From positions 1,612,001 through 1,676,000 of the forward strand of contig NZ_CP011270.1 of assembly GCF_001610835.1 (NCBI RefSeq): DNA of 64,000 nucleotides. Reading direction: 5' to 3'. Positions 1-64,000 of the stretch are shown piece by piece. The notes under the pieces were generated by a model, which saw only the letters and a list, made by a program, of their open reading frames with translations, ran no database searches and was not told the DNA's origin. The first letter of the stretch is position 1. Each line of letters opens with the position of its first letter. The DNA comes from Planctomyces sp. SH-PL14 (GTDB lineage: Bacteria > Planctomycetota > Planctomycetia > Planctomycetales > Planctomycetaceae). A program made the translations under genes and the position numbers.

Positions 1-447
1 GTCGACCAGCACGCCACCGGGGGAGGTCGTCAGGATCGGGAGGGCGTAGAGGACGCTGTCGTTGTAGGCGATCTTGACGGCGCTTGCTTCCGGGCTTTCC
101 GGAGCGGCGCGGTAGCGGACGTTCCGCCGGATGACGAACAGCTTGTCTTCGGACTTCCGGAAGGTCCAGATGATGTCGTCGCCGAAGCCCCACGACATTC
201 CGCCGATGACCATTCCCGAGCTGACGCCGCGGGCGATGGAGGGGAGGATGATGTATTCCCGGCCGAGCATTCCGTCTTTGATTTCGACCAGCAGTTGCTG
301 GTCCTTGTGGTAGACGTTCCACAGGCCGGAAGATTTTGTCTTCCCCTTCGTCAGCTCTTCAAACTTGGACGTATCCTGACCGCGGGCCGGGCCGCCGCTG
401 CCGATCAGGCAGGCGGTCGTCAAACACAACGCCATCCAGAACCGCAT
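1..447 (-). CDS. Zinc-dependent metalloprotease, DUF5117/DUF5118 type (5' part only)
   Basis: Only the first 149 codons are present; the gene leaves the window on the left. The ATG at 445-447 opens a signal-peptide-like stretch (MRFWMALCLTTACL plus small residues, cleavage plausible near residue 23). Residues 27-149 follow the N-terminal pattern of exported planctomycete and Bacteroidetes zinc metalloproteases: FEELTK, LWNVYHKDQQLLVEI, YIILPSIARG, SWGFGDDIIWTFR, then VRYRA. In that family a metzincin-like HExxH domain follows, but it would lie outside this window, so catalysis cannot be judged here. The assignment is from remembered family patterns. A second in-frame ATG four codons later is an alternative start. 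Confidence 0.75.
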   Translation of the reverse strand, partial: MRFWMALCLTTACLIGSGGPARGQDTSKFEELTKGKTKSSGLWNVYHKDQQLLVEIKDGMLGREYIILPSIARGVSSGMVIGGMSWGFGDDIIWTFRKSEDKLFVIRRNVRYRAAPESPEASAVKIAYNDSVLYALPILTTSPGGVLVD

Positions 448-799
448 GGCACTCCTCTTTGAGACGAAATCCTTAGGGAAGCAGAACCGATCGAGCGTAT
501 CTCATCACGTGCCAGCCAGCACGTGCAAGACGCCTGTTTCCAGCTCCAGCCGACGGCGCACCGCGACGGTTACGCATCACGTTCCGGAATGTTGCCGACC
601 GGCATCATGCCCCTGGCTGGAAAAAGCCGCTCAATCGGAATGATATCAATGGGGACGCGGGGCTGACAGAAAATCCTTGTGGAGGGCGGGCGATTCTGGG
701 GAGGGTGCGGGGCGTGCCGGCGCACTCAATTTTGGATGAATGTCGGAAAGCGTGCCTGGCGGATGGGTGTCTTTTGCCCAACTCAACCTCGATCGCCCA
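448..799. other. Intergenic region upstream of the metalloprotease
   Basis: No convincing gene. The one structured item is a perfect 7-bp inverted repeat, CACGTGC (506-512) and GCACGTG (519-525), with a 6-base spacer. It lies about 60-80 bases upstream of the metalloprotease start, so it is a possible operator. The rest is unremarkable. The repeat element described next begins at about 800. Confidence 0.4.
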
Positions 800-1126
800 C
801 CGGGTCCAGGGGCACCCTGGTGGGGGATGCAAGGGGGCAACGCCCTCTTGCCCGCCGGAGGCCGTCTCGCCGGAGGCCGTCGAAAGGAGTATGTGTCCGA
901 ACGACGGATAAGGTGCCGGATGGCCCCTCACCAAGCCGCGGGGATTGCGAAACAAGCGGTGTCTGTTTAGGGGGTCCTCAACTCCGGTACCACAAGGGGG
1001 ACATCCGTTGTGTCCCACGGTTCCGCGACGAAAGCGCCTCCGGCGGCAAGGGGGTGAGACCCCCTTGACCCCGGCTGCCGTCGCACATTGGGTTTGAGCG
1101 AGCGAAGCTGTGCCGGCAAGGACGGG
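800..1126 (+). repeat. Palindromic interspersed element, copy A
   Basis: First of seven near-complete copies. It opens with CCGGGTCCAGGGGCACCCTGG. The 5' arm ends CTTGCCCGCCGGAGGC (848-863), repeated in part as CGCCGGAGGCCGTC. The 3' arm carries the complement, GCCTCCGGCGGCAAGGGGG (about 1035-1053), then CCCCCTTGACCCC, and the copy closes with TTGGGTTTGAG and GTGCCGGCAAGGACGG. Its 3' end lies 27 bases from the stop codon of the convergent DUF4159 gene. No flanking target duplication is visible. Confidence 0.85.
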
Positions 1127-1153
1127 GTGCCCGCGACTACGAAATGCCGCCGC

Positions 1154-3583
1154 TCACCGATAAAGCGCGTACAGCACCGCGTTCACCGCGATCTTCACCG
1201 CGTCTTCACCCACATACCCCTGGCAGTTCGGAGTCGCCTGCCGCTCCAGCGCACAACTGATGTCGTACTTGCTGTAGACGATCGCATACCGCCCATCGAT
1301 CTCGATCCCCTCCAGGAACGGCTCCCCCGCCACGTCCTGAGCCTGAATCGCCCCCCCCTCCGTTCCGGGAGCGAGCACCCGGCGTTTCACCGTCCGGATG
1401 TCATGCCCCAGCGTCGGATGGAACATCTCGTGCGTCGGCGGAACCCGGCTCAGCGGCTTCCCCCCCAACTGCTCCGCCAGCCGCCGGAAACTCTCGTCAA
1501 ACTGCGTTGCCCCGCAACAGGCGTCGGCAAACAGGAACCCGCCGTTCGCCAGATACTCCTTCAGCTTCTCGATCTCCTCCGGCGCCAGGGCAAAGTTCTT
1601 CCGCCCATGCATATAGAGGACAGGATGATCGAACAGCAGCGGATCGGTCGCTGCCACGCTCGGGGCATCGGAGGCCGCCTCGATCCCGACCGTCTTGAGA
1701 GCCGCCTGCAGATGCCGCAGAGCGTGCGGAGCGGAATCCCAGCCCCCCGTGTGCCGCAGCCGCCCCACCCGCAGATGCCCCCGGTCGAGCTGATTCTCGT
1801 CGACCTTGGCGAGGGCCTCCTGCCGCCGCAGCTTGTCGTGGACCTCCCGCCCGGTCGCGTAGGCGATGACGTTCGTCCCCAGCCGCATCGAGCGGATGAT
1901 CTGCGTCGTCACCGCCGGCTGCCGGCCGGGCGGATCGAACCGCGTCCACTTCCCCCACCGGCAGCCAAGGTCGTGCGGCGAATAGACGATCGCCGTCCGG
2001 CACCCGAAGTCGACCCCCCACAGCTCCGGCGGATTCTCGGTGAGCGCAAACTCGCTGCGGTAGATGTCGTGCGTCGGAGGAAGCTTTTCGAGGCGGTAGT
2101 CGTCGCTCGGCAGGAGCTCCTTCACGAATCGCCGCACATCCTGGTCGAACCGCGGGTCCTCGCAGCTGCGGACGATGAACAGGAAGCCCCCCTGGGAGAT
2201 GTACTCCTTGAGGAGCTCCATCTGCCGCCCCTGGATCGCCGCGAGGTCCCGGTGCCCGGTCAGGAGCTGCACCGGAGCCTGGAGAAGGGCCCCGACCCCT
2301 TCGCCGTTGGCCGCGACCTCCAGGTCAACCGACTGCCACGTCATCAGCTTGGGCCACTTCGGGAGTTCGGTGATGTAGTCCACGAGGTTGCCGACGTCGC
2401 GGCGGTGCCGGTTCCAGTCGTTCCCGACGACATCCCCCGTCACGCCGTCCCGCGGCCCGTACTTCAGCTTGTTGACCACCACCGGGGCCAGCCCCTTGGC
2501 CAGGAACAGGAGCGCCAGGCTCGTCCCGACAACCTCCTCGCTCTCGTTGTTGCTGCGGTAGCTGCCGTTGACCGGGCTCTGACCGCGGACGAGGAACGAG
2601 GCCCCTTCGCGATACCAGTCTTTGTTTCCGAAGAACCGGGTCCCGGTGAACCGCCCCGCTCGCTCCAGGCCGTACAGGTAATAGAGGAGATGGCCCGGCC
2701 CGCCAGGATTCGACGTGACCTGGATGTTACGCGACATCCAGCGAACCGCTCCGTCGAGAGCGACCTCGACCGGTTCCGGGGCCTGCTGGCCGCAGCAGAG
2801 GATTTCGCCGTTCGGGAGCACGTCTTTGTCGTTCTGCAGGAACGAGTCGATGATGCTGAGCGAGGCGATCCCCGCCACGGTCATGCTGCCGGTCGTCGCT
2901 CCGTTGGCTCCGCCGCCGTTGTAGGACCAGCCCGCCCCGCCCGGGAGCGTCGGGTTCCCTTCCAGGACCTTCAGCCAGTGGTCCCGGGACCGCGTCCAGA
3001 CCTGCCGGTTGACCTGGTAGCCGGCCACCGACGCCTCCCGCAGGCCGAGCATGGCGAACTGCGTGTTGCTGTTGTCCCACCACGAGTCGTCCGCGTGGTA
3101 GCCCCAGGCCCCCGGCTGGTTCCGGCTGTTCTGCGCCTGCTCCAGCCGTTCGGCGAACTGGGCGATGCGGGCGGTGTCCCGCTTGGGGTTCCGGGCGGCG
3201 ACGAGCGCCTGGATGGTCATCGCGATGTCGTAGATCTCGGTCGGCTCGGGCATCCGCCGGAGGTATTCGAGCCCGCGGCTGACGACCGGGTCGTCGATTG
3301 GCTTTCCGGAGTTGATCAGCGAGAGCGTCGCCAGTGCCGCGACCCCCGCCTGCCACCGCCCACCCTGGATCGAACCGAACGAGCCGTCGTTCTGCTGCTG
3401 GGAGGTGATGTATTTCTGAGCCAGGTCGATTGCCTGCAGGACGTCCCGGCGGAGCTGCGCGTCGTCGCCGCGGGCCGCGGCCGGCCCCCAGCTGGCGTCG
3501 TTCCCGACTCCGCCCAGTCCGAGCACGAGAACCAGCAGGGCTGACAGGAGCCGACGGATACCGATGAACCTTCCCTTCGCCAT
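1154..3583 (-). CDS. Exported protein with prenyltransferase-like repeats and two DUF4159 domains
   Basis: 809 residues. The start ATG (3581-3583) gives a signal peptide (RRLLSALLVLVLGLGG, cleavage around residue 38). Residues about 40-370 contain alpha/alpha-barrel repeats of the squalene-cyclase/prenyltransferase-beta type (QQQNDGSFGS, GAWGYHADDSWWDNSNTQFA, GGAGWSYNGG). Two related C-terminal segments follow. The first, about 395-570, contains KEYISQGGFLFIVRSCEDPRFD. The second, about 630-800, contains KEYLANGGFLFADACCG and YMHGRKNFAL. Both resemble DUF4159, a Rossmann-like domain common in planctomycetes with no assigned reaction. The gene is transcribed alone, divergent from groES. The function is unknown; the barrel may bind a polymer or isoprenoid, but that is inference. 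Confidence 0.85.
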   Translation of the reverse strand: MAKGRFIGIRRLLSALLVLVLGLGGVGNDASWGPAAARGDDAQLRRDVLQAIDLAQKYITSQQQNDGSFGSIQGGRWQAGVAALATLSLINSGKPIDDPVVSRGLEYLRRMPEPTEIYDIAMTIQALVAARNPKRDTARIAQFAERLEQAQNSRNQPGAWGYHADDSWWDNSNTQFAMLGLREASVAGYQVNRQVWTRSRDHWLKVLEGNPTLPGGAGWSYNGGGANGATTGSMTVAGIASLSIIDSFLQNDKDVLPNGEILCCGQQAPEPVEVALDGAVRWMSRNIQVTSNPGGPGHLLYYLYGLERAGRFTGTRFFGNKDWYREGASFLVRGQSPVNGSYRSNNESEEVVGTSLALLFLAKGLAPVVVNKLKYGPRDGVTGDVVGNDWNRHRRDVGNLVDYITELPKWPKLMTWQSVDLEVAANGEGVGALLQAPVQLLTGHRDLAAIQGRQMELLKEYISQGGFLFIVRSCEDPRFDQDVRRFVKELLPSDDYRLEKLPPTHDIYRSEFALTENPPELWGVDFGCRTAIVYSPHDLGCRWGKWTRFDPPGRQPAVTTQIIRSMRLGTNVIAYATGREVHDKLRRQEALAKVDENQLDRGHLRVGRLRHTGGWDSAPHALRHLQAALKTVGIEAASDAPSVAATDPLLFDHPVLYMHGRKNFALAPEEIEKLKEYLANGGFLFADACCGATQFDESFRRLAEQLGGKPLSRVPPTHEMFHPTLGHDIRTVKRRVLAPGTEGGAIQAQDVAGEPFLEGIEIDGRYAIVYSKYDISCALERQATPNCQGYVGEDAVKIAVNAVLYALYR

Positions 3584-3789
3584 TCCGATCCCTCTGACGA
3601 TCCGTGCGGAAACGATCCGAGGCGCAATCCTGCGACTACGTCGGGCAGGGGCCCGTCGTCGAAGCCATCATAGTCCCGGGGGAAAGATTTCCGAACCTGT
3701 CGGAAGACTTGATCGTCTATACGGTGTGTTCGGTGGATGGAGGTAGGTGGTTTTTCGCTCAAGCACAGACCGATCTGTTGCGCAGTCCA
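3584..3789. other. Divergent upstream region of the DUF4159 gene
   Basis: No gene is supported. The region must hold the promoter of the leftward DUF4159 gene, but no clear -35/-10 pair stands out. It ends where repeat copy B starts. Confidence 0.3.
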
Positions 3790-4121
3790 CCGGGTCCAGG
3801 GGCACCCTGGTCAGGGGGTGCAGGGGGCAGAATGCCTCTTGCCCGCCGGAGGCCTGGCCGTCGAGAGGTGTCTGAAGAAGTGCGTGTCCAAACGCGGACA
3901 CCGTGCCGTATGCCCCCTCACCAACCCGCGGGGATTGCAAAACAAGGGTTCTGATGTGAGGGAGACCTCAACGCCGGTACCACAAAGGGGACATCCGTTG
4001 TGTCCCGCGGTTCCGCGACGAAAGTGCCTCCGGCGGCAAGGGGCCAAGAAAACAACACAGGCCCCCTTGACCCCAGGCTGCCGTCGCACGTTGGGTTTGA
4101 GGTGGCATAGTCGTGCCGGCC
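3790..4121 (+). repeat. Palindromic interspersed element, copy B
   Basis: Near-complete copy with the same order as copy A: CCGGGTCCAGGGGCACCCTGG, a 5' arm ending CTTGCCCGCCGGAGGCC, a middle with CACCAACCCGCGGGGATTGC and GCCGGTACCACAAAGGGGAC, then the 3' arm GCCTCCGGCGGCAAGGGG. The small loop in its 3' arm reads GGGGCCAAGAAAACAACACA before GGCCCCCTTGACCCC, matching copy E and, in reverse, partial copy I. It lies between two divergent genes, unlike most other copies. Confidence 0.85.
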
Positions 4122-4373
4122 AGCACACGGCTGGACCACCATCCAGCGAAGCGCCCGCCTCCATGTTGTGCGAGGCGGCAGTCTCGACCCAAACGGCACG
4201 CTCCCCTGCGCTGGACGTTCCGGAGCGACGGGAAGTGGCGAAGCGTCCGGACGTCTCGCTTCCCTTTTCAGAATCCGCGGAGCGAAACTGATCCCGTCGT
4301 CGCTCGCGCCCGGTGGCCTCCGTATATAATTCCGCACGCTCCTGAGGGGAGCGGATTCTGAGGAACACGCACC
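4122..4373 (+). promoter_or_regulatory. groES leader with a TATAAT -10-like hexamer
   Basis: A perfect TATAAT lies at 4325-4330, 43 bases before the GTG start of groES. No good -35 hexamer is seen 16-18 bases upstream. No CIRCE element (TTAGCACTC-N9-GAGTGCTAA) is present, so HrcA control is not supported. The rest of the interval has no gene. Confidence 0.3.
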
Positions 4374-4748
4374 GTGACGGAATTCGTCGAGCCGCTTGGC
4401 CCCCGCATCCTGATCCGCAAGGACGAGAGCCGCCAGAAAACCAAGGGCGGAATCGTCCTGCCGGACAACTCCGAGATTCCGACCATCACCGGCCGGGTGG
4501 TGGAGATCAGCGCCGAAGTCGGGAACAACGAGGACTTCCCGGTCCAGAAGTACGACAAGGTCCTGTTCCACCCCAAGAACGCGATCCCCGTCGACCTGGA
4601 ACCGGACAATGTTCTCTATGTCGTTCCGATTACGGACGTTGTGGCGGTGTTCCGCCGGAACACGGCGGCCACGCCCCGGCCCGACGCGCTGGAAGAGGAC
4701 CTGAATGACTTGTCGGAACTGTCCGATTCCGACGATGCTGCCGACTAG
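4374..4748 (+). CDS. groES: GroES-type co-chaperonin with an acidic C-terminal tail
   Basis: 124 residues, GTG start. Residues 1-95 match the Cpn10 fold: EPLGPRILIRKDESRQKTKGGIVLPD is the N-terminal strand plus mobile loop region, then GRVVEIS, YDKVLFHPKNAIPVDL and NVLYVVPITDVVAV. Cpn10 normally caps the GroEL ring to close the folding chamber. This protein is about 28 residues longer than a standard GroES, and the extra part is acidic (ALEEDLNDLSELSDSDDAAD). No groEL lies beside it, so it may be one of several GroES paralogues, as is usual in planctomycetes. The mobile loop is not the canonical GGIVL-preceding type throughout, so partner specificity is uncertain. Confidence 0.85.
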   Translation: MTEFVEPLGPRILIRKDESRQKTKGGIVLPDNSEIPTITGRVVEISAEVGNNEDFPVQKYDKVLFHPKNAIPVDLEPDNVLYVVPITDVVAVFRRNTAATPRPDALEEDLNDLSELSDSDDAAD

Positions 4749-4854
4749 CGGGAGGTCTTGTCGCGTGCGGAACGCCGGTTGCCCCTGACGTTTCGCCCAG
4801 ACCTTTTTGCCTCGGCCGCGCGTTTCGCGGTCTCTCCTCCTCCATTTTGCGTCC

Positions 4855-5325
4855 ATGCAGACCAGTCCCTCCGGGGCCGAACCAGCCGCCGCTGCCGCCG
4901 TTTCCGTCCAGCCGTCGGTTCACGTCCGCGCGGCCCGGCCGGAGGATGTCGACGCGATCAAGACCTTCATCGTTCCGTTCGTCGAGGCGAAGAAGCTCCT
5001 GCCGCGGACGACGCGCGAACTGAAGAAGCTGGCCCAGACCGGTTTCGTGGCGATCGTCGACGAGAAGGTCGTGGGGTTCGCCACGCTCGAAATCTATTCG
5101 AAGAAGCTGGCGGAGCTGCGGAGCCTGTGTGTCGATCCGGCACTGCAGGGGCTGGGGATCGGCAAGGCGCTCACGCGGGCGTGTCTCGACCTGGCAAAGG
5201 ACCGGCACATCTTTGAAGTGATGGTCATTACGTCGGCAGACCAGTTCTTCCTCTCCTGCGGCTTCGACTTCACTCTGCCGGGCGAGAAGAAGGCGCTGTT
5301 CCTGCAGATGCGCGAGGAGCCGTAG
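4855..5325 (+). CDS. GNAT-family N-acetyltransferase (ArgA C-domain-like)
   Basis: About 156 residues from the ATG at 4855; an upstream TTG at 4807 would add 16 residues of low likelihood. After a 20-residue alanine-rich lead, residues 21-150 form one GNAT domain: VHVRAARPEDVDAIKTFI, FVAIVDEKVVGFATLEI, the core ELRSLCVDPALQGLGIGKAL (acetyl-CoA pyrophosphate loop Q/R-x-x-G-x-G/A form) and FFLSCGFDF near the end. The pattern resembles the acetyltransferase half of N-acetylglutamate synthase, so an amino-acid substrate is possible but unproven. It follows groES by about 106 bases and precedes a membrane protein gene by 50 bases, so the three could be co-transcribed. Confidence 0.8.
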   Translation: MQTSPSGAEPAAAAAVSVQPSVHVRAARPEDVDAIKTFIVPFVEAKKLLPRTTRELKKLAQTGFVAIVDEKVVGFATLEIYSKKLAELRSLCVDPALQGLGIGKALTRACLDLAKDRHIFEVMVITSADQFFLSCGFDFTLPGEKKALFLQMREEP

Positions 5326-5375
5326 CGGCCCGGCTGTTTTTTGCCCCGATCCGTCCGTTCCGACGGGGAATTCCC

Positions 5376-5834
5376 GTGCCCGCCTTCAGCGAGTTGTCAC
5401 CGCGCCCGAAGCGGAACGAGATTGCCCGCTGGCTCCTGCTGGTACCCGGAGCGGTCCTGGCCAGCGTGGCCGTTCGCCAGACCGTCGGCGCGGTCGTGCG
5501 GGCCATGAGATTGGCCGGCTCCCTGGACTTGGGTGGGGCCGGCTTCTGGCTGGCGACCGTCTCGTACTACGCGCTCCCCATGTTCGCCCTCGTTGTCGCC
5601 GGAGGCCGGATCGCGCCTCGACGGCCGTTGGCGGCGGCGCTCGTGCTGGCGGGAGTGGGGGGCGGGCTGTCGCTCCTGAAGCACGTCGTGATGCAGCATC
5701 TCTCCGGGAATCGGGTCGGGGCGATCAACTGGATTCACTTCAGTCTGGAGATGACCGGGCTGGTGGCCGGCGCGGTGTGCATCTCCCGGTGGAGGAGAGT
5801 CAGCGGGTTTGAACCACCTCGCGACGCTCGCTGA
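5376..5834 (+). CDS. Small membrane protein, unknown function
   Basis: 152 residues from a GTG start. Four hydrophobic segments are visible: about 18-36 (ARWLLLVPGAVLASVAV), 58-78 (WLATVSYYALPMFALVVAG), 86-102 (AAALVLAGVGGGLSLLK) and 122-138 (SLEMTGLVAGAVCISRW). No catalytic motif was recognised. It ends seven bases from the convergent stop of fabI. It may be the last gene of the groES-GNAT unit. Confidence 0.6.
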   Translation: MPAFSELSPRPKRNEIARWLLLVPGAVLASVAVRQTVGAVVRAMRLAGSLDLGGAGFWLATVSYYALPMFALVVAGGRIAPRRPLAAALVLAGVGGGLSLLKHVVMQHLSGNRVGAINWIHFSLEMTGLVAGAVCISRWRRVSGFEPPRDAR

Positions 5835-5841
5835 GCGGCAG

Positions 5842-6642
5842 CTACTTCGACGCCCGGGAGACGAGTTCCTGGTCGAAGTAGTTCGTCTCCATTCCCGCGT
5901 CGATCACGAGCCCTTGGGAATTGATCCCGGACGATCGCGGGCTCAGCAGAAAGGCGATGGCGTTCGCGACCTCTTCGGTCTGGACCGCCGCTTTCCGGAG
6001 CGTCGCCTGCTCGGCGAAGAGGTAGCTGTCGACGTAGCCTGGGATCCCGGCCGAGGCGGACGTCTTGAGCAGTCCGGGGCAGACGGCGTTGAACCGGACC
6101 TTCGAGAACGCCGAGAACGACTTCGCCAGGAAGCAGACCGCGGAGTCGAGGGCTGCTTTGACCGGGGCCATGTAGCCGTAGTTCTCCGCCGCCATCCGGG
6201 TCGTGGAGATTGACGTCGCGACGACGCTTCCTTGTTCCTTGTTGAGAAGGTCGCGGAAGGCGTTCGAGAGGGCCATCAGTGAGAAGCAGGAGACGTTGAC
6301 CGCCTGGAGGAAGGCGGCCCGCGGCGTTTCGTGGAAGGGGAGCCAGCCGGCGGAGTAGTCGGCGAAGGCGACGGAGTGGACGAGGCCGGTGATTTCGGAT
6401 CGGTCGCGGGCGACTTCATCGCGGAGGCGGTCGATCTGGTTCTGGTGCTCGACATCGCAGACGTAGATCGGGGCTTCGCCGACGAGTTTTCGGAGGGAGT
6501 CCCGCCGGGCTTCCGAGCGGACCGAGTAGATCACATCGGCCCCGACCTCGCGGAGGACCTGTGCGGTGTGCCAGGCGACGCTTTTGCGGTTGGCGACGCC
6601 GACGACCAGCACCGTCTTGCCTTCCAGCTTCAGGAAATCCAT
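5842..6642 (-). CDS. fabI: Enoyl-[acyl-carrier-protein] reductase, FabI-like
   Basis: 266 residues, a usual FabI length. Reduces enoyl-ACP with NAD(P)H in the last step of fatty-acid elongation. The N-terminus [18 protein letters not shown] carries the divergent glycine motif of FabI. The catalytic pair is Tyr155-x6-Lys162 in [15 protein letters not shown]; the six-residue spacing separates FabI from ordinary short-chain dehydrogenases (Tyr-x3-Lys). ARFNA-like [15 protein letters not shown] and a C-terminal [11 protein letters not shown] complete the pattern. The start codon overlaps the stop of the upstream membrane protein gene by one base (TAATG), so translation is probably coupled. Confidence 0.88.
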
Positions 6643-7667
6643 TACGACCTCGGGGCGGATTTGGGAGGAGGGGGAGAATCGTCCGCGATCCCGGTCGGGT
6701 CAAGCGGGGACTTATCGCCGTCGGTTGTGGGACGCAGCAAGCGATCGTCAGTCTGCAGAAAAAGGTGACGTGCGATCATGGTTGCCGTCACCGCTCCGAC
6801 GAGCCCAAACAGCAGGCCTGGCATCCAGTGACCGGGCAGAAACGGAGTCCCAAAAGTGCTGCCCAAGATCGGCGAGCCCAGGACCGCCCGCAGGATTTCC
6901 GACCGGTCCTCCGCGGTCCGGTAGTACCAGCCGGGCACGGCGAACCGCAGCAGGCATCCCAGCCCGAAGCCGGTCCCCGCACAGGCTGGAATCATCGCGG
7001 AGAGCCAGGGCAGAGGTCCGAGCCAACCGGCCAGCCCGATCGTGACAGCCCACGCGCCCCACCCGCCGATCAGAGCACCAGTGATCGCTCCGAGAATAGA
7101 AAGACCTACGTAGACGAAACCCGGAAGACCGTCGCGTCTCCAGACCCGGCGGCAGGCACTGTCCTGCAGGATTTGCCCCCAGCGGGCCAGGGTTTCGGGC
7201 TCCAGGCCGCAGGCGACCTGACGGCCGGTCGGAAGCACGATCATGAGACACCGTCGACGTTCCCCGGTGAACCAGTAACGGCGATCGTCGGACGTCCAGC
7301 CGTCGAACCAGCAGCACTGACGCAGGGAGTAGGACTGTCGGCTGGACTCCTCGCGGACCACGACGGCACCGTGAACGAAGGCCACGCTCCGTTCATGATC
7401 GAAACGGTCGAAGCCGACTCGGCTGATCCCCGCGGCGACCAGCACGGGGAGGGCCAGGATCCCCAGGAAGACGATCGCCTCGCTGGCGTTGAGTCCATGC
7501 CATGTCGCCACCGCACCCACGATCAGTGCTGAGACACCGGCGACCGCCACCAGGGCCCGGAGCGTCACGAACGGACGGTGCCCCGGGGACTCGCTCGGAG
7601 CGGCAATGGTCTCACGGAAGATGTCGGTCGCGTCGTTCATCGCGTCGTCGGCCGGCGAAATGGTCAC
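6642..7667 (-). CDS. Membrane protein coupled to fabI, unknown function
   Basis: 341 residues from a GTG at 7667; an ATG at 7640 (MNDATDIF) is equally possible, and neither has a clear Shine-Dalgarno. Segments at about 36-54 and 64-84 are hydrophobic, followed by a soluble region resembling a PH-like or DUF-type membrane-anchored domain ([36 protein letters not shown]). Further hydrophobic segments lie at about 180-202, 206-222, 232-245 and 287-305. The C-terminus is proline- and serine-rich. No family was recognised. The one-base overlap with fabI suggests joint expression, perhaps with membrane lipid supply. Confidence 0.65.
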
Positions 7668-7834
7668 TGGACTTCAATCGAAGAGAACGGACCGGCTGCA
7701 CGGTGGATCATCGTGATTTCTGTACGTGTCGCGAGATCCGCCCTCGTGCCCGGTCCCTCCGGATTTGTGCTAGGTCCCCCACCTCGCTCAAATGTCCTTC
7801 TCAGATGGACGTCACCGCAGTGAAGGAGAATCGG

Positions 7835-10210
7835 GTGCGCAACACTCTGCGACAACTCTTGCTCGGGCTCGTGGCCCTGTCCGGAACCGCGGCGGCCCAG
7901 GAAGAAGCCTCCCTCGTCGAACTCTCTCAATACTACGGCTTCCTGCCGGTCGAGATCTTCAAGGTCGAGTATCGCTCCCACTCCCTCGTCCCCGGCGACT
8001 TCAACCACGACGGCAAGACCGACCTCGCCATCGTCGACGACAGCCACAGCCGCATCGACCTCCTCCTCCAACGCGCCTCCGCCCCCGCGAAGCTCGAGGA
8101 ACTCGCGAAGGTCAACGACATCCGCAGCCACTGGCGGTTCGAAAAGAAGAAGATCCCCGTCGACCGCGAAGTCCCCTCGCTCTCCGCCGCCGACCTCAAC
8201 GGCGACGGACGGACCGACCTCGTCTACTTCGGCAACCCCGACCGGCTCGTCGTCCGCTATCAGCCCGCCTCCGGCGAGTGGACGGAAAAGAAGGAGTTCC
8301 GGCTGGCCGATGTCCAGGCCGCCGCCTGGACCGTCGCGACCGGCGACCTCAACAACGACGCCCTGGCGGACATCACGGTCCTGGGGAAGAAGAGCACCTA
8401 CGTCCTGTACCAGAAGAAGGACGGCACGCTCAGCACGCCGGTCGAGTTCCGGAACACCGGCGCCGACCTCGGCCTCGGCATGGTCCAGGACCTCAATGGC
8501 GACGGTCGGAATGACCTCTTCTATCTGGCGAAGGACCAGGACGAGCGGGTCCTGAGCGGCCGGCTTCAGGATGAGCGCGGCCAGCTCGGGCCGGAGATCC
8601 AGTTCGGCGTCAAGAATCCCCGCGGCGTCGCGCTCTACGACATCGACGGCCAGGGGGGAGCGGAAGTCCTGGCGATCGACAACCAGACGAACCGCCTGCG
8701 GGTCCTGAAGCTCAAGAACCCGCAGCCCCGCGCCGGCGAGCCGGCGACGCGGCTTGTCCAGTACGGCATCGGGAGCGAGGGACGGGACATCGGCGAGGCG
8801 GCAATCGGCGACATCGACGGCGACATGCTGGCCGACATCGCGATCACCGTCCCCGGCGGGGCCCAGGTGATGGTCTTTCGGCAGCAGCGCGGGAGCGGCC
8901 TCGACCTCGGGACCGCGTATCCGAGCTACCTCGGAGCTCAGCAGATCCGGATCGCCGACGTCGACACCCTGCCCGGCAATGAAGTCGTCGTCCTCAGCAA
9001 CAAAGAGAACACGATCGGGATCGCCAAGTTCGCGGAGGGACGGCTCGGCTTTCCCGAGACGCTTGCGACATCGGGAACGATCGTCGCCTTCGAGCTGGCG
9101 GATCTCGACGGGGACAACCACCCGGAGATCGTCGCCGTCTTCCAGGAGAAGGCGGGACGCGGACCGGCGAAATACTGGATCGGCGCGGTGAAGCGGACCG
9201 TCGCCGGTGAGTGGGAGAAGTTCAAGTTCGCCGGCGACAAGACGGAGCTGGAGATCAAGCCGGAGGACACGCCGCAGCGGCTGATGGCGGTCGACGTCAA
9301 TCAGGATGGCCGCAAGGATTTCCTCTGCATCCTCAACGGCAAGGCCCCCCTCCTCCTGCTGACGAACGACGCCGGCGTTCCGGAGCCGGTCACGGTTTCG
9401 GGAGGCGTGCAGCTTGGCGACGTCGAGCCGGGGACGATCGAGTTCGGCCAGTTGCAGGAGCCGGCGCTCCTGATCGCCCAGGGGAGCTTCGCCCGGCACG
9501 TCCGACTCGATGAAGACCGGCGGTGGCAGGTTAAGGACCAGTTCAACTCGACCGAGACGAACGCCAAGCTCAAGGGAGTGGCGACGCTTGACCTCGACGG
9601 CCAGCCCGGGAATGAGCTCGTCCTTGTCGACTCCGGCCTCAACAAGCTGCGGATCTTCCGCCGCGAGAAGGACAGCTACCTGCCGTGGCGGGAAATCGAC
9701 ATCGGCAAGTTCCCGTTCAAGTCGACGGCCGTGGCGGACCTCAACAACGACCGCCGCGACGACCTGATCCTGATCGGCCAGGGCCGGTTCGGCGTCCTGT
9801 ACTCGGGCCAGTCGGACTTCGAGCTCGACGAGCTCGCTTCGTTCGAGAGCTCGCAGAAGGACGCGTACCTGATGGACCTGGCGGCGGGCGACCTGAACGG
9901 GGACGGCCGGACCGACATCGCCCTGATGGAGACGGAGAACCACACGGTTCAGGTCGTGACCCGGGCTCACGACGGCAGCCTCAAGCTGGCCCTGAGCTTC
10001 AAGATCTTCGAAGAGAAGAGTTTCAACGACCGCTCCCGCCGCGGCGGCGTGCAGCCGCGGGAAGGGATCATCACGGACGTGACGGGAGACGGCCGGGCCG
10101 ACCTGGTCCTCCTGGCCCACGACCGGATCCTGCTCTATCCGCAGGACACCGGCCAGGCGCAGTCTCCGCCGCCGATGAAGGAACTCGGCGCCGCTGGCGC
10201 GCGGCCGTAG
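7835..10210 (+). CDS. Exported FG-GAP/VCBS repeat protein (13 repeats)
   Basis: 791 residues from the GTG at 7835, chosen because GGAG sits six bases upstream and the start gives a clean signal peptide (RNTLRQLLLGLVALSG, cleavage after AAAQ-like residues). An ATG at 7805 is the alternative. The mature protein is a run of calcium-loop repeats of the form D-x-N/D-x-D-G-x-x-D-L/I. I count thirteen, including DFNHDGKTDLAI, DLNGDGRTDLVY, DLNNDALADITV, DIDGDMLADIAI, DVNQDGRKDFLC, DLNGDGRTDIAL and DVTGDGRADLVL. This matches integrin-like FG-GAP beta-propellers, usually extracellular and involved in binding. No catalytic domain is visible. The spacing would allow two seven-bladed propellers less one blade. 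Confidence 0.85.
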   Translation: MRNTLRQLLLGLVALSGTAAAQEEASLVELSQYYGFLPVEIFKVEYRSHSLVPGDFNHDGKTDLAIVDDSHSRIDLLLQRASAPAKLEELAKVNDIRSHWRFEKKKIPVDREVPSLSAADLNGDGRTDLVYFGNPDRLVVRYQPASGEWTEKKEFRLADVQAAAWTVATGDLNNDALADITVLGKKSTYVLYQKKDGTLSTPVEFRNTGADLGLGMVQDLNGDGRNDLFYLAKDQDERVLSGRLQDERGQLGPEIQFGVKNPRGVALYDIDGQGGAEVLAIDNQTNRLRVLKLKNPQPRAGEPATRLVQYGIGSEGRDIGEAAIGDIDGDMLADIAITVPGGAQVMVFRQQRGSGLDLGTAYPSYLGAQQIRIADVDTLPGNEVVVLSNKENTIGIAKFAEGRLGFPETLATSGTIVAFELADLDGDNHPEIVAVFQEKAGRGPAKYWIGAVKRTVAGEWEKFKFAGDKTELEIKPEDTPQRLMAVDVNQDGRKDFLCILNGKAPLLLLTNDAGVPEPVTVSGGVQLGDVEPGTIEFGQLQEPALLIAQGSFARHVRLDEDRRWQVKDQFNSTETNAKLKGVATLDLDGQPGNELVLVDSGLNKLRIFRREKDSYLPWREIDIGKFPFKSTAVADLNNDRRDDLILIGQGRFGVLYSGQSDFELDELASFESSQKDAYLMDLAAGDLNGDGRTDIALMETENHTVQVVTRAHDGSLKLALSFKIFEEKSFNDRSRRGGVQPREGIITDVTGDGRADLVLLAHDRILLYPQDTGQAQSPPPMKELGAAGARP

Positions 10211-10220
10211 GTCTTCGAAG

Positions 10221-10314
10221 AGTTAAACACCAAGGCACCAAGAACACCAAGGGTTTCCTCTGCGAGTTGCCCCCTTGGTGTTCTTAGTGAGGTCTTTGTG
10301 TCTTGGTGTTGAAC
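10221..10314. repeat. CACCAAG-type palindromic repeat, full copy 1
   Basis: Left arm starts AGTTAAACACCAAGGCACCA and right arm ends CTTTGTGTCTTGGTGTTGAAC; the arms are complementary over about 40 bases with a short centre. It starts 10 bases after the FG-GAP gene stop, so it may serve as an mRNA 3' hairpin. Confidence 0.85.
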
Positions 10315-10342
10315 ATTCTGCTTCCCCCCTTCTTGAGCCCGC

Positions 10343-11287
10343 TTGAACGATTCCTTCCTCGTCCGTCTCGCCACTCGCCTCAATGCGGGGGCCGCCGCCT
10401 GGACAGAGGAGCGCCGCGCGCGGCATCTCCGTTACCTCCGCTCGCTCCTGCGGGCCGACGGCGGATTTGCGGGGCGTGAAGGGGACTCGGACCTCTACTA
10501 CACGAGCTTTGCCGTCCGCGGACTGGCGATGCTCGGGGGGCTGTCGGTGGACATTGCGGAGCCGATCGCCGGCTACCTGCGGACCTTTCAGCCGACCGAA
10601 CTGGGGGTCATCGACGCCATGAACTGGGTGGCGACGGCGGTCGCCCTGCAGGTCGGAAGCGGGATCGACCTGACCGCCGCGCTCCCCGCCGGCTGGGACG
10701 ACACCGTCTGCGACCGGCTCGAAGCGCTGCGCCGCGACGATGGCGGCTACGCGAAGGCTCCCGAAGGAGCGGCCGGGAGCACCTACCACTCATTCCTCGC
10801 AGTGCTGACGTACGAACTGCTGGGGCGTTCCGTCCCCCGGCCGAACCGTCTGGTCCAGTTCCTGTTCGACCGGCAGCGGGACGACGGCGGGTTCGTCGAG
10901 ATCGGCCCCATGCGGCACAGCGGGACGAATCCGACCGCCGCCGCCTGCGTGATCCTGAACCGGCTGGGGGCGATGGACGACGAGATCCGCTCCGACATCC
11001 GGGCGTTCCTGGGGGACGTCCGCTCCGCGGAAGGGGCCTACCAGGCGAACCGCCGCGTCCCGTTCTTCGACAGCCTGTCGACTTTCACCGCCGTCCTGAC
11101 CTGCCAGGAGCTCGGCATCGAAGAAATTCTGCGGCCGGAGGCGATCCGGGGAGCGTTCGAATCGCAGCTCGAGTTCCCGACGGGGGGGATGCGGGCGGCG
11201 ATGTGGGACGAGTCGACCGATGCAGAATACACCTTCTACGGTTTGGGAACGCTCGCCCTCCTGGGGGCGACCGCCGTCGAACCCTGA
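10343..11287 (+). CDS. Prenyltransferase-beta/squalene-cyclase-like repeat protein
   Basis: 314 residues from a TTG; no ATG or GTG gives a better start. The protein is a chain of QW/prenyltransferase repeats: LLRADGGFAGREGDSDLYYTSFAVRGL, RRDDGGYAKAPEGAAGSTYHSFLAVL, RQRDDGGFVEI and TGGMRAAMWDESTDAEYTFYGLGTLALLG, spaced about 50 residues apart. This predicts an alpha/alpha barrel like the beta subunit of protein prenyltransferases. The zinc ligands of true farnesyl/geranylgeranyltransferases (D, C, H) are not arranged clearly: one Cys appears in AAACVILNRLG but the Asp-x-Cys pattern is missing. An active prenyltransferase is therefore not established. No signal peptide. Confidence 0.75.
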   Translation: MNDSFLVRLATRLNAGAAAWTEERRARHLRYLRSLLRADGGFAGREGDSDLYYTSFAVRGLAMLGGLSVDIAEPIAGYLRTFQPTELGVIDAMNWVATAVALQVGSGIDLTAALPAGWDDTVCDRLEALRRDDGGYAKAPEGAAGSTYHSFLAVLTYELLGRSVPRPNRLVQFLFDRQRDDGGFVEIGPMRHSGTNPTAAACVILNRLGAMDDEIRSDIRAFLGDVRSAEGAYQANRRVPFFDSLSTFTAVLTCQELGIEEILRPEAIRGAFESQLEFPTGGMRAAMWDESTDAEYTFYGLGTLALLGATAVEP

Positions 11288-11439
11288 GAATTTCCGAGCC
11301 GCCGCGGAGTGAAGCCCCCCGGCCGGCTGCGGCGAAATTGAACGCAAAAACTGCTCTTCGCGGGAGTTGAGGAAAGTCCCTAGGATTCGCACCCGGGGAC
11401 TTCGTAGCCTCGCGAAGCCCCTGCGGAACATTCGGCACC

Positions 11440-12285
11440 ATGCCCTTTCTGTCGATTTCTTCAGAAACCGTCGCTGTCCTGACGCTCGCCGCTTACGCGG
11501 CGGTTGCGGTCGGGGTCATTTACCGGCAGGCCCGGGACTGTCCCGATGGCTGGCAGGTGTGGGTTCTGCACCTGATCGCCCGCAGCTACGCCCCGTGGGC
11601 CTTCGCGCAGCGGATCGACCGCCGGACGCTCCAGCCCTCGACGGGAGGGGCGCTTGTCCTGGCGAATCACCGCGGTCCGGTGGACCCGCTGTTCATCTTC
11701 GCAGCGAACTCGTTTCGCCGGGATGGGCTGAAGGTCCGGATCGTCGAGTTCATGACCGCCAGCGAGTACTGCGAGCTCAAGGGCCCGCTCGGCTGGATCG
11801 TCCGGACGATGCGGGTCATCCCCGTCGACCGCGACGGCGGCGACATGGAAGCGGCAAAAGAAGCCCTCAAACGCCTCAAGAAGGGCCGGATCGTCGGCGT
11901 CTTCCCGGAAGGACGGCTCAATACGGGCGAAGGCCTGATGGCCGGGAACCCGGGGATCGCGTGGCTCGCCCTCCGCGGCGGCGTCCCGGTCTATCCGATC
12001 TTCATCGAGAACGCTCCCCGGGCCGGCGGCGGGATGGTGAAGCCGTTCTACACGTTCCAGAAGGTCCGCATCCACTACGGCGAGGCGATCGACCTGTCCC
12101 ATTTCGGCCGCATGCGACCGACGCCCGAGAACCTGCAGATGGTCACCCGCTATCTCATGGAGCATCTCGCGAAGCTCGGCAACACCTTCGTCCAGCCCTG
12201 CGAGACGCGGCTGCCGCCGATCAACAGCGTCAAGAAGCCGGACACGTTGCCGCTGGATGAGTCGGCGTTGTCCCGCGCCGGCTGA
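11440..12285 (+). CDS. 1-acyl-glycerol-3-phosphate acyltransferase family (PlsC-like)
   Basis: 281 residues. Transfers an acyl chain to lysophosphatidate-type acceptors at the inner membrane. A hydrophobic N-terminal segment (about 8-27) anchors it. The catalytic HX4D motif is His77-Asp82 in ANHRGPVDPLFIF; block III is VFPEGRLNTGEG (about residues 154-165) and block IV is VPVYPIFIENA. These are the PlsC acyltransferase blocks. The C-terminal 30 residues after the domain are family-variable. A TAGGAT hexamer at 11381-11386 could be its -10 element, but the -35 is weak. Substrate specificity within the superfamily cannot be read. Confidence 0.85.
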   Translation: MPFLSISSETVAVLTLAAYAAVAVGVIYRQARDCPDGWQVWVLHLIARSYAPWAFAQRIDRRTLQPSTGGALVLANHRGPVDPLFIFAANSFRRDGLKVRIVEFMTASEYCELKGPLGWIVRTMRVIPVDRDGGDMEAAKEALKRLKKGRIVGVFPEGRLNTGEGLMAGNPGIAWLALRGGVPVYPIFIENAPRAGGGMVKPFYTFQKVRIHYGEAIDLSHFGRMRPTPENLQMVTRYLMEHLAKLGNTFVQPCETRLPPINSVKKPDTLPLDESALSRAG

Positions 12286-12310
12286 GACCGGCCGACGGCT
12301 GAGGCGCCCC

Positions 12311-12343
12311 CAAAAGAAAAACCCCGGGACCGCTCCCGGGGTT
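12311..12343 (-). terminator. Intrinsic terminator for the leftward DUF1549-DUF1501 unit
   Basis: Perfect 10-bp stem, AACCCCGGGA (12320-12329) and TCCCGGGGTT (12334-12343), with a four-base loop. Read on the minus strand it is followed by TTTTTCTTTT (12311-12320), so it terminates transcription coming from the DUF1501 gene. On the plus strand there is no U-tract, but the hairpin may also protect the plsC transcript. Confidence 0.8.
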
Positions 12344-12437
12344 CTCCCAAGCAGCAACATGCCGCCCGGGCGCGGAGGTACGGAGTGGGATGAGGGGCTA
12401 GGAACCAGAGTTTTGAGCCCGATGCTTCGCGGCCATC

Positions 12438-12483
12438 AGACCTTTGTGCTCTTGGTGCCTTCTTTGTGTCTTGGTGTTTAACA
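12438..12483. repeat. CACCAAG-type repeat, right half only
   Basis: Contains CTTTGTGCTCTTGGTGCC and ends TGTGTCTTGGTGTTTAAC, matching the right arm of the full copies at 10221 and 37398. The left arm is absent. It lies 30 bases beyond the stop of the leftward DUF1501 gene. Confidence 0.75.
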
Positions 12484-12512
12484 ACCCGCCTCCGCACCAC
12501 TCGACACGCTCT

Positions 12513-13796
12513 CTAACTGAACAGCTCCTGCACGACCTCCCCGCCGTCGACGATCTTCATCGGTCGGCCGAGCGGACTGACGGTCTCCTTGGCCGGGTTG
12601 ACCTGGAGGCAACGGCAGATCGAGGAGAAGAGGTCCGGGACGCTGACGGGGCGGTCGTCAATCGCCGAGCCATCGGGGCTCGTCCGACCGATCACTTGCC
12701 CTCCTTTAATTCCGCCCCCGGCGACCGCGGCATTAAACGCCCGCGGATAATGATCGCGGCCGTCACGGGGGTTGACCTTGGGTGTCCGCCCGAACTCTCC
12801 CATCCAGGCGACAACCGTGTTCTCGAGCATTCCGCGGTCCTTGAGGTCGGCGATCAGCGTGCCGAACCCCGGATCGACCTGCTCCGCGAGCGTATTGACG
12901 CGGGTGTGGACGTCGTCATGGGTGTCCCAGCCGTTCGAGCGGACTTCGACGAACGTCACCCCCTTTTCGATCAGCCGCCGGGCCAGGAGGCAGCCCTTCC
13001 CGAACGCCGACTCGCCGTACTTCTGGCGGAGGGCTTCCGGCTCGCTGCTGGTATCAAAGGCCTGCGTCAGCGGGCTGAGGACGAGCCGCGACGCCTTGTC
13101 GTAGATCTTCTGCTGGTTGTCGACGACCACCTGCCCGCCGCGGGCCGCGAAGTCCGCCTCCAGCCGCTTGAGGTGCTCCAGCCGCCGTTCGAGCCGCGCG
13201 GGACTGACGGTCGTACCGACGTTGCTCGGAAGGGAACCCGGGTTGTCGACGATGAACGGCTCATAGTCGACGCCGAGGTAGCCCCCGAGTCCTTCGGTCC
13301 GGCCGATCGAGACGACCGCCGGGAGGTCGTGCCGCGGATCGGCCAGCTCCTTGGCGATATTCGACCCGAATCCCGGGTGCTTGACGCTCCCGGCGGGGAC
13401 GTAGCCGGTGTGGAGCTGATAGCTCGCCCGCTGATGGTTCCCTTCCTTGTTGGTCATCGACCGGACGAGGGCGATCTCCTTCATGACGCCGGCGACGTTC
13501 TCCCAGCCTTCGGCGATCTGGATCCCCGGCACGGCGGTCGAGATGACCCGCGTGCCGCCGCCGTTCTCGTGGTCCGGCTTGGGATCGAAGGTCTCGAGCT
13601 GGCTCGGTCCGCCGGACATCCAGAGCAGGATCATGCTCTTTCCCTGCCGGCGAAGCTCTTCCGCCTGGACCGACATGTAGTCCGAGAAGGTCAGGGTGCC
13701 CGCGGCCACCGCGGCGGCGGAAACCGTCCGCAGGAACCCGCGGCGGGAAACGCCCCGGCGATTGCAGAGGACCGATTCGTGGAGGGTGGTGAGCAT
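12513..13796 (-). CDS. DUF1501 protein, Tat-exported
   Basis: 427 residues. The N-terminus has a Tat signal (SRRGFLRTVSAAAVAAGTL, twin Arg at about 18-19). The body is the planctomycete DUF1501 fold, related to alkaline phosphatase/sulfatase-like hydrolases: [77 protein letters not shown] and KGGQVIGRTS. The last two blocks carry the conserved acidic and histidine residues that suggest metal binding. In this phylum DUF1501 genes pair with DUF1549/DUF1553 genes, and here the partner lies 110 bases upstream on the same strand. Biochemical function is unknown. Confidence 0.9.
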   Translation of the reverse strand: MLTTLHESVLCNRRGVSRRGFLRTVSAAAVAAGTLTFSDYMSVQAEELRRQGKSMILLWMSGGPSQLETFDPKPDHENGGGTRVISTAVPGIQIAEGWENVAGVMKEIALVRSMTNKEGNHQRASYQLHTGYVPAGSVKHPGFGSNIAKELADPRHDLPAVVSIGRTEGLGGYLGVDYEPFIVDNPGSLPSNVGTTVSPARLERRLEHLKRLEADFAARGGQVVVDNQQKIYDKASRLVLSPLTQAFDTSSEPEALRQKYGESAFGKGCLLARRLIEKGVTFVEVRSNGWDTHDDVHTRVNTLAEQVDPGFGTLIADLKDRGMLENTVVAWMGEFGRTPKVNPRDGRDHYPRAFNAAVAGGGIKGGQVIGRTSPDGSAIDDRPVSVPDLFSSICRCLQVNPAKETVSPLGRPMKIVDGGEVVQELFS

Positions 13797-13810
13797 GGTG
13801 GTTGGGTGGA

Positions 13811-13837
13811 AGTATCAGGTGCCAGGTATCAAGTATC
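13811..13837. repeat. Short tandem/inverted micro-repeat in the DUF1549-DUF1501 gap
   Basis: Three spaced copies of (A/G)GTATC in 27 bases: AGTATC at 13811-13816, GGTATC at 13825-13830 and AGTATC at 13832-13837, with GGTGCC between. Its role is unknown; it lies between two genes that look co-transcribed. Confidence 0.4.
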
Positions 13838-13906
13838 CGTCAGAGTGGAGGGTCGTGGCCGTCGCTTCGGTCCCTAGTCTCCTGACCCTCGTCCCTGGAC
13901 GCTCCC

Positions 13907-15832
13907 TCATCTCTTCGTCACGAACTCGCTGCTGTTCAGCAGGCTCCAGAGGATGTCTTCGAAGGCTTCCGAGCGGTTGCCGATGGTGCGGATGAGGGCC
14001 AGGTTGAGCTCCGTCTCCTGCTTGGACGGCTCGCGGGCCAGAATGACGAGATAGAGCTCGATGAGAGCGTCCTCGTCGTTCGAGTAATCCTTGAGGATCT
14101 GCGCGAGCCGCGTGTTGCCGGTGCCGCCCATCATTCGCTGGATGGCGGGGTTGTTCATCATGAACAGGGCCTGCGGGACGGTCCCGAGGATGTCCTCCTG
14201 CGGCGTCGAGGGGTCAAAGCCGAACAGCACGGCAAAGCCCTGCCGCTGCGAGAGGGGAAGCCGCCCCATCGGCCCGCCCCGTCCGCCGGCGATCCCCAGG
14301 TTGGAGATGCCGAGGACCGAGGTCAGCTCGTTGTAAATCTGGTCGGACCGGAGCCGCGTCGGCGCGGCGGCCGCGAACGCTGGCCCGTTCAGCGACGTCC
14401 CTTCGCTCCCCGCCAGCTGCCGCTGGTAGGCATCGGTCAGGGCGATCGTCCGGTACAGCCACTTCACGTCGTAGTTCTGCGCGGTGAAGCCGCGGGCCAG
14501 GGCGTTCAGGACCTCGCCGTACTGCGCTTCGCGGAGCGGGCCCATGTCGTCGATCGGGGTGAAGAACCCTTCGCCCAGCATCTCCGCCCAGACGCGGTTG
14601 ACGAACGCCTTCGCGAACCAGGGATTGTCTTTCGCCGTGATGTGCTCGGCGAGGGCTTCGCGGCGGTCGAGGTCGTCCGTTCCCGCCTTGAGCTTCGACT
14701 TGTCGAGGAAGAACGCCGGCTCCATCAGCGTCCCCTTGGACTGCGGGTCGTTGAGGTCCGGCATGTAGTGCTCGGCCGAGCCGCGGCCGGGCTGGTTGGC
14801 GTCGGGCCGCGGAGCGTCCTTGAGTTCCTGCGGGGTGAGCTTGCCGTCCTTGTTCTTGTCGGCGAAGCCGAGGATCGTGTCGAACCGCGCGGCGAGCGGA
14901 CCGCTCGCTTCTTCCTTCACCAGGAAGCCGTCGCGGTTGCGATCCATGAAGCGGAAAATCTGCTCGGGGTCGTACTGCCGCCCCTGCGGCTGACGCTCGA
15001 GGAAATCCGCCGAGGTGACGACGAACGACCGCAGGGTCTGCGGGGACTCGCGGCGGACTTGGATCCGGGGGAAGTAGGCGGCCAGCGTGTGGAACTCCTC
15101 GCGAGTCCACTTGTCATATGGATGGTTGTGGCAATTGGCGCACTGGATCTGGATCCCGAGGAAGATCCGGGAGACTTCCGAGGCGATCTCGTTCGGGTCC
15201 CCTTCCTGGGCGAAGATCAGGCCGATCTCGCCGTCGGTCTCCGTGTTGCCGGTGGCGCAGATCATCTCCGTGGCGACCTTGTTCCAGGGGGTGTTCGCCT
15301 GGAACTGCTCCTTGAGCCAGCCTTCAAAGACATCCTGAACGAGCCGCACCCGCTGGTTCGTGGCCCGGGAGAAGACCACTTCCCGCCAGTAGCCGGCCCA
15401 GTTCTCCGCGAAGGCGTCCGAGCCGAGGAGTTTGTCGATCGTCTTCTCCCGCTTGTCGGGATCGGCGTTCAGGCAGAAGAGGGTGACTTCCTTGGCGGTC
15501 GGGACGGTCCCCGCCAGGTCGAGCGTGACGCGGCGGAGGAAATCCTCGTCGCTGGTCCGCGCGCCGGCCGTGACTGATTCCTTCGCCAGGTGGGCGGCGA
15601 TCAGACGGTCGACTTCTTTTGCGATCGTCTGCGACGAGTTGAGCTTTCCCTGCGTCCCCAGGACCGGCTTCGCAGTCCCCTTGGCGGTTGACTTGGCCGT
15701 CGCCGATTTGCCCGCATCCGATTTGGCGAGCGGCTTGTCGGCGGTGAGCGCCCCGGTCGTCAACAGCGCCGAGCCAACCAGAACGCAGCCACCGAGCAGC
15801 AGAATTCGGAGTGGTCGGCGGAGTGGTTTCAT
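13907..15832 (-). CDS. DUF1549/DUF1553 protein with two EF-hand loops
   Basis: 641 residues from the ATG at 15832. The open frame continues upstream but only antisense to the neighbouring Clp-N gene, so the short start with signal peptide (LRILLLGGCVLVGSALL) is preferred. After a Lys/Ala/Thr linker, DUF1549 covers about 75-290 and includes CANCHNHPYDKW, a CxxCH heme-type motif. Two canonical EF-hand loops follow: DRNRDGFLVKEE and DKNKDGKLTPQE. DUF1553 fills the rest (FVNRVWAEMLGEGFFTPIDDMGP, RSDQIYNELTSVLG, ending LLNSSEFVTKR). Such proteins are abundant in planctomycetes and thought to be periplasmic; c-type heme attachment is not proven. It is first gene of the unit with the DUF1501 gene. 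Confidence 0.9.
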   Translation of the reverse strand: MKPLRRPLRILLLGGCVLVGSALLTTGALTADKPLAKSDAGKSATAKSTAKGTAKPVLGTQGKLNSSQTIAKEVDRLIAAHLAKESVTAGARTSDEDFLRRVTLDLAGTVPTAKEVTLFCLNADPDKREKTIDKLLGSDAFAENWAGYWREVVFSRATNQRVRLVQDVFEGWLKEQFQANTPWNKVATEMICATGNTETDGEIGLIFAQEGDPNEIASEVSRIFLGIQIQCANCHNHPYDKWTREEFHTLAAYFPRIQVRRESPQTLRSFVVTSADFLERQPQGRQYDPEQIFRFMDRNRDGFLVKEEASGPLAARFDTILGFADKNKDGKLTPQELKDAPRPDANQPGRGSAEHYMPDLNDPQSKGTLMEPAFFLDKSKLKAGTDDLDRREALAEHITAKDNPWFAKAFVNRVWAEMLGEGFFTPIDDMGPLREAQYGEVLNALARGFTAQNYDVKWLYRTIALTDAYQRQLAGSEGTSLNGPAFAAAAPTRLRSDQIYNELTSVLGISNLGIAGGRGGPMGRLPLSQRQGFAVLFGFDPSTPQEDILGTVPQALFMMNNPAIQRMMGGTGNTRLAQILKDYSNDEDALIELYLVILAREPSKQETELNLALIRTIGNRSEAFEDILWSLLNSSEFVTKR

Positions 15833-16090
15833 GGGGCGAATCCAGGGAAAGGCCGCGAGCGATTGGGTGTGACATCCAGTCCGACAGGAACTGAAACACC
15901 GATGAAGGGCGTTCGGTTTCGCCGGATTCCCATCCGGGAAATCCGGATTTCGTTGTGTGAAGCAGGAGCGAAGGCCGTAGTCTGGCTCGATCTGAAAGGG
16001 TGAGCGGCCGAATTCTGGAATCGCGGCGGGCAGGAGACGGGTGTTCACCAATGGTGAGCCCCATTTCCCCGGTTCCAGACTGAGCCTCCC
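15833..16090. other. Divergent intergenic region between DUF1549 and Clp-N genes
   Basis: No gene. A small inverted repeat TCACCA-A-TGGTGA lies at 16045-16057, 34 bases before the Clp-N protein start, and could be an operator. No convincing -35/-10 pair was found. Confidence 0.35.
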
Positions 16091-17599
16091 ATGTACGAAC
16101 GCTTCACAGACCGCTCCCGAAAGGTGATGCAGCTGGCCAACGAGGAAGCGCAGCGGTTCCAGCATGAGTACATCGGCACCGAACACATTCTCCTGGGTCT
16201 CCTGAAGGAAGGTTCGGGGGTCGCTGCGAACGTTCTCAGGAACCTGGGTGTTGATCGCGACCGGATTCGCATCGAGGTCGAAACGATCTTGCGGTCGGAA
16301 CGAGACCGCGTAGACAAGGGCGATCTGCCTCGGCCGCCGTGGGCCAAGAAGGTGATCGAGTACGCGATGGAGGAGGGCCGACACCTCAATCACAACTACG
16401 TCGGGACCGAACACCTCCTGCTGGGGCTGCTCCGCGAACCGGAAGGAGTCGCCGCCCGCGTCCTCATGAACCTTGGCCTCAAGCTGGGAGACGTTCGAGA
16501 GGAAGTCCTCAACCTGCTCGGCCACGGGATCGCGCGGGTCGAAGCCCGGGCACCGAAACCCGCGGAATTGCCTTCCGAAATGACCGCACGGGTGCGGCGG
16601 GTTCTCGAGGTCGCTCAGGAGGAGGCGGAGCGTCTCAACGTCGGATTCGTCGGGACGGAGCATCTCCTTCTCGGCCTGGTGCGAGACCAGGCGTGTGTGG
16701 CCGTTCAGATCCTGAGACTGGCGGGGGGAACTCAGGACCTGATCCGTGCGGAAGTCGAGAGAGTCGTCGGCGCGGATCCGACAAAGGGATCCCCGCCCCT
16801 CAAGGGAGCCGTTCCGTATTCCGAGGCGTTCAACCGTGTCCTCACGCTGGCGGAGCAGGAGGCCCGCGATGGCGAACATCTGGGGACCGAACATCTTCTG
16901 TTTGCCCTCCTGTCCGTGCCGGAGGGGCAGGCGGCTCCTGTCCTGGGGCGATTCGGTATCACTATCGGCAAGGCGCGGGAGGCCTATCGGCGGTGGCTCA
17001 GCCGCGGCATCTCACCGAGCCGAAGGCTCTTTCCGCGAGAGTCGGACACGGCCTTCGAAGATCGAGTAGCGGACGGGACGGAAGTTCTTTCGCCCGCGCA
17101 CAGCCGGAGGGCCGCGCGGGTGATGAGGTACGCCAACCAGGAATCTCAGCGGTTCAACCACGAATACGTCGACACGGAACACCTCCTTCTTGGACTTGTG
17201 CAGGAAGGGAAGAGTGTCGCGGTGAACGTTCTAAAGAATCTCGGCATCGACCCGCGGAAGATCCGCCTGGAAGTGGAGAAGAGGATGCAGTCGGGCCCTG
17301 ACATCCTGGCCATCGGCCGGCTGCCGCAGACACCCCGGACGAAGTGGGTGAGGGAGTATGCCACCGAGGAGGCCCGGCTTGCCGGTCATCCGGTCATCGG
17401 GACGGAGCATCTGCTGCTCGGCCTCCTGAGCGTGAGCGAGGGGAAGGCGGCCGAAATTCTCGGCGGTCTGGGTGTGACGATCGATGCGGTCCGCGCGGGA
17501 ATTCGGGACGTGCTGCCGGATCCGCGGATCGCGGAGGATCAGTTCCTGGGAGACGCCCCCCTCGGCGATGAGCCGCAAGACGACTTCCCAGCCTCATGA
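16091..17599 (+). CDS. Clp N-domain concatemer (six Clp_N half-repeats, no ATPase)
   Basis: 502 residues made only of ClpA/ClpC-type N-terminal repeats. The core (I/V)GTEHxLLGL occurs six times: GTEH at 29-32, 105-108, 188-191 and 265-268, DTEH at 361-364, and GTEH at 437-440. This makes three double Clp_N domains. There is no Walker A or B motif, no UVR segment and no other domain; the tail is acidic (GDEPQDDF). By hand alignment, residues 1-147 match the first 147 residues of ClpC (18351-20912) at 119 positions (81%). Residues 341-475 also resemble ClpC, including SGPDILAIGRLPQTPR. The middle pair is more diverged. Clp_N domains recruit adaptors and substrates, so an adaptor, decoy or regulator of ClpC is a reasonable inference. 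A duplicated clpC 5' end is the likely origin. Confidence 0.88.
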   Translation: MYERFTDRSRKVMQLANEEAQRFQHEYIGTEHILLGLLKEGSGVAANVLRNLGVDRDRIRIEVETILRSERDRVDKGDLPRPPWAKKVIEYAMEEGRHLNHNYVGTEHLLLGLLREPEGVAARVLMNLGLKLGDVREEVLNLLGHGIARVEARAPKPAELPSEMTARVRRVLEVAQEEAERLNVGFVGTEHLLLGLVRDQACVAVQILRLAGGTQDLIRAEVERVVGADPTKGSPPLKGAVPYSEAFNRVLTLAEQEARDGEHLGTEHLLFALLSVPEGQAAPVLGRFGITIGKAREAYRRWLSRGISPSRRLFPRESDTAFEDRVADGTEVLSPAHSRRAARVMRYANQESQRFNHEYVDTEHLLLGLVQEGKSVAVNVLKNLGIDPRKIRLEVEKRMQSGPDILAIGRLPQTPRTKWVREYATEEARLAGHPVIGTEHLLLGLLSVSEGKAAEILGGLGVTIDAVRAGIRDVLPDPRIAEDQFLGDAPLGDEPQDDFPAS

Positions 17600-17674
17600 T
17601 TCGGGCTGGGACAAGGGATGTTGGCGAATGCCGAACCATCCGTATGCGTGGCTGGAAAGTCGATTGTCCCTTCC
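17600..17674. other. Short spacer after the Clp-N gene
   Basis: 75 bases with no feature; leads into the inverted repeat at 17675. Confidence 0.3.
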
Positions 17675-17853
17675 GGGAGGGCGAAGCTCCCGCTGAGCCG
17701 CGCGGGTTCGCAAACACGTTCCTTCTGTCATTCGACCTCCCGCCCCTCTTTCGGAGGAGCGGTCCAACCGCGATGGCACCCTTCGGGCGGAGTGAAGGGA
17801 CGTTCCGGCACCTTCTCCACCGCCGCGGCTCGGCCGGAGCCTCGCCCTCCCGA
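17675..17853. repeat. GGGAGGGCGAAGCTCC inverted repeat, copy 1
   Basis: Left arm GGGAGGGCGAAGCTCCCGCT then GAGCCGCG; right arm CGCCGCGGCTCGGCCGGAGC then CTCGCCCTCCC. The arms are near-complementary over about 28 bases and flank about 120 bases. A second copy is at 50539-50665. Both follow within about 80 bases of a gene stop on the plus strand. Confidence 0.8.
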
Positions 17854-17961
17854 GGTCTTTACCTCGAAAAGCGAGGTTCCCTTGATCCTCCCCTTGGCAG
17901 TTATCACTGACTCTCGGGATATGCACACCGACTATCGCTCCTGGCCGCTGCCGCCCGAAGG

Positions 17962-18090
17962 AACACCCGTGATCATCCACGGTTCAGCCGGGAGGGGCCT
18001 CCGGCGGCAAGAGGTCTGGATTGTCGTTGGCCCCTTGATCCCAGTGGCCGTCGCACGATGTGAGCCAAGCATCACTGCGCCGGCCAGCCC
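17962..18090 (+). repeat. Palindromic interspersed element, 3' fragment (copy D)
   Basis: Only the 3' part is present: ATCCACGGTTC, then GGGGCCTCCGGCGGCAAGAG, CCCCTTGATCCCAGTGGCCG, TCGCACGATGTGAGC and TGCGCCGGCCAGC. It is more diverged than the full copies. The rest of the 17854-18350 gap holds no gene. Confidence 0.6.
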
Positions 18091-18220
18091 GCGTCGTGAG
18101 TCTTCGCCAGGGGGCGATCCTGTCCAATCCGTCGACTCCCCCGGCCAAGCTGACAGTCGCCACCCCCTGCCCCACCGGTACTACCGGAATACGTGAATCC
18201 CGATTGCGTCCACCCCGTTC

Positions 18221-18249
18221 TAGACGCTTTCCAGAACGCGGCCTAGAAT
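18221..18249 (+). promoter_or_regulatory. Candidate clpC promoter
   Basis: TAGACG (18221-18226), 17 bases, then TAGAAT (18244-18249): four of six matches to TTGACA and five of six to TATAAT. The stretch GAACGCGGCCTAGAATT around the -10 recurs with one mismatch at 57144-57160, before the HlyD-type adaptor gene. The predicted start would leave a leader of about 95 bases. Confidence 0.4.
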
Positions 18250-18350
18250 TTCGCCGGTTGCCGGATGTTCAGAGTTTGACCTGACGCTTGCCGAAGGGAT
18301 CTCAATCGCAAGTGTTTGTCCGGCAGGAAGTTGAACCAGGGGAATAACGA

Positions 18351-20912
<2,562 letters not shown>

Positions 20913-20940
20913 AGTCGAACTCGACAAGTGAGTGACAACG

Positions 20941-20974
20941 ACACCGCGTGATGAACATCACGCGGTGTTTTTTT
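20941..20974 (+). terminator. Intrinsic terminator of clpC
   Basis: Perfect 12-bp stem, ACACCGCGTGAT (20941-20952) and ATCACGCGGTGT (20957-20968), loop GAAC, followed by a run of seven T (20968-20974). It begins 29 bases after the stop. Confidence 0.95.
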
Positions 20975-20992
20975 GCGCCTAGTACCAACCCA

Positions 20993-21266
20993 ACCGGGGT
21001 CCAAGGGCACCCTGGTGGGGAGTGCAGAGGGGCAACGCCCCTTTGCCCGCCGGAGGCCCTCTCGTCGAGAGCTGTCTGAAGGAGCAAGTGTCCAAGCGCG
21101 GACACCATGCCGTATGCCCCCTCACCAACCCGCGGGGAGCACAAAGGGGACATCCGTTGCTGACCACGGTTCCTCATGGAAGCGCCTCCGGCGGCAAGGG
21201 GTTGCCCCCTTGACCCCAGTGGCCGTGGCACGACGGGTTTGAGCGAACATCGTCGTGCCGGCAAGC
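20993..21266 (+). repeat. Palindromic interspersed element, copy C
   Basis: Near-complete but shorter copy (about 274 bases) directly after the clpC terminator. It begins ACCGGGGTCCAAGGGCACCC, has CTTTGCCCGCCGGAGGCC in the 5' arm and GCCTCCGGCGGCAAGGGG in the 3' arm, and ends CGTGCCGGCAAGCGAG. The CTCAACGCCGGTACC segment of the middle is deleted. Confidence 0.85.
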
Positions 21267-21342
21267 GAGCTATGCACCGCCCCTCAGAATCGGGAAGCGC
21301 ACAAACTTCTCTTGCGTCCACTTTCCCTCCCCAGAAATAATT

Positions 21343-21358
21343 GACGGACGCGTCCGTC
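21343..21358. promoter_or_regulatory. Perfect 16-bp palindrome, probable TetR-family operator
   Basis: GACGGACGCGTCCGTC is its own reverse complement and ends 22 bases before the start of the TetR-family gene. Size, symmetry and place fit an autoregulatory operator controlling the whole tetR-adaptor-pump operon. Binding is inferred, not shown. Confidence 0.65.
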
Positions 21359-21380
21359 CGGTAATCTCTTCCGCGGGTTC

Positions 21381-22022
21381 ATGGAAACACAGCCGACATC
21401 GGTCCGAGGGCCAGGACGCCCCCGGGACGAAGACCTCAGCGCCCGCCGCTCCTCCGAAATCCTCGAAGGAGCGGTCCGGTTCTTCGCCGAATTCGGCTAC
21501 GCCGACGCGGACCTGCAGGTCCTCGCGGACCGGGTCGGCGTCGGCAAAGGGACCATCTACCGCTACTTCCCCAGCAAAGAAACCCTGTTCTTCGCCGCCG
21601 TCGAACACGGCCTGCACCAACTCCGCGAAGCGACCGAAACCGCCGCCGCCCAGGCCGAAACCCCGCTCCAGGCGATCGAACTCGCCATCCGGGCGTACCT
21701 CGGGTTCTTCGACCGGCACCCCGAGATCGTCGAACTCTTCGTCCAGGAACGGGCCCACTTCCGCGACCGCCCCCAGGCGACCTACTTCATCCACCAGGAA
21801 GCCCACTCGCAGGGCTGGCGGCAACTCGTCCTTCAACTCATCGCGGACAAGGTCATCCGCGACATTCCCGTCGACCGCATGATGGCCACCATTTCCCAAC
21901 TGCTCTACGGCACCATGTTCACGAACTACTTCCGAGGTCGAACGCACGCGGTCGAAGACCAGTGCCAGGACATCCTCGACCTCACCTTCCACGGCATCCT
22001 CGAGCCGGGAGTCCGCACATGA
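21381..22022 (+). CDS. TetR/AcrR-family transcriptional repressor
   Basis: 213 residues. The DNA-binding HTH lies at about 23-70: EILEGAVRFFAEFGYADADL, then LADRVGVGKGTIYRYFPSKE, the standard TetR recognition helix. The C-terminal ligand domain (75-210) is all-alpha with no recognisable ligand signature. In AcrR-type systems the repressor leaves DNA when it binds a toxic compound, which turns on the pump. Its stop overlaps the start of the adaptor gene (ATGA), so the repressor is translated with the pump it is expected to control. Confidence 0.92.
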   Translation: METQPTSVRGPGRPRDEDLSARRSSEILEGAVRFFAEFGYADADLQVLADRVGVGKGTIYRYFPSKETLFFAAVEHGLHQLREATETAAAQAETPLQAIELAIRAYLGFFDRHPEIVELFVQERAHFRDRPQATYFIHQEAHSQGWRQLVLQLIADKVIRDIPVDRMMATISQLLYGTMFTNYFRGRTHAVEDQCQDILDLTFHGILEPGVRT

Positions 22023-23347
22023 CCAAGCTCCTTCCCCGCCTCGCCGCGGCCTCTCTCCTGCTCATGACTCTCGCCGGTCCGCTCTGCCTCTCCGGATGCC
22101 AGAAGGGAGAGGCGGTCGCCGACACGAAGGCCGACGCCAAACCGGATCCGATCGTCGTCACGACCGCCCCCGTCGAGTCCCGCAAGGTCGAGCGGCGGGC
22201 TTCAGTCGTCGGCACGCTCAGCGGGTTCGAAGAGTTCACCATGACCCCCAAGGTCGAGGGCCGGGTCGCGTCGATCCTGTTCGACGTGGGAGACCGGGTG
22301 GATCCCGGGACCGTCATGCTGGAACTCGATTCCGTCGATTACCGGCTGGCGGTCGATGAAGCCGAGCGGGGACTGGAGACGGAACTGGCCCGGCTCGGAA
22401 CCGCCCAGGTCCCGAACGAGTCGTTCGACATCGAGAAACTCCCCAGTGTCACCCGGGCCCGGCTCGTGATGGAGAACGCCAAGCGGCGGGCTGACCGGAT
22501 CAACACGCTCTTCCGCTCTAACGCCGCCTCGGAGGACAGCCACGAGCAGGCGCAGTCGGAGCTCGACGTGGCCGACGCCACGCTGAAGCAGACCCGCCTC
22601 GACGCCCAGACCGCCCTGGCCGGCGTCCGCCACCGACAGGCGCAGCTCGCCACGGCGCGGCAGAAGCTCGCCGAGACGAGCCTGACGGCACCCAGGTTTT
22701 CTCCAGGTAAGGAGTTCGGCGAGGCCGCCGTCCAGTATGTCGTCGCCAAACGGATGGTCTCGGTGAGCGAGATGGTCCGGGCCTTCCCGTCGACACCGGT
22801 CTTCGAACTCGTCATCGACAACATCCTCAAATTCCGGACCGCGATCCCCGAGCGGTACCTCTCGCAGGTCCGCCTTGGACAGATGGTGGAGATCCGGGTC
22901 GAAGCGTGGCCGGACCGGGTTTTCCCCGCGCGGGTCTCGCGGATCGAGCCGACGATCCATCAGGAGAGCCGGACGTTCCTGGCGGAAGCACTCGTTGCGA
23001 ACCCGGAACACAAGCTGATGTGCGGCGGTTTCGCCAAGGCGGAAGCAGTCCTCGATGAAAACGCCCACGCCCTCGCCGTCCCGCTCGACGCCATCGTCCA
23101 GTTCGCCGGGGTGACGAAGGTCTTCCGCGTGGTGAACGACGCGGCGGAAGAAGTCGTCGTCCGCCTCGGCGGCCGCGGCCCCGGCTGGGTGGAGGTGATC
23201 GGCGGTCTCTCGGCCGGCGATTCCGTCGTCACGAGCGGCCACTCGAAGCTCTCGAACGGGACGTCCGTCCGGATTCGCGAAAGCCTGGACGACAAGCCGA
23301 CTCTCCCGGCGGACCCGAAGCCAGCCGTGACCGCCGCCAGACACTGA
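22019..23347 (+). CDS. RND efflux periplasmic adaptor lipoprotein (membrane fusion protein)
   Basis: 442 residues from the ATG overlapping tetR. A lipoprotein signal ends in the lipobox LSGC with Cys27 as the lipidated residue. The biotinyl-lipoyl half motifs (VEGRVASILFDVGDRVDPGTVMLELD) are at about 80-110. A helical hairpin covers about 115-225 and includes TRARLVMENAKRRADRINTLF and SHEQAQSELDVADATLKQTR. The beta-barrel and membrane-proximal domains follow (PSTPVFELVIDNILKFRTAIPERYL, HALAVPLDAIVQFAG). Family role: bridges the inner-membrane RND pump and an outer-membrane channel. No outer-membrane factor gene is in the operon, so it must be supplied from elsewhere. Confidence 0.9.
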   Translation: MTKLLPRLAAASLLLMTLAGPLCLSGCQKGEAVADTKADAKPDPIVVTTAPVESRKVERRASVVGTLSGFEEFTMTPKVEGRVASILFDVGDRVDPGTVMLELDSVDYRLAVDEAERGLETELARLGTAQVPNESFDIEKLPSVTRARLVMENAKRRADRINTLFRSNAASEDSHEQAQSELDVADATLKQTRLDAQTALAGVRHRQAQLATARQKLAETSLTAPRFSPGKEFGEAAVQYVVAKRMVSVSEMVRAFPSTPVFELVIDNILKFRTAIPERYLSQVRLGQMVEIRVEAWPDRVFPARVSRIEPTIHQESRTFLAEALVANPEHKLMCGGFAKAEAVLDENAHALAVPLDAIVQFAGVTKVFRVVNDAAEEVVVRLGGRGPGWVEVIGGLSAGDSVVTSGHSKLSNGTSVRIRESLDDKPTLPADPKPAVTAARH

Positions 23348-23451
23348 TGCTGTCATCTGGCTGGGCCGCCACTCGTGGCCGCCGCCGATCCTGATCCAGA
23401 CTCCCCGTTCTGGCCCTGGGCTCTCGCCCCGGGCCCCAGGCCTCCCCCCAA

Positions 23452-26400
23452 ATGCGTATCTGGGAACTCTGCATCCAGCGTCCGATCTTCACCCTCATGC
23501 TGGTCAGCGCGCCGGTCGTGATGGGGCTCGCCGCCTACCCGCGGCTGGGGGTCGACCTGTTTCCGAACGTCGACCTCCCAACGACGGTCGTCACCACGAC
23601 CCTCAAGGGGGCCGGCGTCGAGGAGATGGAGACCTCGGTAACGAAGCTCATCGAGGAGACGGTCAACACGATCTCCGGGATCGACGAGCTCCGTTCCGCG
23701 ACGAAGGAAGGGTTCTCCCAGGTCATCATCCAGTTCGACCTGTTCAAAGACGGCGACATCGCCGCCCAGGAAGTCCGGGACAAGGTCTCGTCGATCCTGA
23801 GCCAGCTCCCGGTCGGGACCGATCCGCCGCTGATCGACAAGTTCGATCTCGACGCGTCCCCCGTGATGACGCTCGCGATTTCCGGGAAGCGGAACTTCCG
23901 CGAAGTGACCGAGATCGCCCGCAAGCAGATCAAAGAGAACCTGGAGACGGTCGGCGGCGTTGGTGCCGTGACGCTCGTGGGGGGACTCAAGCGGGCGATC
24001 AACATCTATATCGATACCGACAAGCTCGTCGGCTTCCGCCTCTCGGCCGACGATGTCCGCCAGGCGCTGATCCGCCAGAACCTCGAACTCCCCGGCGGCC
24101 GCGTCGACCAGGGCTCGAAGGAGCTCGTGCTGCGGACGATGGGACGGCTCGACAAGTCGGCGGACTTCGATGAGCTGATCATCGCCGACCGGGGGGGCTT
24201 CCCGGTTCGGGTCAAGGACATCGGCCGGGTGGAAGACTCCTTCGAGGAGCCCCGCGGCCTGAGCCGCCTCGACGGCGACAACGCCGTGAGCCTCATCATC
24301 CAGAAGCAGTCGGGCAAGAACACCGTCGAGGTGGTCCACGCGGTCAAGGCCCGCCTGGCCAGCATCCGCGACACGCTCCCCGCCGACATCCAGACGGTCG
24401 TCATCCGCGACCAGTCCCGGTTCATCGAGGCGTCGATCGAAGAAGTCCAGTTCCACCTGCTGCTGGCGGCGGTCCTCGTCAGCCTGACGATCCTGCTGTT
24501 CATCCGCGACTGGCGGACCACGATCATCGCCACGCTGGCGATCCCGACTTCGATGGTCCCGACCTTCGCCTGCATGTACTACATGGGCTTCACGCTCAAT
24601 AACATCACGATGCTGGGCCTGATCCTGGCGATCGGGATCGTGATCGACGATGCCGTCGTCGTGCACGAGAACATCTTCCGCCACATGGAGGAAGAGGGAA
24701 AGGACGCCATGGAGGCGTCGAACAGCGCGACCGCCGAGATCGCCGGCGCCGTCGTCGCCACCACGATTTCGCTGCTCGTGATCTTCATCCCGGTCGCCTT
24801 CATGGAAGGCCGCGTCGGCCGGTTCTTCAACTCGTTCGGGTTCACGGTCGGCTTCGCCATCATGGCAAGCATGTTCGTCTCGTTCACCATGACCCCCATG
24901 CTCTGCTCGCGGTTCCTGGTCCTCGAGAAGGGACACAAGACGAGCAAGGAGGGGTTCTTCACCCGGATCATCGACGGCAGCTACCTCGCCATCCTCCGGT
25001 TCTCGCTGCGCCACCGCTGGGTCATCATCCTGGCGACGGTCCTGACGCTCCTCTCGACGCCGGTCATCTTCGGGATGATCGGGAAGGACTTCGTGCCGAA
25101 GGACGACCAGAGCGAGATGGAAATCGCCATGACCCTCCCCGAGGGCTACACCCTTGAGCGGGGCGACAAGGTCCTGAAGGAGATCGAGGAGCGGCTCAAG
25201 AAGCTCCGCGGCGTGACGCACGTCTTCACGATCATCGGCGACACGACCGGCCGCGTGGCGAAGGGCCAGGGGGACGTGACGCAGGCCAACATCTACTGCC
25301 GGCTCGTCGACCTCAAGGAGCGGGACTACTCCCAGTTCGACGTCATGAACGACGCCCGCCTCCTGATGCGGGACTATCCCGACCTCCGCTCCGCCGTCCA
25401 GGAAGTCTCCGCCATCCAGGCGACCGGGTTCCGACAGGTCGACATCGACCTCAACCTGGTGGGCCCCGACTTCGATGTCCTGCAGTCGTACGCGGACAAG
25501 ATCATGGACTACATGCGGAAGAGCGGGCACTACGTCGACATCGACACCAGCCTCTCGATCAGCAAGCCGGAACTGCGGGTCCAGATCGACCGCGAGCGGG
25601 CCTCGGACCTCAGCATCCCGGTGCGGACGATCGCCTCGACGCTCGGGATCCTGGTCGGCGGGGAGCCGGTCAGCAAGTACAAGGAGGCGGACGAGCAGTA
25701 CGACGTCTGGCTCCGGGCCGAAAAGAACTTCCGTGACGACCCGACGAGCGTCGACACGATGACGATCCCGTCGGAGAAGGTCGGTCTCGTCCGGCTCTCG
25801 AACGTGGCGAAGCTCGAACCCGCCCTGGGACCGACGACGATCAACCGCTACGGGCGGATGCGGCAGCTCGTCGTGATCGGGAACCTGAAGGGGATCGCCC
25901 TCGGCGAAGGGATCGAGGAGCTCGACCGGTTCGTCCGGACGCTCAACCTGCCGACCGGCTACCACCACGAGTTCATTGGCCGGGCGAAGCTCCTGCGGGA
26001 ATCGAACTCGAACTTCCTGGTCGCGTTCCTGCTCAGCTTCCTGTTCATGTACATGGTCCTCGCGGCCCAGTTCGAGAGCCTGGTCCACCCGATCACGATC
26101 ATGCTGGCCCTGCCGCTGACGCTGCCGTTCGCCTTCCTCTCGCTGTGGCTCCTGCGGACGAACCTCGACGTCTACGCGATCTTCGGACTGTTCATGTTGT
26201 TTGGCATCGTGAAGAAGAACGGCATCCTTCAGATCGATTACACGAACGTCCTCCGGGGCCGGGGGATGGAGCGGGACGCAGCAATCATGGAGGCCAACAA
26301 GACCCGCCTCCGTCCTATCTTGATGACCACCCTGATGCTGATCGCAGCAATGGTCCCGATTGCCCTCGGCCAGGGGCCGGGCGCCGGATCGCGGGCCAGC

Positions 26401-26562
26401 ATGGCCAAAGTCATCATTGGTGGACAGGCGCTCTCCCTGCTTTTGACTTTGCTGGTCACTCCCGTGGCGTATTCGCTCTGGGACGACTTTACGGCGATCA
26501 TCCGCCGCAGGCTGTCTGTGGCCAGGCCGCAGCCGCTCGCCGCCGCGGAAGGGTCGACCTAA
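23452..26562 (+). CDS. RND-family efflux pump, inner-membrane permease
   Basis: 1036 residues, full family length. Starts MRIWELCIQRPIFTLMLVSAPVVMG, the usual first transmembrane helix. The porter domains follow, with a run of helices at about 335-540 and again at 860-1020. The proton-relay pair is Asp399-Asp400 in GIVIDDAVVVHENIF (TM4). NNITMLGLILAIG and GPGAGSRASMAKVIIGGQ are typical RND blocks. The overall style (DLFPNVDLPTTVVTTTLKGAG, GFRLSADDVRQAL) is that of the HAE1/AcrB-like multidrug group rather than CzcA heavy-metal pumps, which carry different TM4 residues. The gene follows the adaptor by 104 bases. Confidence 0.93.
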   Translation: MRIWELCIQRPIFTLMLVSAPVVMGLAAYPRLGVDLFPNVDLPTTVVTTTLKGAGVEEMETSVTKLIEETVNTISGIDELRSATKEGFSQVIIQFDLFKDGDIAAQEVRDKVSSILSQLPVGTDPPLIDKFDLDASPVMTLAISGKRNFREVTEIARKQIKENLETVGGVGAVTLVGGLKRAINIYIDTDKLVGFRLSADDVRQALIRQNLELPGGRVDQGSKELVLRTMGRLDKSADFDELIIADRGGFPVRVKDIGRVEDSFEEPRGLSRLDGDNAVSLIIQKQSGKNTVEVVHAVKARLASIRDTLPADIQTVVIRDQSRFIEASIEEVQFHLLLAAVLVSLTILLFIRDWRTTIIATLAIPTSMVPTFACMYYMGFTLNNITMLGLILAIGIVIDDAVVVHENIFRHMEEEGKDAMEASNSATAEIAGAVVATTISLLVIFIPVAFMEGRVGRFFNSFGFTVGFAIMASMFVSFTMTPMLCSRFLVLEKGHKTSKEGFFTRIIDGSYLAILRFSLRHRWVIILATVLTLLSTPVIFGMIGKDFVPKDDQSEMEIAMTLPEGYTLERGDKVLKEIEERLKKLRGVTHVFTIIGDTTGRVAKGQGDVTQANIYCRLVDLKERDYSQFDVMNDARLLMRDYPDLRSAVQEVSAIQATGFRQVDIDLNLVGPDFDVLQSYADKIMDYMRKSGHYVDIDTSLSISKPELRVQIDRERASDLSIPVRTIASTLGILVGGEPVSKYKEADEQYDVWLRAEKNFRDDPTSVDTMTIPSEKVGLVRLSNVAKLEPALGPTTINRYGRMRQLVVIGNLKGIALGEGIEELDRFVRTLNLPTGYHHEFIGRAKLLRESNSNFLVAFLLSFLFMYMVLAAQFESLVHPITIMLALPLTLPFAFLSLWLLRTNLDVYAIFGLFMLFGIVKKNGILQIDYTNVLRGRGMERDAAIMEANKTRLRPILMTTLMLIAAMVPIALGQGPGAGSRASMAKVIIGGQALSLLLTLLVTPVAYSLWDDFTAIIRRRLSVARPQPLAAAEGST

Positions 26563-26774
26563 CCCGCAGGGCTGACGGCGGTTCTGTGGCTGCCCGGCTT
26601 CGCCGGCCAAAGAAAATCTTGTCCCGGATTCCGGTCCCGCTTACCATTGAGAAGGGAAGAGATACCCGCACGGACGTCGATCATGAACCGCACGGCACGA
26701 ACTGTGCTGGGCCAGAAGTGCAGGCAGCAGTGCCTGACCGCCGGAATGACCCGGGTTGAGCGAAGGGACGTGTC

Positions 26775-27356
26775 GTGGCCTTTACAGACGTCGACCGCCG
26801 TTTATTGAAGCAGTGCATCAGTCGGGCTCCCGGAGGCTGGGAGGCCTTCATCGACCGCTTCCTGGGCCTGTTTCTCCATGTCATCAAGCACACGGCGAGC
26901 GCCCGCAGCGTGGCGCTGACGTCTGACGACGTCGACGATCTCTGTTCCGAGATCATGCTGATGCTGCTCCAGAACGACTTCGCCGTCCTGCGGCATTTCC
27001 GCGGGAAAGCGTCGCTCTCGACCTATCTTGTCGTCATCGCCCGCCGAGTCGTCGTCCGGGAGCTGATCCAGCGGAAGCAGGCCGAGGCGCTCGGGCACGT
27101 CGCCGCGCACAACAACGCGATGGACGCCGCCGGGAACATTTCCGAAGTCCAGCGGATCGAGAACTCCGACGAAGTGAAGCTGCTGATGGGGGTCCTGGGT
27201 CCCAGCGACTCCGAGATCATCCGGAAGTACCACCTCGAAGGCCGCAGCTACCGGCAGATCAGCGAGGAGCTGGGGATCGCCGAGAACTCGATCGGCCCGA
27301 CCCTCAAGCGAGCCCGCGACCGCCTCCGCGAGATCAACGTCCGCAGCCGGGTTTGA
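26775..27356 (+). CDS. ECF-type RNA polymerase sigma factor
   Basis: 193 residues from a GTG. Region 2 is at about 25-95: DDVDDLCSEIMLMLLQNDFAVLRHFRGKASLSTYLVVIARRVVVREL, the DDLxQE-like motif and the helix that recognises -10 DNA. Region 4 is at about 135-190: LGPSDSEIIRKYHLEGRSYRQISEELGIAENSIGPTLKRARDRL, a HTH. No anti-sigma factor lies beside it and it is not coupled to its neighbours, so its control is not visible. It lies between the pump permease and lgt. Confidence 0.88.
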   Translation: MAFTDVDRRLLKQCISRAPGGWEAFIDRFLGLFLHVIKHTASARSVALTSDDVDDLCSEIMLMLLQNDFAVLRHFRGKASLSTYLVVIARRVVVRELIQRKQAEALGHVAAHNNAMDAAGNISEVQRIENSDEVKLLMGVLGPSDSEIIRKYHLEGRSYRQISEELGIAENSIGPTLKRARDRLREINVRSRV

Positions 27357-27565
27357 TCCACGGATTCCCCGCGTTTTCGAGTCCGCCGACAGGCGGCGGA
27401 GCAAGGCGGGGTCGACTCTTTTTGCCGCGGCAACGTATCCTGATGCCGGGGAGTGGCGGAGGCCGCTCCCGCGAGCTCGAGCGAATGCGGAGAGACTCGC
27501 GCCCTCACAAGAAGGTGCGTGGAGTCCGTCTCGAGACGCCCGTTTGCCGGTGAAGGGATCTGCCG

Positions 27566-28678
27566 ATGCGTCCAGTCCTCCTCCTCTTTTTCCTCGATTC
27601 CCCCTGGGCGATCTGGAAACACGATCCGGCGCAGGGGCTGTCAGGGCCCGGTCTGGCGGTCGTGGTGTCTGTCTTCGCTCTGGCCTATCTCGCGTTCGCG
27701 CGGCTCCGGTACGGCCGGGTTCCGGAGGAGGACCGTCCGCCGCTCGTCTTCGCCGGGATCGTGGTGGGCCTCCTGACGGTCCACTCCGTGCTGGGGATGC
27801 ATCTGCTCCCGCGCTCGTTCCCCCTCTTCGGCTATGGCGTCAGCGTTCTGATCGGCGTTCTCTCGGCCCTCTGGCTCACGCGCCGGCGTGCGCTCAAGTC
27901 GGGCAAGGATCCAGAACTGGTCATGGACCTCGCCCTCTGGATCGTCGTTGGCGGCGTTCTCGGAGGGCGGATCGCCTATCTCGTCCAGTTCCGCAACCAG
28001 GTCTTCATGCCCGGCATGGGGCTCGCGGAGGCCCTGTTCGCAGCGATCAATCTCACCGCCGGCGGACTCGTTCTGATCGGGGCTCTGGTGGGCGGGACCG
28101 CGGCGATGTTTGCGTTCAGCCGTTCTCGGCAGATCTCATTTCTCGATGTCGCCGATCTCGTCATTCCATCGGTCTTTGTCGGCGTCGGCTTCGGCCGCAT
28201 CGGCTGTCTGCTGAACGGTTGCTGCTACGGCGACCCCACGTCGATGCCATGGGGGATCTGCTTCGCTCCAAACACACTGCCGTTTAAGGCGCTTGTGGCT
28301 GATGGCGTCCTCCCGTCCAATGCTGTCGCAACGATGCCGCTCCATCCGACGCAGATCTACAGTGCCCTCGACGGCTTCTTCGAAGCGGCTGTCCTGAGCT
28401 GGTTCTTCTGGCGTCGGCGGCGCGTCGGCGAGGTGTTCATCCTGGCGTGCCTGATGTACGCCACGTCCCGCTTCCTGATGGAGTTCCTGCGAGGCGACTC
28501 GCCGGGGGTCTTCGGAACGCCGCTGACGATCTCGCAGGTGTATTCGCTGGGGATCTTTGGAGCCGGCGTGGCGATGTGGGTCTTCCTCTCGCTCCGCCCC
28601 GCACCGCCGGCCACAACGACCGCCGCGGCTCCGACTCCCCCTTCGCCTCCACCAGCCCTTCCGCATCCGACGCGGTAA
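27566..28678 (+). CDS. lgt: Prolipoprotein diacylglyceryl transferase
   Basis: 370 residues, longer than E. coli Lgt (291). Transfers diacylglycerol from phosphatidylglycerol to the lipobox cysteine of lipoproteins in the inner membrane. The Lgt signature appears as GFGRIGCLLNGCCYGDP (about 208-223), a variant with extra Cys that I associate with planctomycetes and Bacteroidetes. HPTQIYSALDGFF is at 260-272 and RFLMEFLRGD at 332-341. Seven or more hydrophobic segments are visible. The N-terminus has an additional 80 residues with two helices, and the C-terminus is a Pro/Thr/Ala-rich tail. The window itself encodes lipoproteins (22019, 41808) that would be clients. Confidence 0.92.
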   Translation: MRPVLLLFFLDSPWAIWKHDPAQGLSGPGLAVVVSVFALAYLAFARLRYGRVPEEDRPPLVFAGIVVGLLTVHSVLGMHLLPRSFPLFGYGVSVLIGVLSALWLTRRRALKSGKDPELVMDLALWIVVGGVLGGRIAYLVQFRNQVFMPGMGLAEALFAAINLTAGGLVLIGALVGGTAAMFAFSRSRQISFLDVADLVIPSVFVGVGFGRIGCLLNGCCYGDPTSMPWGICFAPNTLPFKALVADGVLPSNAVATMPLHPTQIYSALDGFFEAAVLSWFFWRRRRVGEVFILACLMYATSRFLMEFLRGDSPGVFGTPLTISQVYSLGIFGAGVAMWVFLSLRPAPPATTTAAAPTPPSPPPALPHPTR

Positions 28679-28863
28679 GCGTGCGTGTCGCTGGACTCGC
28701 CTGAGGGTTCAGGTGCGGGGTGTCCGCCTTCCCGTACGAATCGGAGAGCGCGGCCACGGTCCCTGGGAGTCGGCGGAAAGCAGCCGACGCAACGTGAGCC
28801 CGCGCGTCGGGTGGCTGGAACAAGGCCGGATCGGAGGCGTCGCCTGAATCGGCGGCCGAGGGC

Positions 28864-29058
28864 TTACCGCATCTCGCGGCGGGTGTCCCAGCCGAGGTAG
28901 ATCACGATCAGGGCGGAGATGATGAACAGGATGTCCATGACCATCGTGTGCTTCCCGGAGAACGGGATGCCGGTCGCGATGTCGAGAACCGCGACGGCGG
29001 CCACGATTCCGGCGATGGCCATGGAGGCGACAACGAGGGTCTTGGGGGTGTCAGCCAT
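28864..29058 (-). CDS. Small two-helix membrane protein, unknown
   Basis: 64 residues. Two hydrophobic segments at about 7-29 (LVVASMAIAGIVAAVAVLDI) and 41-57 (MDILFIISALIVIYLGW), then a charged end, DTRREMR. The intact frame, start ATG and composition favour a real gene over chance in this GC-rich DNA. It is divergent from the HPGHG protein gene. No family recognised. Confidence 0.6.
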   Translation of the reverse strand: MADTPKTLVVASMAIAGIVAAVAVLDIATGIPFSGKHTMVMDILFIISALIVIYLGWDTRREMR

Positions 29059-29195
29059 GAGGATCGAAACCGTTTCGCGTCACGCCGCGGAAGGGAAACT
29101 CGGTAGAATGTCAGTATAGAGCATGGTGGAATCCCTCCTCCAGCCCCTTCGACTGGTTTCCGGGGGTAGGGGCGGGGAGCCACGATGTATCCGTT

Positions 29196-29453
29196 ATGAT
29201 CCGACGAACTCCTGCCCTGCGAGTCGCCGCCATGAGATGTGTTTTCGGACGGTCCTGCTGCTGTGTCGCACTCCTTCTGGCTGCGGCCGGGCCGCTCTGG
29301 GCTCATCCGGGGCATGGGACGACGGATCCGGGGAGTGTGGCGCACATCGCCGAGCCGGTGCATTGCGGGGCGATCTTTGCGGCCGTGGCGGCAGTGGCGG
29401 TCGCTGGGATCGTGGTCTGGTCCTTCCGAAAAGCGCGATCGCAACGACGGTAA
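29196..29453 (+). CDS. Small exported protein with HPGHG motif and C-terminal helix
   Basis: 85 residues. A signal peptide (CCCVALLLAAAGPLWA) is followed by HPGHGTTDPGSVAHIAEPVHC and a C-terminal hydrophobic helix (AIFAAVAAVAVAGIVVWSF) with a basic end. Small proteins that begin HPGHG after cleavage recur in planctomycetes; the clustered His suggests metal binding, which is inference. The ATG at 29196 is used; the ATG at 29232 is an alternative that still keeps the signal. A TAGAAT hexamer at 29104-29109 may be its -10. Confidence 0.65.
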   Translation: MIRRTPALRVAAMRCVFGRSCCCVALLLAAAGPLWAHPGHGTTDPGSVAHIAEPVHCGAIFAAVAAVAVAGIVVWSFRKARSQRR

Positions 29454-29464
29454 GTAAGACCATA

Positions 29465-29804
29465 CCGGGGTCCAGGGGCTGGCCCCTGGTGGGGGATGCA
29501 AGGGGGCGAAGCCCTCTTGCCCGCCGGAGGCCTGGCCGTCGAGAGATGTCTGAAGGAGAGCGTGTCCAAGCGCGGACACCGTGCCGTATGCCCCCTCACC
29601 AACCCGCGGGGATCGCAAAGCCAGCGATGTAGTGTGGAGGAATCCTCAACGCCGGTACCACAAAGGGGACGTCCGTGGTGTACCGCGGTTCCTCATGGAA
29701 GCGCCTCCGGCGGCAAGGGGGCCAAGAAACAACACAGGCCCCCTTGACCCCAGGCTGCCGTCGCACGTTGGGTTTGAGCTATCGAGTCGTGCCGGCAAGG
29801 ACGG
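29465..29804 (+). repeat. Palindromic interspersed element, copy E
   Basis: Near-complete 340-base copy in a convergent gap, starting 11 bases after the HPGHG gene stop and ending 13 bases before the stop of the FecR-DUF1549 gene. Its 3' arm has GGGGGCCAAGAAACAACACA before GGCCCCCTTGACCCC, forming a perfect small hairpin arm whose loop is found reversed in partial copy I. Confidence 0.88.
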
Positions 29805-29817
29805 TGTTTGAGCGTCC

Positions 29818-31902
29818 TCAGTGATTGACGGCGAACTCGCTCGAATTGAGATACGCCCACAACACGTCGCTCAGCCCCTCATTCAACGCGACTTCCACCG
29901 GCTGCCGCCCCTCCTTGCGATACTTCCGCACCAGCTCGACCAGCCGCGACAGCTCCCGCGGCGTCGGCTGACGGGAGAGCGCCGTCTGACAGAGACGCCG
30001 GATCTTCTCCGCCTCGCCCCCCGGCTCGTTCAGGACTTCGTAAAGCGACGTCCCCGGCTGACCGCTGACCGCCTGCCGGATCAGGTCGCCGTTCATCATC
30101 ATCAGCGTCTGGGCAAACGACCCGTCGAACGTGCTGACCTCGGCATTCTCGTCGTTGTCGACCGCCGCATAGAACTGATCCAGCCACGCCTGCCGCCGCG
30201 TCTCCACCTCGTTCCACGACACGCTGCGGTGCGCGTTCGTCGCCACCAGCAGCGAATCGAACATCTGCTCCGCCGACAGCGGCTTCACATACATCCGGCT
30301 GAAGAGAGGCGTGACCCCCTCCGACGGCTCGTCCGCCTGGTTGTCCGTACCGAACTCGCTCGTCAGCTGATACGCCGAGGAAGTGCAGATCCAGCGGATG
30401 AGCTGCTGGACGTCATACCCGCTCGCCACGAAGGCGGCGGTCAATTCATCGAGAAGCTCCGGGTGCGAAACCGGCGTATGCGGTCCCATGTCATCGACCG
30501 GCGTCGTGAAGCCGCGGCCGAAGAAGTGATTCCACATCCGGTTCACCATCGCCCGGGCGAGCTGCGGGCGGTCGCCGTCCGCGAGGAGCCGGGCGAGTTC
30601 CTGCCGGCGGTTCACCCCGGCACGGGAATCGACCTCGTGGCTCTCCAGCTTCGGATAGGCGACCCGGACCACCCCGCGCAGGTCTTCGTAAAACGTCGGA
30701 CCACTGCCGCTGGGGTCGTTGACGAGCGCCCGGACTTTCTGCCGCTGGCCGGTCTGCGGATTGACCTCGTCCCGCTCGGCGACCGAAGTCTGCTGGAAGA
30801 AACTGTTGAAGCCCCAGAACTCGTCCTGCGACGCGCCGGTCGTGGGATGCTTGTGGCACTGCATGCAGTGCATCTGCGTGCACAGGAACAGCCGCGACGT
30901 GATCGCCGTGGCGGGGACCGCCTCATTGTTGAGATGGGCCAGAAGGAACGCGCTCGCGCCGTTCTCCTGCTCCGTCCCCTCGGCGGTGAGCAGCTGCCCC
31001 ACCGTCTCCGACCACGGACGGTTCTCATGGAACTGACGGCGGAGGAACCGGGCCAGCGAAACCCGGTCAACCGGCTTGTTCGACGACCGCCCCACCAGCA
31101 GGTTCGTCCACTGGGTGGCGAAGTGCCGGGCGAAGTCGCTCCCGGCGAGCAATTCGTTCACCAGCCGCTCCCGGCGATCCTCGCGGCGATCGGCCAGGAA
31201 GGCGTCGACCGCGGCGACGTCGGGAATGTGACCGGCGATATCGAGATAGACCCGCCGAACCCATTCGGCGTCGTCCGCCCGCTTCGACGGGGTGACCCCG
31301 GAGAGCGTCCAGCCGGCGTTCAGGTGCGTATCGATCAGCCCCACCACCGAAACGACATCGGTCCGGACGGCCGGCGTCGCGGGAGGCGAAACGGTCTCCG
31401 GCGCCGAAGGCGGATTCGAAGTCGTTGCCGGCGTGTTGGCCCCCGCGATGTGAATCGGCGGGATCATCGGCACCGAGGGAATGACCTTCGCCGTGCCGGA
31501 CGAACCATCGCCGGCCGGATCGGGCGTGCCGGGGCCGTTCGTCTTGGGATTCGGCGTGTCGACGGCGACCGGGGCGGGCCCCAGAACGCCTGCCGGACGC
31601 ACGAGCAGGACGGCCAGCAGAACAGCCGCCGCCGAAGCGACCGTAGCACCGGCCCGGACGAGCCGCGAACGGCGCCAGCCGGTGGTCTGGGCTACGGCCG
31701 GGACCGGTTCGGGGGACGCGACGCCGAGAGCGGCGTCCCAGGCCAGATTGCCGTGCAGGCAGAGATAGTCGAAATAGAGCGACTGGGCGTCGCGATCCGC
31801 GAGCACGAGCTCCTCGATCTGCGCAATCTGCTCCGGGGTCGCCTGGTCGTCGACCAGGAGATCCAGCAGCTGCAGCAGGCGATGGCGGGTGTCGTGGGTC
31901 AC
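29818..31902 (-). CDS. FecR/anti-sigma-like N-terminus fused to DUF1549-DUF1553
   Basis: 694 residues from a GTG that overlaps the sigma-factor stop (GTGA). Residues 1-55 follow the planctomycete anti-sigma/FecR pattern (LLQLLDLLVDDQATPEQIAQ, LADRDAQSLYFDYLCLHGNL). A single transmembrane segment lies at about 82-104 and a Pro/Thr-rich linker at 105-170. DUF1549 follows (about 180-400) with CMQCHKHP, a CxxCH motif. DUF1553 (about 425-694) has MVNRMWNHFFGRGFTTPVDDMGP and ends LNSSEFAVNH. The cytoplasmic part can be expected to bind the co-encoded ECF sigma factor, while the cytochrome-like part lies outside the membrane. That would make it a sensor-type anti-sigma factor; the link is inference. 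Confidence 0.88.
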   Translation of the reverse strand: MTHDTRHRLLQLLDLLVDDQATPEQIAQIEELVLADRDAQSLYFDYLCLHGNLAWDAALGVASPEPVPAVAQTTGWRRSRLVRAGATVASAAAVLLAVLLVRPAGVLGPAPVAVDTPNPKTNGPGTPDPAGDGSSGTAKVIPSVPMIPPIHIAGANTPATTSNPPSAPETVSPPATPAVRTDVVSVVGLIDTHLNAGWTLSGVTPSKRADDAEWVRRVYLDIAGHIPDVAAVDAFLADRREDRRERLVNELLAGSDFARHFATQWTNLLVGRSSNKPVDRVSLARFLRRQFHENRPWSETVGQLLTAEGTEQENGASAFLLAHLNNEAVPATAITSRLFLCTQMHCMQCHKHPTTGASQDEFWGFNSFFQQTSVAERDEVNPQTGQRQKVRALVNDPSGSGPTFYEDLRGVVRVAYPKLESHEVDSRAGVNRRQELARLLADGDRPQLARAMVNRMWNHFFGRGFTTPVDDMGPHTPVSHPELLDELTAAFVASGYDVQQLIRWICTSSAYQLTSEFGTDNQADEPSEGVTPLFSRMYVKPLSAEQMFDSLLVATNAHRSVSWNEVETRRQAWLDQFYAAVDNDENAEVSTFDGSFAQTLMMMNGDLIRQAVSGQPGTSLYEVLNEPGGEAEKIRRLCQTALSRQPTPRELSRLVELVRKYRKEGRQPVEVALNEGLSDVLWAYLNSSEFAVNH

Positions 31903-32459
31903 GGGGAATTCTCAGCCGCCAGTCGGCGGCGCATGCACTCCAGTAATGTTCGTCGGATCCGGCCGACCGACTGGTACACCGAATTGGCCGGCCGCTCTAA
32001 CTCATCGGCCAGATCCTTGCCGTGAGTCCCGGGCTGATACCGCTGGCGGATCAGCTCCCGGTCCTCCGGCTTGAGCCGGGCCATGCAGGCCTCCAGGGCC
32101 AGCCGCTTCCGTTCCCATTCGTCCGAAAGCCCCTCCGACTCCGTGGCGATCTTGTCCATGAAGTCTTCGGAGAACCGGAGCCGGTCCCGGTGGCGGGACT
32201 GGCGAAACTGCAGGACTTCGAACCGGGCCACCTGGCAGGCCCAGGCGAAAAAACTCGTCCCGAGCTGAAACTGGCTCGCCTTGGTCAGCAGCACGACGTT
32301 CGTGTTCTGCAGGACCTCTTCCGCCTCCTGCGTGCTCCCCAGTTGCGAGAGGAGAAACAGGTAGAGCGGACGCTGGAACTTCGTGAACAGCTGAATGAAC
32401 TGCTCACTCGGCGCGGCGGGCGCAGAGCCAGAATCGGCGACGGGTTTCGGTGGTTCCAC
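31899..32459 (-). CDS. ECF sigma factor, Rhodopirellula/Verrucomicrobium family type
   Basis: About 186 residues from the GTG at 32459. The start is uncertain: the frame stays open to a GTG at 32621, and a TTG at 32471 is another option, but the upstream extension is Pro/Ser/Arg-rich and unlike the family. Region 2: FTKFQRPLYLFLLSQLGSTQEAEEVLQNTNVVLL, TSFFAWACQVARFEVLQFRQ. Region 4: MARLKPEDRELIRQRY and GKDLADELERPANSVYQSVGRIRRTLLECM. These match the sigma factors typically found next to FecR-like genes in planctomycetes. It is translationally coupled to the FecR-DUF1549 fusion gene downstream. Confidence 0.88.
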   Translation of the reverse strand: MEPPKPVADSGSAPAAPSEQFIQLFTKFQRPLYLFLLSQLGSTQEAEEVLQNTNVVLLTKASQFQLGTSFFAWACQVARFEVLQFRQSRHRDRLRFSEDFMDKIATESEGLSDEWERKRLALEACMARLKPEDRELIRQRYQPGTHGKDLADELERPANSVYQSVGRIRRTLLECMRRRLAAENSP

Positions 32460-32704
32460 GCGCGTCGTCAAACTCGAAACTCGGACGGTTCTTCGCGAAG
32501 GCGATGGCCGGAATCGGCAGGGACCGGAGACGGTCCGGACGGGGCGAACGAAGGCAGGAGAAACGGCCGGTGGAAGCGAACACGGGGAGCCTGATGGCTC
32601 CCCGCTTCGAATGTCCACCACCGCGAATCACGGGATGCCGCAGAATTCGCGGTCGGACGACCTCCTCCCCTTCAGCGACTCTCGCTTCAGGGAGATCGGT
32701 CGGC

Positions 32705-33982
32705 CTAGGAGATGAGTCCCTTGATCGGCGTACCGCCGTTGGCGAGCCGCATCGGACGGCCGCGGCCGGAGGTGTGGACCGTGTCGAGCGGAATCTTCAT
32801 GGCGTGAGCGATCGTCGCCCAGATGTCGCCGGGGAGGTAGCTCTCGCTGACGATCCGCATCCCGTCGGCATCGGTCTCACCGATGGCGCGGCCACCCTTG
32901 AGTCCGCCCCCGCCGATCATCACGGACCAGCTCTGGGCCCAGTGATCGCGGCCGGTGTTGGCATTGATCCGCGGCGTACGGCCGAACTCGCCCATACAGA
33001 CGATCGTCGTGTGTTCGAGCAGACCGCGCTGCTTGAGGTCGGCCGTCAGGCCGGCAATCCCCTTGTCGAGGATCGGGAGCCGCTGGTTCTTGAGGGTGTT
33101 GAACACGTCCTGATGGAGGTCCCAGCCGCCGGGGAAGTTGACTTCCACGAACGGGACGCCGACTTCGACAAGGCGGCGGGCCATCAGCATGCTGCGGCCG
33201 AAGGCGGAGGTCGCCGGACCGTACATGTCGCGGACGGCAGCCGGCTCCTTCTCGGTCTTGAAGGCGTCCATCTGGGCGGAGGTCATCAGGTTGACCGCCT
33301 TGGAGTAGACGTCCTTGTGAGCCTGGCCGATGTCGCCGCGGTCGGACTTGATGAACGTGTCTTCGACCGCTTCGAGGATGCCGAGCCGCTTGCTGAGCCG
33401 GCCCATCGAGGCCTGGTCCATTTCGGCGTTCTGGATCCGGCCGTTGGAGTCGACCACGAACGGAGCGTGCGACATGCCGAGGAAGCCGGGGCTCATTCCG
33501 CCCCCGCCGATCGACACGAACGCCGGGATTTCGAGTTCCTTCCGCTGCTTCGCACCGACTTCGTAGCTGACGACCGAGCCGAAGGTCGGGTGAACGACGG
33601 TCGGGTTCGGCACGTAGGCGGTGTGCATGAAGTAAGAGCCGCGGCCGTGGTCGGCTTCGCGGGTGCTCATCGAGCGGACGACCGACAGGTCGCTCATGAC
33701 CTTCGCGGTTTCCGGCATGTGCTCGGAAATCTGGAGGTCCCCCTTCGTCGAGACCGGGGTGAACTCACCGCCGTTCTTCGAGCCCGGCTTGAGGTCCCAG
33801 ATGTCGATCGTCGGCGGTCCACCGCCCAGCCAAATCAGGATGCAGGCCTTCTGGGCCTTCTTGACTTCGGCGGCGTTCGCCTGGAGGTGATTCAGGAAGC
33901 TACCGGCCCCCAACGTCACGGCCCCGCCCATGGCCAGGTGACTCATGAAGTGCCGACGGTTCATGCCATTGGGAAGGAGCAT
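32705..33982 (-). CDS. DUF1501 protein, Tat-like signal
   Basis: 425 residues from the ATG at 33982; the longer open frame to 34138 lacks a signal at its start and is rejected. [19 protein letters not shown] gives a twin-arginine-like signal. Family blocks: [75 protein letters not shown] and [14 protein letters not shown]. It is a paralogue of the protein at 12513 but has [22 protein letters not shown] rather than the YQLHTGYVP form. It lies 309 bases downstream of a DUF1549/1553 gene on the same strand, the usual pairing. Confidence 0.9.
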
Positions 33983-34291
33983 TGGAAAATCCCCGGTTCT
34001 CTGGAGAGTGACTGTTTGAAGACGAATACAGCGAAAGGCTGATTCTGGGAGACTGACTTCTGTCGACCGACGACCGCACGTGTCCAACTCAATTTCACCA
34101 TCGCATGGGTCAGACGTCCACGCGAATCGCCTTGTCAAAACCGCCCGGCGGAAGCTTTCGCTTGCCGCCGGGGCCGTGTTTCACACTCACCCGGCTCGTG
34201 ACTTCTGGACCGCTGAGCTTCGCCTGCCGCCAAAAATGACAGCCGTCGAGTCTCAAACCACGCCCCGGCACGAAATTACCGGCAAACCACC
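33983..34291. other. Gap between paired DUF1549 and DUF1501 genes
   Basis: 309 bases with no gene. Its main feature is the hairpin listed next. The length and the hairpin suggest that the DUF1501 gene may have its own promoter near 34000-34130, but no clear hexamers were found. Confidence 0.4.
34144..34172 (-). terminator. Bulged GC hairpin followed by TTTT (terminator or attenuator)
   Basis: CCCGGCGGAAGC (34144-34155) pairs with GCTT-G-CCGCCGGG (34160-34172) with one bulged base and a four-base loop. On the minus strand it is followed by CGGTTTTG. Placed 120 bases after the DUF1549 stop and 160 before the DUF1501 start, it may end or attenuate the message. Confidence 0.5.
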
Positions 34292-35953
34292 TCAGTGGTT
34301 CGTCACAAATTCGTTGGAATTCAGAAGTGCCCAGTAGACGTCCTGGAGCCACTCCATCCGGTAATTCCCGTAGGCGGCCATCGTCTTCCGCAGGGCCGTC
34401 ACTTCGGACTTGCCCGGCGTCCGCCCGAGGGCGGCGATGTACATCGACCGAATGATCTCGTTCTCGTTCTTCGGGTTCGACTTCATCGTCGCGGCGATGA
34501 AGCTCCCGTCCTCCGTGCTGATCGCGCTCTTCACGAGCGGGCCGTTCATCATCAGGAGGGCCTGGGGAATCGTGCCGCTGAACAGCGTCGGCTCGGTGTC
34601 TTCCGCTCCGCCGAAGATCCGCTTGAACTCGGTCAGCCAGCGATCCCGCTGAGCCTGGGCCGCCTCGTAGCTCCCCTGGCCCGCCCCGTGGGCGTTCGTG
34701 GCGATGATCAGGGAGTCGTAGAGCTGCTCAACCTGCAGCGGCTTGACGTACATGTGGCTGAAGAGCGGCACTTCCCCGCCGGCCGGGTCATCCACGCCAT
34801 TCTTGGGATTGAACTGGCTCGTCAGGTTGTACGCTTCCGTGTTGCAGATCCACTCGCAGAGCTTCTTGACGTCGTAGCCGCTCTTCACGAATTCTTCAGT
34901 CAGCTTCTCCAGCAGCTCCGGATGGCTGGCCGGGTTGTGTGGTCCCATGTCGTCGACCGGCTTGGTGAAGCCGAAGCCGAAGAAGTGGCCCCACATCCGG
35001 TTCACCATCGCCTTGGCGACCTGCTTCGTGGAGTCGTTCTTGGTCATCATGGAGGCGAGCTCCTTGCGGCGCTCCGAGCTCCCCGGGTCGATTTCCTTGT
35101 CCATGTACTTCGGGTAGGCGACCTGGACGAGCCCCGCCCGGTTCTCGAAGTACACCGGGCCGGTGTAGTTCCGGAACACCAGCTCCGAGTAATCGTCATC
35201 CATCTGGCCGGTCTTCGGGTTGTACTTGTCGTGGTCGACCCGGCGGACCTGGCGGAGGAAGCTGTTGAACTCCCAGAACTGGTTCTGCTTCCACTCGTTG
35301 AACGGGTGGTTGTGGCACTGCGTGCACTGGACCTGCATTCCCAGGAAAATCCGCGTCAGCCGGGCGGTCGCCTCGACCGCGTACTCTTCGTTGTTCGGAT
35401 TGCCGGTGAGCTGGGCGAGGATGAAGTTGACCGCGCCGTTCTCGGTGAAGTGCCCTTCCGCCGAGACCAGGTCGAAGACCATCTCGTTCCAGGGCCGGTT
35501 CTTGGCGAACCCTTCCCGCAGGAACTTCTCGAGGGCCGCCCGGTCGGTCCGGTCCGGCGTGTTCCGCCCGAGGAGGACGTTCGACCAGACGGTCGTCATG
35601 TTCCGGACATAGCCGGGGTCGGCCAGCAGTTCGGCGATCAGCTTCGACCGCTTGGCTTCATCCTTGTCCCGAACGAACGCCTCAACCTTGCTGGCCGGGG
35701 GAATGTGGCCCAGCACGTCGAGATAGACCCGGCGGAGCCATTCCATGTCGTCCGCGACGTCGCTCGGCTTGACTTCGTTGTCGGTCCAGCCGGTCCGGAT
35801 CTGCTCGTTGATGGCGGCAATCAGGGGATCCGAAGACCCCGTGGTGAACTTCGATTCCGCTGCGCCGGCCTGCGTCCCCGCACCCTGCACGGCCGCAAAC
35901 GCCAGACTGGCCACCGCGACACACCCGATCAGCGATCGACGCATCCGCAGCAT
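34292..35953 (-). CDS. DUF1549/DUF1553 protein
   Basis: 553 residues from the ATG at 35953, chosen over a GTG at 35980 because GGAAGGGG lies at good spacing and it starts a signal peptide (RRSLIGCVAVASLAFAA). DUF1549, about 40-260: LIAAINEQIRTGWTDNEVKP, WLRRVYLDVLGHIPPASKVE, FLREGFAKNRPWNEMVFDLV and VQCTQCHNHPFNEWKQNQFW with the CxxCH motif. DUF1553, about 300-553: KAMVNRMWGHFFGFGFTKPVDDMGP, FSHMYVKPLQVEQLYDSLI and ending LLNSNEFVTNH. It is close in sequence to the DUF1553 part of the FecR fusion (29818-31902). Likely periplasmic; heme binding is not proven. Confidence 0.92.
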   Translation of the reverse strand: MLRMRRSLIGCVAVASLAFAAVQGAGTQAGAAESKFTTGSSDPLIAAINEQIRTGWTDNEVKPSDVADDMEWLRRVYLDVLGHIPPASKVEAFVRDKDEAKRSKLIAELLADPGYVRNMTTVWSNVLLGRNTPDRTDRAALEKFLREGFAKNRPWNEMVFDLVSAEGHFTENGAVNFILAQLTGNPNNEEYAVEATARLTRIFLGMQVQCTQCHNHPFNEWKQNQFWEFNSFLRQVRRVDHDKYNPKTGQMDDDYSELVFRNYTGPVYFENRAGLVQVAYPKYMDKEIDPGSSERRKELASMMTKNDSTKQVAKAMVNRMWGHFFGFGFTKPVDDMGPHNPASHPELLEKLTEEFVKSGYDVKKLCEWICNTEAYNLTSQFNPKNGVDDPAGGEVPLFSHMYVKPLQVEQLYDSLIIATNAHGAGQGSYEAAQAQRDRWLTEFKRIFGGAEDTEPTLFSGTIPQALLMMNGPLVKSAISTEDGSFIAATMKSNPKNENEIIRSMYIAALGRTPGKSEVTALRKTMAAYGNYRMEWLQDVYWALLNSNEFVTNH

Positions 35954-36414
35954 TTCGCTACCCCTTCCGACTCTGGTCACGCGACTGGATCCAACAGACT
36001 ACCGCATCTACCCGACACGTCTCCCCTGCCGTGTTCCACCCGCCGTCAACACAGCTCGGGAGGAGAAGGGGGACTACGCTGCCGCATTTCATTACCGCAC
36101 ACCTGCGGTCGATGTTCGGAAGAATTCTTCGGAACATCGGAACGGCCCACCCCGCGGCAATCGCCACAACAGTATAGACAGCGGGATTTTCAGTCGCAAA
36201 TCGGAATCAACATTGACTGATCGGTCTGTAGAACAGGGGGCCCGCCGGCCCCCGATCCCGGACCATTGATTCTTTCGGAACCATCGGCCCGGATTGAGGT
36301 TCCAGCTCGGCAAACCGCACATCCTCGACACCACCGGGCCGGTCTGCCATGCTGCCGACCGGCTAGTGCCCCGTCTCCCTCCCGCTCCCGCTTGAACACC
36401 CGGCTGACCAGGAC
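35954..36414. other. Divergent intergenic region, DUF1549 gene and glycosyltransferase gene
   Basis: 461 bases without a gene. It contains the near-perfect 28-bp palindrome listed next. A TATAGA hexamer at 36173-36178 is a possible rightward -10 but has no good -35. Confidence 0.4.
36111..36138. promoter_or_regulatory. Near-perfect 28-bp palindrome, candidate operator
   Basis: Arms GATGTTC-G-GAAGAA (36111-36124) and TTCTTC-G-GAACATC (36125-36138) are complementary at 13 of 14 positions; only the G at 36118 and G at 36131 do not pair. The word TTCGGAA occurs in both halves. It lies about 160 bases upstream of the DUF1549 start and 275 upstream of the glycosyltransferase start, so it could serve either gene. 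Confidence 0.5.
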
Positions 36415-37395
36415 GTGCGGAAACTCTCGATCGTCGTCCCCGTCTTCAACGAACAGGGCAGCCTTGCCGAACTGGAACGCCAGATTCGCGAGGTCGTTTC
36501 GCAACAGGCCCTTACGGCGGAGATCGTGTTTGTCGACGACGGTTCCCGCGACGGTTCCTGGGAGCTGATCCGGTCGCTCGCCGCAGCGCCCCCGACCCCG
36601 CCGCTGACGATCCGGGGGCTGCGTTTCCGGCGGAACTTCGGGAAGGCCCAGGCTCTCCGGGCGGGCTTCGAAGCGGCGACCGGGGACCTGATCCTGATGA
36701 TGGACGCCGACCTCCAGGACGACCCGGCCGAGATCCCGCGGCTGATCGCCAAGCTGGAAGAGGGTTTTGACGTCGTCAACGGCTGGAAGCAGCGGCGGCT
36801 CGACCCCTGGCACAAGGTCTATCCGAGCCGGGTCTTCAACTGGCTCGTCAGCCGTGGAACCGGCCTGACGCTCCACGACCACAACTGCGGCCTGAAGCTC
36901 TTCCGGGCCGAGGTCCCCGGCGAAATCCCGCTTTACGGCGAACTGCATCGTTTCATCGCGGCGCTGGCTCACTCGCGCGGTTTCCGCGTGACGGAGCTGG
37001 CGGTCAACCACCGCTCCCGCGTCCACGGCCACTCGAAGTACGGCTTCCGCCGGTTTCAGCGGGGGTTCCTCGACCTCCTCACGGTGATGTTCGTCACCGG
37101 CTACGGCGAGCGTCCGCAACACCTTCTGGGGGCCGCGGGGCTGTTCTGCTTCGGCATCGGCGGGCTCGGGCTGGCCTATCTCGCGGCGGTCTGGATCCTC
37201 GGGCACGGCCTCGGCCTGCTTCCGGATGTCCCGATCGGCTCCCGCCCGCTCATGTTCTACTCCGGCGTGCTGCTGCTCCTCGGGGCGCAGTTCATGTCGG
37301 TCGGCCTCCTGGCGGAACTCCTCGTCGCCTACCTCAGCAACCTGCGGGAGTCCTCCCCGGTCGTCGAACGAATCGAGCCGCCGACTTCCGAATGA
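36415..37395 (+). CDS. GT2 glycosyltransferase, dolichol-phosphate-mannose synthase/GtrB-like
   Basis: 326 residues from a GTG. The catalytic GT-A domain fills 1-220: [29 protein letters not shown] (Asp41-Asp42) and [19 protein letters not shown] (Asp97-x-Asp99, the metal-binding DxD). [20 protein letters not shown] and [13 protein letters not shown] are typical of the DPM1/GtrB branch. Two hydrophobic segments at about 238-262 and 275-300 anchor it, as in GtrB. These enzymes transfer a sugar from a nucleotide sugar to a polyprenyl phosphate lipid carrier. Sugar specificity is not readable. No partner flippase lies beside it. Confidence 0.9.
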
Positions 37396-37397
37396 AG

Positions 37398-37498
37398 AGT
37401 TAAACACCAAGACACAAAGAAGGCACCAAGGTCACCAAGGCCCTGGTCTCGCAAAATCTTGGTGTTCTTAGTGCCTCCTTGGTGCCTTGGTGTTTAAC
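37398..37498. repeat. CACCAAG-type palindromic repeat, full copy 2
   Basis: Left arm AGTTAAACACCAAGACACAA, then AGAAGGCACCAAGG; right arm CTTGGTGTTCTTAGTGCC then CCTTGGTGCCTTGGTGTTTAAC. It starts 3 bases after the glycosyltransferase stop, in a convergent gap, and may act as a bidirectional 3' hairpin. Confidence 0.88.
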
Positions 37499-37533
37499 AA
37501 ACAGCCCCCAATCTCGCCTCACTCCGGCCGAGG

Positions 37534-38379
37534 TCACTCGGGCAGTTTCTCCTTGGCCGCCTGGATCACGGTCGGGATGTCGGTGCAGTGGACTTCGATC
37601 CCCAGCCCCAGGGCGAGGTAGTAGTCCTGCACGCTCCGGCCGGGCCAGCCGTTGACGAGGAGGCCGTTCTTCCGGGCCTCCAGGACCGCGGCGCGGGAGG
37701 TGCCGTTCAACTGGCAGGCGATCCGGTCCGCCCCGACCGCCTTGGCCCGCTCAATGAAGTCGGCTGAGCAGGGCTTGCTGGCGATCAGCGACAGCGGGGC
37801 CTTGGCGTCCAGGGCGTGCATCGCTTTCAACGGGCGCTCATCGAAGGAGCTGTACACATAGGTCGAGCCGGCCGCTTTGCGGGCCTCGGCGGCGGAGTGC
37901 AGCTTGCGGCAGTAGTCATCAATGCGGTCGTCGGGATAGAGCGTCTTGGTCCGGGTCTTCATCTCGAGCTCGATGTAGACGCCCGGCTTGTCGGCGAAGT
38001 AGCCGAGGAACTCATCGAAGAACAGCAGCTTCTGGCCCTTCTTCGTCGTGACCTCCTTGAGTTCCGCCGCCGTCTTCTGCTCGACGGCCCCGGTCGCGTT
38101 GTGGGTCCGGTCGAGGCTGTCGTCGTGGAGGATCACCAGGACCCCGTCCTTCGTCATCCGGACATCGGTCTCGAAACCGCGAATCCCCCGCTCGTAGCAG
38201 GCTCGGAAACCTTCCAGCGTGTTCTCTTCGAACTCATACGCGCCGCCGCGGTGAGCGAGGATGATCGGGCCGCTCGGCTTAGCGGGGCTTTTGTCCTCGG
38301 CGGAGGCGCGGTTCGATTGGGGGACCACGCTCCAGGCGAGCAGGAGGCAGGCGATCCACGGTCGGAGAGTCATTCGCAT
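37534..38379 (-). CDS. Glycerophosphodiester phosphodiesterase, exported
   Basis: 281 residues. The N-terminus is a signal peptide (RPWIACLLLAWSVVPQS, cleavage near residue 27). GDPD-family blocks: ILAHRGGAYEFEENTLEGF with His43-Arg44 and Glu52, FETDVRMTKDGVLVILHDDSLDRT with Glu70, Asp72 and general-acid His85, and a metal-coordinating Glu in VYIELEMKT. VNGWPGRSVQDYYLALGLGIEVHCTDIP closes the barrel. The enzyme hydrolyses glycerophosphodiesters to glycerol-3-phosphate and an alcohol, here probably in the periplasm. It lies next to an MFS gene on the same strand, about 100 bases downstream of it. Confidence 0.92.
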   Translation of the reverse strand: MRMTLRPWIACLLLAWSVVPQSNRASAEDKSPAKPSGPIILAHRGGAYEFEENTLEGFRACYERGIRGFETDVRMTKDGVLVILHDDSLDRTHNATGAVEQKTAAELKEVTTKKGQKLLFFDEFLGYFADKPGVYIELEMKTRTKTLYPDDRIDDYCRKLHSAAEARKAAGSTYVYSSFDERPLKAMHALDAKAPLSLIASKPCSADFIERAKAVGADRIACQLNGTSRAAVLEARKNGLLVNGWPGRSVQDYYLALGLGIEVHCTDIPTVIQAAKEKLPE

Positions 38380-38480
38380 TTCCGTTTCCCAGTCCTTTCA
38401 TTGCCGCGACGTTCCGGTCGCGGCGGTGGGCATTGTCGGCGTTCTGGATGCCAACGCGTTCGTTCGGCCGAACGGAGGGG

Positions 38481-39791
38481 TTACTTCGCGTCCTCAGGGG
38501 GCGTCGTGAGTTCGCTCGCGGTTTCGACGGCGACCGCCATCCTGGGGAGGATCCCCGCCCGTTCGTAGTGCGGACGGACCTCTTCCCGCAGGCTCGGATA
38601 GATGCGGGCGAACGCGAGGGCTCCGGCGATGCAGACGAGCCCCGCCGAGAACGGCGCCATCGGCGGACCGAACCGTTCCGCGATCGCCCCCGCGACCAGG
38701 CTCCCGATCGGCGCGGTTCCCATGAAGGCCATCGTGTAGAGGCTCATCACCCGGCCCCGCTTGTCCTCGTCCGCGAGCGTCTGAATCAGCGTGTTGCTCG
38801 AGGCCATCTGGAGCATCATCGTGAAGCCGGTCAGGACGAGCAGTCCCATCGAGACCGGGATCAGCCGCGAGTACGAGAAGCCGATCATCCCCAGCCCGAA
38901 CAGCCCCGTCGCCCACGACATCTTCTTGCCGAGCCCCAGGACGGTCTTCCGCGAAGCGAGATAGACCGCGCTCGACAGCGCCCCGCAGCCCGAGGCCGCG
39001 CTGAGGAACCCGAACAGGAGCGGGCCCCCCTTCAGGATTTCCTTGGCGAAGACCGGCAGCACGACCGAGAGCGACATCCCGCACAGGCTCACAAGGGCCA
39101 TCATCAGAAGCAGCATCCGGATCGGCCGGAACCCGAAGGCGTACCGCACTCCCTCTTCGAGCCCCTGCCGGATCGAGCCCGCGAGCTTGAGCTCCCGCTG
39201 GGGAAGGTTCCGCATCGCGGCCAGCGCAATCAGGACCGCGACGTAGCTGAGGGCATTCAGCAGGAAGCAGGCGATCGGCCCGCCGGCGGCGATGAGGAGT
39301 CCCGCCAGGAAGGGGCCGACGAGGCGGGCGGAGTTGACGATCGACGAGTTGATGGCGATGGCGTTCGGCAGGTCGCGGCGGTCGTCGATCATGTCGACGA
39401 GGAACGCCTGCCGGGTCGGCATGTCGAAGGCGTTGATGAGTCCGCTGGCGATGCTGAGGGCGATCACCTGCCAGACGGGGATCGTTTCCAGCAGGGCCAG
39501 GCAGACGAGCGCGAGGGCCTGGGCCATGGCGAGCGTCTGCGTCAGCCGCAGTGTGCGGTGGCGGCTCCAGCGGTCGGAGAGGACCCCGGCGACAGGGGAG
39601 AGGAAGAGGGCCGGGATCTGGCCGGAGAAGGCGACGAGGCCGAGGATGAACGACGAGCCGGTCTGTTCGAAGACCATCCAGGAGAGGCCGACCTGCTGCA
39701 TCCAGGTGCCGATCAGCGAGACCCCCTGGCCGATGACGTAGAGTCGATAGTTCCGATGGGCCAGCGCTCGTCCCAGGTGGGCCAGCGGCAC
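38481..39791 (-). CDS. MFS transporter, EntS/MFS_3-type exporter
   Basis: 436 residues from a GTG. Twelve hydrophobic segments can be drawn. The first helices read RNYRLYVIGQGVSLIGTWMQ and LSWMVFEQTGSSFILGLV, followed by the MFS loop signature GVLSDRWSRHRTL (about 76-88), typical of the MFS_3 group that includes the enterobactin exporter EntS. A second loop signature, LADEDKRGRVMSLY, lies before helix 10. The substrate is unknown; there are no siderophore genes nearby. Possibly co-transcribed with the glycerophosphodiesterase gene. Confidence 0.88.
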   Translation of the reverse strand: MPLAHLGRALAHRNYRLYVIGQGVSLIGTWMQQVGLSWMVFEQTGSSFILGLVAFSGQIPALFLSPVAGVLSDRWSRHRTLRLTQTLAMAQALALVCLALLETIPVWQVIALSIASGLINAFDMPTRQAFLVDMIDDRRDLPNAIAINSSIVNSARLVGPFLAGLLIAAGGPIACFLLNALSYVAVLIALAAMRNLPQRELKLAGSIRQGLEEGVRYAFGFRPIRMLLLMMALVSLCGMSLSVVLPVFAKEILKGGPLLFGFLSAASGCGALSSAVYLASRKTVLGLGKKMSWATGLFGLGMIGFSYSRLIPVSMGLLVLTGFTMMLQMASSNTLIQTLADEDKRGRVMSLYTMAFMGTAPIGSLVAGAIAERFGPPMAPFSAGLVCIAGALAFARIYPSLREEVRPHYERAGILPRMAVAVETASELTTPPEDAK

Positions 39792-40084
39792 GATTCACTC
39801 CTCTTCGTTCTGAGCGCGACCAGATCGACCTCCCGCCGTCCGGCCTCTCGCGAGTCAGGATCCGCAGCCTGAGCGCTCCCGCCCCCGCATGCAAGCCACG
39901 GGCGAGCCTCGCGGCTCCGACGGCACGAAACGATGGGATTGAGTGACGGACGAGTGTTAAGGCAGCTCCCGTTGATCCTGAGCGCGGCCCTCTGTCCCGG
40001 CCGCGGGGTTCCTCTATCATCCGAAGCTCCGTTCCGCTCGCCGGTTCGGACCTCGTCGATGTCTTCGTCCCGCGAAACGAACTT
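39792..40084. other. Divergent intergenic region (MFS gene and membrane protein gene)
   Basis: About 290 bases with no gene and no strong structure. CTCTATCAT near 40012-40020 contains a TATCAT -10-like hexamer for the rightward gene, without a clear -35. Confidence 0.25.
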
Positions 40085-41647
40085 GTGAATCGCTCCGGAA
40101 TCCTTCGTTCGATCCTCCTTCTCATCGGAGTGCTGGCCACGGTCGGGGTGATCGCCAATCCGGCCGTCCCTCTGGGGGTTCCGAACGAATGGACGTGGCC
40201 CCGCCGCACGCTGGCGGGGGAGGACTGGTTTGACCTCGGCCTCGCGGCGGGAGCCGGGGGGCTGTACTGCTGGTGGGCGATGGCCGGACGGAAACGGCTC
40301 GCCCGCTCAGGGGCCGCGTGGATCCGTGCCTGGGTCGCGGGGCTGTGGCCGGTGACGCTCGTCTGGTGGGGAGTCCTCCTGAGCCTCCTGCCGATCGGAA
40401 CGGGGCTCGACCGGTTCCCCTGGGTCCTGGGCTTTCCCGGATCGTCGGGGTATTTCACGCAGGCTCAGAACGACGTCCATTCCACGCAGGAGTTTCTGCA
40501 GACCTACCGGAAGCGGGTGACCGAGGCGGAGGGGATGGACCGGTATCTCCACCTCGGAACACACCCCCCGGGGCTGACGCTCGTGTTTCATGGGCTGCGG
40601 CAGTTCTGCGAGGCGTCCCCCTTGGCGACGCGGCTGGCCGAAGCATCCCGTCCCGGCCGGGTCGTGGAGGCGTTCCAGGTTTTCAACTCGACCGCTCCGC
40701 CGGACCGCAAGCTGACCGCGCCGGATGCGGCGGCCCTCTGGCTGGGTGGTCTGCTGGCGATGTTCGGGGCGGCGCTCGGCGGGCCGGCGATCTACGGTCT
40801 CGCCCGCCGCTGGACCGATCCGGCCGGCGCGTGGAGCGCCGCCGCACTGTGGCCGCTTGTTCCCGCCATCATCGTGTTCCTTCCGAAGTCGGATGCCCTC
40901 TTCGGCGGGCTGGCGCCGGCGCTGGCCTGGATCTGGTTCCGGAGCGTCGACAAGGGATCCGCGTGGCGGGCGGTGCTGTTCGGGCTGCTGCTGTATGGAT
41001 GCGTGACGCTCAGCCTGGCGTTTCTGCCGCTTGCGTTCCTGATCGGCGTGGCGTCGCTGCTCGAAGTCGGTTTGGTTCGAGGCGAGTCCCCTGCGTCGGC
41101 GGGGGAACTTGCCACCCCAGGGAAAGGCGCCCTCGGACGGACGTTCCGGAACGTCGCCTGGGCCCTGTGCGGCTTTCTGATTCCGTGGCTCGGGCTCTGG
41201 ATCTGGGCCGGCTACGACACGCTGGGGGTGTGGCTGCAGAACCTGCGGAATCATGCCGAGTTCTATGCCCATTCGCCCCGGACGTATCTCCAGTGGCTGT
41301 GGGTCAATCCGCTGGAACTCGCCATGGCGGTCGGGGCGCCGATCGTCCTGTCCCTGGCGCTGTCGCTCGCGGCGGCTGGGCGAATCGCGCCGCGGCAGCG
41401 GGCGCAGATCGCCGCGTGGGGACTCGTCTGGGGCATTCTCTGGCTGACGGGGAAGAACATGGGCGAAGCGGCGCGGCTGTGGTGCTTCCTGCTCTCCTGG
41501 CCGATCCTGGCCGTGGCGGTGCCGCGTCCGTCTCCGGACGATCCCTCATCCGGGGCCTCCTCGGCGGAGTGGATCGTCCTGCTGCTGGGCCAGCTTGCGG
41601 TGTGCATCGTCACGACGTTCTACGTGAACGGCTTCAGTTTCGGATGA
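40085..41647 (+). CDS. Polytopic membrane protein, possibly GT-C-like
   Basis: 520 residues from a GTG, with about ten hydrophobic segments (for example residues 8-28, 50-66, 85-108, 215-235, 255-272, 292-325, 355-375, 415-440, 455-465, 500-516). A soluble loop at about 110-205 contains GYFTQAQNDVHSTQEFLQTY and YLHLGTHPPGLTLVFHG. This large first external loop with acidic and histidine residues recalls GT-C glycosyltransferases, and THPPG is like a motif seen in ArnT/PMT-type membrane proteins, but the match is loose. No firm family. It lies 160 bases upstream of an HExxH lipoprotein gene. Confidence 0.6.
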   Translation: MNRSGILRSILLLIGVLATVGVIANPAVPLGVPNEWTWPRRTLAGEDWFDLGLAAGAGGLYCWWAMAGRKRLARSGAAWIRAWVAGLWPVTLVWWGVLLSLLPIGTGLDRFPWVLGFPGSSGYFTQAQNDVHSTQEFLQTYRKRVTEAEGMDRYLHLGTHPPGLTLVFHGLRQFCEASPLATRLAEASRPGRVVEAFQVFNSTAPPDRKLTAPDAAALWLGGLLAMFGAALGGPAIYGLARRWTDPAGAWSAAALWPLVPAIIVFLPKSDALFGGLAPALAWIWFRSVDKGSAWRAVLFGLLLYGCVTLSLAFLPLAFLIGVASLLEVGLVRGESPASAGELATPGKGALGRTFRNVAWALCGFLIPWLGLWIWAGYDTLGVWLQNLRNHAEFYAHSPRTYLQWLWVNPLELAMAVGAPIVLSLALSLAAAGRIAPRQRAQIAAWGLVWGILWLTGKNMGEAARLWCFLLSWPILAVAVPRPSPDDPSSGASSAEWIVLLLGQLAVCIVTTFYVNGFSFG

Positions 41648-41807
41648 TTCGGGACGAGGTGAGGGGGCCGAGCCGGACCGAAACCGCCCTTGTTCCCGCG
41701 CGGCACGATCTGCCACTATCCGCGGTTGCCCTCCCCGGATTCCGCGGGAGGTTCGCAGCAGCGCGGACGGCCGCGCCGGTTCGATTCCGCACGGATGCAA
41801 ACGGCGA

Positions 41808-42677
41808 ATGCCGCGATCGACCGAAAGTTTGCCCGGTTCCGACACTCCATCCCCAGGCGGGGGTGAGGGGGCGGCCCTGTCGCGCCGGGGGTTTCTGACG
41901 CTGTCGCTAGCAGGCCTGGCCTCGGCCGGCTGCTCGTTCCACCGCGGGACTCCGGTCGCCGCGCTTCCCAACGACTATCAGGTCAAGCGCGACCAGCTCA
42001 TGGTCCGCTCGGACGTCAAGATGGATGACAGCCACCCGGCCCTGCGGGACCTGGAGGATGTCCGGAAACGGGTCACGACGACGCTCCGCCTCCCCGCGCC
42101 GACCAAGCCGGTCATCGTCTACCTGTTCCGCGACCAGTCCCGGTACTCGGGATTCATGACGTCCCGGCATCCGAACCTCCCGTCGAGGCGGGCGTACTTC
42201 ATCGGAACCTCAACGGAGCTGGCGGTTTACGCCTTCCTGGGGGACAAGACGTCCGAAGACCTGCGGCACGAATACACGCACGGACTGCTCCACGCCTCCC
42301 TCAAGTCCGTCCCCCTCTGGCTGGACGAGGGGATCGCCGAGTATTTCGAGACGCCGCCGCTTATCCCGGGGCACCTGAACCGGGAGCACGTCGAGCGGCT
42401 CTCCGTCGCGATTCAGAACGGGTGGCAGCCGGACCTGTCGCGGCTGGAGAAGCTGGAAGACGTCAGCGAGATGCAGCGGTCGGACTATCAGGAGGCGTGG
42501 GCCTGGGTCCATTTTCTTCTGCACGGCTCGGAGGACAGCCGGGGGCTGCTGCTGGCGTATCTGCAGGGGCTCAAGACAGCCTCACACGCCCCGTCGCTGG
42601 CGAAACGCGTCCGAAGCGAGATGTCGGAGCCGGAGTACCGGCTTGTGGCGTACCTCCAGACGACGCTGCCGGGCTGA
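41808..42677 (+). CDS. Tat-type lipoprotein with HExxH metallopeptidase motif (DUF1570-like)
   Basis: 289 residues. SRRGFLTLSLAGLASAGC combines a twin-arginine motif (Arg26-Arg27) with a lipobox ending at Cys42, so a Tat-exported lipoprotein is likely. The zinc motif His154-Glu-Tyr-Thr-His158 sits in DLRHEYTHGLLHA. Downstream, WLDEGIAEYFE supplies Glu174 or Glu178 as third ligand, the gluzincin (clan MA) arrangement. This pattern matches the DUF1570 group of planctomycete proteins. A peptidase is predicted from the motif; the substrate is unknown. Alternating helices downstream (LLLAYLQGLKTASHAPSLA) have no further motif. Confidence 0.8.
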   Translation: MPRSTESLPGSDTPSPGGGEGAALSRRGFLTLSLAGLASAGCSFHRGTPVAALPNDYQVKRDQLMVRSDVKMDDSHPALRDLEDVRKRVTTTLRLPAPTKPVIVYLFRDQSRYSGFMTSRHPNLPSRRAYFIGTSTELAVYAFLGDKTSEDLRHEYTHGLLHASLKSVPLWLDEGIAEYFETPPLIPGHLNREHVERLSVAIQNGWQPDLSRLEKLEDVSEMQRSDYQEAWAWVHFLLHGSEDSRGLLLAYLQGLKTASHAPSLAKRVRSEMSEPEYRLVAYLQTTLPG

Positions 42678-42752
42678 CCTGCCGAGGTTTGCTGTCCCGG
42701 GCACAGAGATCGCTTGCGAGTCTCGCATCATCGTTTCGTTACGAATCGTTTC

Positions 42753-42781
42753 TTGCCCGAAATTTTTGAATCTCCTATCCT
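42753..42781 (+). promoter_or_regulatory. Candidate promoter of the 596-residue exported protein gene
   Basis: TTGCCC (42753-42758), a 17-base spacer, then TATCCT (42776-42781): four of six matches in each hexamer. It would give a leader of about 130 bases before the start at 42920. Confidence 0.35.
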
Positions 42782-42919
42782 TCCAAGCCTTTCTGACCGG
42801 ACGTGACCAGTCCGGATCAGTGGTCGACGGAGCGATCAGCGTGGTAACCCGCGCCTCGGTGTCCGTCAGCGATTAAGACCGACATCGAGTTGATGACGAT
42901 TGCAAGGAGTCGCGTAGCC

Positions 42920-44710
42920 ATGCTGTTCAGGTCGATTGTTCTTTCCGCCTTGTGTGTGCTGACCGGTGCTCAGGCTGTTCGAGCAGAGGAAAAGCCCGCC
43001 CGCATCTTCATGGGTCTGGCGAGTGCGGACCGGCTCATCGAGGACCTGCAGTACATCGTCGTCGACCTGGCGGGCGAGAAGGAACAGTGGGAGAAGAACG
43101 TTCTCCCCAACATTGAGGTGTTCCTGATCGGTGTCACGACCGACAAGCCGGTCCGGATGGACACCGTCATCGATGCCGCCGAAGGGAAGCGGAGCGTCTT
43201 TGTGATCCCCGTCGAGAAGGGGAACCTCAAGGAGTTCCTGGAAGACAACCTGGCTCCGATCGGGATCGACGCCAAGCGGACCAAAACCGACAAGGCGCTC
43301 TACGAGCTGACCGGCGACGTCCTGCCGGAAGTGCCGTGGTGGCTGCGGCACGCGTTCGAATACGTCACGATCACCCGCACTCAGGCCGATGTGCCGGCGA
43401 CCATCGCCGATCCGCAGGAGGCCAACGCTGTCCACTTCGAGAGCGATCCCTCTTATGACATCGCCGTCCAGCTTCTGACGACCAAGGACGACGTCCCGTC
43501 GCGGAAGAAGGCGATCGAAAAACTCCGGTCGGAGTCCGACGGGAATCTCAAGACGGCCAACGAAGGAGAGTCGGACGCCGCCTTCCAGCTCCGCAAGGCG
43601 CTCGCCAATCAGCAGCTCGACACGATGGACCAGATCTTCGTCCAGTCGCAGGAGCTGTTCTTCGGCTGGATCACCGATCCCAAGGCCAAGTCGGCCCGCG
43701 GGACCATCCGGTTTGCCGCGCTCGAAGGGACCAAGCTCTTCGAGGCCGGTTCGGACCTGGGGACGAAGCCGAGCTATTTTGCCGGCATCCCGGAGGCGGA
43801 GGATCCGGTCCTCAAGGGGCGGATCACTCTCAACCTCGGCGCACAGAGCCAGAAGCGGATTGCCGAGATCGCGAAGCTGTCCGGGCCGGTCGCCCATGAG
43901 AAGATTGACAAGAAGGAAGGGATCACCGCCGAGCAGAAGGCCGCCCGCAAGGCGATCATGACCACGCTGCTCACGCTCCTCGAGAAGAACGCCAGCCTGG
44001 GGGTCCTCGACGCATTCGGAGAGCTCACCGCCCAGTCCGGCGGCAAGCACGTCTTCGTTGCCGGCCTGCGGGCGAATGAGGGGGCGGCGATCAAGGAGAT
44101 TGTCGAGCAGCTTCCCAAGTCGGACAGCCAGTGGGTGACGAAGGCGAACGTCGAGAAGATCGGCGACGTCGAAGTCCATCACATCCAGAACACCAAGCCG
44201 AGCGACGTCGTCAAGGACTTCTGGGGAACCGGCGACATCTACATCGCCGCCGGCCCCGAGTCGGTGTGGATCGCGAAGGGACAGGGGAGCCTGGAGGTCC
44301 TCAAGACCTATGTCGAGAAGCAGAAGGGGACGCCGGACATGGCGAACATGCACCGCTTCGCCTCGCTGCGGATGCACGCCAAGCCGATCCTGTACATCAA
44401 CGAGTCGTTCTGGGAAGAGCTGGACATCGACCTCAAGAAGCTGATCCAGTCGTCCGGGCTGATGCCCAAGAAGAAGGAAGCCAAGGCGACCGTCGGGCGG
44501 GACGGCAAGAAGCAGAGCACCGCGGACAAGCTCAAGAACTACGACTGGGCCGATCCAGCGCTCAAGGCGATGGAAGGGAAGGTCGACGTCATCGACATTG
44601 TCCTTGACCACGACGACAACAAGGTCAACGGCATGGTCGACATCCAGGTCGAAGTGCTGAAGGCCCTGGGAACGGTGATCGCGGACTTTGCGAAGAAGAA
44701 TCTTCAGTAG
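42920..44710 (+). CDS. Large exported protein of unknown function
   Basis: 596 residues from the ATG at 42920, chosen because AAGGAG lies ten bases upstream and it gives a clean signal peptide (FRSIVLSALCVLTGAQAVRA). An ATG at 42893 is an alternative. No domain was recognised. The mature part mixes beta-rich segments (GTIRFAALEGTKLF, GRITLNLGAQSQKRIAEIA, KHVFVAGLRANEG, DIYIAAGPESVWIAKG) with charged helical ones, and it has a Lys-rich stretch near 520-550. The pattern of repeated short alpha/beta units resembles planctomycete exported proteins that start with an ADRLIEDLQYIV-like block. A strong SD and an ideal terminator suggest high expression. Codon use looks like that of its neighbours. 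Confidence 0.75.
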   Translation: MLFRSIVLSALCVLTGAQAVRAEEKPARIFMGLASADRLIEDLQYIVVDLAGEKEQWEKNVLPNIEVFLIGVTTDKPVRMDTVIDAAEGKRSVFVIPVEKGNLKEFLEDNLAPIGIDAKRTKTDKALYELTGDVLPEVPWWLRHAFEYVTITRTQADVPATIADPQEANAVHFESDPSYDIAVQLLTTKDDVPSRKKAIEKLRSESDGNLKTANEGESDAAFQLRKALANQQLDTMDQIFVQSQELFFGWITDPKAKSARGTIRFAALEGTKLFEAGSDLGTKPSYFAGIPEAEDPVLKGRITLNLGAQSQKRIAEIAKLSGPVAHEKIDKKEGITAEQKAARKAIMTTLLTLLEKNASLGVLDAFGELTAQSGGKHVFVAGLRANEGAAIKEIVEQLPKSDSQWVTKANVEKIGDVEVHHIQNTKPSDVVKDFWGTGDIYIAAGPESVWIAKGQGSLEVLKTYVEKQKGTPDMANMHRFASLRMHAKPILYINESFWEELDIDLKKLIQSSGLMPKKKEAKATVGRDGKKQSTADKLKNYDWADPALKAMEGKVDVIDIVLDHDDNKVNGMVDIQVEVLKALGTVIADFAKKNLQ

Positions 44711-44741
44711 GATCGCGGCGGCGAGCCAAAGTGGTCATGCC

Positions 44742-44773
44742 AAAGGGACGTCCGGACGGACGTCCCTTTTTTT
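44742..44773 (+). terminator. Intrinsic terminator of the 596-residue protein gene
   Basis: Perfect 12-bp stem, AAAGGGACGTCC (44742-44753) and GGACGTCCCTTT (44758-44769), loop GGAC, then T-run to 44773. It begins 31 bases after the stop and has the same 12+4+12 build as the clpC terminator. Confidence 0.95.
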
Positions 44774-44822
44774 GCGCCGAGATGAGAGACGCACTTGCTT
44801 GATGGTTTCGCTGAATCGAACC

Positions 44823-45145
44823 GTGTCCTTGCCGGACGGACTCTGATAGCTCAAACCCAATGTGCCACGGCCGCTGGGGTCAAGGGGGCCACGCCCCCTT
44901 GCCGCCGGAGGCCTCTTCCATGAGGAACTGTGGAACACAACGGATGTTCCCTTTGTGGCGCCAGCGTTGAGGACTCTCTTAACGCACACCGCCGGCTTTG
45001 CAATCCCCGCCGGTTGGTGAGGGGGCATCCGGCACGTCGTCCGCGTTTGGACCCCCACTCCTTCCGACAGTTCTCGACGAGAGGGCCTCCGGCGGGCAAA
45101 GGGGCGTTGCCCCTCTGCACTCCCCACCAGGGTGCCCCTGGACCC
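44823..45145 (-). repeat. Palindromic interspersed element, copy G (inverted)
   Basis: Near-complete copy in reverse orientation: plus-strand text starts CCTTGCCGGACGGAC, runs through AACCCAATGTGCCACGG and CCCTTGCCGCCGGAGGC, and ends CCAGGGTGCCCCTGGACCCG. Its 5' end is 22 bases from the stop of the DapA-family gene, in a convergent gap. Confidence 0.85.
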
Positions 45146-45167
45146 GATATGGAGCAGGCAACGTCGC

Positions 45168-46100
45168 TCAGCGCTTCGACGCCTGAAGCTGCGGGAACTC
45201 GCCGAGATCAACAAGGTGCTGACGAATCGTCGCCACCTGCGGCTCCGACAACGGATGGATCGGCTCCGCAAAGATCGCAGAGCAGATGTCGACCAGGCTC
45301 AGCGCAGACTTGATGCCGGTCAGATATCCGGTCGGCGCAGGCCCGACCTGATAGATCTTCGACGACATCCGCATCACCCGGTGCTGCAGCTTGGCCACCA
45401 GCCGCAGGTCGTCGCTGACCGCCGCCTCGAAGAGCTCGACATACAGCCGCGGCAACAGGTTGGCCCCACCGCACACACCGCCGTGGGCCCCCGCCAGAAC
45501 CGCCTGGGCCATCAACTCCTCCGGCCCCATGAAGACCGCAAAGTCCGGCCGCTCCCGGGCCAGCTCAAGCAGCTGGTTGAAGTAGAGCATGCTCCCGGAG
45601 CTGTCCTTGACCCCGACGATCCGCGGGTTGTCCAGCAGCCGGGCGACGGTCCCGATATCGAAGGAGACCTTCGTGTGCGTCGGCATGTTGTAAAGGAGCG
45701 TCGGCAAGGCCGACTCCCGGGCGAACTCCTCCGTGTACTGCAGAAGGTCCGCCTGATGGACCGGGAAGTAGAACGGGGCGGCAAGCACGACGAAATCGGC
45801 CCCCGCTTCCGAAGCGGTGCGGGCCAGATCGACCGACTCGACGAACGACGGGTCAGTCACGCCGACGAAGACGGGGACGCGCCCCGCGACGATCCGGCCG
45901 GTCTGGCGGATCATTTCCCGCTGGAGACGGTGGCTGAGGCTCGGTCCTTCTCCTGTCGTTCCCAGGATGAAGACGCCGTGGACGCCCCCTTCAAGGACGT
46001 GCTCGATCAGCCGCTCCAGTGCCGCGACATCGAGGCGGTCCCGCCCGGTCAGGGGAGTGACGAGCGGGGGGACGATCCCTTTGCACGGAAAGGTGTTCAC
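45168..46100 (-). CDS. Dihydrodipicolinate synthase/N-acetylneuraminate lyase family protein
   Basis: 310 residues from the GTG at 46100; the frame continues upstream only through repeat DNA, and the shorter start has GAGG at fair spacing. TIM-barrel class I aldolase: GTTGEG (47-52) for substrate binding, Tyr137 in LLYNMPTHTKV, and Schiff-base Lys165 in GVKDSSGS. GAHGGVCGGANLLPRLYVEL follows. These give a pyruvate-condensing or cleaving aldolase. The GVKDSSG form occurs in DapA and in several catabolic relatives. With no lysine-pathway neighbours the true substrate is open, so no symbol is given. Confidence 0.88.
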   Translation of the reverse strand: MNTFPCKGIVPPLVTPLTGRDRLDVAALERLIEHVLEGGVHGVFILGTTGEGPSLSHRLQREMIRQTGRIVAGRVPVFVGVTDPSFVESVDLARTASEAGADFVVLAAPFYFPVHQADLLQYTEEFARESALPTLLYNMPTHTKVSFDIGTVARLLDNPRIVGVKDSSGSMLYFNQLLELARERPDFAVFMGPEELMAQAVLAGAHGGVCGGANLLPRLYVELFEAAVSDDLRLVAKLQHRVMRMSSKIYQVGPAPTGYLTGIKSALSLVDICSAIFAEPIHPLSEPQVATIRQHLVDLGEFPQLQASKR

Positions 46101-46415
46101 GAATAGAGCCTCGGACGATGCGGAGTGGCAACGCGCATGGCATACGGGATCGGCCAATTGATGTCGAGCGTGGGTTCCCCCGACATCTCCCCCCACTGGG
46201 GCGAGGGGCAGGTCGAGGGGCACCCTGGTGGGGGACGCAAGGGGGCCTGTGTTGTTTCTTTGGCCCCCTTGCCCGCCGGAGGCCGGGCCGTCGAGAACTG
46301 TCCGAAGGAGCACGTGTCCAAGATGTAATCGGCGATTCTGTCGAAACTCGCGCCGGAAGTGTGCGACAATGACGGTCCTTCCTCATTGGCTCCCCGCCAC
46401 ATCACGGACTCCGCC
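46101..46415. other. Divergent gap between the DapA-family and coiled-coil genes
   Basis: 315 bases with no gene. Most of it is the partial repeat copy I (46212-46325). Confidence 0.4.
46212..46325 (+). repeat. Palindromic interspersed element, 5' fragment (copy I)
   Basis: Only the 5' arm is present: GGTCGAGGGGCACCCTGGTG, then GGGGGCCTGTGTTGTTTCTT and TGGCCCCCTTGCCCGCCGG, followed by CCGTCGAGAACTGTCCGAAG and CACGTGTCCAAG. The small hairpin loop equals the reverse complement of the loop in the 3' arm of copies B and E. Confidence 0.75.
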
Positions 46416-47255
46416 ATGCTCCGCCGCCCTCTCCTCGTCGTTGCCCTGACATTCACGGTCGCCCTCTCGGCAACGACCGCACCGGCCGCTCCCCGCAGCG
46501 GGCGCTCCGGCCGCATGGTTCAGGTCCAGCGGCAGCAGGAGATCGCCCGCCTGCAGAAGCAGCTCGAAAACGCTCGCGATGCCCTCGACCGGCTCGGCAG
46601 CAAGATGGCGCGGAGCGAATCCGACCTGGCCGAAGCCCGGACGCGGGCCGCCGCCGCGCGACAGGACATCAACGAAGCCTCGTCCGCCCACAAAGAGTCC
46701 CACAAGAAACTCGAAGAACTCGAACACCAGATCATCGACCAGCAGTCGGATGACTCCGAGTTCGCCAAGGCGCTCTCGGCCCTCGAAACCGCTCAGCACG
46801 CCCTCGACGCGGAAATGCACCGCATCCTCAAGTGGCCGGCGCCGGAGCCCGGCGAGAAGGAAGCCGACCGCCTCAAGGAGTTCGGAAACCTGACGCGCGA
46901 GCAGCGGACGACGCTCAAAGAGAACGCCGCCTACAAGAAGCGGCAGGAGGAACTCCACGACGCCTCCGACGCCCTGAATCGAGCGAAGACGAAGCTCTAC
47001 TCGGCGAACGCGCAGTGGAAGCGGCTCCACGAGGAACAGATCGCCGCCGACAAGGCGATGACCGAAGCGGAGCACGCCCGCGGCGGAGCCTCGAATGACC
47101 GCCTGGAGGCGGACCAGTCGCTCCGGAGTGCCGCGGAGATCCGGATGTCGCTGCAGCAGTCGATCCAGCAGCTCGAGGGGCGGATTCGTTCGCTCGGGGG
47201 ACGACCGGATGCTCCCTCGACGTCCAAGTCCCCGGCGTCGTCCGGAAAGAAATAG
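46416..47255 (+). CDS. Exported coiled-coil protein
   Basis: 279 residues from the ATG at 46416. The signal peptide (RRPLLVVALTFTVALSATTA) is cleaved near residue 25. Almost the entire mature part is predicted long coiled coil, rich in Gln, Glu, Ala, Arg and Lys with heptad-like spacing: QRQQEIARLQKQLENARDAL, SHKKLEELEHQIIDQQ, HEEQIAADKAMTEAEHARGG and LQQSIQQLEGRIRSLGG. The end is Ser/Pro/Lys-rich. No catalytic motif. It resembles periplasmic coiled-coil proteins in shape only; no family is assigned. It stands just upstream of the two-component operon but with 117 bases between. Confidence 0.75.
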   Translation: MLRRPLLVVALTFTVALSATTAPAAPRSGRSGRMVQVQRQQEIARLQKQLENARDALDRLGSKMARSESDLAEARTRAAAARQDINEASSAHKESHKKLEELEHQIIDQQSDDSEFAKALSALETAQHALDAEMHRILKWPAPEPGEKEADRLKEFGNLTREQRTTLKENAAYKKRQEELHDASDALNRAKTKLYSANAQWKRLHEEQIAADKAMTEAEHARGGASNDRLEADQSLRSAAEIRMSLQQSIQQLEGRIRSLGGRPDAPSTSKSPASSGKK

Positions 47256-47372
47256 CGATCTCCGGGGCCACCGCCGGAAAATGAAAATTCCCTTATCTCG
47301 GGCCCGGCGGTTTTCGAACGACGAGGCGGACTGATAACGTCCGGGGTGGAAGATCTCACGGAAGAGGCAACG

Positions 47373-48050
47373 ATGTCCAACGTTCTGGTCTTGGAGGACC
47401 ACCAGTCGCTGCGTTCCAGTCTTGAACGCGGCCTGCGGGAAGAGGGGCACACAGTCTTCCCGGTCTCGAGCCGCGCCGATGGGATGAACGTCGTCCGCAC
47501 GGAACCGCTCGACGCCATCATTCTCGATCTCCAGCTCCCCGACGGCGACGGGCTCCAGTTCCTCCGCGAGGTGCGGCGGGATGGTCTGGCGGTCCCGGTC
47601 CTCGTGGCGAGCGCACGGGACACCGTCGACGAGCGGATCCTCGGCCTCGATTCCGGAGCGGACGACTATCTCGTCAAACCGTTCGCCTTCGGCGAGCTCG
47701 TCGCCCGCCTGCGGTCGCTCCTCCGCCGGGCCGCCGTCGTCTCCGACTCGGTCCTGCGGCACGACGACCTCCAGATCGACCTCCTGACTCGCAAGGTGAC
47801 CCGCCGCGGCGAGGAGGTCTCGCTCACGCGCCGTCTGTTTGAGCTTCTCGAATACCTGCTCCGGCATCGCAATGAAGTCGTGACCCGCGAGATGCTGGCC
47901 CGCGACGTCTGGAAAGCCTCCACGGCGACGTGGACCAACGTCATCGAAGTCCAGATCCGCGAGCTCCGGCGACGAATCGAGCGGCCGGACTGGAGCCGCC
48001 TCCTGCACACCGTCCGGGGCGAGGGCTACCTGCTGGGAGACCGCCCGTGA
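47373..48050 (+). CDS. OmpR-family response regulator
   Basis: 225 residues from the ATG at 47373, with GAGG upstream. The receiver domain (1-120) has the acidic pair Glu8-Asp9, phosphoacceptor Asp52 in IILDLQLPDGDG, and Lys102 in DDYLVKPFAFGEL. The C-terminal winged helix (about 130-222) reads TRRGEEVSLTRRLFELLEYL, VTREMLARDVWK and NVIEVQIRELRRRIER. Phosphorylation by the next gene's kinase should promote DNA binding. Its stop overlaps the kinase start (GTGA). Confidence 0.95.
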   Translation: MSNVLVLEDHQSLRSSLERGLREEGHTVFPVSSRADGMNVVRTEPLDAIILDLQLPDGDGLQFLREVRRDGLAVPVLVASARDTVDERILGLDSGADDYLVKPFAFGELVARLRSLLRRAAVVSDSVLRHDDLQIDLLTRKVTRRGEEVSLTRRLFELLEYLLRHRNEVVTREMLARDVWKASTATWTNVIEVQIRELRRRIERPDWSRLLHTVRGEGYLLGDRP

Positions 48051-49486
48051 GCCGTTGGACCATCCGCTGGCGGCTGACGTTGCGAAACGCCGCCGTCCTG
48101 ACCGGGCTGTTCGCGGCGTTCTGCGCCGTCATGCTCTCGCTCGTCCACGACCACCTGCAGCAGCAGGCGGACCAGTGGCTTGGCGAGGAGCTGCGGGAAC
48201 TCGCCGAGGAGGTCAACCTGGCGAACGATTCCAGCGAGCTGCTGGGAACGTTGCGGAAGCGGTACGCCGTCCACTCGCACTTCCACTTCCGCGTTTTGAC
48301 GGAGACGGGCGAGCCACTGTTTCAGAGCCGGTTCCTGAGCAACGTCACTCTCCCGACGCCCGGTCCCGCGGCGGAGCTCCGCGGGCAGGTCGTCCAGGAT
48401 CTGGAGATCCCCGAGGTCGGGACGTTCCGACTCGTGAGCTCGGCGATTCGGGATCCCCAATCCAAGCCGCTCATGCTGCAGGTCGCAGCACCGAAGACCG
48501 CGTTCCGTCGCGAGTTCCAATGGTACGTGGGAACCGTGCTGGCCATGGTGCCGATCGCGCTCCTCGTGGCGATCGCCACGGGTTACGGCCTCGCGCGGCA
48601 GGCACTCGCGCCCGTCGACGAGATGGTCGCCACGGCGGAGCGGATCTCCGCCGAGCGGCTCGACCAGCGGCTGCAGGTCGTGAATCCCCGCGACGAACTC
48701 GGCCGGCTGGCGGCGACGCTCAACGCGATGTTTGACCGGCTGCACCGGTCGATCGACCAGATGCGGCGGTTCACGTCCGACGCCGCGCACGAGCTGCGGT
48801 CCCCCATTGCCGCGCTGCGGACGGAAGCCGAGGTGGTCCTCCGGGCTCCGCGCGACGCCGAGGCCTATCGCCGGACCGTGGAACAGACCGCCGACGAGGC
48901 GACCCGCCTCGGCGAGCTCGTCAGCCAGCTCCTGACGCTCAGCCGCCACGACGCCGGGCAGGTCCCGATCTTCGAAGAGACCGTCCGCGTCGACCTCCTG
49001 CTCCTGGACGTCCTGGGACGGTTTCAGAACCGGTCGGTGGAACGGAGTGTGGCGCTGTCGTGCGGACCGCTGCCGGCTTGGCTCGTCGTCGGCGACGACC
49101 TGCTTTTGAGCCAGCTGTTCTACAACCTGATCGATAACGCCCTCAAGTACACGCCGTCGGGCGGAGCGATCCGTCTCTGGGGACACGTCTACGGGGGCGA
49201 TCTGGTGATCGGCGTTCAGGACACCGGAATCGGGATTCCAGACGATCTGCTCCGCCGGATCTTCGACCGGTTCTACCGCGTCGATCCGTCGCAGAACGGC
49301 GATCGCGGCGGAGCGGGACTGGGGCTGGCGATCTGCCAGGCGATCGCCGAGATGCATCGCGGCCAGATCGAAGTCACGAGCGAGGCCGGTGAAGGGAGCT
49401 GCTTCCAGGTCACGCTGCCGGGCGAGCCGGACCACCAGCCGCTGACCGAGGAGGAGGACATCGCCCTCGCGGGAGAGGCGATATGA
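48047..49486 (+). CDS. Sensor histidine kinase, HAMP - HisKA - HATPase
   Basis: 479 residues from the GTG overlapping the regulator gene. Transmembrane segments lie at about 14-34 and 160-183 and enclose a periplasmic sensor region of about 125 residues with no recognised fold. HAMP: ALAPVDEMVATAERISAERLDQRL. The phosphoacceptor is His248 in SDAAHELRSPIAALRTEAEV. ATP-binding boxes: N box LFYNLIDNALKYTP, G1 DTGIGIPDDLLRRIF and G2 GGAGLGLAICQAIAEMH. The kinase matches the heavy-metal/QseC-like group in outline. Its stop overlaps the start of the DUF1559 gene (ATGA), an uncommon third member of such an operon. Confidence 0.95.
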   Translation: MSRWTIRWRLTLRNAAVLTGLFAAFCAVMLSLVHDHLQQQADQWLGEELRELAEEVNLANDSSELLGTLRKRYAVHSHFHFRVLTETGEPLFQSRFLSNVTLPTPGPAAELRGQVVQDLEIPEVGTFRLVSSAIRDPQSKPLMLQVAAPKTAFRREFQWYVGTVLAMVPIALLVAIATGYGLARQALAPVDEMVATAERISAERLDQRLQVVNPRDELGRLAATLNAMFDRLHRSIDQMRRFTSDAAHELRSPIAALRTEAEVVLRAPRDAEAYRRTVEQTADEATRLGELVSQLLTLSRHDAGQVPIFEETVRVDLLLLDVLGRFQNRSVERSVALSCGPLPAWLVVGDDLLLSQLFYNLIDNALKYTPSGGAIRLWGHVYGGDLVIGVQDTGIGIPDDLLRRIFDRFYRVDPSQNGDRGGAGLGLAICQAIAEMHRGQIEVTSEAGEGSCFQVTLPGEPDHQPLTEEEDIALAGEAI

Positions 49487-50493
49487 GCGGGTCGCGGCGC
49501 GGTTTCTCGCTGATCGAGCTGATGGTCGTGACGGCGGTCAGCGGCGTGCTGATGTCGCTCGCCCTGCCGGCCATTCAACAGGCCAGGGAAGCGTCCCGCG
49601 CCGCCGCCTGCCGGAACAACCTCAAGCAGATCGGCCTGGCGCTCCACAACTACGAGAGCGCCCACGGCCGGTTCCCGCCGGGGTCGATTCCGTCGGGGGC
49701 GGGGTCGTGGTCGGTTCATGGACGGCTCCTTCCGTTTCTCGATCAGGCGAACGTCTACGACCGGATTCAGTTCGAGTACCAGTGGGACGACCCCCTCAAC
49801 CTGGCGGTCGGGGTCCAGCAGTTGTCCATCCCGAGCTACCAGTGCGGCAGCGATCCCAATTCGAGTTCGCTTTGCGACGCCGGCCCGGAGGAGGGGCTCG
49901 TTCGCCCCGTGAACTACGGGTTCAGTTTCGGGACGTGGTTCATCTTCGATCCCAGGACCCGGCAGGGGAGCGACGGGCCGTTCTTTCCCGGGAGCAGCCT
50001 GGGCTCATCGGCGATCGCGGATGGGCTTTCGAACACGCTCGCCATCTCCGAGGTGAAGACGTTCCAGCCGATGTTCGTGAACAGCGTCGACCCGGGGCCC
50101 GCGGTTCCGACGTCGCCAAACCAGTTCGCCGCGTGGGCGGGGGCGGCGTCGTTCGAGCTGGGTCCAAACCTCAATGACAACGGCGGTCATACGGAGTGGT
50201 GTGACGGGAACGTGCACGACACCGGATTCACGACCGTTTTCACGCCGAACCGGATTGTCGAGTACGTCCATTCGGACGGGCGGACGTATGACATCGACTT
50301 CAACTCGCGGCAGGAGGGGAGCAGCCCGACGCAGCGGACGTATGCGGCGATCACCTCCCGCAGTTTTCATCCGGGGCTGGTGAACACGACTCTGTTCGAT
50401 GGTTCGGTCCGTTCGATCCAGGACGGAATCGCCCCCGAGGTGTGGCGGGCGCTGGGAACGCGCTGCGGTCAGGAGCGTCTCGGAGAGTTCTGA
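49483..50493 (+). CDS. DUF1559 prepilin-like protein (H-x9-DG family)
   Basis: 336 residues. It starts with a type IV prepilin signal: SRRGFSLIELMVVTAVSGVL, cleaved by prepilin peptidase between Gly7 and Phe8, and the Glu at +5 is present. The N-terminal helix continues as ALPAIQQAREASRAAACRNNLKQIGLALHNYE, the DUF1559 hallmark. The C-terminal mark is HPGLVNTTLFDGSVR, the His-x9-Asp-Gly motif. DUF1559 genes are expanded in planctomycetes and likely form pseudopilus-like surface structures. What is unusual is that it overlaps the histidine kinase gene by four bases, so it must be made with the two-component system. Confidence 0.93.
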   Translation: MSGSRRGFSLIELMVVTAVSGVLMSLALPAIQQAREASRAAACRNNLKQIGLALHNYESAHGRFPPGSIPSGAGSWSVHGRLLPFLDQANVYDRIQFEYQWDDPLNLAVGVQQLSIPSYQCGSDPNSSSLCDAGPEEGLVRPVNYGFSFGTWFIFDPRTRQGSDGPFFPGSSLGSSAIADGLSNTLAISEVKTFQPMFVNSVDPGPAVPTSPNQFAAWAGAASFELGPNLNDNGGHTEWCDGNVHDTGFTTVFTPNRIVEYVHSDGRTYDIDFNSRQEGSSPTQRTYAAITSRSFHPGLVNTTLFDGSVRSIQDGIAPEVWRALGTRCGQERLGEF

Positions 50494-50843
50494 CGCTCGT
50501 GTGTCGGTGCGGAACGGGGCAGGGTGTTCGCAGCAAACGGGAGGGCGAAGCTCCTGCTGAGCTGCGCAGGTTCCAGACCGCTTCGAATCCGGTCACCTCG
50601 GGCACACGGATGAGAAACTGTTCGCTTTCACCACCGCCGCGGCTCGGCTGGAGCCTCGCCCTCCCAGGATCCTGGGCCTGACCTTGGGGCGCAGCCCAAG
50701 CCCCCCAGAGCGTTCGTTCGATGAACTCTTCCTTAGAATGACGGATGCCCCCGGGGAGCTCTCGCTCTGTCCACTAGGATCACACCGCTCGCCTTGAGTC
50801 ACGGCGTCTCCCGTCCAGGACGGATCCTACTCCGGAGATCGAC
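50494..50843. other. Gap after the two-component operon
   Basis: 350 bases with no gene. It holds the inverted repeat at 50539-50665 and a TAGAAT hexamer at 50734-50739 that might be the -10 of the methyltransferase-like gene, without a convincing -35. Confidence 0.35.
50539..50665. repeat. GGGAGGGCGAAGCTCC inverted repeat, copy 2
   Basis: Left arm GGGAGGGCGAAGCTCCTGCT then GAGCTGCGC; right arm CCGCCGCGGCTCGGCTGGAG then CCTCGCCCTCCC. It is the second copy of the element at 17675-17853, with a shorter centre, and begins 45 bases after the DUF1559 stop. Confidence 0.8.
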
Positions 50844-51623
50844 ATGTCTTCTGTCCCTGTTGAGCCGTTCCCGCGGCCTCTTGCCCGTCCGGCCGCACGG
50901 ACGACGTTTGCATCGCAGCTCCCCCCGTTTCGTCCGGAGCCGCGTCGTTCGACATCGCTGCCAGTGACGACACCGGTCTTGACCACCGCATTCACCCCCG
51001 ATGAGGGGAAACCGGCGACGGCGACGCAGTCCGCGATCCCCAACGTCCGCCGCGCCCTGGCCTACCGCATCCGCCTCCCGTTGACCGCCGTGTGCATCGT
51101 GAGCGGGGTCGCGCTGACGGTCCTGACCCGGCCCTGGCTGGCGGCGGATTCCGCGGGCGGGCTGGCCCTGACCGGCCTGGGGATGACGTTCGTCGTCTCC
51201 GGGATCGCGGTCCGGCTGTGGGCCCTGGCCTCGATCGGCCTGCGGAAGACGAAGCAGCTCGTGACGACCGGGCCCTACTCGCTCACCCGCAACCCGCTGT
51301 ACCTGGGGACGCTTCTCATCGTCCTGGGCTTCCTGGCGCTCTGGCAGAGCCCGGTGCTGGCGGCCCTGGTCGTCCCTCCGATCCTGCTTTATCCCTTCGG
51401 TGTTGTTCCGGCAGAAGAACGGGTCCTTCGAGGCGAGTTCGGGGCGGAGTTCGATGCCTATTGCGTCCGGACGCCGCGGTGGTGGCCGCGGCTTCGGGGT
51501 TATGTTGCCGAAAGGCAACTCGCGACCGGCACCCCTGGATTCCGCCGGGAAGCTCAATGCGGGGTGTGGTGGATGTTCTTTGCGGCGGTGACGATCGCCG
51601 TCGTGGCTCTCCGCGGCGTCTGA
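50844..51623 (+). CDS. Isoprenylcysteine carboxyl methyltransferase (ICMT/PEMT)-like membrane protein
   Basis: 259 residues; GGAG lies six bases upstream of the ATG. The first 70 residues are Pro/Ser/Thr-rich and probably disordered and cytoplasmic. Hydrophobic segments lie at about 77-92, 105-125 and 155-180, with one more at the end (MFFAAVTIAVVALRG). The ICMT/phospholipid methyltransferase core is clear: LVTTGPYSLTRNPLYLGTLL, then VPAEERVLRGEFGAEFDAYC and TPRWWPR. Bacterial members often methylate unknown lipids or act on quinone or phosphatidylethanolamine-like substrates. The substrate cannot be read here. Confidence 0.82.
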   Translation: MSSVPVEPFPRPLARPAARTTFASQLPPFRPEPRRSTSLPVTTPVLTTAFTPDEGKPATATQSAIPNVRRALAYRIRLPLTAVCIVSGVALTVLTRPWLAADSAGGLALTGLGMTFVVSGIAVRLWALASIGLRKTKQLVTTGPYSLTRNPLYLGTLLIVLGFLALWQSPVLAALVVPPILLYPFGVVPAEERVLRGEFGAEFDAYCVRTPRWWPRLRGYVAERQLATGTPGFRREAQCGVWWMFFAAVTIAVVALRGV

Positions 51624-51741
51624 GCGACGCGGGCTCCGGGATCCCGGGAGGCGCTCTTGCCGGAATGACCGCCGCGGGGCACACTTCCGCCGCTCGGGCT
51701 GTCTGGGATGCCCGACGTCACCGGCGAGAGTAGAGGCCCGC

Positions 51742-53019
51742 GTGGAGCGACTGGCGATCCAGGGTGGCAATCCATTGCGGGGGATCGTCCGCATCGGCGG
51801 GGCCAAGAACGCCGCGCTGCCGATCATGGCTGCGTGCCTGGCGGTCGAGGGCCGGACGACGCTTCGCAACGTTCCCGATCTGACCGATGTCCGGACCCTC
51901 TCCGACGTCCTGACGCGCCTCGGCCTGAAGGTGACCCGCGACGTCGACAACCACCTGACCATCGAAGAGGGAGGGGGGCCGCGGTCGCAGGTGGCGGACT
52001 ATGAGCTTGTGCGGCAGATGCGGGCCAGCGTCTGCGTCCTCGGTCCACTCCTGGGCCGGTATGGCGAGGCGCGAGTCGCTCTCCCCGGGGGCTGCCAGAT
52101 CGGACACCGGCCGCTCGACCTGCATCTCAAGGGGTTGGAGGCGCTCGGGGCCAGCATCCGGATCGAACATGGCGACATCATCGCCTCCGCCACGAAGCTG
52201 CGGGGGACGACGATCGATCTCGCCGGTCCGCGGGGCAGTACGGTGACCGGGACCTGCAACCTGATGACCGCCGCCGTCTTCGCCGAAGGGGAGACGGTGA
52301 TCGAGCATGCCGCCCGCGAGCCGGAGGTGTGCGATCTGGCGGAGTTCCTCCGGGACTGCGGAGCGATCATCAACGGGCATGGGACGGAGACGATCCGCAT
52401 TGCGGGATCGGCTCCGCTCTACGGGACCGACTACGCGATCATTCCCGACCGGATCGAGGCGGCGACCTTCATGACCGCCGTCGCCGCGACGGGGGGAGCC
52501 GCACGGATTGAGGGGCTGCGGCTCGACCACCTGGAGTCCGTTCTGGAGTGGGCGGCCGCGGCGGGGATCAACGTGAAGCCGGCTGGTCCGGATGCGATCC
52601 ATGTCGCTGGCGGCGGGGCCCTGAAGGCGTGCGACTTTGCGGCGAGGCCGTATCCCGGGATCCCGACCGACGTGCAGGCTCAGCTCTCGGCGATCCTGTG
52701 TACGGCGCCGGGGACGAGCGTGGTGGTGGATACGGTCTTTCCGGATCGGTTCCTGCATGTTCCGGAACTGCAGCGGATGGGTGCGAAGATCGAGCGGGAC
52801 GGGAACCGGATCCGTATTACGGGCGTGTCGCGGTTGAGCGGGACTGCGGTGCGGGCGACGGATCTGCGGGCGAGTGCGGCGCTAGTGATTGCCGGGCTGG
52901 CGGCGGAGGGGACGACGGTCATTGACGATCTGCCGCATCTTGACCGCGGGTATGAGCACCTGGATCGGAAGCTGCGGTCGCTGGGTGCCAAAGTCGCGAG
53001 AGTCTCAGCAGAGCTCTGA
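51742..53019 (+). CDS. murA: UDP-N-acetylglucosamine 1-carboxyvinyltransferase
   Basis: 425 residues, GTG start, full MurA length. Transfers enolpyruvate from PEP to UDP-GlcNAc, the first committed step of peptidoglycan synthesis in the cytoplasm. The N-terminus GGAKNAALP includes Lys22 and Asn23 of the active site. The catalytic loop reads LPGGCQIGHRPLDLH with Cys118, the cysteine that fosfomycin attacks. PGIPTDVQAQLSAILC and PHLDRGYEHLDRKL close the second domain. This is direct evidence that this planctomycete-like organism keeps a peptidoglycan pathway. Repeat copy F starts six bases after the stop. Confidence 0.95.
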   Translation: MERLAIQGGNPLRGIVRIGGAKNAALPIMAACLAVEGRTTLRNVPDLTDVRTLSDVLTRLGLKVTRDVDNHLTIEEGGGPRSQVADYELVRQMRASVCVLGPLLGRYGEARVALPGGCQIGHRPLDLHLKGLEALGASIRIEHGDIIASATKLRGTTIDLAGPRGSTVTGTCNLMTAAVFAEGETVIEHAAREPEVCDLAEFLRDCGAIINGHGTETIRIAGSAPLYGTDYAIIPDRIEAATFMTAVAATGGAARIEGLRLDHLESVLEWAAAAGINVKPAGPDAIHVAGGGALKACDFAARPYPGIPTDVQAQLSAILCTAPGTSVVVDTVFPDRFLHVPELQRMGAKIERDGNRIRITGVSRLSGTAVRATDLRASAALVIAGLAAEGTTVIDDLPHLDRGYEHLDRKLRSLGAKVARVSAEL

Positions 53020-53024
53020 CGGAA

Positions 53025-53312
53025 CCGGGTCCAGGGGGCCCCTGGTCAGGGGGTGCAGGGGGGAGAATCCCCCTTGCCCGCCGGAGGCCTGGCCGTCGAA
53101 AGATGTCTGAAGGAGTGCGTGTCCAAGCGCGGACAACATGCCGTATGCCTCCTCACCAACCCGCGGGGATTGCAGAGCGAGTGGGGAGTCCTCAACGCCG
53201 GTACCACAAAGGGGACATCCGTTGCGTACCACGGTTCCTCACAGGAGTGCCTCCGGCGGCAAGGGGGCGTGGCACATTGGGTTTGAGCTATCGACGTCCG
53301 TCCGGCAAGGAC
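53025..53312 (+). repeat. Palindromic interspersed element, copy F
   Basis: Near-complete copy directly after murA. Begins CCGGGTCCAGGGGGCCCCTG, has CCCTTGCCCGCCGGAGGCC and CACCAACCCGCGGGGATTGC, then GCCTCCGGCGGCAAGGGGG, and ends CGTCCGTCCGGCAAGGAC. The CCCCCTTGACCCC part of the 3' arm is missing, so the arm hairpin cannot form fully. Confidence 0.85.
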
Positions 53313-53427
53313 ACGGCTGCCGTCTTCATGAAAATTTTGTGCATCTGCACACTGGCCGTCACTATGGACTCGCACCACCGCCCGCTAGACTCGAAAGATC
53401 GACGGATCTGAGACTGGCGGAGGTGCG
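53313..53427. other. Leader of the ABC transporter operon
   Basis: 115 bases between repeat copy F and the ATPase gene. CTAGAC at 53385-53390 is a weak -10-like word. Nothing else is seen. Confidence 0.25.
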
Positions 53428-54099
53428 ATGTCCCTGTTGTTGGAGAATGTCCGGAAGACGTATCGCCAGCCGGATGGCACACGTCTGAACATCCTGGGGA
53501 TTCGGCGGTTCGAACTTCAGCAGGGAGAACAGGTCGCCCTCGTCGGCGGAAGCGGCGGTGGAAAAACCACGCTCCTCAACGTCATCTCCGGCGTGACACA
53601 GGCGGACAGCGGCGTCGTCCGCGTCGACGGCACCGACATCGCCCGCCTCCCCGAAGCGGTCCGCGACCGGTTCCGGGCTGAGAAAATCGGAATCGTCTTC
53701 CAGACGTTCCACCTCCTCCCCGCCTTCACGGCCTACGAGAACGTCCTCCTGGGAATGTCGTTCTCCGGCAAGGCCAATCGCGACTACGCCCGCTCCCTGC
53801 TGGAACGGGTCGGACTCGGCCACCGGCTGCACCACCGGCCGGGACAGCTCTCCGTCGGGGAACAGCAACGGGTCGCCGTCGCCCGGGCCCTCGCCAACCG
53901 GCCGCGGCTCATGCTGGCCGATGAGCCGACCGCCAGCGTCGACACCGCGAACCAGTCGACGATCCTCGGCCTCCTCCGCGACGCCTGCCGCGAAGGGAAC
54001 GTGTCGCTGCTGCTCGTGACGCACTCGCCGGAGGTCGCCTCCCAGTTCTCGCGGGTCGATCGCCTTGCCGACTTCAACCAGCCGGGAGACCTGACATGA
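53428..54099 (+). CDS. ABC transporter ATPase, LolD/MacB/DevA-like
   Basis: 223 residues. Walker A is GGSGGGKTT (40-48), the Q-loop is FQTFHLLPAFTAYENV, the signature is QLSVGEQQRVAVARAL and Walker B is LMLADEPTA, followed by the H-loop in LLVTHSPEV. This is the compact ATPase type that works with FtsX-like permeases (MacB, LolCDE, DevCA, FtsEX). It overlaps the permease gene by four bases (ATGA), so the two are made as a pair. Confidence 0.93.
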   Translation: MSLLLENVRKTYRQPDGTRLNILGIRRFELQQGEQVALVGGSGGGKTTLLNVISGVTQADSGVVRVDGTDIARLPEAVRDRFRAEKIGIVFQTFHLLPAFTAYENVLLGMSFSGKANRDYARSLLERVGLGHRLHHRPGQLSVGEQQRVAVARALANRPRLMLADEPTASVDTANQSTILGLLRDACREGNVSLLLVTHSPEVASQFSRVDRLADFNQPGDLT

Positions 54100-55478
54100 A
54101 CCGCTTCACGATCGCCCTCAAGAGCATCCGCCAGCGGGGTCTCGCGTCGTCGCTCACCTCGCTCAGCGTGGCGCTCGGCGTCGCGCTGATGATCGCCGTC
54201 CTGATCCTGAACAACGCGATCTCCGGGCTCTTCAGCCAGCGGAGCACCGGCTACGACATGATCATCGGGCCCAAGGGGAGCGCCACACAGCTCGTCCTGA
54301 GCACCGTCTACCGCATCGAGCCCCCCATCGAAAATCTGCCGTGGCGGTACTACCGCGAGTGGCAGGCCAAGCCTGAAGTCGAGTACGCGATTCCGGTCGC
54401 CCTGGGAGACACGACCCAGGTGGGACAGTTCCCGATCGTCGGCACGACCGTCGACTACTTCCGGATCCCGTCCGGCTACAACCGTGGGAAGCCGGTGCCG
54501 TACCTGCTTGACGGCGAACTCCCCGGGGGAGCCTGGGACGCCGTCATCGGCAGCGAGGTCGCCCGGAAGAACGGATGGAAGGTCGGCTCCCAGTTCAAAA
54601 TGATCCACGGCGGCCAGGACGAGCACGTCCACGACGAGCTGTTCACCGTCCGCGGCGTCCTGGGAAGGACCACGACTCCGAACGACCGGACGGTCTTCGT
54701 GAACCTGGAAGGCTTCTTCCTGCTGGCCGGGCACGACAAGCCGATCGACGAGGCGGTCGCACGCGAGGCGGACTTCTACCGGGAATCGGTCGAGCAGGTG
54801 CGGGAGCGCTACAAGGCGGACCTCGCGCATCTCAAGGAACATGCCCACCACGATCACGGGGCGGGGCATGACCACGCACACCACGACCACGGTCCGGTTC
54901 CGGACCTGCAGCGGGAAGTGACGTCGATCCTGGTCGTCGCCAAGCAGGACCCGGACTTTCCGTTCCAGTCCCAGTCGTTCGTGATGGGAACGATGGCCGA
55001 CCTCAAGGAGGGCTTTCAGGCTCAGGCGGTCAGCCCGGTCAAGGTCATGACCGACATCATGACGAAGCTCGTGGGGAACATCCGGCTGGCGCTGATGATC
55101 CTGACGGGCCTGATCATCCTGGTCTCGGGGATCGGGATCTTCGTCAGCATCTACAACTCGATGTCCGACCGCCGCCGCGAAATCGGGATCATGCGGGCCC
55201 TCGGGGCCAGCCGCACCGCGGTCATGACGATCATCCTGGCGGAGTCGATCCTCCTGTGCGTCGGCGGGTTCCTCGGCGGACTCGTCCTGGGGCACGGCCT
55301 GATCGCTCTCGGAGCCCCGTTCATCGAGGCCCGCAGCGGACTCGTGATCGAACGATTCAGCTTCGATCCAATCGAACTCACGGTCTTCCCGGCGATCCTC
55401 GTCCTGGCCACGCTCGTCGGGATCGTCCCCGGCCTGACCGCCTACCGGACGGACGTCGCGGACGCGTTGGCGCACTGA
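54096..55478 (+). CDS. ABC transporter permease, FtsX/MacB/DevC-like, with a histidine-rich loop
   Basis: 460 residues. N-terminal helix at about 16-40 (SSLTSLSVALGVALMIAVLILN), a large periplasmic region (45-325), then three helices at about 327-350, 378-402 and 428-448. FtsX-domain blocks: IYNSMSDRRREIGIMRALGASR and LVGIVPGLTAYRTDVADAL. In the periplasmic region a short stretch, residues 249-266, has nine histidines (249, 251, 252, 254, 258, 260, 262, 263, 265) with Asp and Gly between. This points to metal binding. The partner adaptor is probably the HlyD-type protein at 57183, which is separated by one gene on the opposite strand. Substrate unknown. Confidence 0.88.
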   Translation: MNRFTIALKSIRQRGLASSLTSLSVALGVALMIAVLILNNAISGLFSQRSTGYDMIIGPKGSATQLVLSTVYRIEPPIENLPWRYYREWQAKPEVEYAIPVALGDTTQVGQFPIVGTTVDYFRIPSGYNRGKPVPYLLDGELPGGAWDAVIGSEVARKNGWKVGSQFKMIHGGQDEHVHDELFTVRGVLGRTTTPNDRTVFVNLEGFFLLAGHDKPIDEAVAREADFYRESVEQVRERYKADLAHLKEHAHHDHGAGHDHAHHDHGPVPDLQREVTSILVVAKQDPDFPFQSQSFVMGTMADLKEGFQAQAVSPVKVMTDIMTKLVGNIRLALMILTGLIILVSGIGIFVSIYNSMSDRRREIGIMRALGASRTAVMTIILAESILLCVGGFLGGLVLGHGLIALGAPFIEARSGLVIERFSFDPIELTVFPAILVLATLVGIVPGLTAYRTDVADALAH

Positions 55479-55512
55479 GGCGGATTGCCGGCCCTCGCGG
55501 TGGAGGCGGTCC

Positions 55513-57018
55513 TCAGGGCGTGTCCGCGAATTCAAGAATCGTCAGGACCGGGCGATGGTCCGAGGCGACCGGCTCGGCAATGACCCGCGTTTCGACGACG
55601 CGGCAGGCGGCGGCCGGCCGATAGCCGACGAAGTCGATCTGCTGCTTCGGCTGATCCGAGGGGATCGACGGAATCTCGCGGTCGCCGCAGAGCGTCCACC
55701 GCGACGAGACGGCGGCGAGCGTCTCGCTCCCGCGATCGTCGTTGAGGTCCCCGGCGAGGATCGCGAATGCATTTCCAGCCTTCGCCGCGCGGTCATTGAT
55801 GACCTGCATGGAGGCCCGGCGCTCAGCGTCGTCGCGGCGATGGTCCAGATGTGTGGCGAAGGCCTTGACCGGGGCCGCGAGCATCGGAACCGCAATCTCC
55901 GCCATCAGGACGCCGCGCTGCTCCCCTTTCGCGACCACGGGCAGTAGCACGTTCTCGGAACGTGAGATCGGATACCGGCTCAAAAGGGCGTTTCCGTATG
56001 CGCCCCCCTGGAGGGAGAGATTCCCACCGAATGCAACGTGGAACCCGAGCGCCTTGCCGAGGACCGCCGGCTGATCGACGCGGCCGCTTCGGGTCACGTT
56101 CCGATCCACCTCTTGGAGGCAGACGATGTCCGCCGCGCTGACCCGGATCACCTCCGCGATCCGGTCGAGGTCGAGCTTCCCGTCCGTCCCTTCGCCGTGG
56201 TGGATGTTGTAGGTCAGCACCCGCAGCCGCCGGGCCGCGAGACGCTCGGACTCCGCCACGAGCACTCGCTTTCGGCCGCGGTCGATCCCGACGAGGCCAC
56301 CCGTCACAGGATCGGCGGCAATCCCCTGGCCGGTGAACGCGATCGGAACCTCTTCGACAAACTCGAGAACGGTCCCCGTCGCAGGGAGCCGCAGCCGGAA
56401 CGCCATCCGGTCGTCATGGCCGGTCACGAGCAAGGTGTCGTCCGTCCAAATCCCGCCCGAGAGGCTGAACTTCCCGAGCCGCCCGAACAGCTCCGGCGGA
56501 TAGGTGAACCGCGCGAGTTCCTTCCAGTCGGCATCAAACCGGACCAGAAACGTCTCGACGTTGTGTTCGCCAAACTTCGCGAAGTTGCACCACCACTCGT
56601 CCGGCGCCCGCTTCGGCTGATGAATCGCCCACGTCAGGCTGCCGCCGTAGTTCCCGAAGTCATGGAACGTCGTCAGCTCGCCCGTGGCCGGGTCGAACCG
56701 CTTGATCTGGCTCGACTCCGGCGTCTTCGGATAGTTCGAGTGGGCGGCGTACAGGACTCCGTCCCAGACGAAGCCGCTGTTGAGGTGTTTTGCGTCACCG
56801 CGGCTTTCACTCACCCGTGCGTCCGTCGCACGGTCGAACACCACCACCCGGTCGTTGGTAATGGCGTAGAGGTAGCGCTCGTCCGCCGCGGCCGCCTGGT
56901 TCGCCTCCGGCGCGGGAAGCTGACGGACGGATTTCCAGGTCTCGCCGCGGGCGGCCTCCCCTCCGGCCAGGAAAAGCACGGCCGCCACGAGAGCTCGGGA
57001 GAGCGGAGCGATCGACAT
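55513..57018 (-). CDS. Exo/endonuclease/phosphatase (EEP) domain fused to a beta-propeller-like N-terminus
   Basis: 501 residues from the ATG at 57018; a GTG at 57033 would add five residues. A signal peptide ends near residue 23 (AVLFLAGGEAARG). The N-terminal half (about 25-260) looks like a propeller of short beta blades: YLYAITNDRVVVFDRAT, SQIKRFDPATGELTTFHDFG, TWAIHQPKRAPDEWWCNFAK and LSGGIWTDDTLLVTGHDD. The C-terminal half is an EEP domain: RVLTYNIHHGEGTDGKLDLD, VCLQEVDRN, FATHLDHRRDD, AILAGDLNDDRGS and VASDHRPVLTI. These supply the Asn, Glu, Asp and His of the catalytic site. Secreted nuclease or phosphodiesterase; substrate unknown. It lies between the ABC genes and the adaptor gene, in opposite orientation. 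Confidence 0.88.
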   Translation of the reverse strand: MSIAPLSRALVAAVLFLAGGEAARGETWKSVRQLPAPEANQAAAADERYLYAITNDRVVVFDRATDARVSESRGDAKHLNSGFVWDGVLYAAHSNYPKTPESSQIKRFDPATGELTTFHDFGNYGGSLTWAIHQPKRAPDEWWCNFAKFGEHNVETFLVRFDADWKELARFTYPPELFGRLGKFSLSGGIWTDDTLLVTGHDDRMAFRLRLPATGTVLEFVEEVPIAFTGQGIAADPVTGGLVGIDRGRKRVLVAESERLAARRLRVLTYNIHHGEGTDGKLDLDRIAEVIRVSAADIVCLQEVDRNVTRSGRVDQPAVLGKALGFHVAFGGNLSLQGGAYGNALLSRYPISRSENVLLPVVAKGEQRGVLMAEIAVPMLAAPVKAFATHLDHRRDDAERRASMQVINDRAAKAGNAFAILAGDLNDDRGSETLAAVSSRWTLCGDREIPSIPSDQPKQQIDFVGYRPAAACRVVETRVIAEPVASDHRPVLTILEFADTP

Positions 57019-57153
57019 CGGGATGGATTCCACAGACCGAAAAAGAGCGGAAAGACGATCCGCCGAAACGAGTTATGCCGAGGTTTCCCCGCGACGCAAT
57101 CGAGTACGTGGGAATTCACTCGTTCCGCGTAGGCCGCGATGCGGAACGCCGCC

Positions 57154-57159
57154 TAGAAT
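57154..57159 (+). promoter_or_regulatory. TAGAAT -10-like element before the HlyD-type gene
   Basis: GGAACGCCGCCTAGAATT (57143-57160) repeats, with one mismatch over GAACGC..CTAGAATT, the sequence around the clpC -10 (18234-18250). No strong -35 lies 17 bases upstream. It is 24 bases before the chosen start. Confidence 0.35.
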
Positions 57160-57182
57160 TCGCCACCTTCCGCGAGTGTGGC

Positions 57183-58253
57183 ATGCTTCGATCGTTCATT
57201 CTTCCGGCGATTGCCGCCATCACCCTCCTCTTCGCGACGTGGCACGTCATCTCCCGGCAACAGCCGGTCGTCCAGAGCCCCCCTCCGTTCGCCCCGGCCA
57301 CCTCTCCGTATCCGAATCGGGTCGCGGGGGCCGGGATCATCGAGTCCCGGACGGAGAACATCGCGATCGGATCGCACCTCCCGGGGATCGTCGAGACGGT
57401 CTCCGTCAAGGTCGGCCAGAAAGTGCGGCCGGGGGACCCGTTGTTCGTTCTCGACACGCGGCAGATCCGGACCGAGGTGAAGCTGCAGGAGGCCAAGCTG
57501 GCGGCCGCCCAGGCTCAGTTCCAGCGGCTGGCCGACGAGCCGCGGAAGGAAGACATCCCCCCCGCCGAAGCGGCGCTCCGGCAGGCGGCCGCCCAGGTGG
57601 CCCAGATCGAGGACGAGTTCAAGCGGATGGATCGCCTCATCAAGAGCGATGCCGCGACCGAGTCGCAGCTCGTCAGCTCGCGGGAGCGGCTGGCGGCCGC
57701 CAAAGCCCAGTTCGACCGGTCCGACGCGGAACTGAAGCGTCTGCTGGCGGGAGCCTGGGAGGCGGACAAGGCGGTCTCCCGCGCGGGGATTCTGCAGGCC
57801 CAGGCGGAGCTGGAGCAGCGGCAGATCGAACAGGAGCGGCACCGCGTTCTGACGCCAACCGTCCCGACGTCCGACGCGCCGGAGCTGGAAGTCCTGCAGG
57901 TCAATGTCCGCCCCGGCGAGGCGGTCGACACGATGGCCGGCCGCTCACTGATCGTCCTGGGCGACGTCCGGCAGAAGCGGGTGCGGGTCGATATCGACGA
58001 GCACGACGTCCCGCGGTTCCAGCCGGAGTCCCGGGCGTCCGGGAAGGTCCGGGGGGACAGCCAGACGGAGTACCCGCTGCGGTTCGTCCGGGTCGAGCCG
58101 TACATCATCCCCAAGCGGTCGTTGACCGGGGACAATACGGAGCGGGTGGATACGCGGGTCCTGCAGGTGATTTACGAGATCGAGAAAGGGACGGAGGACG
58201 TCTTCGTCGGGCAGCAGATGGATGTGTTTGTCGAGGCCGCAGCGGCACAGTAG
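57183..58253 (+). CDS. HlyD/DevB-type membrane fusion protein
   Basis: 356 residues from the ATG at 57183; an upstream ATG at 57075 gives a longer N-terminus without a signal. One N-terminal transmembrane segment (LRSFILPAIAAITLLFATWH). The biotinyl-lipoyl half is GIIESRTENIAIGSHLPGIV, then VKVGQKVRPGDPLFVLDT, and the hairpin is KLQEAKLAAAQAQFQRLADE, then ATESQLVSSRERLAAAKAQF. The beta-barrel region (RVRVDIDEHDVPRFQPES) follows. Adaptors of this type bridge an ABC or MFS exporter to the outer membrane. The nearest exporter is the ATPase/FtsX-permease pair at 53428-55478, so a DevBCA- or MacAB-like set is a fair inference. Confidence 0.88.
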   Translation: MLRSFILPAIAAITLLFATWHVISRQQPVVQSPPPFAPATSPYPNRVAGAGIIESRTENIAIGSHLPGIVETVSVKVGQKVRPGDPLFVLDTRQIRTEVKLQEAKLAAAQAQFQRLADEPRKEDIPPAEAALRQAAAQVAQIEDEFKRMDRLIKSDAATESQLVSSRERLAAAKAQFDRSDAELKRLLAGAWEADKAVSRAGILQAQAELEQRQIEQERHRVLTPTVPTSDAPELEVLQVNVRPGEAVDTMAGRSLIVLGDVRQKRVRVDIDEHDVPRFQPESRASGKVRGDSQTEYPLRFVRVEPYIIPKRSLTGDNTERVDTRVLQVIYEIEKGTEDVFVGQQMDVFVEAAAAQ

Positions 58254-58287
58254 GACACTGCCTGCTCTCGGCGAGCTTGCGAGCGGA

Positions 58288-58563
58288 GAGCAGGGGGTCA
58301 AGGGGGGAACCCCTTGCCGCCGGAGGCACTCCTGTGAGGAACCGTGGGACACAACGGATGCCCGCTTTGTGGAACCGGCGTTGAGGCCCCCCTCACATCA
58401 CACAGCTGGGTTTGCAATCCCCGCGGGTTGGTGAGGGGGCATACGGCACCATGTCCGCGCTTGGGCACTCACTCCTTCAGACATCTCTCGACGAGACGGC
58501 CTCCGGCGGGCAAAGGGGCGTTGCCCCTCTGCACTCCCCACCAGGGTGCCCCTGGACCCGGTG
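58288..58563 (-). repeat. Palindromic interspersed element, copy H (inverted)
   Basis: Inverted copy in a convergent gap: AGGGGGTCAAGGGGGGAACC, CCCTTGCCGCCGGAGGC, then GGGTTGGTGAGGGGGC and CACCAGGGTGCCCCTGGACC, ending 20 bases before the stop of the alcohol dehydrogenase gene. The TTGGGTTTGAG end found in other copies is missing; GAGCTTGCGAGCGGAGAGC lies there instead. Confidence 0.82.
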
Positions 58564-58583
58564 AGGCAGGAGGGCCGTCGTAA

Positions 58584-59795
58584 TCACCAGGCCGCCCGGT
58601 AAATTGCCAGCACATCCGCCTCGCTCGGCTGACCGGGCGTCGTCGTCATCAGCCGCTTGATCCCGTACGCCTTCGCGGCAAACTCCGGCAGCATCGCCTC
58701 CGTCACCCCCAGGTCCCGCAGCCGCTCCGGGATCCCGATCCGCCGCTTGAGACCGACGACCGCCTCAATCGCCCGGTCCGCCGCTGCCTCCGGCGTTCTT
58801 GCCGCCACGTCTTCGCCCAGGAACTCCGCAATGCTCGCGAACTCCGCGAGCCGCTCCCGACGCGTGAACTCCATCACGAACGGCAACAGCAGCCCGTTCC
58901 CCTCACCATGCGAGCAATGAACCGCCCCCCCTACGGGATACTCCATCGCATGGACCAGGGCCACGCCGCAGTTCGAAAACGCCAACCCCGCCAGCGTCGC
59001 CGCGAACGCCATCCCCTCGCGGTCCGGCAGACTGTCGAGTTGCTCCACCGAGCGGACCAGATGCCGCCCGACGAGCCGGATCGCCCGCTCCGCCAGCAGG
59101 TCCCCCATCGGGTTCTTCCCTTCGTAAGCGGCCAGCTCGCGCGGCGGAGTCGGCATGTCGCCGAACCGTGTATTGGTGAACGCCTCAATCGCGTGCGTCA
59201 GCGTATCGATCCCGCTGTCGGCCGACGGCTTCCGCGGGCACCCCATCGTCAGCAGCGGATCGACCAGAGCCACCCGCGGCCGCAGATGCTGGCTCTGCAT
59301 GCTCAGCTTGATGCGGTTCTCGGTATCGGTCAGCACCGCCGAATGCGACACCTCGCTCCCGGTCCCGGCGGTCGTCGGGATGCACATCAGCGGAATCAGC
59401 GGGCCGGGGATCTGATCGAACCCGAACAGCGTCCGGAACTCGACCGGATGCGAGAGCCCGACCGCCACGACCTTCGCCAGGTCCATGTTGCTCCCGCCCC
59501 CCAGCCCGATCACGCCATCAGGCCGCGCGGACTTGGCGGATGCCAACGCCCGGTCGGTGATCTCAAACGACGGTTCGGGAGCCCCGCCGGTGAACAGGAT
59601 CGGTTCCAGTCCCGCCTCGCGAAGCGAGGCCAGGATCGGCTCGACCAGACCGCAACGTTCCAGAACGGGATCGGTGACGACAAGCGGCCGGGACATGCCG
59701 GCGCGACGGGCCGCCACTCCCGTCTCGTCGGCCGCTCCGGGACCGAACAGGAGACGGTTGCCGTCATGAAAATTCCAGATGCGTCGCGGCGTCAT
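58584..59795 (-). CDS. Iron-containing alcohol dehydrogenase
   Basis: 403 residues, usual length. Oxidises or reduces a small alcohol/aldehyde with NAD(P). NAD-binding GLGGGSNMDLAK (about 97-108) and PTTAGTGSEVS lie in the N-terminal domain. Metal ligands by alignment with the Zymomonas type are Asp197 and His201 in DSGIDTLTHAIEAF, and His282 and His296 in HAMEYPVGG and HCSHGEGNG; the spacing of 14 between the last two is preserved. The group resembles class III ADH used for lactaldehyde, butanol or ethanol. It is probably co-transcribed with the GcvH-like gene upstream (79-base gap). Confidence 0.92.
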   Translation of the reverse strand: MTPRRIWNFHDGNRLLFGPGAADETGVAARRAGMSRPLVVTDPVLERCGLVEPILASLREAGLEPILFTGGAPEPSFEITDRALASAKSARPDGVIGLGGGSNMDLAKVVAVGLSHPVEFRTLFGFDQIPGPLIPLMCIPTTAGTGSEVSHSAVLTDTENRIKLSMQSQHLRPRVALVDPLLTMGCPRKPSADSGIDTLTHAIEAFTNTRFGDMPTPPRELAAYEGKNPMGDLLAERAIRLVGRHLVRSVEQLDSLPDREGMAFAATLAGLAFSNCGVALVHAMEYPVGGAVHCSHGEGNGLLLPFVMEFTRRERLAEFASIAEFLGEDVAARTPEAAADRAIEAVVGLKRRIGIPERLRDLGVTEAMLPEFAAKAYGIKRLMTTTPGQPSEADVLAIYRAAW

Positions 59796-59874
59796 GGGCA
59801 GCCCTCGTCATCGAGCGTGATGAACGTGCGTGCTCGAAATCGAACCCCAAAGCACTTCTGAAAACTGACGACTC

Positions 59875-60333
59875 TCAACTGCTCTCGTTGATCTGCCCTT
59901 TGATCAGCCGCTGCGTGTCTTCCCACTTCGATTCCAGCAGGGCGACGTACTGCTCCGCGGAAAGGAACTCCGCGTCGGTCCGGAACTCGTAGAGCCAGCC
60001 GTCGGAGCTTCCGGCGGTGTTGATCAGCGAAGGGTCGCTCAGGACGGCGTCGTTGAACGCGGCGACGACCCCCGCGGCGGGAGCGTACAGGCTCGACACC
60101 GCCTTCGAGCTCTCGACCTGCCCGATCTCCTGCTTCTTCTGAACGTGCGTTCCGCCGTCGACGAGCCAGTCGAGGAAATAGACGTCCTGCAGCAGCCGGA
60201 TCGAGTACGCCGTAAAGCCGACGCGGAGGACATCCCCATTCGGCTGGAGCCAAAGGTGGTTCTCGGAGTACCGGCGATCAAGGGGGATCCGCGCCTCGTA
60301 TTTCCCCATCATGAAGGTCAGGTGAGCGGACAT
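59875..60333 (-). CDS. GcvH-like lipoyl-carrier protein
   Basis: 152 residues. The lipoylation site is Lys77 in [16 protein letters not shown], matching the ESVKAxSDIYAP motif of glycine cleavage H protein. [21 protein letters not shown] is the usual H-protein start, and [21 protein letters not shown] is the usual end. In the glycine cleavage system the lipoyl arm carries the aminomethyl group between P, T and L proteins. Here gcvT and gcvP are absent from the window, and the next gene is an alcohol dehydrogenase. It may be a lone H protein or a lipoyl carrier for another enzyme. It is longer than E. coli GcvH (129). Confidence 0.85.
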
Positions 60334-60493
60334 CCGGGCAGTCTCAGGAGAGCGTTCGACTCAACGGGACAGCCTCGTAGGGGAGTGTCCTGCTGTCAAT
60401 GACGCCCGGGCGGGAAGAAACCGCCGCCCGGCTCCGCTTCAGAAATCCTTTGGTGGCCGCAACCTTGCGGAGCGACCAGAGGGAAACTGCATC
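60334..60493. other. Divergent gap before the tail-specific protease promoter
   Basis: 160 bases with no gene. The promoter of the leftward gcvH-like gene should lie here, but no clear hexamers are seen. Confidence 0.25.
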
Positions 60494-60522
60494 TTGTGAC
60501 GGTTTTTTTGTTGGACTAGGAT
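60494..60522 (+). promoter_or_regulatory. Sigma-70-like promoter of the tail-specific protease gene
   Basis: TTGTGA (60494-60499), exactly 17 bases, then TAGGAT (60517-60522). Four of six match at each hexamer. The predicted start is near 60529, upstream of both candidate start codons. Confidence 0.55.
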
Positions 60523-60631
60523 TGCGGACGGCAACTGGACAGGTTGACACCGCCTGCGCGTCGGCATGGTGCTGAAGTGGCGGCCGACTGATCCCGACCG
60601 GAGTGGGATCGTTTCTAAAGCGAGACGCAAG

Positions 60632-62683
60632 ATGATTTCAGCTTCACGACGTGTCCGTTACGCCCTGGCGTTGTCGCTGGCGGCGGTGCTCGGCGGACAG
60701 CTGGTTCGCCCCGCTCTCGGGGATGCGGATGACAAGGACACGACGAAGCTCGTGGTGCAGATGGTCTCCCGGTTCCACCTGAGCCGGCCGCAGGTGGACG
60801 ACGCGGTGTCGAGCAAGTTCCTCGACCTTTACATCAAGCACCTCGACCTTCAGAAGCTTTACTTCCTCAAGGCCGACATCGACGAGTTCAACAAGCACCG
60901 CACGACGCTCGACGACGAGCTCAAGGCCGGTGACGTCGGCTTCGGCGTGCTGGTCTTCAACCGCTACAAGGAGCGGATGCAGGCCCAGGTCGCCCTGGCC
61001 CACAAGTGGATCGACGCCAACCACGACTTCTCCGTCGAGGAGACGATGGTCACCGATCGGGATCAGGTCAGCTGGGCCAAGGACCAGGCCGAGCTCGACG
61101 ACCGGTGGCGGCAGCGGATCAAGTTCGACCTGCTCCAGGCCAAGCTGGACGGGACCGAAATGGAGAAGGCGAAGGAGCGGCTCCACAAGCGCTACCGGAA
61201 TGCCCTCCTCAACATCAACAACATGAGCCAGAACGAGGCGGTCGAGTTCTACCTCACCTCGTTCACGCAGGTTTTCGACCCGCACTCCACCTACATGTCC
61301 CCGCAGTCCTGGGAGAACTTCCAGATCGACCTGCGGCTGAGCCTCGACGGAATCGGCGCGGCCCTCCGCTCGGATGACGGGTTCACCATCGTCGCCGAGA
61401 TCGTCAAGGGGGGAGCGGCGGACCGCGACGGCCGCCTCAAGGTCGGCGACAAGATCCTCGCCGTCGGCCAGGGAGACAAGGGTGACCTCGAAGACATCTA
61501 CGAGGCCAAGCTGAACGACGTCGTCCGCAAGATCCGCGGCGAGCGGGGGACGATCGTCCGCCTGCAGGTGAAGCCGGAGGCGGGTGGCGACGCCAAGACG
61601 TACAACATCACCCGCGCCAAGGTCGAGCTCCAGGAGCGGGCGGTCAAGGGGGAGATCATCGACACCCTTCCGCGGACCGGGCGGCCGGGGCGGATCGGCG
61701 TGATCAGCCTCCCCTCGTTCTACCGCGACTTTGAAGGGGCCCAGGGAGGCGCCGAGAACTTCAAGAGCGCCGCCAAGGACATGGAGCTCGTCCTCCAGAA
61801 CTTTGCCCGCGAAGGGGTCGACGCCGTGATCGTCGACCTTCGGGACAACGGCGGGGGAGCTCTGAGCGAAGCGATCGAAGTCTCCGGCCACTTCCTCGAC
61901 CAGGGTCCGGTCGTCCAGGTCAAGGAGCCGAACGGCCGCGTGCGGGCTCTCGACGACGAACTCCAGGGAGTCCTCTACAACGGCCCGCTCGTCGTGGTCT
62001 GCAACCGCCTCTCCGCCTCCGCCTCGGAGATCTTCGCGGGGGTCATCAAGGACTACCACCGCGGGATTGTCGTCGGTGATACGACGACGCACGGCAAGGG
62101 AACGGTCCAGAACCTGATGGAAGTGGCGGCCAGCGAGCCGTTCCGGATCTTCCGCGGCGTCGATCGCGGCAAGCTCAAGATGACGATCCAGCAGTTCTAC
62201 CGCGTCAACGGCCACAGCACCCAGAGCCGCGGCGTCCGGTCGGACGTCGTCCTCCCCTCGATCCTGGACCACCTCGATCAGGGCGAAGCGTTCCTCGACA
62301 ACGCCTTGCCGTTCGACCAGATCCAGGAAGCGAGCCACGAGGACAACCGGATGGTCTCGCCGAACCTGGTCGCTCAGCTGCAGAAGGGGAGCGAAGGCCG
62401 CGTTGCCCGCGACGAGGAGTTCGGCAAGGTCAACAAGGCGATCACCCGTTACCTGGAGCGGAAGAGCCGCAAGTCGGTCTCGCTGAACGAGACCGTCCAG
62501 AAGGCCGAGCGGGATCTCGACAAGGAGATCATCGACCAGGAAGGGGAGAACACGGACGAGGAAGGTCTTCCGAAGAAGAAGGACGAGAAGTTCTTCCCGG
62601 AGAACGCCTACAACAAGGAACTCCTCAACGTGACCCTGGACTACATCGCCGGCCTCAAGAACCACGTTGCGGTTCAGAAGTAG
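60632..62683 (+). CDS. prc: Tail-specific (C-terminal processing) protease, S41A family with PDZ
   Basis: 683 residues from the ATG at 60632; the ATG at 60566 would add 22 residues before the signal peptide (ALALSLAAVLGGQLVRPALG). An N-terminal helical region (45-230) holds FDPHSTYMSPQSWENF, followed by a PDZ domain (about 240-340) with the LSLDGIGAAL carboxylate-binding strand and GGAADRDGRLKVGDKILAVG. The S41 protease core has Ser463 in NRLSASASEIFAG and Lys489 in THGKGTVQ, aligned with Ser452 and Lys477 of E. coli Prc; NGGGALSEAIEVSG precedes. The C-terminal part is long and charged. The enzyme trims or degrades periplasmic proteins from their C-termini. Own promoter and terminator are visible. 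Confidence 0.93.
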   Translation: MISASRRVRYALALSLAAVLGGQLVRPALGDADDKDTTKLVVQMVSRFHLSRPQVDDAVSSKFLDLYIKHLDLQKLYFLKADIDEFNKHRTTLDDELKAGDVGFGVLVFNRYKERMQAQVALAHKWIDANHDFSVEETMVTDRDQVSWAKDQAELDDRWRQRIKFDLLQAKLDGTEMEKAKERLHKRYRNALLNINNMSQNEAVEFYLTSFTQVFDPHSTYMSPQSWENFQIDLRLSLDGIGAALRSDDGFTIVAEIVKGGAADRDGRLKVGDKILAVGQGDKGDLEDIYEAKLNDVVRKIRGERGTIVRLQVKPEAGGDAKTYNITRAKVELQERAVKGEIIDTLPRTGRPGRIGVISLPSFYRDFEGAQGGAENFKSAAKDMELVLQNFAREGVDAVIVDLRDNGGGALSEAIEVSGHFLDQGPVVQVKEPNGRVRALDDELQGVLYNGPLVVVCNRLSASASEIFAGVIKDYHRGIVVGDTTTHGKGTVQNLMEVAASEPFRIFRGVDRGKLKMTIQQFYRVNGHSTQSRGVRSDVVLPSILDHLDQGEAFLDNALPFDQIQEASHEDNRMVSPNLVAQLQKGSEGRVARDEEFGKVNKAITRYLERKSRKSVSLNETVQKAERDLDKEIIDQEGENTDEEGLPKKKDEKFFPENAYNKELLNVTLDYIAGLKNHVAVQK

Positions 62684-62711
62684 CAGGCCGGTAGACGATT
62701 CCGACATCGAC

Positions 62712-62752
62712 GCGGAGACCGAGTTTTCAGGACTCGGTCTCCGCATGCTTTT
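62712..62752 (+). terminator. Intrinsic terminator of the tail-specific protease gene
   Basis: Perfect 13-bp stem, GCGGAGACCGAGT (62712-62724) and ACTCGGTCTCCGC (62732-62744), seven-base loop TTTCAGG, then ATGCTTTTG. It begins 28 bases after the stop. Confidence 0.85.
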
Positions 62753-62881
62753 GCGGGCTCGGGTTTTGCATTAAGGTTCCCCCAAATTACGTTGGCAAAT
62801 TCCGCAGGCAAACTGCCATCGGCAGCGGGCCGGGTCGCCCGCCGCGAAACGATCACTGATATTCGCACAGGTCACAGCATC

Positions 62882-63349
62882 ATGGGTTTGGAACGGACAC
62901 TGATTCTCTTCAAGCCGGACGCGGTCCAGCGCCGCCTGTGCGGCAAGCTGCTCGGCCGGATCGAGGATCGTGGTCTGCGGATCATCGGCCTCAAGATGCT
63001 GCAGGTCACTCCGGAGCTGTCCCGCAAGCACTACGCGGAGCATGTGAGCAAGCCGTTTTATCCTCAACTGGAGGCGTTCATCGTCTCCGGGCCGATCGTC
63101 GCCCTCGCCGTGGAAGGGCCGGACGCCATCCGCGTCATGCGGGACACGATGGGGAAGACGAACGCCCGCGATGCCGCCCCGGGGACGATCCGCGGCGACT
63201 TTGCCATCTCGCGGCAGATGAACCTGATCCACGGCAGCGACGGTCCCGAGGCAGCTGTGCGGGAGCTGGCGCTGTACTTCGGACCGGGGGAGCTGTGCCC
63301 TTGGACGTCGCCGCTGGACGGGGTGATCCTCGCTCCCGACGAAGTCTGA
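62882..63349 (+). CDS. ndk: Nucleoside diphosphate kinase
   Basis: 155 residues from the ATG at 62882; the upstream open frame has no homology. Transfers the gamma-phosphate of ATP to other NDPs through a phosphohistidine. Family blocks: ERTLILFKPDAVQRRLCGKL, RIIGLKMLQ, ARDAAPGTIRGDFAIS and NLIHGSDGPEAA, where His117 is the phosphorylated residue. It is slightly longer than E. coli Ndk (143), with additional residues at the C-terminus (PWTSPLDGVILAPDEV). It is preceded by the protease terminator and therefore has its own promoter. Confidence 0.96.
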   Translation: MGLERTLILFKPDAVQRRLCGKLLGRIEDRGLRIIGLKMLQVTPELSRKHYAEHVSKPFYPQLEAFIVSGPIVALAVEGPDAIRVMRDTMGKTNARDAAPGTIRGDFAISRQMNLIHGSDGPEAAVRELALYFGPGELCPWTSPLDGVILAPDEV

Positions 63350-63413
63350 ATCGGGAAGGGGCGCCCTGCGGCGATGACGTCGGAGTGGGCGTCCGAAGGG
63401 CATCGGGACCGGT

Positions 63414-63905
63414 ATGCAGAACGGATTTCTGGGATTCGGCGCGTCGTTCATGCTCGACTTTGTGGTCGTGGCACTGATCGCGGTCGTCCCGGTCGTCCTG
63501 TGGAGCCTGTACGCGGTCCGGATTCAGCGGAACTACGCCCTGCACCGGAGCCTTCAGATCCTGCTGGGGGTGGTGCTGCTGGTGACGGTGGTCGCCTTCG
63601 AAGTCGACATGCGGATGCAGGGGGGATGGCAGGCGATCATCAACAAGCCTGGCCTGACGCCGCGTCGTTCAGCGGAGGAGATCGAGACGATCCGGAAGGT
63701 GCTGTACTTCCATCTCGTGTTCGCGATCTCGACGCCATTTCTGTGGGGGACGGCTCTGGTGCTGGCGCTGAAGCGCTTTTCGCGGCCGCCGCTTCCGGGG
63801 CCGCACAGCCGCCTGCATCGACGGCTGGGCTGGACGGCGACGGTCGATCTGGTGATGACGTCGCTGACGGGGCTGGTGTTCTATTACTTCGCCTTCATCC
63901 GCTGA
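63414..63905 (+). CDS. DUF420 membrane protein
   Basis: 163 residues. MQNGFLGFGASFMLDFVVVALIAVVP starts the first of four hydrophobic segments (about 10-32, 44-62, 100-118 and 140-160). Conserved His occurs in NYALHRSLQILLG, LYFHLVFAIST and HSRLHRRLGW. The overall pattern matches DUF420, a family sometimes found with heme-copper oxidase genes. No oxidase gene is within the window. It follows ndk by 64 bases. Role unknown. Confidence 0.8.
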   Translation: MQNGFLGFGASFMLDFVVVALIAVVPVVLWSLYAVRIQRNYALHRSLQILLGVVLLVTVVAFEVDMRMQGGWQAIINKPGLTPRRSAEEIETIRKVLYFHLVFAISTPFLWGTALVLALKRFSRPPLPGPHSRLHRRLGWTATVDLVMTSLTGLVFYYFAFIR

Positions 63906-63934
63906 CGGCTGCTCCGTCAGAAGCGGCGAAAGGC

Positions 63935-63976
63935 GTTAAACACCAAGACACCAAGGAGGCACAAAGAGCACAAAGT
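63935..63976. repeat. CACCAAG-type repeat, left half only
   Basis: Reads GTTAAACACCAAGACACCAA then GGAGGCACAAAGAGCACAAAG, matching the left arm of the full copies at 10221 and 37398. No right arm lies in the last 24 bases of the window. It starts 30 bases after the DUF420 stop. Confidence 0.75.
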
Positions 63977-64000
63977 TGATGCTCCCGGATAAGCCTCTTC

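Follow-up and report, generated by a model that had tools for sequence, protein, structure and literature searches.

A predicted self-regulating ECF sigma factor switch in Planctomyces sp. SH-PL14 with a PSCyt2-PSD1 body fused to an anti-sigma-like head

The locus described here lies on the minus strand of a 64,000-nucleotide window of contig NZ_CP011270.1 from Planctomyces sp. SH-PL14, and all coordinates below are positions in this window. Four genes follow one another in the direction of transcription. The first (34292..35980) encodes SHORT, a secreted PSCyt2-PSD1 protein that was recognized from its ORF and Pfam matches and that trees identify as a paralogue of the body of the fusion protein. 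It is followed by a gene for a DUF1501 protein (32705..34138; ORF and Pfam), which carries a twin-arginine signal after an ATG at 33982-33980, then by an ECF sigma factor gene (31899..32621; 240 aa) and finally by the fusion gene (29818..31902; 694 aa, GTG start), whose product joins a short head, a transmembrane segment, a linker and a PSCyt2-PSD1 body. A motif scan located a predicted ECF-like promoter, P1, with the sequence CCGAAC-N17-GGTAAT upstream of SHORT (36091..36119), and a second copy of the motif, P2, between SHORT and the DUF1501 gene (34275..34303), both on the minus strand. The overlap of the sigma stop and the fusion start in a shared GTGA, claimed in the original prediction, was confirmed on the minus strand at 31902-31899, where the fusion GTG occupies 31902-31900 and the sigma TGA 31901-31899. 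Of 65 orthologous pairs, 41 can have the same four-base overlap when start codons are picked by nearness to the sigma stop.

The sigma factor scores 148.7 bits against the TIGR02989 cut-off of 124.55 and thus belongs to this family. Its start may equally be the GTG at 32459 given previously or that of the longer ORF, in which the TIGR02989 domain begins at residue 73 (about 32405). The window also contains a second ECF sigma gene (26775-27356, plus strand), which scores below the TIGR02989 cut-off and lies upstream of an lgt-like gene, as well as a further PSCyt2-PSD1 protein of 995 aa (13907-16894, minus strand) with EF-hand matches between its two domains. An Rfam scan of the window gave no match.

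A domain and locus search of relatives, which had been suggested as a check, established that the fusion is retained well beyond this genome. Among 36 relatives of the same family, the sigma gene is followed by a fusion in 29 of the stretches read; in the remainder, the sigma gene sits at a contig end (G017), the search gave a fragment of the body (G020), or SHORT and DUF1501 occur without a sigma gene in the stretch read (G008, G016, G018, G023 and G032). Addition of 77 loci from named records and removal of repeats left 70 sigma loci, of which two are paralogues from the SH-PL14 genome and 68 are orthologues, with near-identical strains possibly still included in these counts. A fusion gene lies next to the sigma gene at 65 of the 68 orthologue loci, and the other three stop at a contig edge. 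The 26 other sequences of an alignment (A1) share the architecture, at 34-50% identity; this alignment leaves out L039 (internal stop), the type-2 fusion L069 (see below) and both L049 and L058, which run into contig ends. Together, the recurring architecture and the 65/68 loci indicate that the fusion did not arise by chance. In L039, a locus from a metagenome-assembled genome and of the same record type as L110, an in-frame TAG (6957-6959 of that locus) occurs just past the transmembrane segment, and may reflect a pseudogene, an assembly error or readthrough.

Gene order is likewise well kept. The order SHORT-DUF1501-sigma-fusion was found in 50 of the 65 loci, DUF1501-sigma-fusion in 10 and sigma-fusion in five, so that DUF1501 lies upstream of the sigma-fusion pair in 60 cases. 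Four of the five sigma-fusion loci begin less than 460 nt from the end of the stretch, and the fifth (L115) has 1.8 kb without DUF1501. The association with DUF1501 extends to 12 further DUF1549 loci of the SH-PL14 genome (L168-L179): a DUF1501 match was present in 11 of 12 stretches, on the opposite strand in L176, and none was detected in the stretch read for L178.

AlphaFold modeling of the whole fusion from 27 sequences (mean pLDDT 81.7) gave a confident three-helix head (residues 3-59), a helix (89-98) within the hydrophobic segment and a mostly confident body from residue 186, with low confidence at 62-88 and 99-183. The head (residues 1-59; 31726..31902) is followed by a single hydrophobic segment at about residues 85-101 (31600..31650), which is preceded by Arg and followed by a linker modeled with low confidence as far as about residue 183. 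This Pro/Thr-rich linker, assigned from the sequence to about residues 102-185 (31348..31599), mostly has pLDDT values below 50. Positive charge is greater before than after the transmembrane segment in 58 of the 65 fusions, and the hydropathy peak exceeds 1.6 in 61. Charge bias and hydropathy together make it most likely that the head faces the cytoplasm and the body lies outside, which bears out the previously claimed topology of one transmembrane segment with an inner N-terminus and a Pro/Thr-rich linker.

The body (residues 186-694; 29821..31347), defined by Pfam and the model, matches PSCyt2/DUF1549 with 133.3 bits and PSD1/DUF1553 with 141 bits, both far over the cut-off, and bears a CMQCH motif at residues 346-350 (30853..30867; sequence and alignments); it is therefore complete, CxxCH included, as the original prediction had stated. 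A weak DUF1800 match covers residues 429-690 (E 0.0006, below cut-off). A Foldseek search with the whole fusion model returned no match at E values up to 0.001 and only weak rows resembling phycobilisome linkers, mostly at about residues 543-694, while a sequence search of solved structures with the body found none at E values up to 0.1. As the body was modeled as part of the whole fusion, no claim of a new fold is made.

In trees, the bodies of the fusions group as the sister clade of the SHORT proteins, and the fusion clade received a support of 98 (SH-aLRT) in a 53-row tree but only 0.6 in a 167-row FastTree, from which seven of 174 body proteins were left out as too short. Other planctomycete groups contain a second type of fusion, here termed type-2, with the same kind of body and a different head (near DPILDxLLxExLGGxxPPDL), and this lies directly behind a different ECF sigma factor in all seven loci read. 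One such locus (L161) has the order SHORT-DUF1501-sigma2-fusion2, in another (L069) DUF1501 lies behind the fusion, and a neighboring DUF1501 is absent in four of the seven. A single origin of all fusions was rejected: a tree in which they are constrained to a single clade is worse by 96 log-likelihood units (p-AU 4.3e-6), in a test that used a quick tree with 22 constrained rows, omitted L070 as a near copy and drew its groups after the first tree had been seen. The position of L147 in the tree is unsure. These sequence-based trees indicate that a second, unrelated pair of sigma factor and head acquired such a body on its own. That different anti-sigma-type heads were joined to it on two separate occasions argues for a signal borne by the body itself. 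The type-2 fusions L070, L072 and L159 lie near a long ORF with an ADWCVYCHQM stretch, which we take to be thioredoxin-like.

What this signal might be can be approached through the residues that are kept. The CxxCH motif is present in 59/59 fusions, 51/51 SHORT proteins, 7/7 type-2 fusions and 10/10 secreted relatives of the latter, and 35 columns are fixed across all four body groups. The last residue, a His (694 in the fusion, 562 in SHORT), is at least 95% conserved in all four groups and is a possible ligand. An anti-sigma factor whose body works as a redox or heme sensor, an idea of the original prediction, with heme on CxxCH and its oxidation state or a heme ligand setting sigma activity, would be consistent with the motif in every type-1 and type-2 fusion, with the terminal His and with the outer location of the body, where c-type heme is attached. 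However, the presence of CxxCH in every secreted relative compared makes it a feature of the family and not of the sensor, and heme in these proteins is indicated by this motif by itself. Likewise, His323 was rejected as a fusion-specific heme ligand: it is His in 56/59 fusions and Gln in 50/51 SHORT proteins, but of 50 further proteins in the alignment, 19 also have His. A body that senses redox or heme in this form is improbable.

Conservation also differs between the two sister clades. Columns at least 95% conserved number 134 in SHORT versus 74 in the fusions, and the stretch HPFNxWKQxQFW after CxxCH, nearly fixed in SHORT, is loose in the fusions. This looseness would suit a body that is a remnant, in which an anti-sigma factor carries a copy that has lost catalysis and would bind a small ligand but not touch DUF1501; a precedent is the GH10 module of RsgI6, which binds sugar (PMC4711584). 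However, the 35 columns fixed in all four groups show that the core was kept, and DUF1501 still adjoins the sigma-fusion pair in the 10 of 65 operons in which SHORT is missing; we regard a remnant as a shade less probable than a redox or heme sensor. In the reading preferred here, in which the fusion is an anti-sigma factor that senses its own pathway through a copy of SHORT, the conserved CxxCH and fixed columns, together with the loose stretch that follows, suggest a sensor that keeps a cofactor-like core while its surroundings drift.

This reading depends on the nature of the head, for which the genomic context is informative. A search of the SH-PL14 genome with the head of this fusion alone (E up to 1) gave seven other matches, four of which, including the best three, lie just downstream of TIGR02989 sigma factors above the cut-off; match 3780351 (E 0.05), which ranks ahead of the fourth sigma-linked one, lies inside an unrelated large ORF. 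A profile (A2) was built from 23 heads, five of them sigma-linked heads of this genome. With it, a head was detected behind seven of the eight above-cut-off TIGR02989 sigma factors of SH-PL14; of the weaker matches, the eighth (E 0.018) follows a lower-scoring sigma factor and the ninth (E 0.068) has no sigma factor in front of it. When six other complete genomes of the family were searched with A2, each of the 19 matches with E values up to 0.001 was located 41-157 nt downstream of an above-cut-off TIGR02989 sigma factor; they account for 19 of 26 such sigma factors, the other seven being without one. Three of these matches (the fusions of G004, G007 and G013) are themselves rows of A2, and 14 are non-fusion heads outside it. 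Of the six sigma-linked partner proteins in SH-PL14, five have a FecR match (four over the cut-off), two of these also have LamG, and one matched no domain. The contrast that had been drawn with FecR and LamG outer parts is supported, in that proteins of this genome with the same head family do carry FecR or FecR-LamG.

Profile searches speak less clearly. No anti-sigma family was matched when the 23 heads were scanned singly against Pfam at E values up to 10, no anti-sigma chain was matched in a profile search of solved structures with the head, and an NCBIfam scan of the whole fusion returned no match. The FecR domain PF04773 was not matched in the fusion at E values up to 1. The AF2 model of the 59-residue head alone, in turn, comprises helices 2-16, 22-34 and 36-58 in a three-helix bundle, as in class I anti-sigma domains (ASDI). 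In a structural comparison, RsiW ranked first (5wuq_D; Z 6.5, rmsd 2.1, 55 aligned), MucA second (8z6g_E; Z 6.3, rmsd 2.7, 54 aligned) and another MucA entry third (Z 5.7), with the next row at 4.8, and RsiW or MucA made up six of the first 11 chains found by Foldseek (E 1.7-4.3); such values (Z 5.7-6.5, E 1.7-4.3) are not significant alone, since helical bundles can reach such Z scores by chance. They gain value because the genomic context points the same way. In class I anti-sigma domains, a flexible linker leads to a fourth helix (PMC7406223). None is predicted before the transmembrane segment of the fusion, where residues 62-88 have pLDDT values below 50; a fourth helix may form only upon contact with the sigma factor.

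The head is encoded beside its presumed cognate ECF sigma factor, as is the rule for ASDI (65/68 loci with three cut, and 19/19 for the head family). As it matches no known anti-sigma model in sequence, it is termed anti-sigma-like here and not a member of ASDI. Of the anti-sigma/FecR-like N-terminus in the original prediction, the anti-sigma type is upheld by the sigma-linked head family and the resemblance to RsiW and MucA. The proposed comparison of the N-terminus with anti-sigma profiles had a divided outcome, being negative for Pfam and positive for a TIGR02989-linked family with a class I-like fold. In sum, the fusion very probably has an anti-sigma function. That the head only anchors the protein in the membrane or aids the sigma factor as a positive co-factor, and that the fusion is a tethered second enzyme-like copy, would agree with the unmatched Pfam models, the unseen fourth helix and the weak structural scores, but is highly improbable given that head matches with E values up to 0.001 in the six genomes occur only behind TIGR02989 sigma factors, that the head carries FecR-type outer parts behind other sigma factors of SH-PL14 and that its nearest structures are anti-sigma domains.

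An ECF-like promoter common to these operons, which the original prediction had not mentioned, emerged from the regions upstream of SHORT. The block pair CGAA-N18-GGT occurs in 27 of 53 regions, versus at most 12 for any block pair in three shuffles, and expectation-maximisation yielded the model aCGAAC-N17/18-(G/T)GTAAt. At 10 bits or more, the motif was found in 43 of 51 SHORT-headed operons versus 32 of 1020 resampled sequences (first-order Markov), a count made mainly on the operons used for training. In DUF1501-headed operons, which lie outside the training set, it occurs at 12 bits or more in four of six versus two of 120 shuffles. Lone SHORT genes lack it at 10 bits (0/7), as do outgroup SHORT genes with the same model (0/17), and SHORT-DUF1501 pairs in which no sigma gene was seen have it in two of 10 (L116 and L134). 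Six of these ten, L116 included, were read for more than 1 kb behind DUF1501 without a sigma gene, and L134 ends inside DUF1501. These controls indicate that the motif mostly accompanies sigma-fusion operons. L116 itself combines SHORT-DUF1501 and a strong motif with no sigma gene within 2.9 kb downstream.

Several extensions of this result were abandoned. A genome-wide regulon could not be drawn from the strict pattern, which has seven matches versus four for a reversed control; of the seven, just the pair in this operon is regarded as meaningful. P2 is not a generally conserved promoter; few other operons have one, and its -35 half overlaps the Thr-Asn codons that end SHORT. Motif counts upstream of the sigma gene were discarded because conserved coding sequence makes up most of that stretch. 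A strong copy at 56834-56862 (plus strand), upstream of an ORF at 57023, sits within an Exo_endo_phos gene of the other strand and may be due to chance. On this motif evidence, the operon is probably autoregulated from a predicted aCGAAC-N17/18-GGTAAt promoter.

From the computed architecture, topology, conservation, paralogy, promoter motif and sigma-linked head, we infer sigma binding, inhibition, a signal and the release of the sigma factor in the following form. The fusion would be a single-pass membrane anti-sigma factor whose cytoplasmic three-helix head keeps the ECF sigma factor inactive. Its outer body, a copy of SHORT that retains the CxxCH core, would act as the sensor and most likely read a partner or substrate that it shares with SHORT. 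The best candidate for this partner is the co-encoded, Tat-exported DUF1501 protein, because DUF1501 lies beside the sigma-fusion pair in the ten operons without SHORT in front and accompanies 11 of 12 further DUF1549 loci of this genome. The signal would free the sigma factor, perhaps by intramembrane proteolysis; the freed sigma factor would then transcribe SHORT-DUF1501-sigma-fusion from the aCGAAC-N17/18-GGTAAt promoter, and newly made fusion protein would close the loop. As a whole explanation, a self-regulating ECF switch in which an anti-sigma fusion senses its own pathway through a PSCyt2-PSD1 copy is favored with moderate confidence. The SHORT paralogue and the DUF1501 protein in the operon, neither of which had been considered previously, change the likely signal: sensing of the DUF1501/substrate branch is tentatively suggested, and sensing of redox or heme state appears unlikely.

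The closest known design is that of SigI6/RsgI6 from Clostridium thermocellum, where most rsgI genes overlap sigI and SigI6 recognizes the sigI6 promoter (PMC4711584). Common to both systems are a cytoplasmic head of the anti-sigma type, a transmembrane segment and an outer binding or enzyme-like domain. The GH10 module of RsgI6 shares 57% identity with Xyn10D, and SigI6 recognizes the predicted promoter of the latter (PMC4711584). In RsgI6, too, the sensor is a duplicate of an enzyme under the control of the system. In contrast, RsgI heads comprise about 165 residues (PMC4711584) versus about 60 in the fusion, and the RsgI outer module binds sugars whereas that of the fusion is PSCyt2-PSD1. 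Nearer at hand, the FecR-type partners of TIGR02989 sigma factors in SH-PL14 likewise lie directly behind the sigma gene and share the short helical head family; unlike these FecR or FecR-LamG proteins, the fusion has no FecR domain and has PSCyt2-PSD1 as its outer part.

A link between sigma factors and PSCyt2-PSD1 proteins is already published. In Rhodopirellula baltica, the ECF sigma factor RB10049, which is up under heat, cold and salt, was proposed to regulate RB10051 (PSC2+PSD1); the parts of that report seen here mention no anti-sigma head (PMC2754498). DUF1800-DUF1501 gene pairs likewise couple a DUF1501 protein that bears a Tat motif with another protein, and sigma or anti-sigma factors go unmentioned in the portion consulted (PMC5122149). 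The titles and abstract openings searched described no fusion of an anti-sigma head to PSCyt2-PSD1, which does not establish its absence from print, and the operon with a paralogue, the promoter motif and the second fusion origin were likewise not found in this partial coverage.

PSCyt2 (DUF1549) has 63 matches in the SH-PL14 genome, 62 of them over the cut-off, and nothing is known of the functions of such genes according to the part of PMC5615132 consulted. A more speculative proposal is that homeostatic switches arose at least twice from unrelated sigma/anti-sigma pairs, with a tethered copy of the regulated PSCyt2-PSD1 protein as a sensor; this copy and the regulated protein would compete for DUF1501 as partner or for a shared substrate. 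If this is true, the cell would measure the working state of an abundant, uncharacterised PSCyt2-PSD1 pathway. Given a dedicated sigma factor and a predicted promoter, whatever turns P1 on would tell what the pathway handles, which is directly testable.
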